This document shows, piece by piece, positions 1-64,000 of a DNA stretch of 64,000 nt (positions within the stretch are counted from its first letter, which is position 1; each line of letters starts with the position of its first letter). The DNA is from Candidatus Limosilactobacillus faecipullorum (GTDB lineage: Bacteria > Bacillota > Bacilli > Lactobacillales > Lactobacillaceae). Below the pieces are notes generated by a model, which saw only the letters and a program-made list of their open reading frames with translations, made no database searches and was not told the DNA's origin. The stretch spans positions 1 through 64,000 of the forward strand of contig DWYX01000056.1 of assembly GCA_019118465.1 (NCBI GenBank). The letters run 5' to 3'. Both the position numbers and the translations under genes were made by a program.

Positions 1-134
1 TAAGCGAATTGACTTCGCAAATGTTTTGCTTCGATCATAAGATCAAAGACCCTACACATTTGATTCGTCGAAACTTTATTCAGTTTTCAAAGGTCTACCG
101 AATTGCTTAGGAAGTTAATTCCTAGCGCTTAGTA

Positions 135-163
135 ATTTTAACACCTCATCAAGTTGATGTCAA
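135..163 (-). promoter_or_regulatory. rRNA promoter P3
   Basis: TTGACA - 17 nt - TAAAAT on the minus strand. Confidence 0.8.
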
Positions 164-222
164 GAACTTTTTAAATTATTTTTTCGAAGTTCTTAATCAC
201 TAAGCTCATCAGCAACTCTTAC

Positions 223-251
223 ATGTTATCAAATCAACAACCATTTGTCAA
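223..251 (-). promoter_or_regulatory. rRNA promoter P2
   Basis: TTGACA - 17 nt - TAACAT on the minus strand. Confidence 0.7.
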
Positions 252-318
252 CCACTTTTTTGATTAACTTTTTTGTTGACTAGCAGTGATTTGTTTAACT
301 GCCGTGACAACGATATCT

Positions 319-347
319 AATATACCGGGTTCCTAAGTGATTGTCAA
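319..347 (-). promoter_or_regulatory. rRNA promoter P1
   Basis: TTGACA - 17 nt - TATATT on the minus strand. Confidence 0.8.
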
Positions 348-608
348 CAATATTTCGTAATTAATTTTTCTTTTTTCTATTCCCGAATTTTAAAATTATC
401 CAAAACCAATTTATCTACTAAACAACTAACAATCGCCCCTCTAAAGAAGATGATTGATCAGATATAATAGCTCTTTCCGATGACCACTTCCTTGTTAATT
501 TCCGTCCTCCAAATTGGAAATTTCTTTCAGCAAATTTAAATCTTCAATCGAATTGCCTTTACTTTACTAGCGACAATCTTTTTTTGCTATTTTGTTTAAA
601 AAAATTCA

Positions 609-648
609 TCAAAAAAAGCCCAGGTAGTTTAAAACTGTCCTGAGCTTC
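609..648 (-). terminator. Rho-independent terminator downstream of lysS
   Basis: Minus strand AGCTCAGGACAG...CTACCTGGGCTTTTTTT. Confidence 0.7.
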
Positions 649-658
649 AATTATTGAT

Positions 659-3168
<2,510 letters not shown>

Positions 3169-3273
3169 CTTTTTCCCCCTTTATGACCAAATAACGATTA
3201 ATTTACCAGGTTCGACTTTTATATACACAATGATTAACTTACCATTTTTTTCAAATAAAGACCAGTCTCGTTT

Positions 3274-4179
3274 TTATTTCTGCTTCTTTTGCATAGCTTG
3301 ATACTTCAGCATTCCTTTTAATTCGGCTTCACTGAACTGGTATTTTTTCCCGCAGAATTGGCAAACTGCCTCAGCCCCGTGATCTTCATCAATCATCGCT
3401 TGAATTTCATCTGAGCGTAATGTGGCAAGGTCTCGGGCAAAGCGATCTCTGGAACAATCACACTTGAATTGGACCGGCATCGTTTCGTGAAGTTTTAATT
3501 CTTGGTCCTTAAAAATCATTTTCAGAATATCTTCTGGCGCCTTCCCATCCCGCAACAATTCCGAAACCAATGGCAGGTCCTTAATTGAGGCTTCAAGTTG
3601 TGTTAAGGCTTCATCTGTTGCCCCCGGCAAGGCTTGGACTAAAAATCCCCCAGCAACGTCAATTGAATCATCCTGATTTACGAAGACCGAAAGGCCCATG
3701 GCAGATGGAATTTGTTCGGATTGGGCTAAATAGTAGGTAAAGTCTTCGCCAAGTTCACCCGAAACCAGGTTAACTTCCCCCGTATACGGAGTCTTATCGG
3801 TAGGGGCCATCTTCGTGACGGAAAGGCCCCCGGTCGTTCCTACGGCGCCCTTCACATCAATTTTTCCTTTTTCATTGAGTGGCAGGCTAACATGGGGTTT
3901 TTTTACGTACCCCCGCACATCTCCATTAGCCTTTCCATCACAAACAATAAAGCCAATCGGGCCATTTCCTTGGATCTTAACCGTCAAATGGCCATCCCCT
4001 TGGAGACCAGAAGTCGCTAATAAGATTGTCCCAACTAAGCTCCGTCCTAAAGCCGCGGACGCTGCTGACCAAGTATCATGAATTTCATGGGCATCTTCAA
4101 CAGCTTGACTAGCCCGGACCGCGTAGGCCCGGAACATGCCATTCATTGCTGTTCCCTTTACCAAATAATCCTTTGTCAT
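3274..4179 (-). CDS. hslO: Redox-regulated Hsp33 chaperone
   Basis: C-terminal CDCSRDR...CQFCGKKY zinc/redox motif; start placed at MTKDYLVKG, preceded by GGGAG. Confidence 0.95.
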   Translation of the reverse strand: MTKDYLVKGTAMNGMFRAYAVRASQAVEDAHEIHDTWSAASAALGRSLVGTILLATSGLQGDGHLTVKIQGNGPIGFIVCDGKANGDVRGYVKKPHVSLPLNEKGKIDVKGAVGTTGGLSVTKMAPTDKTPYTGEVNLVSGELGEDFTYYLAQSEQIPSAMGLSVFVNQDDSIDVAGGFLVQALPGATDEALTQLEASIKDLPLVSELLRDGKAPEDILKMIFKDQELKLHETMPVQFKCDCSRDRFARDLATLRSDEIQAMIDEDHGAEAVCQFCGKKYQFSEAELKGMLKYQAMQKKQK

Positions 4180-4269
4180 TAATTTACTCCCTTTCTTTTT
4201 ACTCATACTCTTAAGCATACCAATTCCGTGCCACTGGGGCAACTCAGACCCTCACAACGGTGCAAGCCA

Positions 4270-4308
4270 TAATAAAAAAGAGACTGGAGAATCTCTCCAA
4301 TCCCTTTT
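4270..4308 (-). terminator. Terminator downstream of ftsH
   Basis: Minus strand GGGATTGGAGAGATTCTCCAGTCTCTTTTTT. Confidence 0.75.
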
Positions 4309-4313
4309 GTTTA

Positions 4314-6479
4314 TTAATCCGCATCTGAACTTGAATCACTATTAGCTGAAGAACTGGTTGATTCATCCGTAGCTGAACTTGGACTCGCAGATGCCTGCGA
4401 TTCTTCACTATCTGGACTGTCCTTTGGCGTAGGTTTATCCGCCGTTTGGGCTTCATCATTAGCTTCTTCGGTTGCAGTTGCCCGGGCGTTTTCCCGCCGT
4501 TCAAGTTCCCGCTTGGATTCTTCAAAGGTTTGGGCGCGGTGTTCTTCTTCTGCCACTTCAACATCTTTTTCTGGCATCTTCCCGGTCTTGTAAAGACTAA
4601 GAATTTGCTTTTCATCCAAGGTTTCGTACTCGAGCAAGGCTTCCGCAATGATCCGGTGTTGTTCCCGGTGCGTTTCAATAATGTGCAAGGCTTCTTCATG
4701 CCCTTCATTCAGGATCCGGCGAACTTCTTCATCAATCAAAGCTGCTGTCTGTTCAGAATATGGAGCTTGCCCAAATTCTTGACCAGTAAAGACAGCCCCA
4801 GAAGATTGTAATTCAACCGGTCCAATCTTATCGGACATCCCGTATTGGGTAACCATGGCCCGCGCAATTTGAGTTGCTTGTTCAAAGTCATTCGATGCTC
4901 CGGAAGATTGGGACTTGAAGATTAATTCTTCAGCAGCCCGACCACCCATTAAACCAGCAATTTGTTCTTGGGCATTCTTCTTGGACATTAACATTTGATC
5001 TTCTTTTGGCAACATGATTGCGTAACCGCCGGCCCGACCCCGTGGGACAATCGTTACCTTATGAACGACCCGGGCATCGTTAAGAACTAACCCAACGATC
5101 GTGTGACCAGCTTCGTGAAAGGCCACTGTCCGCCGTTCTTGCTTAGAGATAACCCGATCCCGCTTAGCTGGACCAGCAATTACCCGGTCTTCGGCTTCAT
5201 CAACGTCAGCGGCGTCAATTTCAGTCTTATTCCGCCGGGCCGCAAGCAAGGCCGCTTCGTTTAAGAGGTTGGCAAGGTCAGCCCCAACAAAGCCAGGCGT
5301 TTGCTTAGCAATTTCCTTTAAGTCCACGTCGCTAGCTAATGGCTTGTTCTTGGCATGAACCCGTAGGATGGCTTCCCGACCGCGAACATCTGGACGCCCA
5401 ACTAAAATCTTTCGGTCAAACCGACCTGGCCGCAATAAGGCCGGGTCTAAAACGTCAGCCCGGTTAGTCGCGGCCATCACAATGACCCCTTCATCGCCTT
5501 GGAACCCGTCCATTTCAACCAGGAGTTGGTTTAAGGTTTGTTCACGTTCGTCGTGGCCACCCCCCATACCATTACCACGCCGCCTCCCGACGGCATCGAT
5601 TTCATCGATAAAGATGATCGCTGGAGCAGCCTTCTTAGCTTGTTCAAAGAGGTCCCGGACCCGGCTAGCCCCAACCCCAACGAACATTTCAACGAAGTCA
5701 GAACCAGAAATTGAAAAGAATGGAACCCCAGCTTCCCCGGCAACAGCCCGAGCAAGCAAGGTCTTCCCAGTTCCGGGAGGTCCTTCAAGCAGTACCCCAG
5801 ATGGAATCTTTGCACCTAACTTCATAAACTTCTTTGGGTTCTTCAAGAACTCAACGACTTCGACCAATTCCTGTTTTTCTTCTTCTTCCCCAGCAACATC
5901 AGAGAAGCGAACCTTGTTTTCCTTGGCGTCGGCTGGCTTGGCCTTGGATTTACCAAAGCTCATGACCCCACGACCACCGCCACCTTGGCCGGCTTGTCCC
6001 ATCATCATGTAGAAGAAGAAGATCATGATTACCAATGGTAGGATCATCGTCAAGAGGTTGGCCCAAAAGCCATTACTTTCCTCTGGTTTTGTCGTGACCT
6101 TGACCTTATCATGATCAGCATACTTTTGGAGTTGGCCAATCGTAACTTCACTTTGAAGCACCGAACTTTGGAAGTTCTTGGTGGTCCCACCTGCCTGACT
6201 AGCAAAGGAGAAGCCACTCTTGTCACTGCCACTTACCGATTGAGCTTTCCGGTAAGTCCCAGTAATCTTATAAACGCCCCCGTTTGGTTGCACCGTAAAG
6301 TCCTTGACCTTATTATCCTTTAATTCAGTAATAAACTCACTTTGGGAGACTTCCTTCGTTTGACCAGAATGCGTACTGCCCCCGAAGAAGTAGTACACAA
6401 TCCCCATAATACAAAGGAAAATTACTGAGTAAAAAAGGACGTTATGAGTGAACCCGTTGTTTTTCCGATTGTTGTTCAT
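4314..6479 (-). CDS. ftsH: ATP-dependent zinc metalloprotease FtsH
   Basis: Walker [12 protein letters not shown] region, HEAGH; start at MNNNRKNNG with GGAGG upstream. Confidence 0.98.
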
Positions 6480-6586
6480 AACAACCTCCTCATCCAACGG
6501 CTATCTGCCATTCATAATGGCCTTAATATACCACACTTGACTAACATTGACCATTAATTTAATCAACAAATGTTAGTCTTGTGAAA

Positions 6587-7132
6587 TTACTTAGTGTAAA
6601 CAGCTGGTTTTAAAATTCCAACATATGGCAAATTCCGGTAGAAACCATCGTAATCAAGCCCATAGCCGACTAAAAATTCGTTTGGGACAGTGAAGCCCGC
6701 ATAATCCGCTTCAACCGTCACTGCTTCATCACGACCTTCCGGCTTATCAAGCATAGTGGCAACCTTAATTGATTTAGCTCCCCGTTCTTTTAGTAAGTCA
6801 ACTAAGAATTGAAGGGTCCGCCCGGAATCAATGATATCTTCGCAAATCAAGATATCCTTTCCCTTAACATCCGACTTTAAATCACGTACTAATTCAACCC
6901 GACCCGATGATTCAGTCCCTCCAAAGTAACTCGAAACATCAATGAAATCCAAGGTCGTATAAAGGTCTAATTTTTCCAGTAAATCAACCGTAAATAAGAT
7001 TGCTCCCGTTAAAACAGAAATTACTACTGGGCACTTGTCCGCATAATCAGTTTCAATTTGCTTTGCCATTTCAGCAATCCGGGTTTGAATTTGGTCTTCA
7101 CTGTACAAGACACGTTCGATATCGTTATTCAT
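6587..7132 (-). CDS. hpt: Hypoxanthine phosphoribosyltransferase
   Basis: PRPP motif ILICEDIIDSGRTL; sits between tilS and ftsH. Confidence 0.95.
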   Translation of the reverse strand: MNNDIERVLYSEDQIQTRIAEMAKQIETDYADKCPVVISVLTGAILFTVDLLEKLDLYTTLDFIDVSSYFGGTESSGRVELVRDLKSDVKGKDILICEDIIDSGRTLQFLVDLLKERGAKSIKVATMLDKPEGRDEAVTVEADYAGFTVPNEFLVGYGLDYDGFYRNLPYVGILKPAVYTK

Positions 7133-8501
7133 GATTTTCTACCTTTCTTTGAAAGAATCGTAATTGTTGCCATCCATTGGTTTCTTTTGGCCAATCCCAC
7201 CAAGCGGTTTTATAACCAATTAACCACCAAACCCGGCCGCTTTGATCAACTAAGACTTGCGCTTTTTGCCGCTGATCAACAGGAACCTTTTGATTAATAA
7301 AAATTCGGCGCACTGTCTGAAATCCTCCATTTTTTAACCGGAGGCGATCCGTTAGTTTTGCTGGCCGAATAGTCAACGGAAGATCTCTTGACCGGACCCA
7401 GACGGTGGCGACAAGCTGGTTAGGTGATAAGTTAGACTGTTGCTCAGCACTAACCATAATTGCTTGAGTTGGATTAACGGTTTGCCAATGAGCAAATTTT
7501 ACCATACTTTGACGCAAATCATTCGGCTTTTGATCTAATTTTTCCAAATTTTCCAGGCGAAGCAAATGGTAGTTCCGAATTAACTGCCATTTTCCTGGTA
7601 AAGCGAAAGTTTGGTTCGGTAATTCTCCCTGTTGGAGGCGTTGCTGAAGCTGAACTAAGGCGTTCCACTTATAATTGACAACCCCATTTTGCTGAAGCCA
7701 CGTTTGCAACAATAACCGCTGGGTAGCTGGTGAATGTTGCCACCACAAACGAAGATCGAGTTCCTTTTTACTGATCAACGACTGTAATTGATCTTGAAGT
7801 TGAGTTTGGGCAAAAGCCAACCAATCTTGTAATTGAGCTACGGTTTGACCAAGGTCATTAATAATTTGGGGATTTTCCCTTGCTAATGTTGGTAAGTACT
7901 GATGACGATACCGATTTCGCGTAATTGATAAATCCGTATTGGTCTCGTCTTCATACCACTTAACCCCGTTGATTTTAGCGTAATTAATTAAGGTTGCTTT
8001 GGAAATCGTTAATAAGGGCCGGATTAGGTCACCACTTGCGAATGGCCGTTGGGAGCGTAATCCAACCAGTTGATGAAGATCACCACCACGAACCAGTTTC
8101 ATCAAAACTGTTTCAGCTTGATCATTTGCATGATGGGCCGTTAATAAGATTTTTGCTTTGGTTTCAGCCATAATCGTAGCAAAAAAATGGTACCGAGCTT
8201 GACGGGCAGCGGCTTCAATCCCGTTTTGCGGATGATCTTGCCACTGCATTACCCGCAAGGCTAACTGGTGTTTTTGACAATATTGGCGAAGAAATTGTTC
8301 TTCAACTTGGCTTTGAGAGCGTAAATGATGATTAACATGGGCAACAATCAAACGTTCTTTAGACACTAAATTTTGGGCCAAAGTTAACAACACCATTGAA
8401 TCGACTCCGGTTGAAGTAGCAACAATGATTGGGGTTTGAGTAGCAAAAAAGCGACTCCCTTCAAGGTGTCGCTTAATTACCATTTCTAAATTCGTTGCCA
8501 T
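7125..8501 (-). CDS. tilS: tRNA(Ile)-lysidine synthetase
   Basis: PP-loop-like STGVDSMVLL, HHANDQAETVLMKLVRG. Confidence 0.93.
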   Translation of the reverse strand: MATNLEMVIKRHLEGSRFFATQTPIIVATSTGVDSMVLLTLAQNLVSKERLIVAHVNHHLRSQSQVEEQFLRQYCQKHQLALRVMQWQDHPQNGIEAAARQARYHFFATIMAETKAKILLTAHHANDQAETVLMKLVRGGDLHQLVGLRSQRPFASGDLIRPLLTISKATLINYAKINGVKWYEDETNTDLSITRNRYRHQYLPTLARENPQIINDLGQTVAQLQDWLAFAQTQLQDQLQSLISKKELDLRLWWQHSPATQRLLLQTWLQQNGVVNYKWNALVQLQQRLQQGELPNQTFALPGKWQLIRNYHLLRLENLEKLDQKPNDLRQSMVKFAHWQTVNPTQAIMVSAEQQSNLSPNQLVATVWVRSRDLPLTIRPAKLTDRLRLKNGGFQTVRRIFINQKVPVDQRQKAQVLVDQSGRVWWLIGYKTAWWDWPKETNGWQQLRFFQRKVENHE

Positions 8502-9007
8502 TAGCTACGCCGACCACCACGGCCACCCCGCTTACCATCGGTTTGCCGTTTTAAAATCGAAAGCCGGGATTCACTTTCCTTCATGAAAGAAGCTAACATG
8601 CTATTAAAGTCATCATTTTGATGGTGGCTTGAGTGGGACTTAAAGCCCGCTTGTGAACGCGGCCGGGGAGCAGAGTTTTCACGATGGGAATGTTCATGCC
8701 GTTCATGGCCCCGATTGCCTTCGTGATGATCATGATGATCTTCGTGATCGCCGGGATTTGAACGGGCTGGTCGTTCCTCTATTGCCTTCATCGAAAGGGC
8801 AATCTTTCCATCTGGGGCAATCTTAACGACTTTTGCGGTAACTTCATCCCCAACTGTCAAAACATCATGGATATCCTTAACAAATGAGTTTGAAATCTGA
8901 CTAATGTGCACTAATCCAGTTTGGTTATCATCTAAATCAACAAACGCTCCAAAGTTGGTAATTCCAGAAACCTTTCCAGAAACCTTAGCGCCTTCTTCAA
9001 CTGCCAT
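8501..9007 (-). CDS. S1 RNA-binding domain protein (YabR family) with His-rich tail
   Basis: MAVEEGAKVSGKVSGITNFGAFVDL S1 fold; start chosen at MAVEEG, preceded by AGGAGGATG. Confidence 0.9.
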   Translation of the reverse strand: MAVEEGAKVSGKVSGITNFGAFVDLDDNQTGLVHISQISNSFVKDIHDVLTVGDEVTAKVVKIAPDGKIALSMKAIEERPARSNPGDHEDHHDHHEGNRGHERHEHSHRENSAPRPRSQAGFKSHSSHHQNDDFNSMLASFMKESESRLSILKRQTDGKRGGRGGRRS

Positions 9008-9166
9008 GAACAGTACATCCTCCTCAATAATTGTGGTAGCACCTAGAAAGAAGGCTTTCTCTGACAGCGCCTTGCGCACTAAATCTTACTTCCTAGCCGA
9101 AACCCCTAAAAATCCTTAAATTCATTGTAGTTGAGTATACCATACTCACTACTTGATTTGATCGCT

Positions 9167-9529
9167 TTATTTAACAAAGTTGTAGATAATTTCGCCTTTC
9201 TTAGCGTAATTATATTTTGAACGTAATAACTCTTGTAAATAAGTTGGATCTTTCAATAATTTTTGTTTTTGTGTTAACTCTTTATTTTGAGTCTGCTTTT
9301 TTTGTAAAGTTACCTTAGCGGACCTAATTTGATTATCAACCTTACTAATTTGGCGATGGGTTGACCATAACTGAATTCCTAAAGCAATCATAATCACCAA
9401 AAACAGCCCTAAGATTATGCTTGCCCGTCGGATATGAACTCGTTTCCGTTCTTCCCGTTGAAATTGTGATTGCTGATCAACGACCCGAGTATATTCGTTA
9501 TCTAACCTTGTTACCCGTTTCTCTGCCAC
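9167..9529 (-). CDS. divIC: Septum formation initiator (DivIC/FtsL family)
   Basis: Single TM plus coiled coil; located between yabR and rqcP; GTG start after AAAGGAG. Confidence 0.85.
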   Translation of the reverse strand: MAEKRVTRLDNEYTRVVDQQSQFQREERKRVHIRRASIILGLFLVIMIALGIQLWSTHRQISKVDNQIRSAKVTLQKKQTQNKELTQKQKLLKDPTYLQELLRSKYNYAKKGEIIYNFVK

Positions 9530-9720
9530 GGTCCCATGCTCCTTTCGACTAATCACTTTCTAACCGTAAGTATGACACATGCCGGCGGATAATGTCTAGC
9601 CTTCATCCAAAATTAAATTCATTTTTTGGCTGGTAATTTTTAATAAAAGTTGGCAGAAATCTCGTAACTTTCTAAACGATCTTTGAAATAAGCTACTCAG
9701 CTACAAATGCTAAAGGTTAC

Positions 9721-9780
9721 ACTTTTCACAAAGAAATCTCACTCTAGATTAAGAGAAAGCTTTCTGGTGGAGCCTTTTAA
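9721..9780 (+). repeat. R element copy R2 (shortened)
   Basis: CACAAAGAAATCTCACTCTAGATTAAGAG...GGTGGAGCCTTTTAA matches the ends of R1 but lacks the central hairpin; abuts the rqcP stop codon. Confidence 0.55.
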
Positions 9781-10056
9781 CTAATCAAACGTCTCCTCAT
9801 ATTCCTCAGAAAGAATGGTGTACATGGCTTCGGCGTCAGCTTTCTTAGTGGTTTCTTCAATCCGATCAATCCGAATCCTCTCGGTTTTATTCCCAAACTT
9901 AATGGTCAAAACATCTCCAACCGCTACTTTAGAAGCTGACTTTGCTTCCCGGTCATTTACCAAAATCCGCCCTTGATCGGCAATTTTCTTAGCGATCGTC
10001 CGGCGCTTAATAATCCGTGAAACTTTTAAGAATTTATCTAACCGCATCTTTTTCAC
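9781..10056 (-). CDS. rqcP: S4-domain RNA-binding protein (RqcP/YabO/HslR family)
   Basis: MRLDKFLKVSRIIKRRTIAKKIADQGRILVND. Confidence 0.93.
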   Translation of the reverse strand: MKKMRLDKFLKVSRIIKRRTIAKKIADQGRILVNDREAKSASKVAVGDVLTIKFGNKTERIRIDRIEETTKKADAEAMYTILSEEYEETFD

Positions 10057-13000
10057 CTTTCTTTTGTTCCATGATGATCACCTTTAGGCTTTTGACAAAG
10101 GTGATGAGTTGTTTTAGCCAATCTGATTGCGTCATCCGGGGTTGTATTACTAAACGGATCGTCAATCGCCTAGCTTCATCTTCCCCCATCGTAGCTTTAA
10201 ATCTGGTTTTCGCCAGGGCCTTAATAATATCTGGAGCTGACAATTGATGGGACGCCGCCGCTGTCAACCGGATCAAAAGGTTATCCTTTTGCCGATGAAT
10301 ATAATCTAACCGAGCCAGATCAGCATCCAATTTTAATTCAGCAACTTGCAAAAGCGTCGCTACAGCCTCAGGATAGTCGCCATAGCGGTCAATCAAATCT
10401 CCGGTAAGCTCCGTCAATTCCTTGGTGGAGTTAATGTTTCGCAAGGCCTTATATAGTTCGATCTTTTGCCGTTGATCTTGAATGTAAGTTGATGGGAAAT
10501 ATGCTTCCACACCTAACTCTAATTCGGCATCGGAAAGTTTGGGCTTGGCTTTCCCCTGTTTTTTAGCAACCGCATCTGCAAGCATTGTCGAATATAGGTT
10601 ATACCCAACTGAATCGATAAAGCCGTGTTGCTGCTTACCTAATAAACTACCGGCTCCCCGAATGGAGAGATCCCGCATGGCAATCTTAAACCCGCTCCCC
10701 AATTCAGTGAAGTCCCGAATGGCTGCTAACCGTTTTTCACCAAGTTCGGTTAAGACCTTATCCGGTTGATACATAAAGTAGGCATAAGCAACCCGATTAC
10801 TCCGGCCAATCCGGCCCCGAATTTGGTATAACTGAGCTAATCCCATATGATCAGCATTTTCAACGAAAAGGGTATTAACGTTTGGAATATCGACCCCGGT
10901 TTCAATGATTGAAGTCGTGACAAGGACATCGTATTCTCCACGGATAAAGTCATATAGGACACCTTCCAGTTGAACTTCTGTCATTTGACCGTGAATATAA
11001 CCAATTCGGGCATCAGGAACTAAATCTTGTAATTGCGCAACAGTCCGTTCAATATCACTCACCCGGTTGTGTAAGTAGTAAACCTGACCCCCGCGCTGCA
11101 TTTCCCGCTGAATCCCGGCTTGGATTGCACCCCCATTTTGTTCTAAGACATAGGTCTGAATGGGGTAGCGACCATCTGGTGGCGTTTCTAAAACTGAAAG
11201 ATCCCGAACCCCAAGCATCGACATGTGTAAAGTCCGCGGAATTGGCGTTGCCGTTAGAGTCAAAACATCAACGTTAGTTTTAAGTTGTTTTAACCGTTCC
11301 TTGTGTTTAACCCCAAACCGTTGCTCTTCATCGATAATTAATAAACCGAGGTCTTTAAAATGAACATCTTTGGAGAGAATCCGGTGAGTCCCGACCACAA
11401 CATCGACCGTTCCATCAGCTAAACCTTCTTCAGTTGCCTTGAGCTCTGCCTGGGTTTTAAACCGTGACATCATTGCGATCTTAACTGGAAAACCTTCGAA
11501 ACGGTCAGTTAAGGTATCAAAGTGTTGTTGGGCAAGAATTGTGGTTGGAACCAAGAAAGCAACCTGTTTGCCGCCAGTGACTGCCTTAAAAATCGCCCGC
11601 ATGGCAACTTCGGTTTTCCCATAGCCAACATCTCCAACTAACAATCGATCCATTGGTTTAGCTTTTTCCATATCACTTTTAATTTCATCAATACTTTGTA
11701 GTTGATCTGGCGTTTCCACATACGGAAAATTATCGTCAAACTTCTCTTGAAGGTAGTCATCTTGTGGAAAAGCAAAGCCCTTGGCAACCTTCCGTTGGGC
11801 GTAGAGATCAACCAATTCATCCGCAATATCCTCAACCTTTGCGGCCACCCGGTGCTTAGTTTTGGCCCATTCACTCCCACCTAAGCGGTTAATCCGGGGC
11901 TGTTTACCTTCTGCCGCTACGTACTTTTGAACTAGGTTTAGCTGGGTAACGGGGACGAAAATTTGGGCATGATCCCGATAATCGATCACGATATAGTCTT
12001 GGTGAACGCCATCAACTTCCATCGTCTTGATCCCCGCAAACACTCCAATCCCGTGATTGACATGGACCACAAAATCACCGGGTTTCAAATCGGTATACGA
12101 TTTAATCCGTTCCGCATTTGATAAGCGTTGCGCCCGGACCCGCCGCTTTTTTAACTGGGCGAATAATTCACTTTCAGTAATCACCACTAGTTCAGCTGGC
12201 GGCAGTTCAAACCCATTATTTAAGCTTCCAGCCACCAGTTGTAATTGATGAGGCTTTAATTCCGTTGCCGTAGTTTCTAGCGCCGTTAGCCCAAACGATG
12301 TTAGGTCAACTGCTACTTTCCGCCGGCGTTGCTCATTGGCTGTTAAAATTACGACCGTTTCCCCTTGATCGAGGTAGCGATGGAGCTCATTTTTAAGTAA
12401 ATCAACTTGACCAAAGAAGCGTTGCATTTCCCGGGCGTGAAGATCTAAGAGCTGACTAAACCGGAAATTACCTACTCCCTTCTTAAACCGGGCTAAGTAC
12501 AATTGAGCATGCAGATCGCTAGTTAGGTCAGCAATGATTTGGGGACCAATTAACTTTCCCGGAATCGGCCGGTCAGCTTGCCAATTATTTTGATCCAAGA
12601 CAAGGTTTTTCTCTTGTTCCTTGATGCGGCTTACATCATCAATTACCAGACTTCCATTTTGAGGTAAGTAGGCTAACAAGTTAGTTACCTTAGGGAAAAT
12701 TTTATCGGCATAACCCAGGGCAGTCTCAGGAACACGCCCATTCGTTAACTCATCAATCAAAACTTGATAATCATGTTGTGCTGAGCTGAGTTCCTTCGAC
12801 TTTACTGCTAGGGAAGCTAGTTCTTTTTTTAAGCTCTCCGCAGCCGCCGAACAAGCTTGTTGATCCAAGACTAGCTCGGTTGCCGGCAAAACCTCCGTTT
12901 CTTCAATATTTTGAACACTCCGCTGGCTATCAACTTCAAAGTAACGAAGGGAATCCACTTCAGTATCAAACAAATCAATCCGAACCGGATATGGAGTGTT

Positions 13001-13552
13001 AAGGGCATAGATATCAATAATTGATCCCCGCACCGCAAAGTCTCCTGGGGCCATGACCATTTTTCGCCGCACATATCCCATCATTACTAAGCGCTCAACT
13101 GTCGCCGTTAAATCTAAATCATCACCGACTGCCACCCGAAGCGTAGCCTGATTAAAGACAGTTGGTTGGGGTAATGGCCGCATCAAACCAGCAGCCGGTG
13201 TAACGATAATTACTGGTTGTTCAGCCTGCATGGCATGCAAAGCCATCACCCGCGCTAAACGGTAATTCGGCGAACTAACCGCCATTGCCATCGCTAAACT
13301 ATCTTCCGCAGGGAATGAATATACCGCCGTTTCTGGCAGTAAATTATTTAAATCATTGACCAACTCTTCCATATGAAAAAGACTATCAACCACTACCAAT
13401 TGTGGGCCGACAATTTCCTTTTGAAGGTTTGCAAGCAAGAGGGTTCTTGCAGAGCCGGCAATCCCCGTTACTAATTGTCGATGCCCCTTTTTAATTTCAG
13501 CCTTTATTTTCTCAATTTGAGGGACTTGATTTAAAAAATCGGTTAACTCCAT
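10034..13552 (-). CDS. mfd: Transcription-repair coupling factor
   Basis: 1172 aa; CarD-like RID, GDVGYGKTEVAMRA, DEEQRFG, TATPIPRTL. Confidence 0.98.
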   Translation of the reverse strand: MELTDFLNQVPQIEKIKAEIKKGHRQLVTGIAGSARTLLLANLQKEIVGPQLVVVDSLFHMEELVNDLNNLLPETAVYSFPAEDSLAMAMAVSSPNYRLARVMALHAMQAEQPVIIVTPAAGLMRPLPQPTVFNQATLRVAVGDDLDLTATVERLVMMGYVRRKMVMAPGDFAVRGSIIDIYALNTPYPVRIDLFDTEVDSLRYFEVDSQRSVQNIEETEVLPATELVLDQQACSAAAESLKKELASLAVKSKELSSAQHDYQVLIDELTNGRVPETALGYADKIFPKVTNLLAYLPQNGSLVIDDVSRIKEQEKNLVLDQNNWQADRPIPGKLIGPQIIADLTSDLHAQLYLARFKKGVGNFRFSQLLDLHAREMQRFFGQVDLLKNELHRYLDQGETVVILTANEQRRRKVAVDLTSFGLTALETTATELKPHQLQLVAGSLNNGFELPPAELVVITESELFAQLKKRRVRAQRLSNAERIKSYTDLKPGDFVVHVNHGIGVFAGIKTMEVDGVHQDYIVIDYRDHAQIFVPVTQLNLVQKYVAAEGKQPRINRLGGSEWAKTKHRVAAKVEDIADELVDLYAQRKVAKGFAFPQDDYLQEKFDDNFPYVETPDQLQSIDEIKSDMEKAKPMDRLLVGDVGYGKTEVAMRAIFKAVTGGKQVAFLVPTTILAQQHFDTLTDRFEGFPVKIAMMSRFKTQAELKATEEGLADGTVDVVVGTHRILSKDVHFKDLGLLIIDEEQRFGVKHKERLKQLKTNVDVLTLTATPIPRTLHMSMLGVRDLSVLETPPDGRYPIQTYVLEQNGGAIQAGIQREMQRGGQVYYLHNRVSDIERTVAQLQDLVPDARIGYIHGQMTEVQLEGVLYDFIRGEYDVLVTTSIIETGVDIPNVNTLFVENADHMGLAQLYQIRGRIGRSNRVAYAYFMYQPDKVLTELGEKRLAAIRDFTELGSGFKIAMRDLSIRGAGSLLGKQQHGFIDSVGYNLYSTMLADAVAKKQGKAKPKLSDAELELGVEAYFPSTYIQDQRQKIELYKALRNINSTKELTELTGDLIDRYGDYPEAVATLLQVAELKLDADLARLDYIHRQKDNLLIRLTAAASHQLSAPDIIKALAKTRFKATMGEDEARRLTIRLVIQPRMTQSDWLKQLITFVKSLKVIIMEQKKGEKDAVR

Positions 13553-13664
13553 TCATTCCACCACCTAACTAATTTTTGACTTCGTTAATTTTACAGTTTT
13601 GAATCCGGTTATAGCTTATCGGTAACATATGCTAAAAGTAACGATTCTAGGCTACATTGTGCAC

Positions 13665-13780
13665 AATCCAACTTCACAAAGAAATCTCATTCTAAATAAG
13701 AATTCAACCTTGAACCTAGCTAAAGCTAGCTTCCACGGTTGCTTTCTCTTATCATCGTAAGATTTTTGGTGAAGCCTTTT
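13665..13780 (+). repeat. R element copy R1
   Basis: AATCCAACTTCAC...GTGAAGCCTTTT with nested stems AAATCT/AGATTT and AACC...CTAGC/GCTAG...GGTT; abuts the pth stop codon. Confidence 0.7.
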
Positions 13781-14333
13781 AATTATAATCATTCATCAAA
13801 TGAGAGAAATCTTCACCTTTTACCCAGTCGGCAAGGGCGTCTTCAGCTTTTGCCACTGCTAGATCAAAAGCCGGTCGTTCATCCTTCGAAAATTTTCCGA
13901 GGACGTGACTCACTACAGTTCCTTGCTTAGGATGATCAATTCCAACCTTTACCCGGTTAAACTTATCAGTTCCAAGGTGCTGGATAATGCTCTTCAAACC
14001 GTTGTGACCACCTGACTTACCGTGAGTCTTCAAGCGAACCTTGCCCACCGGCATATCTAAATCATCATTAACAATCACTAAATCGGCTAAATCGAGATGA
14101 TAGTAATCCATCAGGGGCTTAACAGCACGTCCAGAATCATTCATATAAGTTGTCGGCTTAACCAAAATGACCTTTTCACCATCAACAACCCCACTTGCGA
14201 CAACTGCCTCGACTTTTGCGTGGGTAAAGGCCCCCAAGTGATAATCACGAGCAAATTGTTCAACCACCATAAAGCCAGTGTTATGCCGGGTTTCATCATA
14301 CCGGGTACCAATATTTCCCAAGCCAACAATCAT
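13779..14333 (-). CDS. pth: Peptidyl-tRNA hydrolase
   Basis: MIVGLGNIGTRYDETRHNTGF, KSGGHNGLKSI. Confidence 0.97.
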   Translation of the reverse strand: MIVGLGNIGTRYDETRHNTGFMVVEQFARDYHLGAFTHAKVEAVVASGVVDGEKVILVKPTTYMNDSGRAVKPLMDYYHLDLADLVIVNDDLDMPVGKVRLKTHGKSGGHNGLKSIIQHLGTDKFNRVKVGIDHPKQGTVVSHVLGKFSKDERPAFDLAVAKAEDALADWVKGEDFSHLMNDYN

Positions 14334-14516
14334 TTTCACGTTTTTCCACCTCATTTTATTATTTGGCAATCTTTTTAATTATACCGAATTTACCAGTGAA
14401 GATTAAAGTTAACTGTTCAATAATTTTAATTTTCCTTCTCATCAGCTTCTCATTTTTCGCCAATTTATGGTATGATGAAGAGCAGTATTAATTCGGTAGA
14501 AATAAAGGAGCTTTTT

Positions 14517-15149
14517 ATGATTTTTAAATCGTTAATTAAGCCAAAGGCGACTCTTACTACGCTTTCAGAAGATGTAACTTTAGCAGATGCGTTAACGACC
14601 CTTGAAGATTCGGGTTACCGTTGCGTGCCTGTTTTAGACCCTACAGGGACGATTTTCCGGGGAAACATTTATAAGATGCACCTCTATCGCCACAAGTCGC
14701 GGGGTGGTGATATGAGTTTACCTGTAACGGCACTGTTAAAAAACGCTACTAAGTTTATTTCCATTAATTCATCATTTTACACTGTTTTCTTCACCATCCG
14801 CGATTTACCTTACATTGCCGTCTTGGATGGTGAAAACCACTTTTACGGAATCCTAACTCATAATAGTTTACTAAAATTGCTAGCTGAGGCTTGGAATGTT
14901 AATAAGGGAAGCTATGTTATCACTGTTAGGGTCCTCGATGAACGGGGTGACCTTTTAACGATTTCAAAAGAAATTACCCGTTATACCCAAATCGTAAATG
15001 TCATTTCCTTAAATCCACACGATGACGAAACAAAGGAAATTCTGTTTACCTTACCAGCCGATGTGGATGAGGGAAAACTTCAAAAAATTATTAAGCGTCT
15101 AAAACGCCGGGGCTTTGAAGTTCCAGAAATTGAAAGTTTACATGCCTAA
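14517..15149 (+). CDS. CBS-domain protein with ACT-like C-terminus (CbpB/DarB-like)
   Basis: Tandem CBS pattern (LADALTTLEDSGYRCVPVLD); start MIFKSL after AAGGAG. Confidence 0.8.
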   Translation: MIFKSLIKPKATLTTLSEDVTLADALTTLEDSGYRCVPVLDPTGTIFRGNIYKMHLYRHKSRGGDMSLPVTALLKNATKFISINSSFYTVFFTIRDLPYIAVLDGENHFYGILTHNSLLKLLAEAWNVNKGSYVITVRVLDERGDLLTISKEITRYTQIVNVISLNPHDDETKEILFTLPADVDEGKLQKIIKRLKRRGFEVPEIESLHA

Positions 15150-15151
15150 TG

Positions 15152-15190
15152 AAAAGGCTGGGAAGAAAATCCGATTCTTCCCAGCCTTTT
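15152..15190. terminator. Bidirectional terminator
   Basis: AAAAGGCTGGGAAGAAAATCCGATTCTTCCCAGCCTTTT between convergent genes. Confidence 0.9.
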
Positions 15191-15223
15191 GTATATCCAA
15201 ATGTTACTCAGAAACTACGACCT

Positions 15224-15586
15224 TTATTTAACATGAAAGCTAACTCGTAAAGCGTGATCAACGCGTTTCATAATGGTCGGATTAATATGGGTCACCCGTT
15301 GACGAAGGCGATGCTTGTCAATCGTTCTCACTTGTTCCAACAAAATCATTGAATTTTTTGCAATTCCAGAATCAGCGGCGGCTAAAAAAACGTGGGTTGG
15401 CAAACGGTGCTTGGTTAATTTCGTCGTAATAGCAGCGATAATTACCGTTGGACTATGGAGATTCCCCACATCATTTTGAACAACCAGGACTGGGCGCACC
15501 CCACCCTGTTCAGAACCAATAACTGGATCAAGGTCGGCATAAAAAATATCACCCCGCATGATTTCTTGGGTTCGTTGAAAGGCCAT
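15224..15586 (-). CDS. MazF/PemK-family mRNA interferase toxin
   Basis: RGDIFYADLDPVIGSEQGGVRPVLVVQND; 120 aa; ATG overlaps the alr stop by 1 nt. Confidence 0.93.
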   Translation of the reverse strand: MAFQRTQEIMRGDIFYADLDPVIGSEQGGVRPVLVVQNDVGNLHSPTVIIAAITTKLTKHRLPTHVFLAAADSGIAKNSMILLEQVRTIDKHRLRQRVTHINPTIMKRVDHALRVSFHVK

Positions 15587-16722
15587 TAATTTACATACTC
15601 CCGGTGTAGCCGTTCACTCATCCCCGTCAACACCTCATAATCAATGGTATTTAATTGGTCTGCTAAGTCGGTTGCTGTAATCTTCGCCTCGCCCGACTTA
15701 CCCAGTAGGACCACTTCTGTTCCTACTGGCATCTTCTTTGGTAATCGAATCATGAATTGATCCATACAAATTCGCCCCAAAATTGGGCACTTTTGACCAT
15801 TCACGAGCACATAATAACCTGTTAGGCCCCGGGCGTAACCATCCGCATAGCCAACTGGAACCGTACCAACCCATTCATCTTCTTTAGCGGTATAGGTTGC
15901 TCCATAACTGACTGAACTCCCCTTTTTTAGGCACTTAACAAACGTTAACTTAGCCGTTAATGACGTCACTGGTTCTAAATCCCAAGTTGGTGTCAGATCC
16001 CGTCCAGAAGGGTTTACCCCATACAAAGAAATTCCCATCCGAACGGTATTCCCAACTACCTCACCTTGGTGCCATAACGCTGTCGCTGAGTTAGCCACGT
16101 GCACAAATGGTGGCATGTGCTTAACAACACTCGTAAGCCGTTGCCAATTAGCATATTGCTTGTCAAAATAACTTTCATCAGCACTATCAGCCGTTGAAAA
16201 GTGAGTAAAGATTCCTTCAAACTCAAAATGCGGGTCCTTTTCCAGTAATTCAACCGCTTGAGCAAGTTCCTCTTTATCCGTAAAGCCGATCCGGCCCATC
16301 CCCGTATCTAGGCCAAGGTGGACCCGCAAGGGCTTAGTTATTTTTGCGACCGTTGCCATTTGGATATATTCTTGTAACCAGGCTAATGAGCCGACCGTCA
16401 ACGAAACACCTTCTCGCACTGCAACTAACGCATACTGAACTGGAGTAATTCCCAAAACTAAAACCATTTTACTAATGCCTTCGTCACGCAAGCGAAGACC
16501 TTCGTCAAGAATCGCCACACAAAAGCCAGCAACTCCTGGTTCGTCTTTTAAACTATTAACCACTGGCACTAAACCATTCCCATAGGCATTGGCCTTTACC
16601 ACTGGCAAAATCCGACTTCCAGCCGGAAGCTTAGCGATTTGGGTTTTTAAATTATGGCGTAAAGCTGCAAGGTTGACCACCAAGTTAGCATCACGTAGTT
16701 GTGCACTAATCATCTTGCGCAT
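15586..16722 (-). CDS. alr: Alanine racemase
   Basis: PVVKANAYGNG PLP-lysine motif, GLDTGMGRIGF, GRICMDQFM. Confidence 0.96.
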   Translation of the reverse strand: MRKMISAQLRDANLVVNLAALRHNLKTQIAKLPAGSRILPVVKANAYGNGLVPVVNSLKDEPGVAGFCVAILDEGLRLRDEGISKMVLVLGITPVQYALVAVREGVSLTVGSLAWLQEYIQMATVAKITKPLRVHLGLDTGMGRIGFTDKEELAQAVELLEKDPHFEFEGIFTHFSTADSADESYFDKQYANWQRLTSVVKHMPPFVHVANSATALWHQGEVVGNTVRMGISLYGVNPSGRDLTPTWDLEPVTSLTAKLTFVKCLKKGSSVSYGATYTAKEDEWVGTVPVGYADGYARGLTGYYVLVNGQKCPILGRICMDQFMIRLPKKMPVGTEVVLLGKSGEAKITATDLADQLNTIDYEVLTGMSERLHREYVN

Positions 16723-17074
16723 TCCTTTCTAGAATTACTTCTGTCATTACCAATTCTTTAGTATGGCTAACTGAAACGTGAACCGGTCCATCATAAGGGG
16801 ATTTCGTAACAATTGGCTGACCAAGTTCATTATCCAAGATTTCAAGATCTAAAAAGCCAACTACTTTGCTGATTCCCGTTCCCATGGCCTTACTAAAGGA
16901 TTCTTTCAGAGACCACCGACCAGCTACATATTCCACTTTCCGTTGCTGATGAAATTTAGCTGCTTGTGCCTGTTCAGCAGTTGTAAGGACCCGGGTAATA
17001 AAGCTTGGATGATTTTCAATTGCGGCCTTCACCCGGGCCAATTCCGTAATATCAATTCCCAGCCCGGCAATCAT
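16706..17074 (-). CDS. acpS: Holo-[acyl-carrier-protein] synthase
   Basis: MIAGLGIDITELARV, GRWSLKESFSKAMGTG, VSHTKE. Confidence 0.95.
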   Translation of the reverse strand: MIAGLGIDITELARVKAAIENHPSFITRVLTTAEQAQAAKFHQQRKVEYVAGRWSLKESFSKAMGTGISKVVGFLDLEILDNELGQPIVTKSPYDGPVHVSVSHTKELVMTEVILERNAQDD

Positions 17075-17077
17075 TTC

Positions 17078-18562
17078 CTAGTCCTCCTTCCGGTGCATCC
17101 GGAAACCAGATTTCTTTCCATGATTGTCGTGACGATTCCGGTTTCGAGAGCCATTGAAATGGCGTTGGTGTTCGCGATGAAAATCACGGCGACCTCCCTT
17201 CCGGTGACCCCGGTAACCTCCCCGCCGGTCGCTCTTTCGCCGTGGTAATGGTCGTTCAGGGGTAATCTTAACCGGAACTTGATCAGCGGTATCCTTGGTT
17301 AAGTCATTTAGTAAAGCAGCAACTAAATCAACGGCATCATGACTATCCAAAAGCTTGACTGCTGATTCCTTATACCGCTCAGTAGCCTTATCTTGAATCA
17401 AGTCATTAATATCATTAACAGCGCTCGCAACTTGCCCGCGGAAAGCTTCTTCGGCTGTTGGTGGTTTCAATGGTAACATCCGTACCCGCGTCAACTTTTC
17501 AATTTCATGGAGGTAATCCATTTCATTCGGCGTTACGAAGGTTAAGGAAACCCCGTGATGGCCGGCCCGACCAGTTCGCCCAATCCGGTGAACGTATGAA
17601 TCAGGGTCAGATGGAATATCGTAGTTGTAAACGTGGGTAACCCCAGAAATGTCAAGCCCCCGAGCAGCGACATCAGTTGCCACTAAGATGTCTAGAGCTC
17701 CATTCTTAAACCGCTTCATAATCTTCGTCCGGCGCTCTTGAGTTAAATCACCGTGGATCCCTGCTGCGTTGTATCCCCGAGCAATCAAGCCCCGGGATAA
17801 TTCATCAACCCGGCGCTTTGTCCGCCCAAATACGATCGTCAAATCAGGATCTTGAACATCAATCAAGCGGGTCATAATGTCAAACTTTTCGTAATCCTTC
17901 GCCCGAATGTAATACTGATCAACCAAATCAGTCGTCAATTCTTTAGCCGCAATCTTAACCGTTTGTGGTTCATGCATAAATTGAACCCCAATTTTCTTGA
18001 TTTCTGGTGGCATGGTTGCTGAGAAAAGTAAGGTTTGACGATCGGTAGGCGTTTGCTTAATGATTGCTTCAATATCATCCAAGAAGCCCATATTTAGCAT
18101 TTCATCGGCTTCATCCAAGACCAAGGTTTTTACTTGGTCCAGTTTAACCGTTTCCCGGTTAAGGTGATCCCGTAAACGTCCTGGTGTGCCAACTAAAATT
18201 TGAGGGTTTTGTTTTAGAGCTTTGATTTGCCGCCGGATATCAGCCCCACCGTATACAACTTGTACCTTGACGTGCTTTTCCCGTCCCAACCGGAACAATT
18301 CTTCTTGGGTTTGAATTGCTAATTCCCGAGTTGGCGAAATAATAATGGCTTGAATTGCTGGATTATCAAGATCGACATGTTCCAGAAGGGGTAACCCGAA
18401 GGCAGCAGTTTTCCCAGTCCCAGTTTGGGCTTGACCAATCACATCTTTTCCCTCTAATACTAGCGGAATCGTTTGTTCTTGGATTGGGGTAGCTTCTTCA
18501 TAGCCACTCTTTTGAATTGCTCGTAATAAACTCTTTGATAAACCTAATTCTCCAAATTTCAA
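17078..18562 (-). CDS. cshA: DEAD-box RNA helicase
   Basis: AQTGTGKT, DEAD, SAT, HRIGRTGRAG; basic RGG/His C-terminal tail. Confidence 0.95.
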   Translation of the reverse strand: MKFGELGLSKSLLRAIQKSGYEEATPIQEQTIPLVLEGKDVIGQAQTGTGKTAAFGLPLLEHVDLDNPAIQAIIISPTRELAIQTQEELFRLGREKHVKVQVVYGGADIRRQIKALKQNPQILVGTPGRLRDHLNRETVKLDQVKTLVLDEADEMLNMGFLDDIEAIIKQTPTDRQTLLFSATMPPEIKKIGVQFMHEPQTVKIAAKELTTDLVDQYYIRAKDYEKFDIMTRLIDVQDPDLTIVFGRTKRRVDELSRGLIARGYNAAGIHGDLTQERRTKIMKRFKNGALDILVATDVAARGLDISGVTHVYNYDIPSDPDSYVHRIGRTGRAGHHGVSLTFVTPNEMDYLHEIEKLTRVRMLPLKPPTAEEAFRGQVASAVNDINDLIQDKATERYKESAVKLLDSHDAVDLVAALLNDLTKDTADQVPVKITPERPLPRRKSDRRGGYRGHRKGGRRDFHREHQRHFNGSRNRNRHDNHGKKSGFRMHRKED

Positions 18563-18649
18563 ATTGTCACCTCATATAAAGTAGATTATTTCTGTAAACG
18601 CAAAATGGCGGCAACAACTAAATAACCTGCCATTGCCGAGCCATTTCAC

Positions 18650-20032
18650 CTAATTATTTGCTTTTAAAATTGCTAACGTTTGCTCTAAGTGGATCCCATG
18701 ACTAGCCTTTAGTAAGACCACATCATCTGCCGTCAAATCAGTTTTTAAAGCGCTAGCCATTGCCGCTTGTTGATCCTTTGGGAAGTAGTGGATACTACTC
18801 GTTGGGTAGCCTTGATCAATTAATTGCTTTTGCAGCGCCTCGATCTCCGTTCCAATCAGATAAACTTCTTTAAATTGATCATGGTTAATCCCAGTAGCTA
18901 AACTAGCATGAAGTTTAGCGCTAGCATTACCAAGTTCTAACATATCGCCCAAAACTAAAACCCGTTTTCCTTTAACCGGAACCTCAGCCAAAGTCTTAAT
19001 GACTTCCTTAACTGCCGTTGGGTTTGAATTATAAACATCAGAAAGGATTCGTTCGCCATTTTCCCCAGTTACCCATTCAGTTCGGTTAGCGGTTAAAGCA
19101 AAGCTCTTTAACGCTTCCCGCATATGCTCAGGGGTAACATGCATTAGCTTACCGACTTCCATTGCGGCCAAAGCATTATTGACGTTATATTCTCCAACCA
19201 CTGGAATAACAAAATCTTCATCAGGCCATTCGTTAACCTTAAATTCGACGTGGTCACTAGCTGGTTTTACACTCGTCGCATATAAATCATTATCGAGTTG
19301 CCGGCCAAAAGTCCGCGTTGCTTGTTGTACGTCTTTTACTCGCTCTTTTAGCAATGGCTCATCCCCATCAAAAACCAAGAAGCCGTCTTCTTGCAAGCCA
19401 TGGGTGATTTCCATCTTAGCATCCGCAATCTTATCCCGGGTGCCAAAGAATTCGATGTGGGCTTCACCAATCATCGTAATAACTGCGATATCTGGCGTAA
19501 CCAACCGACTAAGCAAATCAAGCTGGTTAAAGTGATCCATCCCCATTTCAACCACGACTGCTTCAGTGCTTGCATCCATGTTTAATAAGGTAACTGGAAC
19601 CCCGATTTCATTATTAAAGTTAGCGTGCGTCTTAGTAACGTTCATTTGAGTGCTCAAAACTGCCGCTACCATATCCTTGGTAGTGGTTTTTCCGTTACTT
19701 CCCGTAATTGCGATTACTTTCGGGTTAATTTTGTTAAGGTAATACTTTCCTAATGCTTGAAGAGCAGTTAGGGGATCATCCACTACTAACCGCGGTTGAC
19801 CATCTGATATGTAGTCATGATCAGCGGCCCAGAGGCTTGCTACCGCACCATTTTCAAATGCTTTGGCAACATATTGATGACCGTCTTTTGCCCCCTGTAG
19901 TGGAACAAAAAGTGCACCTGGCTTTAAGTTACGGCTGTCAAAGGCAACGCTTGTAACTTCTTGGTCTTGCCATTGGGAAATGTCATTTTGGGCCTGCACC
20001 GCTTGGGCGATTTCGGCTAATTCCATCTTCAT
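18650..20032 (-). CDS. murF: UDP-MurNAc-tripeptide:D-Ala-D-Ala ligase
   Basis: ITGSNGKTTTKDMV, DVYNSNPTAVKE. Confidence 0.95.
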   Translation of the reverse strand: MKMELAEIAQAVQAQNDISQWQDQEVTSVAFDSRNLKPGALFVPLQGAKDGHQYVAKAFENGAVASLWAADHDYISDGQPRLVVDDPLTALQALGKYYLNKINPKVIAITGSNGKTTTKDMVAAVLSTQMNVTKTHANFNNEIGVPVTLLNMDASTEAVVVEMGMDHFNQLDLLSRLVTPDIAVITMIGEAHIEFFGTRDKIADAKMEITHGLQEDGFLVFDGDEPLLKERVKDVQQATRTFGRQLDNDLYATSVKPASDHVEFKVNEWPDEDFVIPVVGEYNVNNALAAMEVGKLMHVTPEHMREALKSFALTANRTEWVTGENGERILSDVYNSNPTAVKEVIKTLAEVPVKGKRVLVLGDMLELGNASAKLHASLATGINHDQFKEVYLIGTEIEALQKQLIDQGYPTSSIHYFPKDQQAAMASALKTDLTADDVVLLKASHGIHLEQTLAILKANN

Positions 20033-20110
20033 CGGTAAACTTCCTCTTTTTTCCTTACTCGTATTAGACGTTTTCTTATTATATCACCGAACAGAGACGA
20101 GTGCGAATTA

Positions 20111-20138
20111 GAGCCAAAAATCCTGCGATGATAAGAGG
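20111..20138 (-). repeat. R-element-like fragment
   Basis: GAGCCAAAAATCCTGCGATGATAAGAGG resembles the end of the reverse-complemented R1 (GGCTTCACCAAAAATCTTACGATGATAAGAGA). Confidence 0.4.
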
Positions 20139-20155
20139 TTGGGAGAAAACCTACT

Positions 20156-20243
20156 CGACGGCCTGGCAAGGATAAGGAGAATGAAGGTTGATTAGTAAGA
20201 AGAATCGTTCTTTCGTTCGAACTTATCCTCTAAGGCCGTGGTT
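20156..20243 (+). repeat. S element copy S1 (palindromic repeat)
   Basis: ACGGCCTGGCAAGGATAAG...CTTATCCTCTAAGGCCGT; near-identical ends to the inverted copy at 35632-35717. Confidence 0.75.
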
Positions 20244-20349
20244 TGGATCGAATGAAATGAACTTACATCAAGAGTGAGTTTTAAAACTCTTCAGCGACTC
20301 AAAATCATCTCCACCACATTCCCTGACTAATGGCTGGTTCTCCTCATCA

Positions 20350-21231
20350 CTACATCTGCTTCAACCGTTCAATCCGGGCATCCAACGGTGGGTGAGTATC
20401 GAACAAATGACTAAATTTACTTCCAGCTGGATCATTAATGTACAGGGCTGAACTGTTTGGATCCGCATTTTGCATTGCTGGCGCTCCTTTTAAGGCTTCC
20501 AATGCCCGAATCATCCCTTGTGGGTTCCGGGTCAGTTCCACGGCTCCGGCGTCAGCAAGATATTCCCGATTCCTTGAAAGCGCCATCTGAGCAATTGTGG
20601 CGGCCAAAGGCGCTAAGATGATTAGCAAGATGGAACCAAAAATCGCAATGACCCCACCGCCATCACGACGGTCATCGTCATCCCGGCCGCCAAACCACCA
20701 TAAATTACTAGTAAAGTTAACTAACAAACTAATTGCTGAAGCTAGGGCTAAGGCGATTGTCTGTAAACGAATATCGTAGTTCCGCACGTGGGTCATTTCA
20801 TGAGCCATCACGCCTTCAAGTTCTTCTCGGTCCATAATCGTTAGCAGACCAGTCGTCGCTGCCACCGCTGCGTGTTCGGGATTATTCCCCGTCGCAAAGG
20901 CATTCGGACTAGGATCATCAATTACAAATACCCGGGGCATTGGGACCTGCGCTACCATCGCCATATCTTCGACAACGTGCCAGAGTTCTGGATACTGATT
21001 ATCATCCGTGATTTCATGGGCGTTGTTCATACTCATTACGACGTCAGTTGATTGACCAACCATAATTGATACATAAATTAAAGCGATAATTAAGGCGATT
21101 ACCACCCCACCCGTCGCCGAGCCCGCAAACAGCCGCCCCACCGCCGCCCCAACGAGGGCTACCAAAAGAGTAAAGCCAGCCATTACATAGATTGTCCGAC
21201 GCTTATTTATCGCAATCTGTTGGTATAACAT
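20350..21231 (-). CDS. htpX: HtpX-family membrane zinc metalloprotease
   Basis: [11 protein letters not shown], multiple TM helices; downstream of lemA. Confidence 0.95.
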
Positions 21232-21241
21232 GGACCTTCCC

Positions 21242-21823
21242 CTAATCTAAATCGTCAAAGGAAACCTTTGGCGCTTCCTTAGCCGTTTCTGGCACTTGAA
21301 GGTAATCCATGGCCGTAAAGTGGTGATTCTTCGCCACAATATTTGCTGGGAAGTTTTGAATTTTTGCGTTTAGACTAGCGACCACTGAGTTGTAAAGCTG
21401 ACGTGAGTAAGCAATCTTGTTTTCAGTGTTGCTTAATTCTTCCATTAGCTTACTGTATTCCGTACTTGCCTTTAAATCAGGGTAATTTTCGGCAACCGCA
21501 TAAAGTGAATTAAGAGCTCCCGTTAACTTATCGGAAACTTCCATTAAACCCTTGTGGTCACTCGAGGGCATGGAAACCATTTGTTGCCGCAATTGAGTAA
21601 CCTTTTCCAAGGTCTTTTGTTCGTACTTACTATATCCCTTAACCGTTGAAAGTAAGTTAGGGATCAAATCATTCCGCCGTTGTAATTGGACGTCGATTTG
21701 ACTCCAAGATTCTTCCGCATGGGTCCGTAAATTAACTAAGTTGTTGTAGGCCGAAACATACCAAATAGCAATTACAGCAACAATTACAATCACAATAATT
21801 AAAGCTATCATTTTCTCCTCCAA
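21242..21823 (-). CDS. lemA: LemA family protein
   Basis: [39 protein letters not shown]. Confidence 0.96.
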
Positions 21824-21950
21824 TGTTCTACTTGATTGCTTAATTATACCAATTCTCTTAATTGGTGACTAGCGAAAACTAGCGGGTGGTAATTAACTTA
21901 TAAATCTCTTATGATTTAGTATAGAATTACCAAGAAGGAGAAAATTTCTT

Positions 21951-22412
21951 ATGAAAGTATTATTCGTTTGCCTCGGTAATATTTGTCGTTCCCCAATGGC
22001 CGAAGCAATGTTTTTAAAGGAACTACAAGATGCTAATTTAACTAACCAGGTTAAGGTTGCATCAGCGGCGACTAGTTCTTATGAAGAAGGCAACCACCCT
22101 CACCCAGGCGCTCGCAAAATTATGGAAAAATATCATCTTGATGATCGAGGGCATCGTTCCCGACCAATCACAGTAGCGGATTTTGCCAACTACGATCTGA
22201 TTATCGGAATGGACGAAATGAACATGCATAATTTAGCAACTATGGCACCTAGCCAATATCGGGATAAAGTCTTTGCAATTAATGATTTTACTCCTGGTCA
22301 TGAGGGTGAACCAATTCCCGATCCATGGTATACTCACCGGTTCCAAGACACCTATGATAGCTTAGCCCGGGCTTTGCCTAACTGGTTAGCTTACGTTAAG
22401 AAACGTTTATAA
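21951..22412 (+). CDS. Low-molecular-weight protein tyrosine phosphatase
   Basis: VCLGNICRSPMAEA P-loop; DPWY. Confidence 0.96.
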   Translation: MKVLFVCLGNICRSPMAEAMFLKELQDANLTNQVKVASAATSSYEEGNHPHPGARKIMEKYHLDDRGHRSRPITVADFANYDLIIGMDEMNMHNLATMAPSQYRDKVFAINDFTPGHEGEPIPDPWYTHRFQDTYDSLARALPNWLAYVKKRL

Positions 22413-22441
22413 AAAAAGCTGCCGACTGGCAGCTTTTTTTA
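22411..22441. terminator. Bidirectional terminator
   Basis: AAAAAAAGCTGCCGACTGGCAGCTTTTTTT. Confidence 0.9.
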
Positions 22442-23107
22442 TTGGACCTTAGTAATTTGCTTCGTTGCGGCATCAAAGTCATAGATCCCGACAAAGTTTG
22501 CGACTGACCCATCCGCATTGTCTTGGCGAACTTCAAATCGATAAACATTTCCATTCTTGTTAACAGGAATAATTCCGTACCCCTCTTTATTAAAACCAGC
22601 TTGATTAGCAAAGGTGTTAATGACATCTTCACTTGTAGCGGAAGCAACTGTGACATTCGCCGTTTGACTGCTTGTTGTTTGACTAGCATTATTTGAATTT
22701 GACTCCCTAGCTGAGGCAATTTGACTCCGCAACTTACTATAAGCGGACTTCATACTCGAACTCTTTGACTTAACCGTTGATAAGTTTGCCGCCGCTTCAT
22801 CGTAATTATTGTCTTTTAAGCTACTCTTAGCTGCTAAATAGTTCTTAAGGTCCCTACGCAGCGCTGACGTCGTTGTTGTCTGGTGATCTAAAGCATTTAA
22901 CTTATCCAGTGCAGCTTGGTATTTTCCTTCACTGATTAAGTGGTTGGCTTGCTTAACCGCCGTCGCCGTCGAATCCATCGTTTGCGTACTACTAGACTTA
23001 GGAGAGTTGCCACTTGGAGTAGCGGAATTTCCACACGCCGCTAAGGACAAAACCATCCCCAGTACCGCTGTCCCAATTAAAATGCGTTTTCCAAATTGGC
23101 TTTCCAT
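22439..23107 (-). CDS. Lipoprotein with C-terminal DUF4767-like domain
   Basis: Lipobox LSLAACGN; Ser/Thr-rich linker; helical middle region. Confidence 0.7.
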   Translation of the reverse strand: MESQFGKRILIGTAVLGMVLSLAACGNSATPSGNSPKSSSTQTMDSTATAVKQANHLISEGKYQAALDKLNALDHQTTTTSALRRDLKNYLAAKSSLKDNNYDEAAANLSTVKSKSSSMKSAYSKLRSQIASARESNSNNASQTTSSQTANVTVASATSEDVINTFANQAGFNKEGYGIIPVNKNGNVYRFEVRQDNADGSVANFVGIYDFDAATKQITKVQ

Positions 23108-23207
23108 GATGGACCCTCCTGTTTATTCAAAATCATTTTATCTAATACGACATCATTGTAACATTTTCTGACGATCAGCACACTTATTTTACTGATCTGG
23201 ACTAGTC

Positions 23208-24194
23208 TTAGAATTCTTTTACCGTAGACCCTAACTTTAAATCAACTGGTAAAACGACCTCTTCCGGAACTGCTTGTTGATTGAGCTTGGCTTCTAGTAA
23301 TTCGACCGCTTTCTTTGCCATTTCTGGAATCGGCTGAACTACCGAGGCTAAGCGGGGTAAAAGTCGCTGAGTGGTTTGGGTCCCATCGTAACCAATAATT
23401 TGTAGTTGTTTCGGAACTGCATAGTCATTTTCAACTGCCAAATCTAATAAAGTTGCTGCATCAAGATCATTACTGGTAAAGATCGCATCAACTTCTGGAT
23501 GCTCAGTAAAGATTTTCTGCAATCCTTCCCGGTTTTGAACTGAATCCGGCAAGCTTGGATAAGTAATTGCTTCGCGTCCATGAGCTTTCATTACCGCTTC
23601 ATAGGCCCGAAGTCGTGCTGTATCCTGATCATTGAGTGGTGATAAATCATCCGTATGAATAATGTGCTTAGCTCCCCGCTGAATCAGGGCCTCACAAGCT
23701 TGTTTTGCTCCGGCGTAATTATCAGAATAAACAACCGGAATATCAGACCTTAAAAACCGGTCAATCGCCACAATCGGCAAATTTGCATTCTGATATTCCG
23801 GAATATTCGCATTATGGGTGGCGATAATTAAACCATCCACTTGGCGACCCAACAACTGGCGCAAATAACGTTGCTCTTTTTCAGGATCATTGAGAGCATC
23901 CCCAACTAGGACCTTGTAGCCTCTTTTAAAAAGTTCATGTTCCAACGCTGCCGCTAATTCACCAAAAAATGGGGTTCCTACGGTTGGGACAATAATCCCA
24001 ATTAAATTTGTTCGTTGCGAATGCATCTGGCGCGCGATGACATTCGGATGGTAATTTAGGCTTTCCATTGCCTGCTCAACTTTTAAAATCGTCTTCTGAC
24101 TTAAATAGCCCCGCCGATTAATTACCCGCGAAACCGTAGCTCGCGAAACCCCAGCTAGCTTTGCAACATCTTCTAATTTAATTCTTTGACTCAC
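23208..24194 (-). CDS. LacI-family transcriptional regulator (likely of the sucrose module)
   Basis: LEDVAKLAGVSRATVSRVINRRGYLS HTH; GTG start; downstream of sucrose phosphorylase. Confidence 0.93.
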   Translation of the reverse strand: MSQRIKLEDVAKLAGVSRATVSRVINRRGYLSQKTILKVEQAMESLNYHPNVIARQMHSQRTNLIGIIVPTVGTPFFGELAAALEHELFKRGYKVLVGDALNDPEKEQRYLRQLLGRQVDGLIIATHNANIPEYQNANLPIVAIDRFLRSDIPVVYSDNYAGAKQACEALIQRGAKHIIHTDDLSPLNDQDTARLRAYEAVMKAHGREAITYPSLPDSVQNREGLQKIFTEHPEVDAIFTSNDLDAATLLDLAVENDYAVPKQLQIIGYDGTQTTQRLLPRLASVVQPIPEMAKKAVELLEAKLNQQAVPEEVVLPVDLKLGSTVKEF

Positions 24195-24250
24195 GTTCTC
24201 AATCCTACTCTATGAAGTAATACTAATTATTTTAACAGATTTTGCCAATC

Positions 24251-24305
24251 AAAAAACAGGATAAAAGTCCTAAAATGTCCGGTTTAGTACTCTTATCCTG
24301 TTTAA
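24251..24305 (-). terminator. Stem-loop between sucrose phosphorylase and the LacI gene
   Basis: AACAGGATAA...TTATCCTGTT with flanking A/T runs. Confidence 0.6.
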
Positions 24306-24370
24306 TTTATTTTTAACGCAAAACGCTTTATTTAGGAGAAAAGAAGATGTATAGAGAATTGCGTTAAACT

Positions 24371-25828
24371 TTAGTTTTGTTCCATCACGATTTGACCATT
24401 TGCAGTAATCTTAAAGGTCTTCTTAGCAGCGTCTGCTTCTAAGACTGCCACATTTTCACCTGCTTGGTCTTGACGGACGATCTTAATCGTCGTTTCACTT
24501 GGGGTCGTAACTTCAATTGAACCATCCAAGTCAAAGGCCGCAAAGTCATTCCGCCAAGTCAATAGCTTCAATAGGTTAGCAACGACTGGCCGTTGAACTT
24601 CCTTTGCTACCTCTTCCTTGGTGTAGTAATGCCGGTTAATGTTCCGACCTTCCTTCGTTTCTTCCAACAGCTTTAAGTCATTGGCTCCAGCAAGTAACCC
24701 AACGTAGTAAATCATTGGAATCCCTGGCGCAAAAATTTGGAAGGCCCGGGCAAGGAGATAAGCCCGGTCATCATCACCTAGGGCAGAGTAGTAAGTGGAG
24801 TTAATTTGGTAGATATCCAAGTTATGGTATTCCGCTGAGGAGTACTTCCGCTTAACGTTTGCCCCAACCTTGTAGAGTTCGTTAGAAGCATATTCGATTT
24901 CGTCATCGGTTAAGATGTCCTTAGCATCAACCACTCCGATCCCATCGTGAGTATCCAAGGTAGTAAATTGCTTCATTGGTGACATCTTAAGCCACTTAGC
25001 AAGCTGATTTGTCTTTCCAGAGTAGAGGGTATACAAGGTCGTCATTGGTAAAGTGAAGTCGTAAATGTAGAAATCATGAGCTGAGATCTTTTGCGGAATC
25101 GTGTAGTGTTCATGAATTTCCGGTAAAATTTCGGCCTTGTAAGGAGCGAGGACGTCTTGGATTTCATTCAAAAGGTCCCAAATTTCTGGTTCCACGAAAA
25201 AGTCATTCGTGCCGACCTTCTTAACAGCGTAGGCAAAGGCATCCAACCGAATCATGTCGGCCCCGTGTTGAACCATGTCAATCAAAGTTTGCTTGAAGAA
25301 TTCATTAGCAACCTTGCTCTTAACATTGATGTCGATTTGTTCTTCGCCAAAAGTATTCCAAAGGTGTTCTTTGGTCCCATCGTCAAATTCAATTACTTGT
25401 TCTGGCGCCTTATCCTTCCGCTTGTAGATCAAATCAATATCAGCTTGGGTTGGTCGATTTTCGCCCGCTTGTTCCCAGAACTTCTCCCAACGAATAAAGA
25501 AATCGCGGTACTTAGAATCATCATGTTTAGCTTTAAAATCTTGGTACATTTCTGATTTCTTAGAAATGTGGTTAATCATAAAGTCAAACATTAGGTAGTA
25601 GTCTTCACCTAAGGCTTCAACATCAGACCAATCACCAAAGGCGGGATCAACAATGTCATAACGGTATGGTGCAAACCCCCGGTCCCCCGTTGAAGGGAAG
25701 AAAGGAAGCAAGTGGACCCCACCGATTGCATCCTTAATGTACTTTTTTAAGACTTCGTGGGTTTCTTTGATGTTCTTTCCCATTGAGTCTGAATAAGTAA
25801 TCAACATGGCTTTATTTTCAATTGGCAT
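24371..25828 (-). CDS. gtfA: Sucrose phosphorylase (GH13)
   Basis: [63 protein letters not shown]; start MPIENKA after GGAGG. Confidence 0.93.
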
Positions 25829-25866
25829 TTTTAGTTCCTCCAAATGTGTAAATTATTATTTTTAAA

Positions 25867-27096
25867 TTATGCATGGGGTGTCTCGGGGAGAGCCTTTTTT
25901 TCACCAATTTGATTCAAGCGAATCGTTAAGTAAATTAAGGCTGCGATTACTAGCAAGGCAATCCCGTAGACTAAGAATGGAGCGGCTAAACCATCCCCTT
26001 TAAGCGGAGCGTTCAGCAAAGTGTTCATCCATTCAGCTAATGTTGGGGAGAAAAAGGCCCCAAAGTTAAACCCGATTAAAACTAATGATGTTACCAAAGG
26101 TTGGCGCTTCGCTGGTGCCAAACCTGGTAAAAGGTTAAAAATCAGCGGCGATACTAGTTGTAATGGGAAACCAATTAATAGCAATCCTGTAACTAGTAAA
26201 CCAAAATTATTCCGGCCAAAGTAGAATAAGAAATTGGCTAAAGCCATTAGTCCAAGGCCAAGATAAACCGTTCCAAACCCAAGCCGTCGATGAATTGCTC
26301 CGTAGAAAATTCCACCCAGCGTAGCCCCAATTAACATCAAGGACAGATAATTAGAAGCACCAGTATAAGCTGCACCTTTTAGGTGGACCGCTAAACTTGC
26401 AAACCGATTTTCCATCCCCACATAATCAATCACTAAGAAGAAAGCGAATAAAATCAACAAGGCAACTCGTGGACTTGTCTTCGTAACTTGATCAGTGGTT
26501 ATAGTTGAACTTTCTACGGCTTGATCTTGACTTGGCCGGTCATTTGGTACCCGTAAGGCAAAGAAGAATAGAACCACAAAGGCTAGTAAGTAAACCAAGA
26601 AAGAAAAGTGCCAGCCACCAATCGTTAACAAAATCCCCGCAATAAACAAGGTTGTTGCTTGCCCAATTTGTTCAGCAGCAGCCCGCCAACCAAGCATTTG
26701 TGCCCGGGTTGGACCTTCGTACCAAACAGAAATTAAAGCGATGGCCTGTGAATTATATAACCCATATCCCGCTCCCAGTAATAACCGAGAAGCTAAAATC
26801 AAGGCATAGCTGTGAAGGTTAAAAAATGGAACAAGCCCCATTACCCCAACTAAGCCCACCCCAGCCATGATCATTTGTTTATCAGACACCTTTAACCATG
26901 TTTGTAAAAGTGGTGATAAAATCACAAAAATCATAACCGCGAAGGATGGCATCGTTGCTAAATACTCAGCTTGCGTTTGACTAACGTTTAAGGCTGCCTT
27001 TAATTGAGGCAAAGCTCCCTGTACCGCATAGGCACTGGTCAGCATAAACGAAACCGATAAGAAGGCTAGCTTCTCAACAATCGAATTCTTCTGCAT
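25867..27096 (-). CDS. MFS transporter, candidate sugar permease
   Basis: About 12 TM helices; directly upstream of gtfA on the same strand. Confidence 0.88.
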   Translation of the reverse strand: MQKNSIVEKLAFLSVSFMLTSAYAVQGALPQLKAALNVSQTQAEYLATMPSFAVMIFVILSPLLQTWLKVSDKQMIMAGVGLVGVMGLVPFFNLHSYALILASRLLLGAGYGLYNSQAIALISVWYEGPTRAQMLGWRAAAEQIGQATTLFIAGILLTIGGWHFSFLVYLLAFVVLFFFALRVPNDRPSQDQAVESSTITTDQVTKTSPRVALLILFAFFLVIDYVGMENRFASLAVHLKGAAYTGASNYLSLMLIGATLGGIFYGAIHRRLGFGTVYLGLGLMALANFLFYFGRNNFGLLVTGLLLIGFPLQLVSPLIFNLLPGLAPAKRQPLVTSLVLIGFNFGAFFSPTLAEWMNTLLNAPLKGDGLAAPFLVYGIALLVIAALIYLTIRLNQIGEKKALPETPHA

Positions 27097-27165
27097 TGCA
27101 ATAGAAACTCCTTTGATATTAAATATTAAACTGTTTGAGCTTTACTTTGGATAAAACTCTTCCTC

Positions 27166-27280
27166 AATCCAGCTTCGTTAGGTAATTCTCCTTGAAATAA
27201 GCTGATCGCCTTGAACCAAGCTACCACTAGCTTCTACGCCGATCTTGCATATCATCGCAGGATTGCCGACGAAACCTTTT
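27166..27280 (+). repeat. R element tandem copy A
   Basis: AATCCAGCTTCGTTAGGTAAT...ATTGCCGACGAAACCTTTT; inner GATCG/CGATC and AAGCT/AGCTT. Confidence 0.7.
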
Positions 27281-27285
27281 CTTCT

Positions 27286-27403
27286 AATCCGGTTCTCCTA
27301 AACGATCTGACACTCTTAATAAGGACTCAGTCTTGAACCCAGCTACGCCGCTTCCTACGACTGATTGTCCTTACTATCGGATCATCTCGAAGAGAGCCTT
27401 TCT
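27286..27403 (+). repeat. R element tandem copy B
   Basis: AATCCGGTTCTC...GAGAGCCTTT; inner AAGGAC/GTCCTT and CAGTC/GACTG. Confidence 0.7.
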
Positions 27404-27407
27404 CTCT

Positions 27408-27520
27408 AATCCAGCTTTGTTTTGGGCACTCCAGATAAGAACACACCTTAAATCTAACCAAGGTTAGCTTTTACGGCCGTTTTGTTCTCATGATCGCCCC
27501 AAACCTGACAAAGCCTTTTT
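27408..27520 (+). repeat. R element tandem copy C
   Basis: AATCCAGCTTTGTTTTGGGC...GCCCCAAACCTGACAAAGCCTTTTT; inner AGAACA/TGTTCT and CTAACC/GGTTAG. Confidence 0.7.
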
Positions 27521-27549
27521 CTGTCCAGCAGTTTCGAAACTACAAAGAG

Positions 27550-27579
27550 ATTATCATGTAAAACGGTTTCTGTCAATCG
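27550..27579 (-). promoter_or_regulatory. Candidate promoter of the MFS-gtfA operon with LacI-type half-site
   Basis: Minus strand TTGACAGAAACCGTTTTACATGATAATCT: TTGACA - 17 nt - TAATCT; spacer holds an AAACCGTTTT near-palindrome. Confidence 0.55.
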
Positions 27580-27607
27580 ATTAACATAAAAAATAATTTT
27601 AATTATT

Positions 27608-27662
27608 TAAAGCGTGAAAAAAGCGGCTGGAAAGAAAATTAGCTCCTTTCCAGTCGCTTTGG
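27608..27662 (-). terminator. Terminator downstream of prs
   Basis: AAAGCGGCTGGAAAGAAAATTAGCTCCTTTCCAGTCGCTTT. Confidence 0.8.
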
Positions 27663-27687
27663 ATCTTTAAATATTCAGCTCAAAAGC

Positions 27688-28674
27688 CTAGTTAGCTTCT
27701 CCCTCTTGCTTGAAGCGTTCGTTAAAAAGTGGGCTCACTGGCCGATTTTCGTTAATCCGCTTAATTGCGGAACCGATCAATGGTCCAACGGATACTTGCT
27801 TGATCTTAGCAATTTGCTTTTCTTCCGGAAGCCGAATTGAGTCAGTTACCACCACTTCTTTGATTGGTGAAGCTTCCAACCGTTCAATTGCTGGACCTGA
27901 AAGAACTGCGTGGGTACACGAGGCGTAAACTTCCTTTGCCCCAGCATCAATTAAGGCTTGTGCCCCCTTACTGATCGTTCCGGCAGTGTCAATCATGTCA
28001 TCAATCATGATACATTTCTTACCCTTAACATCCCCAATGATGTTCATAATCTGGGCAACATTTGCCTTTGGCCGCCGCTTATCAATAATGGCAATTGGCG
28101 CCTTTAAAAATTCAGCTAAGGCCCGGGCCCGAACAACCCCACCATGGTCTGGTGAGATAACTACTGCTTCATCAGCAACCCCTTCACGAATGAAGTAATC
28201 AGCTAAGAGCGGTGCCCCCATTAAGTGATCAACAGGGATATCAAAGAACCCTTGAATTTGAGCAGCGTGCAAGTCAAGGGCAACCACCCGGTTTACCCCA
28301 ACATTTTGCAACATATTAGCAACTAGTTTTGCTGTGATTGGTTCGCGAGACCGAGCTTTCCGATCTTGTCGTGCATAGCCATAGTATGGAATTACCACAT
28401 TGATTGTCTTGGCACTTGCCCGCCGCAAAGCATCAACCAAAATCAACAATTCCATCAAGTTATCGTTAACTGGCGCTGACGTCGATTGAATTACGTAAAC
28501 ATTGTCGCCCCGGATACTTTCCTCGATATTAATTTGGATTTCTCCGTCACTAAACCGATCAACAGATAACTTCCCAAGCTCAACTCCAACTTCAGCAGCG
28601 ATTTTTTCTGCTAATGGTCGGTTGGAACTTAAAGCAAAAATTTTGAGCTTTGAATCAAAATAACGTTCTTTCAT
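27688..28674 (-). CDS. prs: Ribose-phosphate pyrophosphokinase
   Basis: [15 protein letters not shown]-like N-terminus, [26 protein letters not shown]; start MKERYFDSK after CGGAGGG. Confidence 0.96.
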
Positions 28675-28749
28675 TAGGCCCTCCGATTTTGAAATACTCC
28701 CGTCATTGTTCATCTCCATGATATTAATAAGTCGGGGAAAAAGCAAGAA

Positions 28750-30117
28750 TTACCATGGGAGTTTCTTAGCATAATCTGCCTTATTGGTCTGGCGTGCCCG
28801 GGCAATCGCCATGTCAAACTTTTGGGTATCATCCGTAATCGTTGAGCCAGCGGCAATAAAGGAATCAGCAGCAATATTAACTGGTGCTACTAAATTTGAG
28901 TTTGAACCGATAAAGGCGTGGTCGCCAACATTGGTATGGTGTTTGTTAGCGCCATCATAATTAACGAAAACTACCCCACAACCAACATTAATATCCTTTC
29001 CTAAGGTTGCATCCCCAATGTATGACAAATGACCAACTTTAGTTCCTTCACCAACGTAGGCTTTCTTTACTTCACAAAAGTTACCAATGTGGACATCCTT
29101 GCCAATTTCAGCTTGGGGACGCAGATGACTGTTTGGCCCAATATCCGAACCATCATGCATTTCGGCTTCTTCAAGGGTTGAAGAAATCACCTTAACGTTA
29201 TCATGCAAAATCGAGTCAGTAATCCGGGAACCAGCCCCGATTAAACAGTCGCTCCCAATTTCAGTATGCCCCTTAATAACAACATTACCTTCAATAATCG
29301 TATCGTTACCAACCTTTACACCGGCATCAATGTACGTGGTTGCTGGGTCGAGCATCGTAACCCCTTCCCGCATCAAATTAGCATTGATCCGCTTTTGCAT
29401 AATTTGGTTAGCCCGGGCCAAGGCAACTCGATCGTTAACCCCCATCGATTCATCAAAATTCTTCATCCGGTAGGCGGTTACAACTTCGTCTTGTTCCTTC
29501 AAAATTCCGATTACATCAGTTAAGTAGTATTCACCTTGGGCATTATTGTTCTTTAATAATTTCAAAGCCGCAAAGAGCTTCCGATTGTCAAAGCAGTAAA
29601 CCCCGGTATTAATTTCGTGGATTGCTTGTTCTTCCTTTGTGGCATCTTTTTGTTCCACGATCCGTTCAACAATCCCGACTTCATTGCGGACAATTCGACC
29701 GTAACCAGTTGGATCTGGGGCTTGGGAAGTTAAAATCGTCACGGCTGCCTTCCGTTGAGTGTGGTATTCAAACAATTTCGTAAACGTATCAGCCGTAAAG
29801 AGAGGCGTATCCCCACTAACAACCAAAGTTTGCCCATCTAAATCAGCTAAAAGATCAGCCACTTGCATTACCGCATGGCCAGTCCCTAATTGTTGCTTTT
29901 GTAAAACGAACTTTGCCCGGTCACCAACAGCTTCTTCTACTGCTTCGGCCCCATAACCAACAACCGTGATGACATTATCAATATGTGCCGCTTCGAGTTG
30001 ATCTAAAACATGGGCTACCATTGGTTTCCCGCAAACTTGATGGAGCACTTTGTATAGTTTCGACTTCATTCGCGTCCCCTTACCGGCGGCGAGAATAATT
30101 GCGTTCCGTTGTGTCAT
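28750..30117 (-). CDS. glmU: Bifunctional UDP-GlcNAc pyrophosphorylase / glucosamine-1-P acetyltransferase
   Basis: [11 protein letters not shown]; left-handed beta-helix repeats. Confidence 0.97.
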
Positions 30118-30118
30118 T

Positions 30119-30958
30119 TTAGTTTTCACCTTCCGTAAATACCGTTGTTAAGAAATTACCAGGTTCAGCCTTCAAATAGTCATTTGGCCCTTCCTCGGTT
30201 GTAACCTTGATTAATGATGTGCAGCCACTAACTAGCCGGTCGCCTTCGAATTGGCCTTCCGCAAAGACGTTCATCCCAACCAAATGGGCGTCAAATTCCT
30301 TAATCAGTGATTGCATCCCTTTCATGGTACCACCACCCTTTAAGAAGTCATCAATAATTACCACATTTGCGCCTTCTTTAAGGGTCCGCCGGGAAAGTTC
30401 CATCTTCTTAATCCGCTTTGAAGAACCAGAAACATAGTTGACACTAACCGTGGAACCTTCCGTAATATGGGAACTATTCCGGACAATCACAAACGGCTTG
30501 TTTAAGTACATTGCAACCGCTTGAGCCAACGGAATTCCTTTGGTTTCAACCGTCATAATGACATCAACATCCGCATCAATGTATTGGGTTGCGATTAACT
30601 GCCCCACTTCCCGTAAAATTTCGGGACGTCCCAGTAAGTCTGACAAGTAAACGTAGCCTCCAGGAAGCAGTCGGGAAGGGTCGTCAACTAAGGTAACTAA
30701 TTCGCTAACTACCTTTTCCGCATTTTCCTTTGAGTAACGAGGCGCAAAGAAGGCCCCACCACTAGCACCGGGCACCGTATCAACTTTGCCCAAGCCAAAT
30801 TCAGCCATCGTCCGCTTAACGATACTTAAATCTTCACTAATTGATGACTTGGCTGCTCCATATTGTTCACTAAAGGACTTTAATGAAACTAACTTGTGAG
30901 GGTGTTCTAGTAAGTAGCGGGTGATATCGACTAAACGGTTACTGCGCCTGATTTTCAT
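30119..30958 (-). CDS. purR: Purine operon regulator
   Basis: [23 protein letters not shown] motif [14 protein letters not shown]. Confidence 0.95.
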
Positions 30959-31040
30959 AAGCTCAATTCCTTTCCTTTTGGGTTAACTTAGGTAATTCCT
31001 TTTAAAATAGTAGTAATCCTTTCAAATAATACCATAATTG

Positions 31041-31090
31041 TTCGGGGATTGCGGTAATTTTTTCAAAAAAGCGAAAATAAAAACCCGAAC
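31041..31090. promoter_or_regulatory. Candidate pair of oppositely oriented PurBox cores upstream of purR
   Basis: GTTCGG at 31041-31046 and CCGAAC at 31085-31090. Confidence 0.45.
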
Positions 31091-31100
31091 GTTAGAAAAA

Positions 31101-31203
31101 AGCGCTCCACCAGCAATCTTACGATGATAAGCAAAAAGCAACCTTGAAGCTAGCTTTTGGCTAGGTTCAAGATTGCACTCTTATCTAGGGTGTAGCCTCC
31201 CGT
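31101..31203 (-). repeat. R element copy R6, inverted relative to the others
   Basis: Minus strand GCAATCTTGAACCTAGC-CAAAA-GCTAGCTTCAAGGTTGC, ATAAG/CTTAT, CACC/GGTG, ending GGAGCGCTTTTTT. Confidence 0.7.
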
Positions 31204-31252
31204 AAGTAGAGCTAGATTGCGTTTGATGCACCCTAATTTTGCCCATTCTTCA

Positions 31253-32047
31253 TTAATCTACAACATGGTGACGATAAACTAGGGCCGCTAAATAAATCAC
31301 AACCTCAATCACCGCAATAAAGAAGCTAACTGGCCAATTGGTTAAATAACCTAAGTAGAGTCCAGTCCAAGTGCCGGCCAAGGAAAAGAGGATAGCCAAG
31401 CCAATCATTTTGGCAGTTCCAGTAGTGTAGTACTTAGCACTAGCAGCGGGGAGGGTCAATAAGATGAAAATTAATAAGGAACCAACTATTTGTGCTGCCA
31501 CACTTACACTCAAAGCCACTAGTAACAAGAAGATAATCGCTACGATCTGTTCGCCACCCCCATTAACCCGGGCGCCCGTTCGGTCAAAAGAGGCAAATTT
31601 TAAGCGCCGGTAAATCAAAAGAATCACCAGTAAAACGACGAGGGAAAGACCGATTAGCTGACCTACTTCATTTTTACTGATTCCGACGACACTCCCAAAG
31701 AGGATACTGGTCGCTGAGCTTGCCGTTTGACTACTAAGGGATAAAAAGAGAATTCCTAAACCAATGAACAAGGCTGAAGTTGCACTAATTACCGCTTCTC
31801 GCCGGGACTCTTCGGCACTCATTTGCCCCACCATCACGGAACTGGCCATAGTAAACAAAAGCATCCCCGCTAACGGTGACCAAGACATAAAAACCGCAAA
31901 GGCCGCGCCCGCAAAACCAATTTCTGACAGGGTATGGGTTAAAAAGGAGAGGTTTCGAGCCACCACAAACACCCCAACGGTTCCCGCTACAATCGAAATA
32001 AAGGTACTAGCCCAAAAGGCATAACGCATAAAACTTAAACTAAACAT
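31253..32047 (-). CDS. znuB: Metal ABC transporter permease (ZnuB/MtsC type)
   Basis: ABC-3 family TM protein; adjacent ATPase and binding protein. Confidence 0.9.
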   Translation of the reverse strand: MFSLSFMRYAFWASTFISIVAGTVGVFVVARNLSFLTHTLSEIGFAGAAFAVFMSWSPLAGMLLFTMASSVMVGQMSAEESRREAVISATSALFIGLGILFLSLSSQTASSATSILFGSVVGISKNEVGQLIGLSLVVLLVILLIYRRLKFASFDRTGARVNGGGEQIVAIIFLLLVALSVSVAAQIVGSLLIFILLTLPAASAKYYTTGTAKMIGLAILFSLAGTWTGLYLGYLTNWPVSFFIAVIEVVIYLAALVYRHHVVD

Positions 32048-32716
32048 TTACTCTTCCCCTTTCGGTGATACCGGGAGATCTTCAATCGTCCCTGTTGAAT
32101 AACCCTTAGCGGTCAAATGCAGGAAACGAGTTCCATAACGCTTAGCTAAGTACCAGTCATGGGTAATGAACATCACCGTTACTCCCTGTTGCTGAAACTT
32201 GGTAACTAAATCCAATAATTCATATTTCACTTCATTATCCAAACTGGCCGTCGATTCATCGAGAATGAGTAATTGTGGAGAAGCTAACAAAGCTTGGGCT
32301 AAGTAGGCCCGTTGCTTCTCACCACCCGAAGCCAAGCCTAAGGGCCGGTCAGCGATCCGGATTAAATCTGTTTGCGCTAAGATTTGATTAACTTGTTCCC
32401 GCTCTTTTTTGCTTAACCATGGGGTTAAACGCATCGGTAAGTTTAAGGCAATAAAATCACGGACTGATAAGGGATAGTCACGCGCTAGATTCCGAAATTG
32501 AGGCACGTAGCCCAGTTGCGTTCCGGGCTGGAAATTGATTTCTCCATGCCGGGGCTTTAATTGGTTAAATAAGGCGCGGACAAGAGTTGTTTTCCCCACC
32601 CCATTTTCACCAATCACAATTAAAAATTCCCCTTGGTTAAGCTTAAATGACAAATTATGGATAATTTCGTGCTCTCCATAAGCTAAAGTTAAATTTTTTA
32701 CTGATAGTAATGCGAT
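32048..32716 (-). CDS. znuC: Metal ABC transporter ATPase
   Basis: GENGVGKTTL Walker A, LASGGEKQR signature, LLILDESTAS; reading frame extends upstream of the TTG ORF call to an ATC at 32714-32716 with an ideal SD. Confidence 0.88.
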   Translation of the reverse strand: MALLSVKNLTLAYGEHEIIHNLSFKLNQGEFLIVIGENGVGKTTLVRALFNQLKPRHGEINFQPGTQLGYVPQFRNLARDYPLSVRDFIALNLPMRLTPWLSKKEREQVNQILAQTDLIRIADRPLGLASGGEKQRAYLAQALLASPQLLILDESTASLDNEVKYELLDLVTKFQQQGVTVMFITHDWYLAKRYGTRFLHLTAKGYSTGTIEDLPVSPKGEE

Positions 32717-32717
32717 G

Positions 32718-33626
32718 TTAGTGCACCTCCGCTTGAACTTTAATTAGGTGTTGATATTCGCTCGTTATCCATTCGACATAGGTTAAGTGATCTGGCTTTG
32801 ATTCAGTTACATTTAAAACCGGGACTTGATTTTGGTGAGCTAATTTAACTAAGTTTTCCACCGTCGTATCACTAGCTTGTGAATTATTAACGAAAAAGAC
32901 AATTTGATGATTGATAATTGCTTGACGGAGTTGGGCAATGTCACTTGGAGAAGGATCGTTACCATCCTCAATTGCCTTTTCAAAGTGGCGATCAATTATC
33001 TGGTAACCAAGATTTTGGAGAGCATAGTCAAAGACTGGTTCACTAACAGCTACCTTCTGATTCCCACTAACGCCCTCCTTTGCCTTGGCAATCACCTGGT
33101 TCAAACTCGTTAATTTAGCTTGGTACTTTTTAGCTTGGGCTTGGTAATATTCCCGATGATGTGGATCGAGCTGACCATATTGGTTAGCTAGCGCTGAAGT
33201 CAAGTTCATCATTGTTTGGGGCCGATACCAAACATGCTCGTTTGCCCCCGCTTTTTTCCTAGCAATCTGATTTCCAACCGAAATCACCTTTTGGTCGCCA
33301 CTATCAGCTTTTACCATTTTGCTCAACCATTGATCATAGCCAAGACCATTTTCAATAACAACATTAGCCCGACTCAACTGTCGTGCCTGAGCAGTCGTCG
33401 GCTGATATTCATGTGGATCGACAGCGGCGCTATTAATCAAGGAAGTTACCTGCCCGTATTTTCCAGCTACTGCCTTCGCCGTCTCACCATAAAAGTTAAG
33501 ACTAGTTATGACCCGAATTGGTTTTTGAGTCGTTCGCTGAAACGGCTGCCAGTTGGTCACCATTAAAAAGAGAATTACCACTAAATAAGTGATTAATCCG
33601 ATCAAGCCCCAGTGTCGTTGTTTCAA
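32718..33626 (-). CDS. znuA: Metal ABC transporter substrate-binding protein (ZnuA/PsaA family)
   Basis: VDPHEYQPT, NEHVWYRP, SEPVFDYAL; TTG start after AGAAGGA; N-terminal TM without an evident lipobox. Confidence 0.88.
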   Translation of the reverse strand: MKQRHWGLIGLITYLVVILFLMVTNWQPFQRTTQKPIRVITSLNFYGETAKAVAGKYGQVTSLINSAAVDPHEYQPTTAQARQLSRANVVIENGLGYDQWLSKMVKADSGDQKVISVGNQIARKKAGANEHVWYRPQTMMNLTSALANQYGQLDPHHREYYQAQAKKYQAKLTSLNQVIAKAKEGVSGNQKVAVSEPVFDYALQNLGYQIIDRHFEKAIEDGNDPSPSDIAQLRQAIINHQIVFFVNNSQASDTTVENLVKLAHQNQVPVLNVTESKPDHLTYVEWITSEYQHLIKVQAEVH

Positions 33627-33802
33627 GTTAATCCTTCTCTCATGCCTATTTTTAGTTAAATAGTAATTGTTATCATTAGAACGATAGTATGATACACAAG
33701 TTATTGAAACAATGCAAACAATTTTAGAAATTTTTACTAAAGTTAACAATGGCTTGGTTAACTTCACAAAATCAAAACTGAATTCATAAAAGTAAACTAA
33801 CT

Positions 33803-33855
33803 AAAAAGCCAGCAGAAGTCCGCCGCAATAGTGAACTTTCTACTGGCAAAAAATT
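33803..33855. terminator. Stem-loop terminator
   Basis: AAAAAGCCAGCAGAAGT...ACTTTCTACTGGCAAAAAATT. Confidence 0.7.
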
Positions 33856-33874
33856 ATCTTTAATTTATCAGTTT

Positions 33875-34085
33875 AAAGATTTTATCCCGGTCGCCTTTTA
33901 GATAATAAACCATATTTTGTGTTGAAATCCGTTGTAAATCCATCAATGAATCCTAACTATCGAACGCCACATGGGGGAATTAAGACATTGGGCCGCCCGA
34001 CTAGGGGATGCTGGACCAAATTAGGATGTTCACTCCCTAGAACATCCAAAGTGCCTCAATTTCACAACCTAGTAAAACCGCCTAC
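33875..34085 (-). pseudogene. Decayed C-terminal remnant, resembling a D-2-hydroxyacid dehydrogenase
   Basis: Across frames: AVLLGCEIEAL / TLDVLGSEHPNLVQHPLVGRPNVLIPPCGVR(stop)LGFIDG / ISTQNMVYYLKGDRDKIFKLIN. Confidence 0.5.
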
Positions 34086-34151
34086 AAAATCTGTTTTTCA
34101 AGGGAATGGTCCGGCATCATTGCCGTTGGATAATCCACAATGATTTCATCT

Positions 34152-34595
34152 TTAGGCCTCGATTCCTGGATGCACCATTGTGACGTGCTTGCGTTCAGCC
34201 TCAACGAAGTGGTCACCAACGCTCTTAAAACCAAATTGGACATAAAAGGCTTCCACTTGGACCTGGGCATGAATCGTAATGGGTTGATTAGGAAAGTTGC
34301 GTTGAATTCCGGTGAAAAGTTGCTCCATTAATTGCTTCCCTAATCTCTTTTTCCGGAATTCTTTTGCTACCACGACTCGACCGAAGGTTAGACCTTGCTC
34401 TCCCACAAAATAACGGGCATAAGCAACTACTTGTCCCGCTTCTATTGCGAAGACATGATGGCAGTCCCGATCCTGCAAATCAGGGTCAGGAAAAGTGCAA
34501 CCTTGCTCATCATTAAAAACAACCGCCCGAAGCCGATAAATTTCGGCCAATTCAATTAAGGTTAACGCTGAAAATTCCTTATCCAACCACTCCAT
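34152..34595 (-). CDS. GNAT-family acetyltransferase (ElaA-like)
   Basis: LRAVVFNDEQGC, FGRVVVAKEFRKKRLGKQLM, AFYVQFGFKSVG. Confidence 0.9.
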   Translation of the reverse strand: MEWLDKEFSALTLIELAEIYRLRAVVFNDEQGCTFPDPDLQDRDCHHVFAIEAGQVVAYARYFVGEQGLTFGRVVVAKEFRKKRLGKQLMEQLFTGIQRNFPNQPITIHAQVQVEAFYVQFGFKSVGDHFVEAERKHVTMVHPGIEA

Positions 34596-34604
34596 TTGAC
34601 TACC

Positions 34605-35456
34605 TCACAATAAAACTACCTGGTAAACTTCACTACAAAAGCCTCGCAAGCCATTATAAATCCGTTTGGCGCGTGATTCACTTCGGCAAATCGCAAAAAC
34701 CGTTGGCCCCGTCCCACTCATTTGGGCACAATCAGCCCCTAATTTAAGCATTTTTTGTTTTAGTCGCCCAATCTCAGGATATTGACTCTCCGTTACCGGC
34801 TCTAAAACATTGCCCATTTTAGCGAGTGCCCCACGCCAATCACCTGTTTGCATCGCTTTTAAGAGGCCCTCGTTATCCAAATGCTCAAGCGTTTCATAAT
34901 TAATTTGCCGCAAAATTGCGGGGGTTGAAACACTTATCTTTGGCTTAGCAACCACAACCCAATCATGGGGAACTGGTGGCAAGGGATCCACTAGTTCACC
35001 GTGCCCGGTAACATGCGCCGTTTGACTGTATACACAATATGGCACATCAGAATCAATGGCTAATGATAATTTCGCTAATTCCGCTAAGCTTAACCCCAGG
35101 CGCCACCCCTTGTTAAGGCCTCGTAAAACCGCGGCCGCATCCGAAGAGCCGCCTCCCAAGCCAGCCGCGACCGGAATATTCTTCTTAATATGGATTGTCA
35201 CCCCAGCGGTTTGATGAAAACGGGTTTTTAAAACGTGGGCCGCTTGATATGCCAAATTTCGTTGGTCATTTGGAAGAAAGCCACTATCCGTGTAAACCTT
35301 AATTGTCTGGGGCCGCTCATGAATTTCAATCGTTAGATAATCAGCCAGGTCAATCGAGGTCATTATCATATTCCACTTTGGTAAACCGTCAAGGTACCGC
35401 ATTGGCGTATCTAACGAGAGGTTAATTTTGGCCGGCGCCTTTTCAGTTACAATCAT
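34605..35456 (-). CDS. ispE: 4-diphosphocytidyl-2-C-methyl-D-erythritol kinase
   Basis: EKAPAKINLSL; VAAGLGGGSSDAAAVL; MSGTGPTVF. Confidence 0.94.
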   Translation of the reverse strand: MIVTEKAPAKINLSLDTPMRYLDGLPKWNMIMTSIDLADYLTIEIHERPQTIKVYTDSGFLPNDQRNLAYQAAHVLKTRFHQTAGVTIHIKKNIPVAAGLGGGSSDAAAVLRGLNKGWRLGLSLAELAKLSLAIDSDVPYCVYSQTAHVTGHGELVDPLPPVPHDWVVVAKPKISVSTPAILRQINYETLEHLDNEGLLKAMQTGDWRGALAKMGNVLEPVTESQYPEIGRLKQKMLKLGADCAQMSGTGPTVFAICRSESRAKRIYNGLRGFCSEVYQVVLL

Positions 35457-35569
35457 AACGATGCCCCCTTTCCATTTCTTTTTATTTTTTAATTATAACG
35501 ACCAACCACCCCCGCTTTCAAATTAAAAAAGGATTTGTTGGAAAACATTCAAGGGTATTTTAAAAAATG

Positions 35570-35609
35570 AGAGACTAGGAAGAAACTTGTGTTTCTTCCT
35601 AGTCTCTCT
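35570..35609. terminator. Terminator-like hairpin flanking the S2 element
   Basis: GAGAGACTAGGAAGAAACTTGTGTTTCTTCCTAGTCTCTC. Confidence 0.7.
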
Positions 35610-35631
35610 CGTACCTCCGAATATTACACAG

Positions 35632-35717
35632 AAACCACGGCCTTAGAGGATAAGTTCGAATGAAAGAACAATTCTTGCGAATCAGTCTTCTTCCTCCTTA
35701 TCCTTGCTAGGCCGTCG
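35632..35717 (-). repeat. S element copy S2 (inverted relative to S1)
   Basis: AAACCACGGCCTTAGAGGATAAGTTCGAATGAAAGAAC...CCTTATCCTTGCTAGGCCGTCG. Confidence 0.75.
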
Positions 35718-35755
35718 AGAAATTTTTCTCTCGAGCTCTTTTCGTTATCGCCTCA

Positions 35756-36649
35756 CTAACCAAACAATTTTACTTCTCCCATAGCATTTGCCAAGGCAAT
35801 AAACTGATTTAGAGTTAGGCGTTCCGGCCGAATTTGCGGATCAAGAGCTTGGTTGGCCAAGATGGTTTCCATTTGTTCCTGCTTGACCGTATCCTTTTTG
35901 AAGTATGGCTTCAAGTTGTTCCATAGACTCTTCCGCCGGTGAGCAAAGCATGACTTGATCAAACCAAAGAGTTGCTTTTCGTCCTGTGGCTGAATTGACA
36001 ATGGCTCGGCGCGCTTCATAAGGGTAACAATTGCCGAATCCACATTGGGGGCTGGCACAAAAGACCGCCGCGAAACATTAAAGGCAATCTTAGCATCCAT
36101 CCGGTATTCAATTGCCAACGTTAGTGATCCGTATTCCTTCGTTCCTGGTTTAGCAGCTAAGCGTTCCGCAACTTCTTTTTGCATCATCACCGTGATACCC
36201 GCCCAATCAATCTTAGTTCCTAGAAGGTGCATTAAAATTGGGCTTGTAATGTAGTATGGTAAATTAGCAACCACTTTAACAGGCTTGGTAGGGTCAGCGA
36301 AATGAGTTTGGATTAGTTGTGGCAGGTTAACCTTCAAAACATCCTGATTAAGCACCTCGATATTATCAAACTCACTTAAAACATCAGCCAAAACCGGAAT
36401 TAGATCAGTATCTAGTTCCAAAGCCACAACCTTACCAGCCCGTTGAGCAAGCTTTTCAGTCAACGCGCCCAGCCCAGGGCCAATTTCAATAACGTTATCG
36501 TTCTTAGTAATTTCAGCCGCATCAACAATTCCACTTAGAACGGTTGGATTAGTTAAGAAATTTTGCCCAAAGCCCTTCTTAGCGTGTAAACCATACTTTT
36601 GCATGATTTCTTTGGTGCGTTTAAAGTTTCCGATTGCTGGTTGTGTCAT
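35756..36649 (-). CDS. rsmA: 16S rRNA (adenine1518/1519) dimethyltransferase
   Basis: [36 protein letters not shown]. Confidence 0.97.
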
Positions 36650-37211
36650 TTCCTTCTCCTTCTGCATTCAGTTGCGCAACGGCGGCTTGAAAACTAGCCT
36701 TTGAAATCCGAAAAAGGTTTAACCGAACTAATAATTGTTTGGCGTTTCCATAGCCAATTCCTAAGATCTGACCGAGACGTTCGCGACGTTGGCGAGCAGC
36801 TTGCCCTCCCATCAGCTTTGCTGTTTGTAAATCAGCCCGAGTAATTTCAACTGGGGCCGTTGGTTCTTCGGTATAAACTTCAGCGAGCGCTTTCCGGATC
36901 GTTGCTGGACTAGCATGTTCAACCCCCAAACTACCATGAGCTTCCGTTGGGATCCCTTGGTCACGCCGGATAAAGGCATGTTTTACGCCAGGAACCGCTT
37001 GGCTAATCATTTTTCGGAGCCGTTCCCCATTAAAATCAGGATCGGTAAACACAATCAGTCCCCGACTTTCTTGAAGCTTTTTTAGTTGGGACAAACCAGC
37101 TTGGTTTAGGGCCGACCCATTCGTCTCAAAGGTATCGGCATTCACAGCCATTTGAACTCGCTTGGTATCGTCTTTGCCTTCAACGACAATTACTTCTTTA
37201 ATTTTTTGCAT
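36621..37211 (-). CDS. rnmV: Ribonuclease M5
   Basis: Toprim [25 protein letters not shown]. Confidence 0.95.
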
Positions 37212-37994
37212 TTTCTCTCCTAAAAAGACGGTCAGCCGTTTGGTAGCTCGCACTGGCGATCGTTTCTGGTTTTTCTGCCAATAAATCAGCCAAACCTAAC
37301 ACCGTAAAGTAAGTAAAGGCCGGCTCATTTTGCTTACCTCGGTAAGGCATGGGGGTTAGGTACGGAGCATCGGTTTCGACCATCAAGTGGTTAAGAGAAG
37401 TTACCTTCGCCGCTGCTTGAACATCCACGGCCTTATTAAAGGTCACAACACCACTGTAAGAGAGGTCCATCCCCAGATCCAAGAAGCGCTTTGCCCACTC
37501 CGCATTTTCAGCAAAGCTATGCATCACCCCGCCATAATCACCAACATGGTTTGCCTTTAAAATCCGATAAGCATCTTCAATTGCCTCCCGACAGTGAATT
37601 ACCACTGGTAAATGCAAATCATGAGCGATCGCTAGCTGACGGGCAAAGACCCGCTGTTGTTCTTCTCTAGGAACAGCATCCCAATAATAATCTAAACCAA
37701 TTTCACCTACAGCAACGACCGCTGGATCAGCAAGTTGATGGATTAAAGTTGCTTCGGCTTGTTCATCATAATTCGCTAAATCTTCTGGATGCCAACCAAT
37801 TACGGCTGAAAGCTGGTCATAATGATGGGATAAAGTAAGCGCCCGGGCATTTAATTTAGCGTTCGATCCCACCATGTTCATCCTTACGACGCCAAAATGG
37901 GCGGCCCGCGCTAGGTAAGCCGCCACATCATTGTAAAACACGTCATCATTAAGATGAGTGTGGGAATCATAAATTGTTAGTTTTTGAACCTGCA

Positions 37995-37995
<1 letters not shown>
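37198..37995 (-). CDS. tatD: TatD-family deoxyribonuclease
   Basis: YDSHTHLNDD, GEIGLDYYWD, VIHCREA, ETDAPYLTP. Confidence 0.95.
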
Positions 37996-40040
<2,045 letters not shown>

Positions 40041-40101
40041 TTATTAGTTAAATTCTAGTATAGCAAACTTACCGCTCGGTGTCGCACTTCCTAGTAAGAT
40101 T

Positions 40102-40953
40102 TTAGAACAAGTCAAGTTGTTCGGGAGCCCGTGGAACCAAGCCAGAAAAATGTAAATTCATCTGCCGGGTTAACTCCTGGGCGTTTGGAGCCGCATCCCC
40201 GCCCGAATTATTATTAAAAATCACACACAGTTCCTGGGGTTGCGGGCTTAATTGTTCAATCACCGTTTTAAGTCCCGCCAGTTCTTCTTTCGAGTAAGAA
40301 TATAAGGTCCGCTTTTTGCGCCAATCACTCCCCTGGTGATTCCACCCTTGAGTATTTCGTCCATGGAGACGAATTAAACCTAGTTGCGGATTCGTTGTTA
40401 CAAGTTCAAAAGGGACACTCGTCGGTAACTGATGGGGTTCATCAACTGCCACTAAGGTGAATTTTAATTCCTGACAATAACCAATTAAGGAAGCCAAGAC
40501 ACCCTGGCGATACCAAGACTGATGGCGAAATTCGATTGCGATTGGTAAAGTCGATAGCCACTTCCGAATCTGCATTAAATACTCAATGTTAATTGGCGTG
40601 GCCGTAAAAGTTGGGGGAAATTGAAAGAGAACCGTTTTTAACTGATCTGTCGCCACTAAGGGCGCAACCGTCCGGGTAAAAAGCTTAAACATCTCTGCTA
40701 AGGACTGACCATTTGGTAACTGAGCTTGGGGATGTTTAGTCATCGTTTGATGAGCCTTAACAATAAACTGAAAATCCGGCGAAACTTCCCCTAACCACTT
40801 TTGGACGGTCGTCACCTGAGGTAAAGCATAGAAAAAGGTATCCACTTCGACTACTGGAAAATGCTGGGCATATTCATTTAAAGTCACTGGTCGTTGAGCA
40901 TGTATTAGGGCATGGTGCTCACTCCATGTGGTTAAGCCAACTGTTACTTTCAT
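40102..40953 (-). CDS. DUF72 domain protein (YecE-like)
   Basis: VGLTTWSEHHAL; FQFPPTF; IEFRHQSWY. Confidence 0.88.
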   Translation of the reverse strand: MKVTVGLTTWSEHHALIHAQRPVTLNEYAQHFPVVEVDTFFYALPQVTTVQKWLGEVSPDFQFIVKAHQTMTKHPQAQLPNGQSLAEMFKLFTRTVAPLVATDQLKTVLFQFPPTFTATPINIEYLMQIRKWLSTLPIAIEFRHQSWYRQGVLASLIGYCQELKFTLVAVDEPHQLPTSVPFELVTTNPQLGLIRLHGRNTQGWNHQGSDWRKKRTLYSYSKEELAGLKTVIEQLSPQPQELCVIFNNNSGGDAAPNAQELTRQMNLHFSGLVPRAPEQLDLF

Positions 40954-41087
40954 TATTTTCAATCCCTTTTTTATGTAATAAACCACCAAGGAGCGAGCAA
41001 CTTGCTCTGCATCACTTTGGTGGTATCGTTTTAAGCCTTTTTCATTGTAAAATCCTTTTAAGTTTGGATCAACAGTCCAAGGCTAAC

Positions 41088-41783
41088 TTACTTATTTGTG
41101 TATTTCCCACTAAATGCTTTTTGCACGGATTGTGGGGCTTGATCAAAGTTAACAGTCTTGACGTAATTTCCGCGGATCATTAAACGATTTTTCCCAATTG
41201 CATCACAGGTAATCAAGGTCACAATCTTTTTCGAAGTATTATCAACCACGTCAACCCGCGTAGCGAGAATAAAATTGCGTTGGTAGATCTTATAATAATA
41301 GATCTTCTTCATATCCGTGAGGTAGATCATTTGCCCAACTTTTGCATGGTAATACAACGGTGAGAAAAGAATCTTAGACCCGTTTGCCATATTATGACCC
41401 GCCAACGGGTAATTACCTTGTCCTAGTTTTTGATCTGGCCGCATCGTCCCAGCCGCTAAGGCTAAAGTTGAATTTGAAACCCCGGTTGCAATGGGAATAT
41501 TCAAGTTAATTGCTGGAATTGCAATTTGGCCAATCACATTGACTGCTTGTTTACTTGCCCGAGCTTTAGCAACTGCCTGCAAATTTAAATCTTTCGTTTG
41601 CGAAAAATCATACTCTTTTTGATCAACTTTTTTCTGCTGATTTTTAGCAACCGTCGTCTTAGTGATTGTTGGCCGATAACTCCCTACCAAATAATACTTA
41701 ATTTGTTGGTTAAAGATTAAAGCCAAACTAACGATAAAGAGGATAACGATTCCCGTCCACGAAAGCCATTTACGTTTTTTCAT
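41088..41783 (-). CDS. srtA: Class A sortase
   Basis: LAAGTMRPDQKLGQGNYPLAGHNM, VTLITCDAIGKNRLMIRG; single N-terminal TM. Confidence 0.93.
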   Translation of the reverse strand: MKKRKWLSWTGIVILFIVSLALIFNQQIKYYLVGSYRPTITKTTVAKNQQKKVDQKEYDFSQTKDLNLQAVAKARASKQAVNVIGQIAIPAINLNIPIATGVSNSTLALAAGTMRPDQKLGQGNYPLAGHNMANGSKILFSPLYYHAKVGQMIYLTDMKKIYYYKIYQRNFILATRVDVVDNTSKKIVTLITCDAIGKNRLMIRGNYVKTVNFDQAPQSVQKAFSGKYTNK

Positions 41784-41809
41784 CTTTTTCCTCCTAACCA
41801 CCATTTAAG

Positions 41810-42437
41810 TTAAATGGTGATAATATAACCCTTCTAATATACCATCATTTTTCGAAAAATCAGTTATTTTCGTAGTCGTTTCCTGTACTAAAACGAGTTT
41901 TAAACTTGGAACATGGGGCGTGACATCAACAACTAACGGCCGTTGATTAAACGTTTTTATTAGTTGAATCAACTCTTGTTGGTGTTGAACAATTTCATTA
42001 ACTTCTTGATCTGGTTACCGTAGCTGAACTTCCCCGTTGACATTGAAATGATAACCACCCCTCATATGTTGACGAATTGGCGGTAAAGAGTGATGTTTTT
42101 ATTTTTTGGAAAGTAAAGGTAAATAGCCTTAATTTGGCCAATTGAACGACAATGGGCTAAGGCGAATTGAGGTTTAATGACTCCAACCAGATAAAACTTT
42201 GACCATTAAACCTGACGAACCCTTAAATAAAAATAATTACTTCCTTAGGGTGAGGAGGTTGACTAAACACGAAGAGTTGCAGCCCATCATTGGCATAATA
42301 ATGTTGAAGAACCTTCCCTAAATAATATCGGCCAATCTCAATCGGCTACCCCATTACAAGTGGTTGATATTCTTGTTTTGCTAAGGCAACCCATTCTTGA
42401 TCCATTAGTTGTTTGCGTAAAGCCAAACTCCCCTTTT
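41810..42437 (-). pseudogene. Decayed CDS of unknown family
   Basis: Protein-like translation broken by in-frame stops and frameshifts: QLMDQEWVALAKQEYQPLVMG(stop)PIEIGRYYLGKVLQHYYANDGLQLFVFSQPPHPKEVIIFI(stop)...IVQHQQELIQLIKTFNQRPLVVDVTPHVPSLKLVLVQ. Confidence 0.7.
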
Positions 42438-42465
42438 GCATTCTATCTTACCATGAATGCAAAAT

Positions 42466-42502
42466 AAAAAATCCGCAAAGGGCATCCTTTGCGGATTTTG
42501 AA
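42466..42502 (-). terminator. Terminator downstream of rpmE2
   Basis: AAAAAATCCGCAAAGGGCATCCTTTGCGGATTTT. Confidence 0.85.
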
Positions 42503-42513
42503 GCTTTGGTTGA

Positions 42514-42759
42514 TTACTTGAGACCGTACTTCTTGTTGAACTTGTCGACTGCCCCATCGGCTTGGGTAAACTTTTGCTTACCAGTGTAGAATGGGTGAGA
42601 ATCGGAAGTAACTTCAACTCGGATCAATGGGTATTCGTTACCGTCTTCCCACTTAACAGTTTCCTTGGACGTAGCCGTAGAACCTGATAAGAACTTGAAG
42701 CCAGTAGATGAGTCTTCAAATACAACGTAGTGATAATCTGGGTGAATTCCTTGCTTCAT
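42514..42759 (-). CDS. rpmE2: Ribosomal protein bL31, type B (no CxxC)
   Basis: [23 protein letters not shown]; no cysteines; [11 protein letters not shown]. Confidence 0.96.
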
Positions 42760-42853
42760 AATTTAATACGCTCCTTTGCCATGAATCATTGCCTGAAACA
42801 TAGATTATTTTCAATAACCTAGCCAGGATAACATAGTTTTACCAAAATGGCAA

Positions 42854-44119
42854 CTATTCATCTTCAATCTTAACGTTTGCGTTTAACCGATTAAGTTTCC
42901 AAACCACTCGATCGTAACCACGTAAAATATGGTCAGCTTGGTGAATAACAGTTGTTCCTCGGGCCATCAAACCAGTGATCATTAGGGAAGCACCCGCGCG
43001 AATTTCGCCAGCTTCAACTTCCGCTCCCCGAAGCATTGCTTGATCAGTATGATCAATCACAATTTTGCCGTCACCAGCTGCAATTTTCATCCCCATTTTT
43101 TGCAATTGCGCAATATGCTTAACCCGCTTTGGATAGATCGTATCAACAACGACACTTTCCCCCTCAGCCAAAGCCATTAGTGGTGTCAGCGGTTGTTGCA
43201 AATCAGTTGCAAATCCCGGATAAGGCATCGTTTTAACATAAATTGCCTTTAATTGCTTAACCGGTGGAACGAAAATTTTATCACTATCAATCTGGAGGTC
43301 AACCCCCATCTCAATCATTTTGCTGGTGTAAGCTTCGAGGTGTTCGGGAATGACATTATTAACCATGACCCCATCACCGAGGGCAGCTGCTAACGACAGA
43401 TAAGTTCCCGTCTCAATCCGGTCAGCGATGATAGTGTGGGTATTCATGGATTGAAGGGTTTTAACTCCTGTAATCCGAATAACATCAGTTCCGACACCCC
43501 TAATTTTGGCCCCCATGTTATTTAAAAAGGTTGCTAAATCAACGATTTCTGGTTCGCGAGCGGCATTTTCGATTACAGTCATGCCTTCTGCCCGGACTGC
43601 TGCTAAAATCGCATTGATTGTTGCTCCGACAGAAACCATATCCATAAAGATCCGGTTTCCATGCAGGCCATTGGGGGCAGCTAAATGAACCGTCCCGCCA
43701 TCTTGGCTAACAATTGCCCCTAAAGCTTCAAATGCTTTTAAATGTTGATCAATTGGCCGTGGCCCAATGTTGTCACCACCAGGAAAAGTTAAGGTTGCCC
43801 GGTGAAAACGACCGAGGAGAGCTCCCATAAAATAATAGGACGCCCGCAGACTCTTAATTGCCTTACTTGGTAACTCTGCTTCGACAATCTGGGTTGGATC
43901 GATATCAAGTACCCCATGTGAGAACGAGGACTTAACATTCATTGACTCCAGAATAATCATTAGATTGTGAACATCCAGGATGTCCGGCACGGTATCAAAC
44001 TGCACAGGAGTGTCGGCTAAAATTGCCGCAGGGATTAAGGCAACAGTGCTATTTTTAGCACCGCCAATGGTAACCTCACCCGCCAGGCGGTTTCCTCCTT
44101 GAATGATCATTTTTTTCAT
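42854..44119 (-). CDS. murA: UDP-N-acetylglucosamine 1-carboxyvinyltransferase
   Basis: IQGGNRLAGEVTIGGAKNSTVALIPAA. Confidence 0.95.
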   Translation of the reverse strand: MKKMIIQGGNRLAGEVTIGGAKNSTVALIPAAILADTPVQFDTVPDILDVHNLMIILESMNVKSSFSHGVLDIDPTQIVEAELPSKAIKSLRASYYFMGALLGRFHRATLTFPGGDNIGPRPIDQHLKAFEALGAIVSQDGGTVHLAAPNGLHGNRIFMDMVSVGATINAILAAVRAEGMTVIENAAREPEIVDLATFLNNMGAKIRGVGTDVIRITGVKTLQSMNTHTIIADRIETGTYLSLAAALGDGVMVNNVIPEHLEAYTSKMIEMGVDLQIDSDKIFVPPVKQLKAIYVKTMPYPGFATDLQQPLTPLMALAEGESVVVDTIYPKRVKHIAQLQKMGMKIAAGDGKIVIDHTDQAMLRGAEVEAGEIRAGASLMITGLMARGTTVIHQADHILRGYDRVVWKLNRLNANVKIEDE

Positions 44120-44257
44120 GATTGTCTTTCCTCACTTAATAACACGATAAATTCATACTAAAATCCTGCTTCACAAAATAAAACAGTCAATAGATATAAT
44201 AATGAATCAATCGTAAAAATACAACCTTTTACCGGTATTCTTAACAAATCAATCTTG

Positions 44258-44302
44258 ATCTGTTCGGATTTAACGAAAATTTTCGGTCAATCCGAAAAAA
44301 AC
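44258..44302 (-). terminator. Stem-loop downstream of pyrG
   Basis: CGGATT-GAC-CGAAAATTTTCG-TTA-AATCCG on the minus strand. Confidence 0.5.
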
Positions 44303-44333
44303 AGAAAACTTTTCCGCTCTTCTCAATGGTAAA

Positions 44334-46130
<1,797 letters not shown>

Positions 46131-46703
46131 TTATTCCTCATCATCATCTTCTTCGTCATCTTCATCGTCGAAGTCTTCATCATCTAATTCTGACAATTGG
46201 TCTTCAATGTTACTATCATCGTCAGCATCATCGACTGGATTGTCATCATCATAATCATCATCGTCGTAATCATCATTATCATCCAGATCATCATCTTCTG
46301 GATCATCATTGTCGTAATCGATTACATCGTCATCGTCATCGCTACCAGCCAAGAAGGCATTAACCTTACGGTTCTTCTTCTTTGGACGATCTTCATCATC
46401 ATCGTCAGTTTCACCAACCGTAGCTTCATCGATTGATTCATATGGGTACCATGCCCGAAGGCCCCACGTATTGTCACCGAGGGAAATAAAGCTACCATCG
46501 ACGTTCAAGTCCGTGTAGAACTGGGAAAGCCGTTCGCGAATTTCCTCATCGCTTTTTCCAAGGTACTGTTGAATTTCGTTTGTTAAATCCGCAAAGGCCA
46601 TTGCTTCCCCATGGTACGCTAAGATCGCATGTGCGACCTCAACCATTGAGAGTTCTGACTTGTCTTGACCATCGAAAACCTTTAAATCCAAATTGGTGCA
46701 CAT
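46131..46703 (-). CDS. rpoE: RNA polymerase delta subunit
   Basis: HARE-HTH N-domain ([22 protein letters not shown]) and a long Asp/Glu tail. Confidence 0.95.
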
Positions 46704-46731
46704 CCCTTCAAAAAGTCTAAGCTACATAATA

Positions 46732-47163
46732 CTATCTTCTGAAAGTTAAATCAAGATGATACTTTCCTAAAATCATTGGGCCATTTTTTAAACGGTAATC
46801 AATGCGTAAGGTCCCGTTAGCTTGTTCTATATCAATCAAGGATAACAAGCGATCCGTAAAGACCTCCAAATTAATGACCCCATATTCCGTTCGATAACGA
46901 GTTTGGGTACTTTGCTCCGGATCAAAATGAAGACGAGTTCGCCGGGCACCGTCTCTAGTGACCATTAGTTGACCCTCATCCAAACGAATCCGGACCGGAA
47001 CCACTTGGCCTGCCTGGTGTTCAGTATAGGTTAAATAATGTTGGTGTGCATTTAAAGTTACTAACCGCCCGGCTTCTTCAAAAGCAAATTCTTCTTTTTG
47101 CCCATCAATCATCGTCACCGTTTTCAACTTAATCTTAACGGATTCTTCTTGTTTAATCTTCAA
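46732..47163 (-). CDS. DUF1934 family beta-barrel protein (YwiB-like)
   Basis: Calycin-like pattern; directly upstream of rpoE. Confidence 0.75.
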   Translation of the reverse strand: MKIKQEESVKIKLKTVTMIDGQKEEFAFEEAGRLVTLNAHQHYLTYTEHQAGQVVPVRIRLDEGQLMVTRDGARRTRLHFDPEQSTQTRYRTEYGVINLEVFTDRLLSLIDIEQANGTLRIDYRLKNGPMILGKYHLDLTFRR

Positions 47164-47292
47164 CCCCTCCAGTCCTTACCAATTTTTGTTTCTTTAATTA
47201 TAGGAAACTTGCCGTTAAATCTCAATTCCAGTGAAGTTTAGTTTTAGATTCGGTATAATTGGGAAAGAACTTTTTAAACGAAAGGACACATT

Positions 47293-48654
47293 ATGGGATT
47301 TTTTGACGAACAATTGCCACAAGAAAAAGTTTTCCGGGACCCCATTCATCACTATATCGTAGTTGATAACCAAATTATCCTGGACTTAATCAATACCCCT
47401 GAATTTCAACGATTACGACGGGTAAAACAACTTGGAACGAGCTCTTTGATTTTTCACGGAGCGGAACACTCACGCTTTGGTCATAGCCTCGGAGTCTATG
47501 AAATCACCCGGCGGATGTGCAATCATTTTAAACGAAACTACCCAAGTCAAAGGCCAGACGACGGCTTATGGGATGACCAAGAACGGCCCGTTGCCCTCTG
47601 TGCCGCCCTTTTACATGATCTCGGCCACGGTCCTTTTTCTCACACTTTTGAACATATTTTTCATACTAATCACGAAAACATTACCCAACGGTTAATCACT
47701 AGTTCCGAAACCCAAATCAACCAAATCTTACGCCGAGTTGATCCAGATTTTCCAACCAAGGTTGCAAGCGTCATTGACCACACTTATCCCAATCCCCAGG
47801 TCGTCCAAATGATTTCATCGCAAATTGATGCTGATCGAATGGATTACCTACAACGCGATGCTTTCTATACCGGAACTAACTACGGGAAGTTTGATCTCGA
47901 TCGGGTCTTAAAAGTAATGCGACCAATCCATGAAGGCATCGCCTTTCAAATTGCCGGGATGCATGCCGTTGAAGATTATATTTTAAGTCGGCTTCAAATG
48001 TACCTCCAGGTTTACTTTCACCCGGTTACCCGGTCAATGGAAGTCATTTTAGCCCACCAACTTAAACGAGCAAATTGGCTTTACCAACATCCAAATGAGT
48101 ATCAGCCTGAATTTACCCCCGCCCTTTTAATGCCCTTCTTTAATGGCCGGTTTTCGCTTGATGATTACCTTACCTTAGATGATGGGGTTTTGACGACCTA
48201 CTTCACTCATTGGCGGCGGTCAAATGATGACATTTTAGCCGACCTAGCAGACCGTTTTTTAAACCGGCGCCCGTTTAAATCAGTTTTATATGACCAAACA
48301 ACTGCTAAACTATTACCTCAACTCAAAGACTTAATTACCACGGCTGGTTTTAATCCAGACTACTATACAGCTACTAACTCGTCCTTTAAATTACCGTATG
48401 ATGTCTATAATCCCCAAGATAAAAAGCCCCAGAGTCAAATTGAACTAGTCCAGCCAAATGGTGAACTCGTCGAGTTGTCCCAAGTTTCAACTCTTGTTGC
48501 AAGTGTTGCCGGGAAAGAAGCTGGTGACCAACGGTTCTTCTTCCCGAAAGAAATGCTTGTGCAACACCAAAATATCGAAATTTTCCAACCAATTTATGAT
48601 GAATTTCAAAGTTACATTCAAAACAATCATTTAATCACTAAAGGAGCAGAATAA
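47293..48654 (+). CDS. HD-domain phosphohydrolase (YwfO-like)
   Basis: FRDPIHHYIVVD, SRFGHSLGVYEITRRM, ALLHDLGHGPFSHTFE, SQIDADRMDYLQRDA. Confidence 0.94.
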   Translation: MGFFDEQLPQEKVFRDPIHHYIVVDNQIILDLINTPEFQRLRRVKQLGTSSLIFHGAEHSRFGHSLGVYEITRRMCNHFKRNYPSQRPDDGLWDDQERPVALCAALLHDLGHGPFSHTFEHIFHTNHENITQRLITSSETQINQILRRVDPDFPTKVASVIDHTYPNPQVVQMISSQIDADRMDYLQRDAFYTGTNYGKFDLDRVLKVMRPIHEGIAFQIAGMHAVEDYILSRLQMYLQVYFHPVTRSMEVILAHQLKRANWLYQHPNEYQPEFTPALLMPFFNGRFSLDDYLTLDDGVLTTYFTHWRRSNDDILADLADRFLNRRPFKSVLYDQTTAKLLPQLKDLITTAGFNPDYYTATNSSFKLPYDVYNPQDKKPQSQIELVQPNGELVELSQVSTLVASVAGKEAGDQRFFFPKEMLVQHQNIEIFQPIYDEFQSYIQNNHLITKGAE

Positions 48655-48656
48655 GC

Positions 48657-49496
48657 ATGACAATTAAATTAATCGCAATCGACATCGACGGAACCTTAAT
48701 CAACGATCAACGCGAGATCACTCCAGCAACCAAAGCTACTTTGGCCAAGGCAACTGCTAGTGGCATCAAGGTTGTTCTTTGTACCGGTCGGCCAATGACG
48801 GGAGTCGCTGCCTACCTTGATGAACTCAACTTGAATGGCCAAGCCGATCAATATGTGATCAGCTTTAACGGTGGGCTCGCGCAGTCAACCGATGAAAATC
48901 CCATTATTGAGGCTACCATTGCCTTTGATGACTACCTTGACTTACAAAACTTCTACCGGAAAAACGGGGTCAAATGCATCATTGAAACCAGTGATTTCAT
49001 CTACACTGCTAACCAAGATATTAGCCCTTACACCGTTCACGAATCTGACCTGGTTTCAATGCCAATTCATTACCGGACAATCGATCAACAAATTACTCTC
49101 CAAGACCAAATGGAAATTGGAAAGGTAATGTTAACCGACGAACCGGCTAAGATTGATGCTATTCTGCCCAAAATTCCTGCAGATTTAAAGACGCGGTTTA
49201 CTTTTGTCCGGAGTGAAGAATTCTATCTCGAAGCCGTTAACCCTAAAGCCGGGAAAGGGAACACTTTGAAGGCCCTTGCTGAACACCTTGGCTTTACCAT
49301 GGATGAAGTCATGGCCATTGGGAACGCCCAAAATGATGAATCAATGATTAAAGTTGCTGGTGTCGGGGTTGCAATGGGCAATTCTGTTCCTTCAACCCTG
49401 GCTTGTGCCGACATTACCGTTGCTGATAATAATCATGACGGTGTTGCCGAAGCTACTGAAAAGGCGATGGCCGGGAATTTTTTAGTTAACAAGTAG
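48657..49496 (+). CDS. Cof-type HAD phosphatase
   Basis: AIDIDGTLIND, AIGNAQNDESMI. Confidence 0.95.
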   Translation: MTIKLIAIDIDGTLINDQREITPATKATLAKATASGIKVVLCTGRPMTGVAAYLDELNLNGQADQYVISFNGGLAQSTDENPIIEATIAFDDYLDLQNFYRKNGVKCIIETSDFIYTANQDISPYTVHESDLVSMPIHYRTIDQQITLQDQMEIGKVMLTDEPAKIDAILPKIPADLKTRFTFVRSEEFYLEAVNPKAGKGNTLKALAEHLGFTMDEVMAIGNAQNDESMIKVAGVGVAMGNSVPSTLACADITVADNNHDGVAEATEKAMAGNFLVNK

Positions 49497-49552
49497 AGGA
49501 ATAAAAAAGAGTTCAGGAAGGAACTTACATCCTTTCCCGAACTCTTTTCTCT
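49497..49552. terminator. Bidirectional terminator
   Basis: AAAAAAGAGTTCAGGAAGGAAC...CCTTTCCCGAACTCTTTTC. Confidence 0.85.
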
Positions 49553-49818
49553 TACCAAGCAAAGCAGGTAGCAAAGGTCGCGAAACTAAAGAAGATCCCA
49601 GGGAAGTTAGCCCAGAACACGAACCAGTCCCGATCCTGCTTAAAGTAAGCATAAATACTCCACAAAGTACAGTTAACACCAGCAACAAAGGGTTGTAGTG
49701 GCGCTGCGTATTGGCCGCGGAGATTGTTGTAAATTTGAGCAATATAAGAAACGTACATCAAAATTGCAATCACACTGGCGATCCGCCCGAGCCATAAAAT
49801 AAACTTCTTTTCTTCCAT
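49552..49818 (-). CDS. SemiSWEET/PQ-loop small sugar transporter
   Basis: 88 aa, 3 TM; WLGRIASVIAILMYVSYIAQIYNNLRGQYAAPLQPF. Confidence 0.88.
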   Translation of the reverse strand: MEEKKFILWLGRIASVIAILMYVSYIAQIYNNLRGQYAAPLQPFVAGVNCTLWSIYAYFKQDRDWFVFWANFPGIFFSFATFATCFAW

Positions 49819-49833
49819 TGTCTCTTCTTCTTC

Positions 49834-49916
49834 AAATAAAGCGTTTTCTCCTTTTCACACCAGCAATGATAGCGCTTGTTTAATATACTGTCAACCGCTT
49901 GACAGTTGATTAGATT
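49834..49916 (-). promoter_or_regulatory. SemiSWEET promoter with cre/LacI-type operators
   Basis: Minus strand ACTGTCAAGCGGTTGACAGT inverted repeat overlapping TTGACA - 17 nt - TATCAT; also AACAAGCGCTATCAT and AAAACGCTTTATTT. Confidence 0.6.
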
Positions 49917-49979
49917 AAAAAGAGCCGGTAGTAAACACTTTCTACTAACCAACTCTTCATTAATTTTGTAAGGACACTC

Positions 49980-50957
49980 TTAAGCCGTCGTTCCCGGAAT
50001 TAACTTTACCGGCAAAGTTACCGAACTAACTTTTTGATCTGCCAATCGTTTTTGCAGAAGGTCAACGGCAACCTTTGCCATTTCTGAAATTGGTTGCTGA
50101 ATGGTTGTTAGGTCTGGGAACAGCAACTGAGTTGAACTCGCTCCATCGTAACCAACGACTCTAACATCTTCCGGAACCCGTTTTCCAGCTTGCCGGGCGG
50201 CGTTAATTGCTAACCGCGCATTAGTATCGTTATCGGCAAAAATCCCATCGCACTCGGGGTGATCAATAAAAATTTGCTTAAAAATTGCCGCTTTCTCTTC
50301 ATTTGGCGAATCAAAGCTGATTTCATAAGTAATTTTCTCCATCCCATGCTCACTCACAAGTTCTTCGTACCCCCGCCGCCGTTCTTGGTTAGGCGTTGAA
50401 CTAGTGGCTGGATAGTTAGTATGGATAATGTGCTGACAACCATCATCTAATAACCGTTGAGTTGCAAGTCGGCCCCCAGTATAGTTATCCGCTGCAACTA
50501 CAGGAATTTGCTTACTAACAATCCGTTCAATTGAAACAATTGGTAAGTTCGTATTGTGATAAGCTTCAATTCCTTCGTTGTGAGCACCAACAATAAGGCC
50601 ATCGATTTGCCCATTCAACAGCAATTGTAAGTATTGCTCTTCTTTCTGGGGATTATTTTGACTGTTCCCCATCACTACTCGGTAACCAAGTTCATAAAGT
50701 CGCTCTTCTAGCTCGGCTTCAAGTTCGCCGAAGAAAGGGTTATTCACGGTTGGAAAAACCAGGCCCACTAAATCGGTTTTTTGCTTAAAGAGCTGCCGGG
50801 CCACCGCATTCGGGCGGTAATTTAATTCTTCCATTGCTTGGTGAACCTTCTGGATGGTTTGCTTACTCAAGTACCCCCGATTGTTTAAGACCCGCGATAC
50901 CGTTGTAACCGAAACCCCTGCCCGTTTTGCAACATCTTGTAGTTTCACCCTTGCCAT
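49980..50957 (-). CDS. LacI-family regulator, paralogue of the 23208-24194 protein
   Basis: LQDVAKRAGVSVTTVSRVLNNRGYLS; similar to the other LacI protein along its length. Confidence 0.93.
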   Translation of the reverse strand: MARVKLQDVAKRAGVSVTTVSRVLNNRGYLSKQTIQKVHQAMEELNYRPNAVARQLFKQKTDLVGLVFPTVNNPFFGELEAELEERLYELGYRVVMGNSQNNPQKEEQYLQLLLNGQIDGLIVGAHNEGIEAYHNTNLPIVSIERIVSKQIPVVAADNYTGGRLATQRLLDDGCQHIIHTNYPATSSTPNQERRRGYEELVSEHGMEKITYEISFDSPNEEKAAIFKQIFIDHPECDGIFADNDTNARLAINAARQAGKRVPEDVRVVGYDGASSTQLLFPDLTTIQQPISEMAKVAVDLLQKRLADQKVSSVTLPVKLIPGTTA

Positions 50958-51162
50958 ACCATTTACTCCGTTCCCAATAAGATAATTATTACTATTATAG
51001 CAAACTTCGCGCTAACTTTGAAAACCCTTTCTACTTTTTTATATTTTATTGACTATCATTTTATCAATTTCCAGAAAACCTGGTAATAATGCCTTGTTAT
51101 CAACGATTAGCTATGGTATGCTTACCTATATCTTAAGAGATTATTTATCGGAGGGATTATTA

Positions 51163-51435
51163 ATGAACAAAGCAGAATTAGTAGGTAACGTTGCTACCGC
51201 CACTGGCTTAGCTAAGAAGGATGCTACGCGTGCTGTTGACGCCGTATTTAGCTCCATCCAAGCTTCCCTTGCTAAGGGTGAAAAGGTCCAATTGATCGGC
51301 TTTGGTAACTTCGAAGTTCGGAACCGTGCCGCTCGTAAGGGTCGCAACCCACAAACTGGGGCAGAAATCCAAATTCCTGCAAGCAAGGTTCCTGCATTCA
51401 AGCCAGGTAAGGCTTTGAAGGACGCTGTTAAGTAA
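51163..51435 (+). CDS. hup: DNA-binding protein HU
   Basis: [38 protein letters not shown]. Confidence 0.97.
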
Positions 51436-51454
51436 TTTTTTACTTAACTTAGTT

Positions 51455-51496
51455 CAAAACACCGCCAATCGAATTTTCGATGGCGGTGTTTTTTCT
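51455..51496 (+). terminator. Terminator downstream of hup
   Basis: ACACCGCCAATCGAATTTTCGATGGCGGTGTTTTTT. Confidence 0.9.
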
Positions 51497-51509
51497 ATGG
51501 CTTCATTTA

Positions 51510-51539
51510 TTGACAGCACAATACTATATTTAATATAAC
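51510..51539 (+). promoter_or_regulatory. padR operon promoter with candidate autoregulatory operator
   Basis: TTGACA - 18 nt - TATAAC with TATATT-T-AATATA palindrome at 51525-51537. Confidence 0.55.
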
Positions 51540-51560
51540 ATTGTTAAAAGAGGTGATGAC

Positions 51561-51884
51561 ATGAAAATTCCCGTTAATGCCGATTTACTAGACGGCTTGG
51601 TCTTAGCTCTATTAAATCAGCAAGACAACTATGGCTACGCAATCACCCAAGCTATGCAAGCAGCGATCCCCGTTTCGGAATCAACCTTATACCCAGTTTT
51701 GCGACGATTGAAAAAGGCTGGTTTAGTAATCACCTATGATCACCCCTTTCAAGGGCGTAATCGCCGTTACTACCAAATTACTGATCCCGGAAAGGAACGC
51801 TTAACCGAGGTTACTGCGGAATGGAATCACTATAAGCAACAACTAGACCAAATCTTTAAGGGGGGGAATCAAGAATATGAATAA
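51561..51884 (+). CDS. PadR-family transcriptional regulator
   Basis: LLDGLVLALLNQQDNYGYAITQAM; STLYPVLRRLKKAGLV. Confidence 0.95.
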   Translation: MKIPVNADLLDGLVLALLNQQDNYGYAITQAMQAAIPVSESTLYPVLRRLKKAGLVITYDHPFQGRNRRYYQITDPGKERLTEVTAEWNHYKQQLDQIFKGGNQEYE

Positions 51885-52482
51885 TGAAGTTAAACAATAC
51901 CTCAATGAACTACAACACCGGCTTCGGCGCTTGCCAGCTGAAGAACGTGATGAGGTCATGGAATACCATACTGAATACTGTGAAGATGCTGGTTTTACTG
52001 ACCGCCAAGCTGTCGAAAAGGCCCTTGGAAGCCCGCGTGCTTTAAGTCTCCAAATTTTAGCCGAACACAGTTTTGATGAAAAACCGCAGGAGCACTGGTG
52101 GCATCCCGAAACCAACATCAAAACTATCTGGTTAGTTGTCTTAGCTCTCCTAGCGTCACCGGTAACTTTCTTTATCGAGATCTTCTTACTAGCCGGATTA
52201 ATTGCTGTACTTGCTGTGATATTCTCACTTGTAGTTACTGCCATTGCTCTAATTGGGAGTGCAATTATGGCTACCGGGACTTTCTTCTACGTAGGACTTG
52301 CCTTACTCTTTACAAAACTAAGCGTGGGATTGTTCTACCTTGGTTTAGGCTTTGCCTTACTTGGCCTTGGCTTACTCATCATTACCGTTGGAACCTGGTT
52401 CTGTCTGGTACTAATTCGCCTAATCACCCGGGGATGCCAATGGTTATATCACCACTTTGTTAAACGGGAGGGAGCAAAATGA
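51877..52482 (+). CDS. DUF1700/HAAS-type membrane protein
   Basis: VKQYLNELQHRLRRLPAEERDEVMEYHTEYCEDAG; several TM helices. Confidence 0.9.
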   Translation: MNNEVKQYLNELQHRLRRLPAEERDEVMEYHTEYCEDAGFTDRQAVEKALGSPRALSLQILAEHSFDEKPQEHWWHPETNIKTIWLVVLALLASPVTFFIEIFLLAGLIAVLAVIFSLVVTAIALIGSAIMATGTFFYVGLALLFTKLSVGLFYLGLGFALLGLGLLIITVGTWFCLVLIRLITRGCQWLYHHFVKREGAK

Positions 52483-53426
52483 AAAAGATCATTGTTACTG
52501 GACTAACCTTCCTCGGATTTGGTTTGGTTCTGACTATCATTGGAATTGGTTTAGGAGGTAACCAATCGGTGGCATTTAATGGCTTACAACCAAAAGTTAT
52601 CAATACCAAAGTTGTCCATCAAGTTCACCAATTTGAACAAGTTAATCAGGTTAATTTAAACGTTAACCGGGGGAAAGTTAACTTTAAAACTGGTAAACAA
52701 TTCAAAGTAAGTTATCAGGGAAGCAAAGATGTTGCCCCCAAAGTTACTCAAAGTGGTACCCGAGTAACCGTCTCTCAACCGAGAACAACTAACCATCATG
52801 TTTTTATGGACCTTGGTCTATTAAATCACCACGCAATGCATAGTCAAATCACAATTACTCTTCCCCAAAAAGAACTTGCTAAACTTCAAATCACGAGTCA
52901 TGACACTCGAATCTCAAGTGACGCAAAGCTTATGATTCAAGCCCTTCAACTGGATTTGACTGATAGTGACTTCACTCTTAGCCAAGCAACGGTTAACCAA
53001 TTAACCGCTAACGCCAAAGATACCGATGTCACCTTCAACCAAAGCCAATTTAAAGGCGGGAATTTATCCGTTCGCGATGGCGATGTGACAATCAATAACT
53101 CTGACCTTCAACAAGTCAAGCTCGATAATCACGATGGTGATACCTATTTCCACCAAGTGACTGCTACTGGTGGGGAAATTAACCTTACAGATGGTGATTT
53201 GGCAGCTCATAGTTTGAAGATCAAAAAGGAATACACGATAAAAGCTAGCGACGGCGATATCACTATCACCAATCCGCAAGCCGATGGTTACCAACTCCAA
53301 GCTACTGATGGGGACTTGCATCTCTTTAATCAACACAGTGAAGACGGTAGCCTTAGTCAAAATCCAACTGCCACTAATCTTCTCACTATTACAACTAGTG
53401 ACGGTGACGTGACGGTACAGCATTAA
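52479..53426 (+). CDS. DUF4097-type beta-repeat membrane-anchored protein
   Basis: N-terminal TM; repeated -DGDV/DGDI- strands; ATGA overlap with the upstream gene. Confidence 0.85.
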   Translation: MKKIIVTGLTFLGFGLVLTIIGIGLGGNQSVAFNGLQPKVINTKVVHQVHQFEQVNQVNLNVNRGKVNFKTGKQFKVSYQGSKDVAPKVTQSGTRVTVSQPRTTNHHVFMDLGLLNHHAMHSQITITLPQKELAKLQITSHDTRISSDAKLMIQALQLDLTDSDFTLSQATVNQLTANAKDTDVTFNQSQFKGGNLSVRDGDVTINNSDLQQVKLDNHDGDTYFHQVTATGGEINLTDGDLAAHSLKIKKEYTIKASDGDITITNPQADGYQLQATDGDLHLFNQHSEDGSLSQNPTATNLLTITTSDGDVTVQH

Positions 53427-53427
53427 A

Positions 53428-53470
53428 TAAAATGACCGCTAACCATTTTAATGGCTAACGGTCATTTTAT
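53428..53470. terminator. Bidirectional terminator
   Basis: AAAATGACCGCTAACCATTTTAATGGCTAACGGTCATTTT. Confidence 0.9.
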
Positions 53471-54640
53471 TTATCCTCTCCGAATCCGAAAAGAAATCCC
53501 AAAAGCGAGCATTAAGAAGACTACCACAATTAAATACGGAGCTTGGTAGTTCATGTCTAAAGTGGCCCCAGAAAGCAACGGGCCAACTATGTTACCAATA
53601 CTGGTTAAAGACATGTTAACCCCGTTGATTAGTCCTTGATCGTGGTCACTAGCCTTCGTAAGCAAAGTTGTAATTGCGGGCCGAAGAAGGTCAAAAGCTT
53701 CAAAACTAACCAAAGTAGCCACAATGATCTGCCAGTGGGAATGGTCATAGATCACAACAAAGGTTGCTAAAGCACTTAAGAAATAACTATAGCGGATCAA
53801 GCGGACTTCTCCCAACCAGAGGGTTAATTTCTCAAAGAAGAAAACCTGAAGGATCAAAGAAATAATCCCATTCAAGGTCAATACCGTAGCGATGGCGCCT
53901 AAACTAAATTGGTGGACTTCATTAACATACAGACTGTAGATACTCTCAAAACCAGCAAGACCAAAGGAAGCAACGAAGATCATTAGGAATAAGGCGGTCA
54001 ATTCTGGCGTTAACAACCCCTTTAACTTATGCCACATCCCCTTTTCCTCATGATGACTACTTTGGTGGATCACAATCCCGGCCTTTCGTTCATCAGGCAA
54101 ACCAATAATTGCAACGAAAACACTGACTGTTCCTAAAATTCCAGCGATCCAAAACGGCACTTTATAACCATAAGTTGCTAGTAGACCACCGAGTCCTGGT
54201 CCAAGAATCAAGCCACCGCTGAAGGCCGCTGATAGCCAGCCAATTACTTTGGCCCGTTCCCGTTCAGTAGTAATATCCGCTGCGAGCGCCATTGAAGTTG
54301 GTACAAACATCGCTGCTGATAAACCATCAATCACCCGCGACAAATTAAATAGCCATAAATGATTTCCGGCCGCAAAAATAAATTCCCCAAGGGCAAAAAC
54401 GACGATCCCCCAAACGAGCATCGGTTTCCGTCCCGTCTTATCTGAAATTCTCCCAACCACTGGAGAAGCGATAAATTGGACTAGAGCAAAGAGCGCCGAC
54501 ATCACCCCCATATCAAAAGCTGAAAAGTGATACTCATTCTTAATAAAGGGCATCACCGGAAAGATCAAACTTAGCCCTAAACAAATTAAAAATTCGCAAG
54601 CGAGAATGATCCAAATTGTGTGTTTTACCATTTTCGTCAT
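53471..54640 (-). CDS. MFS multidrug-type efflux transporter
   Basis: About 12 TM; GRISDKTGRKPMLVWG motif A; LGPGLGGLLATYGYKVPF motif C-like. Confidence 0.88.
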   Translation of the reverse strand: MTKMVKHTIWIILACEFLICLGLSLIFPVMPFIKNEYHFSAFDMGVMSALFALVQFIASPVVGRISDKTGRKPMLVWGIVVFALGEFIFAAGNHLWLFNLSRVIDGLSAAMFVPTSMALAADITTERERAKVIGWLSAAFSGGLILGPGLGGLLATYGYKVPFWIAGILGTVSVFVAIIGLPDERKAGIVIHQSSHHEEKGMWHKLKGLLTPELTALFLMIFVASFGLAGFESIYSLYVNEVHQFSLGAIATVLTLNGIISLILQVFFFEKLTLWLGEVRLIRYSYFLSALATFVVIYDHSHWQIIVATLVSFEAFDLLRPAITTLLTKASDHDQGLINGVNMSLTSIGNIVGPLLSGATLDMNYQAPYLIVVVFLMLAFGISFRIRRG

Positions 54641-54671
54641 GCTAAAGCATCGTCCTTTCTTAATTATTGTA

Positions 54672-54712
54672 AAGGTAAACCGCCGTGGGGTTCTTACCTC
54701 ATGGCGGTTGTT
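54672..54712 (-). terminator. Terminator downstream of sir2
   Basis: AACCGCCGTGGGG...CCTCATGGCGGTT stem. Confidence 0.7.
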
Positions 54713-54721
54713 TTCATTCAC

Positions 54722-55423
54722 TTATTTAACTTGTAGTTCATTAAAGAACTCAACTGCATCCCCGGTTACCATCGTAAAGTCACCTGGCAATGACAATGGT
54801 TCCTGGTTAATAGCTAGGATTCTCGCGTCAGAATTAGCATAGTTAAGTAACCCAGCAAAAGGATAAACCTTCATCGAGGTCCCAACAATTACTACTAAAT
54901 CAGCCGCTTGTAAGGCCGCTAGAGACTGGCTTAAAGCTACTTCTGGGATTGCCTCATCATATAGAACAATGTCTGGACGTAAACTTCCCCCATCGTTTTC
55001 ATGAATTCGGCTCTTCAAGTAGTCCGCTACCGGAACCGTTTGATGGCACTTTTCACAGTAAACCCGTTCTAGGGTTCCGTGAAAATTAACCAAATGCTTC
55101 GTGTGGGCTTTTTCATAAAGGCCGTCAATGTTTTGGGTAATTACGGTTGCCCGATCAACTTGGGTAAAAGCCGCTTGCTTTTCGTGAATCACATTAGGCT
55201 TAGCATCCGGAAAGTATAAATTATCCTTGCAGAACTGATAAAAGCCATCCGGATCACTCATAAAATAACGGTGACTAAGGTAGTACTCAGCATTTTTATT
55301 CTTAGTATACAGTCCGTTCGCCGACCGAAAATCGGGAATTCCAGAAGCCGTAGAAACTCCCGCTCCCGTCATAAAAACAATGCGGTGGGCTTGATCAAAT
55401 AAAGTTTGAATAGCTGCATCCAT
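54722..55423 (-). CDS. Sir2-family NAD-dependent deacetylase
   Basis: TGAGVSTASGIPDFR; TQNIDGLYEKA; VGTSMKVYPF. Confidence 0.93.
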   Translation of the reverse strand: MDAAIQTLFDQAHRIVFMTGAGVSTASGIPDFRSANGLYTKNKNAEYYLSHRYFMSDPDGFYQFCKDNLYFPDAKPNVIHEKQAAFTQVDRATVITQNIDGLYEKAHTKHLVNFHGTLERVYCEKCHQTVPVADYLKSRIHENDGGSLRPDIVLYDEAIPEVALSQSLAALQAADLVVIVGTSMKVYPFAGLLNYANSDARILAINQEPLSLPGDFTMVTGDAVEFFNELQVK

Positions 55424-55427
55424 GCGA

Positions 55428-56384
55428 TCACTTCCTTAAAATGTACGGAATGCCATGCTTCTCCAAAAATTCTTGAACCGGTTGATCATAAAGTTTAACG
55501 AATGTTTCGGGTTTATTTGGCTTTGGGGCTTCAATCACAAAGGAATTTTGCCCATCATTCCGCCGTACCCCAACATAAACATCTTTTTCCCCATGCCGGC
55601 CCGTCATTTCAGAATGGAAAATTTCAAAGACCTGCCGCACCTTCAAACGTAATTGCCGTTCGCTTAAAGCAGGCGTTAACGTGGTAAAATCCCGGTTCCG
55701 CAAAGCTGGTAAGCCCCATTCCCGCAGTTGACCATCAAAGAGACCAAAGAGTTTTACAATTTGGCGTCGCATCTCGAAAGGTGACGTAACTGGCTTGGTT
55801 GCCCATGCTTGATATAACTTTTGAGCGGCCGCAAAGGCAGTAGGATAATCCCGGTTTAATTCGTCCGCAACTGAAGCTAGGTGGTCACCATAAAAGACGA
55901 TTGCATCAAGCAAAGTAAGTAAGCGGAGCGTCCGTTCATCATTATCCCCGGCTTTTTCCGGACTTAGAGTTGCCTGAATTCCCTTCAAGTATTGGGCTTC
56001 AATTTCGTCATCGATTAAGCCATGTTGGCGTTGAACATCAACTACTACCCGGTGCATTACCGTGTCATAAAGGTCGGTTGCCATGATCATCATCTGTTCG
56101 TCCAACTGACTATTGCCTAACGACAATTGGAAAAAGATCTGCGGAAAACCTTTTAATAGCATCAGTAAGTGTAACAATTCATGACTCGCCGTGTAATCCG
56201 GCGCCGTAAGGTCATTAACAGTAATAAATAAGCCACCGGGCAAAACCTTTTGGCTTGCTTGGTCATGCCGCACATAGCCAACCTTTTGATCACCAAATTG
56301 AACGAAGACGCTTCCTTCCGGATAGTTGGCGTTCACTTCATCCAACAGCTTTTTAACTTCTGCATTCAATTCAATTTGTGCCAT
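55428..56384 (-). CDS. Uncharacterised protein with HELLH metallopeptidase-like motif
   Basis: YTASHELLHLLMLLKGFPQIFF; overlaps the mvaA 3' end by 14 nt. Confidence 0.6.
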   Translation of the reverse strand: MAQIELNAEVKKLLDEVNANYPEGSVFVQFGDQKVGYVRHDQASQKVLPGGLFITVNDLTAPDYTASHELLHLLMLLKGFPQIFFQLSLGNSQLDEQMMIMATDLYDTVMHRVVVDVQRQHGLIDDEIEAQYLKGIQATLSPEKAGDNDERTLRLLTLLDAIVFYGDHLASVADELNRDYPTAFAAAQKLYQAWATKPVTSPFEMRRQIVKLFGLFDGQLREWGLPALRNRDFTTLTPALSERQLRLKVRQVFEIFHSEMTGRHGEKDVYVGVRRNDGQNSFVIEAPKPNKPETFVKLYDQPVQEFLEKHGIPYILRK

Positions 56385-57636
56385 GTTGCGTTCTCATCTC
56401 CCTTAAAATTTTCTGAGCAAGCGTTGCGTCAACGTGCTTGTATTGTTTTAATTGGCTAACTAGCGGCGCCACTTCGGTAGCAATTGCCCCGACACTCATC
56501 GCTAAGGAGCGGTATTGCAATTTCATGTGGCCGGCTTGGATACCCGAAGTTGCTAAAGCTCGTAAGGCCGCTAAGTTTTGAGCTAGTCCCAGGCTCGCAA
56601 TCACACCCGCCAATTCTTGAGCGGTTTGAATCTCACTAATTTGGTAGTTTACTCGGGACTGAGGAGTTAATTTAATCGAGCCTCCAACCACCCCAACTGG
56701 CATTGGCATGGTTAGACCACCAATTAATTGTTCCCCCATTAGGGTCCATGTTGCTAAGCCACGATATTGACCACTTCTTGCCGCATAAGCGTGAGCGCCG
56801 CTTTCGATGGCTCGCCAGTCATTCCCACTGGCCAGGACAGCTGCATCAATCCCGTTCATAATCCCCTTATTATGGGTTGCTGCCCGATAAGGGTCGACTT
56901 GAGCGAGCTCACTCAACTTTGCAATTCGTTCAGCCACTGAAGCTCCATCAAATGCAGGCGTCACTAAGGCTTTGAAATCAACATGACAGGTGACCGTTAC
57001 TAAGGACTGATCAGCTAGGTTGCTAAGGATGGCGGTTAAAACATGGTAGCCACTTTGCCGTAAGTTTTGGGCAACCGCTTCAGCCATTGTGTTGACTGTG
57101 TTAGCCCCCATTGCTTGTTGAACATCAATTAAAAGATCAACGCTAATGAAGTCACCAACTTGGCGAATCCGGAGTTGCTTAGCGCCCCCACCACGTTTTT
57201 TCATCGATGGGTGGGCATCATTAGCAACCTGGAGTAATTCGTCCTGGTGCATCAACAAATCTGTCGTTACTCGATCAGGATTTTCAACATCGGTTAAAAC
57301 AACCTGGCCAACTAAATAGCGTTCCTTCACTTCTGCAGTAAAGCCTCCACTTTGGGCAACTCGTTTTGCCCCGTTGGAAGCTGCCGCAATGACAGAGGGT
57401 TCTTCAGTTGCCATTGGAACAGTGTAGGCTTTCCCATTAACCACCAATCCCAAAGCGACTCCTTCCGGAAGACGATAATCAGTGATGTAATTTTCAACAA
57501 CTAAATCATGTTGTGTCGTTTCATTTGCTTGCAATTGCTCAAGTGCCGTTTGATTCAATTGCTTTCCTTGGACTAATCGGGCTTGGCGTTCGCTTAGTGA
57601 CCGCCGATAAAAACCGTGTTGCCAATCCTCACCCAT
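56371..57636 (-). CDS. mvaA: Hydroxymethylglutaryl-CoA reductase, degradative/class II type
   Basis: TVPMATEEPSVIAAASNGAKR; THNKGIMNGIDAAVLASGNDWRAIESGAHAYA. Confidence 0.94.
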   Translation of the reverse strand: MGEDWQHGFYRRSLSERQARLVQGKQLNQTALEQLQANETTQHDLVVENYITDYRLPEGVALGLVVNGKAYTVPMATEEPSVIAAASNGAKRVAQSGGFTAEVKERYLVGQVVLTDVENPDRVTTDLLMHQDELLQVANDAHPSMKKRGGGAKQLRIRQVGDFISVDLLIDVQQAMGANTVNTMAEAVAQNLRQSGYHVLTAILSNLADQSLVTVTCHVDFKALVTPAFDGASVAERIAKLSELAQVDPYRAATHNKGIMNGIDAAVLASGNDWRAIESGAHAYAARSGQYRGLATWTLMGEQLIGGLTMPMPVGVVGGSIKLTPQSRVNYQISEIQTAQELAGVIASLGLAQNLAALRALATSGIQAGHMKLQYRSLAMSVGAIATEVAPLVSQLKQYKHVDATLAQKILREMRTQHGTN

Positions 57637-58567
57637 TTTTCTTCGGTCCTTTCTGTTGTTGAATATATTCCGTAATGATTCCTTCTCGTACGCCACTTTC
57701 AGAAAAGATCACTCGCCCATCACTATTACGTTGCAATAAGCAGATCAATGGTAGCATCCCCCCGATAATAATATCGGCCCGGTCAGGCTCCAACCCACTC
57801 ATCTTTTTCCGTTGGGATAAATTCCGGTTTAACAATTCGCGAAAGGTCGCATAGACCACTCGGGATGATAGTCGATAACCGTGAATCCGGCCAGCTTGCT
57901 GATGACGATGGGATTTACTCATCCGGGCTAAAGTCCGATTAGCACCACCCAAAAGGACGATCGGCACCCGGTTCGCATACCGTAACCACGGCACCTTATT
58001 AAAGCGGTCCGTAACTAAAGTTTCCGCTCGGAAAAGGTCACTGGCTTTGACATAGCCACCTAAGTGAAATTGTTCAGACAAGTTAACTGCCCCAAACGGT
58101 AGCGAAATCAAATCCCGTGCCCGTTGATTTTGAACAAGCACCAACTCACAACTTGCGCCTCCAACATCCAAGATCAAACAATGATCCATTTTTAATGTTC
58201 GAACAACCCCGAGATAATCATAATACGCTTCTTGCCGACCTGATAAAACTCGAAGTTCAATTCCAACTTCATTTTTAACCCGGTTTAAGAATTCACCTTG
58301 GTTTTTAGCTTGCCGAACTGCTGCCGTCGCAATTGCGACCACGGTTAAATTCGGAATTCCGGTATACAAACGTTTAAATCGTTTCAATGCCACAATGGTT
58401 CGATCCATCGCCGCTGGCTGGAGCATTCGCTCTGGTCCCATTCCCTCGGACAAACGACTATTTTCTTTTACCCGTTTAACTTCACGATATTCACCATTAC
58501 GTGAAATTCGCGTAATCGCTAGCCGAGCGGAATTGGAGCCCAGGTCAACGATCGCAAGGTTTTCCAC
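57629..58567 (-). CDS. Ppx/GppA family exopolyphosphatase
   Basis: AIVDLGSNSARLAI; ILDVGGASCELVLV. Confidence 0.93.
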   Translation of the reverse strand: MENLAIVDLGSNSARLAITRISRNGEYREVKRVKENSRLSEGMGPERMLQPAAMDRTIVALKRFKRLYTGIPNLTVVAIATAAVRQAKNQGEFLNRVKNEVGIELRVLSGRQEAYYDYLGVVRTLKMDHCLILDVGGASCELVLVQNQRARDLISLPFGAVNLSEQFHLGGYVKASDLFRAETLVTDRFNKVPWLRYANRVPIVLLGGANRTLARMSKSHRHQQAGRIHGYRLSSRVVYATFRELLNRNLSQRKKMSGLEPDRADIIIGGMLPLICLLQRNSDGRVIFSESGVREGIITEYIQQQKGPKKNG

Positions 58568-58689
58568 GACTCCTCACCTCTCTTCAATTTAAGATTAATT
58601 TTCAGTAAAATATCACTTTTAATAATACCATTTTCTAAAGGTAGACAGAAGGGAAAAGAAAAGGGAATGTAAGCTTTTTAACCAAACGA

Positions 58690-58718
58690 TATATCTTGCG
58701 TTCGCCCGACTTCCTCAC
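58690..58718 (+). promoter_or_regulatory. helD promoter
   Basis: TTGCGT - 17 nt - TACAAT; boundaries approximate. Confidence 0.5.
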
Positions 58719-58771
58719 TACAATAGAAACACTCAATTAACGGAAAAAGTAACCATAAGGGAGGTTCTACC

Positions 58772-61066
58772 TTGAGCATCACTGATCATGAATTACAAAT
58801 GGAACAAGCGCGAGTTGACCGGGTCATTCAAGCCATTGATGACCAAATCGCGCAAACCAAATTAGCGGTGGAAAAAGCCCACGCTGAAACCCGAGCGGTG
58901 GAAAAGAACTACGGTGCTAATACTTCCATTAACCGCTACGAAATTGATGATATTGCGGAATCACGGGCTGAAATCGAACAACAACGGCGGCTTCTTTTTC
59001 AAGCTAGTGAAAATGAAGATATTCTAAAACGCCAACTGGCAACCCTTCAAGAATTAAAACAAAGTCCCTACTTCGGCCGGATTGATATCCTTGATCCCGG
59101 TGAAAAAGAGCCGGAATCACTTTACATCGGGGTAGCTTCTTTGATGAATAATGATAAAAGTGACTTTTTGATCTACGACTGGCGAGCCCCAATCTCTGGG
59201 GTTTACTACAACGGGACCCTTGGAACTGTCACTTACCCGACCCCAAATGGTTTCCAAACCACTGAGCTGGTTAAAAAACGGCAATTCACCATTGTGGACG
59301 GTAAAATCACTAACATGTTTGATACCAACGAAACCGTAGGCGACGAAATGCTCCAAGCGGCATTAGGCCGGCAAAACGATCAATACATGCAATCAATCGT
59401 GGCCACGATCCAGCAGGAACAAAACGATATTATCCGCAACACCACAAGTGACTTATTGGTAGTCCAAGGGGTGGCCGGCAGTGGAAAAACTTCTGCCATC
59501 CTCCAACGAATTGCTTACTTACTCTTTCATTCGCGGGATTCGCTAAACGCAGATCAGATTGTGCTTTTTTCGCCGAACTTACTCTTCTCCCAATACATTT
59601 CCCAAGTTTTACCAAAACTCGGGGAAAAGAACATGCGCCAGGTTACCCTAGCTGGCTTTTTACGACGGCGGTTTGAAGGATTAAAAGTCGAAACCCTATT
59701 TGAACGCTATGAAAAAGGACTTACCACGAGTCCAACCCAAAAGTATCTTGAATCAGCAGCGGTAATGAAGGCAGTTGAAGCTTACCTGGTAGACATGAAA
59801 GCAAAGACTGTCCAACCAGCTTTTGTTCCCATCACCTTTAATGAAACGCCTTTTTTTACTGCCGAACATATTCAAGCAATCTATGATGCTCAATCGACAT
59901 CAATGGCGGTGGCTGATCGACTTCTAGCAACCAAGAATGCCCTAATCAAAGAACTTAAAGGGCGGATCAGAGAAGAAGCAAAAAAGGACTGGGTGGCAAA
60001 AGAAATGGATGAACTAACCACCCAACAAATCACCACGTTGATGGGCAAACATACTGTGGATGATTTCAATAGTCCTGAACACTTAAATCGCTATTTGGCC
60101 CGTCGGTGGGCCCGCAAGCGGCTCCGGACCGTTTACGATGCCCTTTACAACAATTACTTCATTGACTTCTACGCCCAATATCACAACTTTTTACAAACCT
60201 TACCAGTTAAAAATGCCAAACAAATTGCAAAAAGCTACTATGATCAACTTGAATGGCACCAGATTAGTCTTGTCCATACTGCCCCCTTAATGTACTTACG
60301 GGACTTAATAAGTGCAAGTGGGATCAACCGAGCCTTTCAATACGTCTTCATTGATGAGATGCAAGATTATTCTCCAGCGATGTTGGTTTACTTGCACCAC
60401 GCCTTCCCACTTGCTAAGTTCACCATTCTTGGTGACAGTGAACAAGCCCTCTTTTATCCACTTGAACTTCCTGAAGAACTTCTCCAACAAACGCAAACAA
60501 TCTTAGCTGCCAAGCATCCCCGGTTGGTTGCCCTAAGAAGATCTTACCGGTCAACCAAAGAAATTACTGACTTTGCCAAAGCTCTGCTTCCCGACGGTGA
60601 CCAAATTATTTCCTTTACCCGTCACGGAGAAGTTCCCGAATTAATCATGGCTAACACCATCGAAGACTGGCAAGCAAACCTAATTAAAGCTGTAAAAAAG
60701 GCTCGTTCAAAGTATCCAACCCTTGCTTTATTGACTAAAAATCAAGGGGAAGCTAAAAAGCTTTACCAGCTTCTCTACGGTCAAGTTGGTCAACTAACGA
60801 TGCTTTCTGATCAAGATAGTTCCCTGCCAACCGGAGTGATCATTCTCCCAACCTACCTGGCTAAAGGGCTCGAATTTGACGCTGTTATCATCCCAGATGT
60901 AAGTGAGCAAGTTCTGACACCAAATGATACTGGACTCCTATATACGATGGCTTCCCGTGCAATGCACCAATTAACAATTCTTAGTCAAGGACCATTAAGC
61001 CCTGTTATTACTCCGGCTGCTCGGAAGTTAGTTCAAGTAAAAATGACTAATTTAAGTCGGAATTGA
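58772..61066 (+). CDS. helD: HelD-type UvrD-like helicase (RNA polymerase recycling)
   Basis: ADRV..-like coiled N-terminus; VQGVAGSGKTSAILQRIAYLL; FIDEMQDYSPAML; RRSYRSTKEI. Confidence 0.92.
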   Translation: MSITDHELQMEQARVDRVIQAIDDQIAQTKLAVEKAHAETRAVEKNYGANTSINRYEIDDIAESRAEIEQQRRLLFQASENEDILKRQLATLQELKQSPYFGRIDILDPGEKEPESLYIGVASLMNNDKSDFLIYDWRAPISGVYYNGTLGTVTYPTPNGFQTTELVKKRQFTIVDGKITNMFDTNETVGDEMLQAALGRQNDQYMQSIVATIQQEQNDIIRNTTSDLLVVQGVAGSGKTSAILQRIAYLLFHSRDSLNADQIVLFSPNLLFSQYISQVLPKLGEKNMRQVTLAGFLRRRFEGLKVETLFERYEKGLTTSPTQKYLESAAVMKAVEAYLVDMKAKTVQPAFVPITFNETPFFTAEHIQAIYDAQSTSMAVADRLLATKNALIKELKGRIREEAKKDWVAKEMDELTTQQITTLMGKHTVDDFNSPEHLNRYLARRWARKRLRTVYDALYNNYFIDFYAQYHNFLQTLPVKNAKQIAKSYYDQLEWHQISLVHTAPLMYLRDLISASGINRAFQYVFIDEMQDYSPAMLVYLHHAFPLAKFTILGDSEQALFYPLELPEELLQQTQTILAAKHPRLVALRRSYRSTKEITDFAKALLPDGDQIISFTRHGEVPELIMANTIEDWQANLIKAVKKARSKYPTLALLTKNQGEAKKLYQLLYGQVGQLTMLSDQDSSLPTGVIILPTYLAKGLEFDAVIIPDVSEQVLTPNDTGLLYTMASRAMHQLTILSQGPLSPVITPAARKLVQVKMTNLSRN

Positions 61067-61134
61067 TTTAAATCAATTCCGAACTTTCAGTTGTATGCTA
61101 GGTTAAGGAAAATTTAAAAAGGCTAGGTGGAAAG

Positions 61135-61716
61135 ATGTCACAAACATTAACTGAAATTATCGAAGCAATTAAGGCTGATCCTGAAAACGCTAAATATACT
61201 GAACAAGGGATTGACCCCCTCTTTAACTGTGACCCGGAAGCAACCATTCTAATTATCGGTCAAGCGCCGGGACGAATTGCCCAAGCAAAGCGGGTCTTTT
61301 GGGATGATCCCTCTGGTGACCGGCTTCGGGATTGGATGGGAATTGATCGCGAACAATTCTACCACTCCGGCAAAATTGCCGTGGTCCCAATGGACTTCTA
61401 CTTCCCAGGAAAAGGGAAATCTGGTGACTTACCACCCCGCAAAGATTTTGCTGCTAAATGGCACCAACCAATTCTTGACCTCATGCCAAAAATTCAATTA
61501 ACTCTTCTAGTTGGCTCATACGCCACCAAGAAGTATTTACACTTAAAGTCATCTGCCAAATTAACAGACATCGTTAAAGATTACCAAGCCTATCAGCCAA
61601 AAATTTTTCCACTAGTTCACCCTTCACCCCGGAACCAAATTTGGATGAAGAAGCATCCGTGGTTTGCTGAAGAGGTCCTCCCCGACCTAAAGGCTGCTGT
61701 TCAAAAGGCAATGTAG
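61135..61716 (+). CDS. Uracil-DNA glycosylase family protein
   Basis: ILIIGQAPGRIAQ; FYHSGKIAVVPMDFYFPG; LVHPSPRN. Confidence 0.9.
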   Translation: MSQTLTEIIEAIKADPENAKYTEQGIDPLFNCDPEATILIIGQAPGRIAQAKRVFWDDPSGDRLRDWMGIDREQFYHSGKIAVVPMDFYFPGKGKSGDLPPRKDFAAKWHQPILDLMPKIQLTLLVGSYATKKYLHLKSSAKLTDIVKDYQAYQPKIFPLVHPSPRNQIWMKKHPWFAEEVLPDLKAAVQKAM

Positions 61717-61727
61717 GCATAGTAAAG

Positions 61728-61768
61728 ATGAGACTAGCTGAGAACATTTCAGTTAGCCTCATCTTTTA
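61728..61768 (+). terminator. Terminator
   Basis: GATGAGACTAGCTGAGAACATTTCAGTTAGCCTCATCTTTT. Confidence 0.85.
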
Positions 61769-61883
61769 TTTATTCCAACAATCCGCTTGATTTATTAGAC
61801 TTTAATGCATAATTAATCATTTGACTATGATATACTTATTAAACTGCATTAATTTGCAAAATTAACGTTAGAGGAAAAATACT

Positions 61884-62789
61884 ATGCAAAACTACCGTAA
61901 CGTCTCTAAGGGGATCTTTTGGGCTGGAATTGGAGCTGCTAGTTGGGGAGTTTCCGATACAGTTCTCCAAGTCCTCAGTCAAAACATTGATATTCCAACC
62001 TTATGGATGCTTTCTACCCGGACCTTTTTTTCGGGCCTGCTCCTTTTGATCTACAACCTTATTGTTTATCGCAAAGCGACTTTTAAAATTTTTAAATCAC
62101 CTATAGGGTTGCTATCAGTCATTAGTTATGGGATTTTCGGATTAGGATTAAATCTGTATACCTTCTATCTTTCAACCCAAGAGGGCAATGCTTCAATGGC
62201 TACCATCCTACAATATCTTTCACCGCTATTTATTGTCATTGGTGCGGTGGCCTTCCAACATGTCCGACCAAAGGGAACTGACTTAATCTCCTTTTTCTTG
62301 GCCTTACTAGGAGTATTCTGCTGCATTACTGCGGGTGATTTTACCCATCTATCAATTTCCTTTTCTGCCTTTATGTGGGGATTAGCTTCTGGGGTCGCCG
62401 CCGCCTTTTGCATCATTCTACCTAAAAAAGCAAATGAAACGACGCCACCGCCAATTGTTCTTGGTTGGGGAACAATTTCTGCCGCTTTAATGTTTAACCT
62501 CATTCACCCAATTTGGGTTACCCCACCACAAGTTACTACCACTTTGGTGGCTTCAACCACTTGTATTGTTTTACTTGGAACAATTATTCCTTTCGGCTTA
62601 TTACTTCATGCTAGTAACTTTGCCCCTTCCGATGTGGTTTCAATCATGGACGCTCTTGAACCAATCGTTACCATTATCCTAAGTGTCATTTTCTTACACC
62701 TTCACGTTAACTTAATTGAAACCGTTGGGGTAATCATCGTTTTAGTTGCTATTTTCGTTCTCCAACAAGGACGAAAAGCAAATGGTTAG
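61884..62789 (+). CDS. EamA/DMT-family transporter
   Basis: 301 aa, about 10 TM; WGVSDTVLQVLSQN; LEPIVTIILSVIFLHLHVNL. Confidence 0.9.
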   Translation: MQNYRNVSKGIFWAGIGAASWGVSDTVLQVLSQNIDIPTLWMLSTRTFFSGLLLLIYNLIVYRKATFKIFKSPIGLLSVISYGIFGLGLNLYTFYLSTQEGNASMATILQYLSPLFIVIGAVAFQHVRPKGTDLISFFLALLGVFCCITAGDFTHLSISFSAFMWGLASGVAAAFCIILPKKANETTPPPIVLGWGTISAALMFNLIHPIWVTPPQVTTTLVASTTCIVLLGTIIPFGLLLHASNFAPSDVVSIMDALEPIVTIILSVIFLHLHVNLIETVGVIIVLVAIFVLQQGRKANG

Positions 62790-62794
62790 GGAAC

Positions 62795-62826
62795 CAAAAA
62801 AGGACCGCAGTTTGCGGTCCTTTTTT
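62795..62826. terminator. Terminator
   Basis: AAAAAAGGACCGCAGTTTGCGGTCCTTTTTT. Confidence 0.93.
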
Positions 62827-62871
62827 GTGTTTTCACGTGAAACAATCAATTGCCAAAGTAAACTTATTTTT

Positions 62872-64000
62872 CTATTCGGCTATTCCTAAATGGTGAGTCG
62901 CCTTTAGCGAGTGTTTCAAAATAAACGGTGCTAATAGCGTTGCTAAAACAATCACAGTAATGACATCTGAATAATATTCAGCGGACAACAAATGAGCTTC
63001 GTATCCGATCTGGGCAGTAATCAAAGACATTTCTCCCCGGGCGATCATCCCGCTCCCAATGATGTAGGAACTTGGCATTGAAAAACCCATTAGTTTTGCA
63101 CCACCGCCGGCACCAAAAAGCTTGGTTAAGCAAGCTAAGACGGTCATGATAATGATAAAAATCCAGGATTCAAGCGAGGTCGTTAATTTCATTGATAGAC
63201 CAACGTTGACAAAGAAAACTGGAATGAAGATAGCATAACCAATTGGCACAAAACTCCGGTTAATCGTTTCCTTTTTCTTAGTATTAGCAACCGCAATCCC
63301 AGCAAAGAAAGAACCAACTGCCCCGCTAAGACCAACTGCATCTGCTAAGGCGGCCATACCAAGGCAGATAACCATCGCCATCACCGAAGTTGAGGCGATA
63401 GTTAATAATTGACCTGACAAGTGAATCAAATAAGGAGCTAACCAGCGAATCAAGAGGTATGCCCCTCCGAAGAAGAGGATCTGTTTTACCAAAGTAAATA
63501 GCAGGCTACCATGGCCAACTTCACCACCACCCGTGGTCCCACTCATACTAATCAAAATACTCAAAGCCATCACAGCGCCAATGTCATCAGCAACTGCTGC
63601 CCCTAGAATCGTTGCCCCCTCTTTGGAGTTCAATTGGCGATATTCACGTAAAACAGCAACCGAGATGCTGACGGAAGTTGCCGCAAAAATCACCCCAATG
63701 AAGAGGGATTCAAACCATTGGAGACCAAAGAGATCTGCCGCAATCCCCATGACGACAATTGGTAATAAAATCCCCGCTAAGGCAACTACCACCGCTGGTT
63801 TTAGGTATTTCTTTAAAAGGGAAAGATCACTTTCCAGGCCAGCGATAAACATTAAAATGATGACCCCAATTTCTTGGAACTCATAAATCATTCCGCCGGG
63901 ATGAATCCAATTTAAAATCGCTGGTCCCGCCACAACCCCGACTAATATTTGCCCAATCACATCTGGGATGCCAACCCGGGTACACGCATGTGAGACGATC
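62872..64000 (-). CDS. Monovalent cation:proton antiporter (CPA2-type), N-terminus truncated by window edge
   Basis: ILMFIAGLESDLSLLKKYLKP; frame stays open upstream of 63960 to the window end (VSHACTRVGIPDVIGQILVGVVAGP). Confidence 0.9.
   Translation of the reverse strand, partial: IVSHACTRVGIPDVIGQILVGVVAGPAILNWIHPGGMIYEFQEIGVIILMFIAGLESDLSLLKKYLKPAVVVALAGILLPIVVMGIAADLFGLQWFESLFIGVIFAATSVSISVAVLREYRQLNSKEGATILGAAVADDIGAVMALSILISMSGTTGGGEVGHGSLLFTLVKQILFFGGAYLLIRWLAPYLIHLSGQLLTIASTSVMAMVICLGMAALADAVGLSGAVGSFFAGIAVANTKKKETINRSFVPIGYAIFIPVFFVNVGLSMKLTTSLESWIFIIIMTVLACLTKLFGAGGGAKLMGFSMPSSYIIGSGMIARGEMSLITAQIGYEAHLLSAEYYSDVITVIVLATLLAPFILKHSLKATHHLGIAE

Follow-up and report, generated by a model that had tools for sequence, protein, structure and literature searches.

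A dispersed hairpin repeat adjoining stop codons in Limosilactobacillus that looks more like a mobile element than a regulatory RNA

Three hairpins in the leader of an MFS transporter gene

Between a ribose-phosphate pyrophosphokinase gene (prs) and an MFS transporter gene of Candidatus Limosilactobacillus faecipullorum stand three head-to-tail elements of ~118 bp (27163-27519), and the question they raise is whether they are a regulator of their neighbour, a non-coding RNA or a repeat that arrived from elsewhere. We examined them within a window of 64,000 nucleotides of contig DWYX01000056.1. An initial annotation had three copies starting with AATCC at 27166, 27286 and 27408 and ending in ACCTTT or GCCTTT. 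These motifs are all present and the copies had been placed rightly, but the unit extends a few nucleotides past the borders given. Its natural orientation is the minus strand, the same as that of the flanking genes, and two more full copies outside the range first described bring the number in the window to five (Table 1).

Table 1. Features of the window
Feature	Position	Strand	Remarks
Copy A	27163-27280	-	A-type; closest relative L004 (70%), at another locus
Copy B	27283-27401	-	B-type; subfamily shared with the single L. alvi copy at the same locus; nearest relative at another locus (69%)
Copy C	27405-27519	-	C-type; transcribed first; closest relative the L027 copy (66%), downstream of another gene
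Copy D	13661-13780	-	directly 3' of the peptidyl-tRNA hydrolase stop codon (TTAA/AAGGC); followed by the tail motif ATGTAGCCTAGAA
Copy E	31100-31221	+	antisense to both neighbouring genes
Remnant of element 5' part	20112-20156	+	E 0.35 alone; apparently interrupted where a member of a second repeat family inserted
MFS transporter gene (MFS_1)	25867-27096	-	downstream of the array
Promoter-like block TTGACA...GATAAT	27550-27576	-	15-nt spacer; upstream of the array; noted by inspection only and absent from the promoter scan list
Terminator-like site	27653-27627		after prs
prs	27688-28746	-	upstream of the array
L31-Firmicutes ribosomal protein leader	42771-42803	-	only Rfam match in the window

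Read from AAAAGG to GGATT, the unit is predicted to fold into one long hairpin of ~120 nt with five stacked helices. Its internal loops (CGATGATAAG opposite CTTATCTAGAG) are conserved while the stems vary, and it often carries a 3' tail, ATGTNGCCKAGAA. The predicted folds contain the stems named in the initial annotation, and the array copies, folded as the plus strand, had z-scores of -3.0, -3.4 and -2.1 against dinucleotide shuffles. Automatic consensus folding of the plus strand returned no structure; the structured model was built on the minus strand from nine similar copies. In an alignment of 44 copies that was itself fitted to this structure, 83.6% of helix cells were paired, compared with at most 48% when the partners were slid by 1-3 columns; two-sided changes were seen in 30 of 36 pairs, and the covariation score was reached by none of 500 shuffles. 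A structure-blind MAFFT alignment of 21 copies gave 82.3% pairing over four helices against at most 45%, again with 0/500 shuffles. The covariation noticed at first sight is thus far above chance.

With the promoter-like block upstream of it, the array would belong to the MFS gene's 5' leader. L. alvi and L. ingluviei both retain block and gene, and their MFS proteins are 90% and 76% identical to the one encoded here, which places this genome in Limosilactobacillus. Here the leader has three elements, in L. alvi it has a single B-like one, and in L. ingluviei it is empty, suggesting successive adjoining insertions into a leader that the genus can spare. Copies A, B and C represent three different subfamilies, each grouping with copies elsewhere and not with one another, so that they are separate insertions, not a tandem duplication. 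The tandem arrangement might also bring to mind a local duplication or a tandem regulator, but the relatives at other loci and the empty leader of L. ingluviei speak against these. Copies B and C end in GGATTAG.

A dispersed family that often begins at stop codons

A sequence-only model yielded ~36 matches in the 1.52-Mb genome (G000) and a further 21 in G004, a close relative whose MFS locus matches that of L. alvi. Another 52 Limosilactobacillus genomes gave no match at the stringency of this model. The family is dispersed over unrelated genes and is missing from their orthologues in relatives. Plasmids and viral contigs searched for the element gave no match, and in Rfam 15 no family matched at gathering or relaxed thresholds, which agrees with the earlier failure to name a known family. 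Nor did the limited set of literature that we searched describe it, and the elements apparently represent a small, folded repeat of non-coding DNA that is new to the record.

We next consider where the copies lie, using a census of element positions that took in ~1.0 Mb of the genome, known loci included. Of the 29 copies whose left end is intact, 16 start no more than 3 nt from a stop codon on the same strand, against 0.7 expected from random intergenic placement (P about 1.5e-18). This adjacency belongs to the left end and to the sense orientation only; the right end is never stop-adjacent. TA precedes the element in 23 of 38 cases. In the clade of this genome the identity of the stop codon shows no significant preference (TAA in 9/11, P = 0.20). 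In several cases, such as NDYN*, TDYEW* and KY*, the orthologues in the element-free genome G046 end at the same codon, indicating that the genes were not truncated by the element.

Most comparable sites hold an element in both G000 and G004, often of a different type, and recent movement between the two genomes was not seen there. Such sites could be either old sites with fast sequence turnover or targets of repeated hits on the same stops; this shared but often differing occupation gives the strongest sign of a function or of a hot spot. At L047, L050, L052 and L053 of G004 and their counterparts in G000, different elements follow the same stop codon, and the flanking genes are ~84-88% identical.

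A second group of Limosilactobacillus species carries a hairpin of the same plan, in some genomes in 60 or more copies and with a maximum of at least 62. It usually begins as TAG/AGTG at stop codons. In many copies this TAG is the gene's own stop, and in 10 of 40 there is no gap at all; the same TAG recurs at gene-free junctions inside arrays (TTTAAA-TAGAGTG), which means that it belongs to the border of the element. Both clades have a 13-nt tail motif that lies at a constant distance, in 12/36 and 12/44 copies where 0.3 are expected in each, although the pattern was picked after both clades had been viewed. The clade models do not detect one another significantly (best E about 0.1, and nothing credible in reverse), and homology of the clades thus rests on the shared plan, position and tail motif. 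We consider common descent likely, though not proven. Among the second-clade copies, L080, L081 and L114 contain the 3' half of the element and its tail as tandem repeats with a ~50-bp period, as well as mosaics in which the 5' part of one subtype is joined to the 3' part of another.

Pairing on the two strands

The initial annotation had offered either a non-coding RNA or a hairpin-processed DNA element, and had taken compensatory change as the mark of selection on structure. If a sense RNA were under selection, A·C pairs should be removed and G·U pairs tolerated. In our helices the G·U:A·C ratio was 118:92 (46:33 in an independent alignment), and both mismatches were depleted to a similar degree relative to column expectations; tRNA stems from this and one related genome, a small and crude control, gave 31:7. 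Such near-equality argues against sense-RNA selection. Mean fold z-scores were -2.8 for sense and -2.6 for antisense (p = 0.43). Covariation alone is therefore no proof of RNA, given that both strands pair equally here, and compensatory change is not supported as evidence for a non-coding RNA; the DNA option was rightly among the two offered.

Of 958 cells in second-clade helices 2-5, 915 are Watson-Crick, 16 G·U and 11 A·C, and changes in helices 2-4 nearly always affect both sides, with hardly any one-sided intermediates; here the sense strand has a slight folding advantage (p = 0.024). We infer that the data fit either founder palindromes kept at the DNA level that then decay, or template switching from arm to arm. 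Retention of structure since the split of G000 and G004 makes for a weak comparison, because many same-site elements differ in subfamily.

A probable mobile repeat and its alternatives

The reading that we favour, with a probability of about 0.62, is that the elements are a lineage-specific, non-autonomous small interspersed palindromic repeat of the BOX/ERIC/MITE-like kind. Its dispersal, the empty sites, the division into subfamilies and the mixed arrays point to mobility, and on the whole it resembles a mobile or parasitic repeat more than an RNA dedicated to regulation. The nearest parallel in plan is with the BOX repeats of Streptococcus pneumoniae (together with RUP and SPRITE), which are likewise small, structured, intergenic, dispersed and confined to few related species, and which have been read as non-autonomous parasites (PMC3049150). 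BOX repeats also supply or adjoin the stops of intact genes, often at the extreme 3' end; in 36 of 58 overlaps with a CDS the repeat provides the stop codon, with no clear sign of a truncated protein (PMC3049150). They differ in that the present element is a single ~120-nt hairpin lacking boxA-boxB(n)-boxC modules, and in that it starts within a few nucleotides of the stop, in sense; this comparison is one of general plan, not of sequence. Like ERIC/IRU and Correia (NEMIS) elements, it is an intergenic foldback of ~100-150 bp, and it often starts after TA, which ERIC, RUP and Correia have at their termini (PMC2229807). Unlike ERIC and Correia, it has no clear terminal inverted repeat beyond the hairpin foot, and the hosts differ. 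As to the terminal inverted repeats of a MITE, the paired foot (helix 1) covaries, and the outermost bases AAAAGG and GGATT are not inverted repeats.

We propose that the DNA hairpin is recognised by a putative enzyme, which places it at targets containing TA, where TA and the first base of the element (A in the clade of this genome, G in the second) would together read TAA or TAG. Stop codons with a permissive gap behind them would then be the commonest tolerated targets. The GGATTAG ends of copies B and C may offer fresh targets, which could build arrays of unrelated subfamilies such as the one at 27163-27519. Covariation would reflect founders that needed intact palindromes, with inserted copies decaying without strand preference. 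A stricter version, in which a putative recombinase would place a folded single strand, oriented in sense, precisely at the TA(A/G) of stop codons throughout the genus, so that the element supplies the new stop, seems unlikely to us; if true, it would describe a hairpin dedicated to a harmless life at gene ends and recognised by structure, not sequence.

The most serious competitor is a functional RNA in the 3'-UTR (here the 5'-UTR). The hairpin behind the stop, transcribed along with the upstream gene, would set the stability or decay of the mRNA 3' end or the transition to the gene that follows, and selection for the RNA structure would maintain it. This reading would account for sense elements directly 3' of stop codons, for gene ends occupied in both G000 and G004 despite differing element sequences, and for conserved loops between variable stems, and there is precedent in ERIC, which can alter mRNA stability in an orientation-dependent way (PMC2229807). 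What makes it doubtful is the strand symmetry, with G·U about equal to A·C and an antisense strand that folds equally well in the first clade (the sense advantage in the second being slight), and the scatter of elements over unrelated genes whose orthologues in relatives lack them. A riboswitch-like tandem RNA governing the MFS gene is hardly credible by comparison: three copies do separate the gene from a conserved promoter-like block, but the same family stands at many unrelated genes, the leaders of L. alvi and L. ingluviei hold one copy and none, Rfam has no match, and neither the leader comparison nor the neighbours of the copies revealed a conserved tie to one regulon. On the mobile-repeat reading, any effect of the elements on this leader would be a side effect.

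Two further explanations concern DNA. Template switching within a quasi-palindrome during replication could copy one arm onto the other and produce covariation without selection on structure. Such a mechanism was put forward for hairpins on the basis of reconstructed histories (PMC8794818), and the two-sided changes in second-clade helices 2-4 would suit it, but founder effects would give a similar picture, and on its own it leaves dispersal, subfamilies and stop adjacency unexplained; we find it quite unlikely as the explanation, though it could coexist with a mobile repeat. An element of REP/BIME type, moved as a single-stranded hairpin by a Y1 (RAYT/IS200-like) transposase, shares with ours the dispersed extragenic palindromes, the arrays and a hairpin foot following TAG or TAA. 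Our unit is about three to five times longer (~120 nt against 20-40 nt), and Y1_Tnp (PF01797) is absent from G001, G014, G044, G050 and G051, most of them among the element-richest genomes, so that a lost or undetected transposase would be needed; this reading was already disfavoured and is very improbable.

The IS630-type DDE_3 transposase (PF13358) was absent in 14 of 14 genomes tested, and the ISL3 transposase (PF01610) from G000, G001 and G044. Among the tested families Y1, IS630 and ISL3 we thus found no mobilising enzyme, none of them tracking the repeats. No clean target-site duplication was seen, and no pair of empty and filled sites resolved one. The non-significant stop-codon test and the occupation of most comparable sites in both G000 and G004 likewise speak against the mobile reading.

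If the elements are a mobile repeat, their kind (BOX/MITE-like) is already known, and what is apparently new is the host, the strict stop-codon junction and the strand-symmetric covariation. The tight link to stop codons offers a testable case of small repeats colonising compact genomes without breaking genes, and insertions may alter transcript ends in Limosilactobacillus, a genus of gut and food bacteria.

Other repeats were seen alongside. A second dispersed family (CTCGACGGCCTGGCAAGGATAAGGAG ... CTTATCCTCTAAGGCCGTGG) occurs in the window at 20119-20259 (+) and 35630-35745 (-), with 19 matches in the examined part of the genome, and seems to have inserted within copies of the first element at position 20119 of the window and near 6351 in L218. 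A third, short repeat, AAGGCCACTAATTTAAAGGTTGAAACGTAGCCGACACAACTTTGAA, has 12 matches (e.g. L237:12278-12321 and L250:4532-4575), some of them near gene ends, and is possibly part of a terminator-like inverted repeat.
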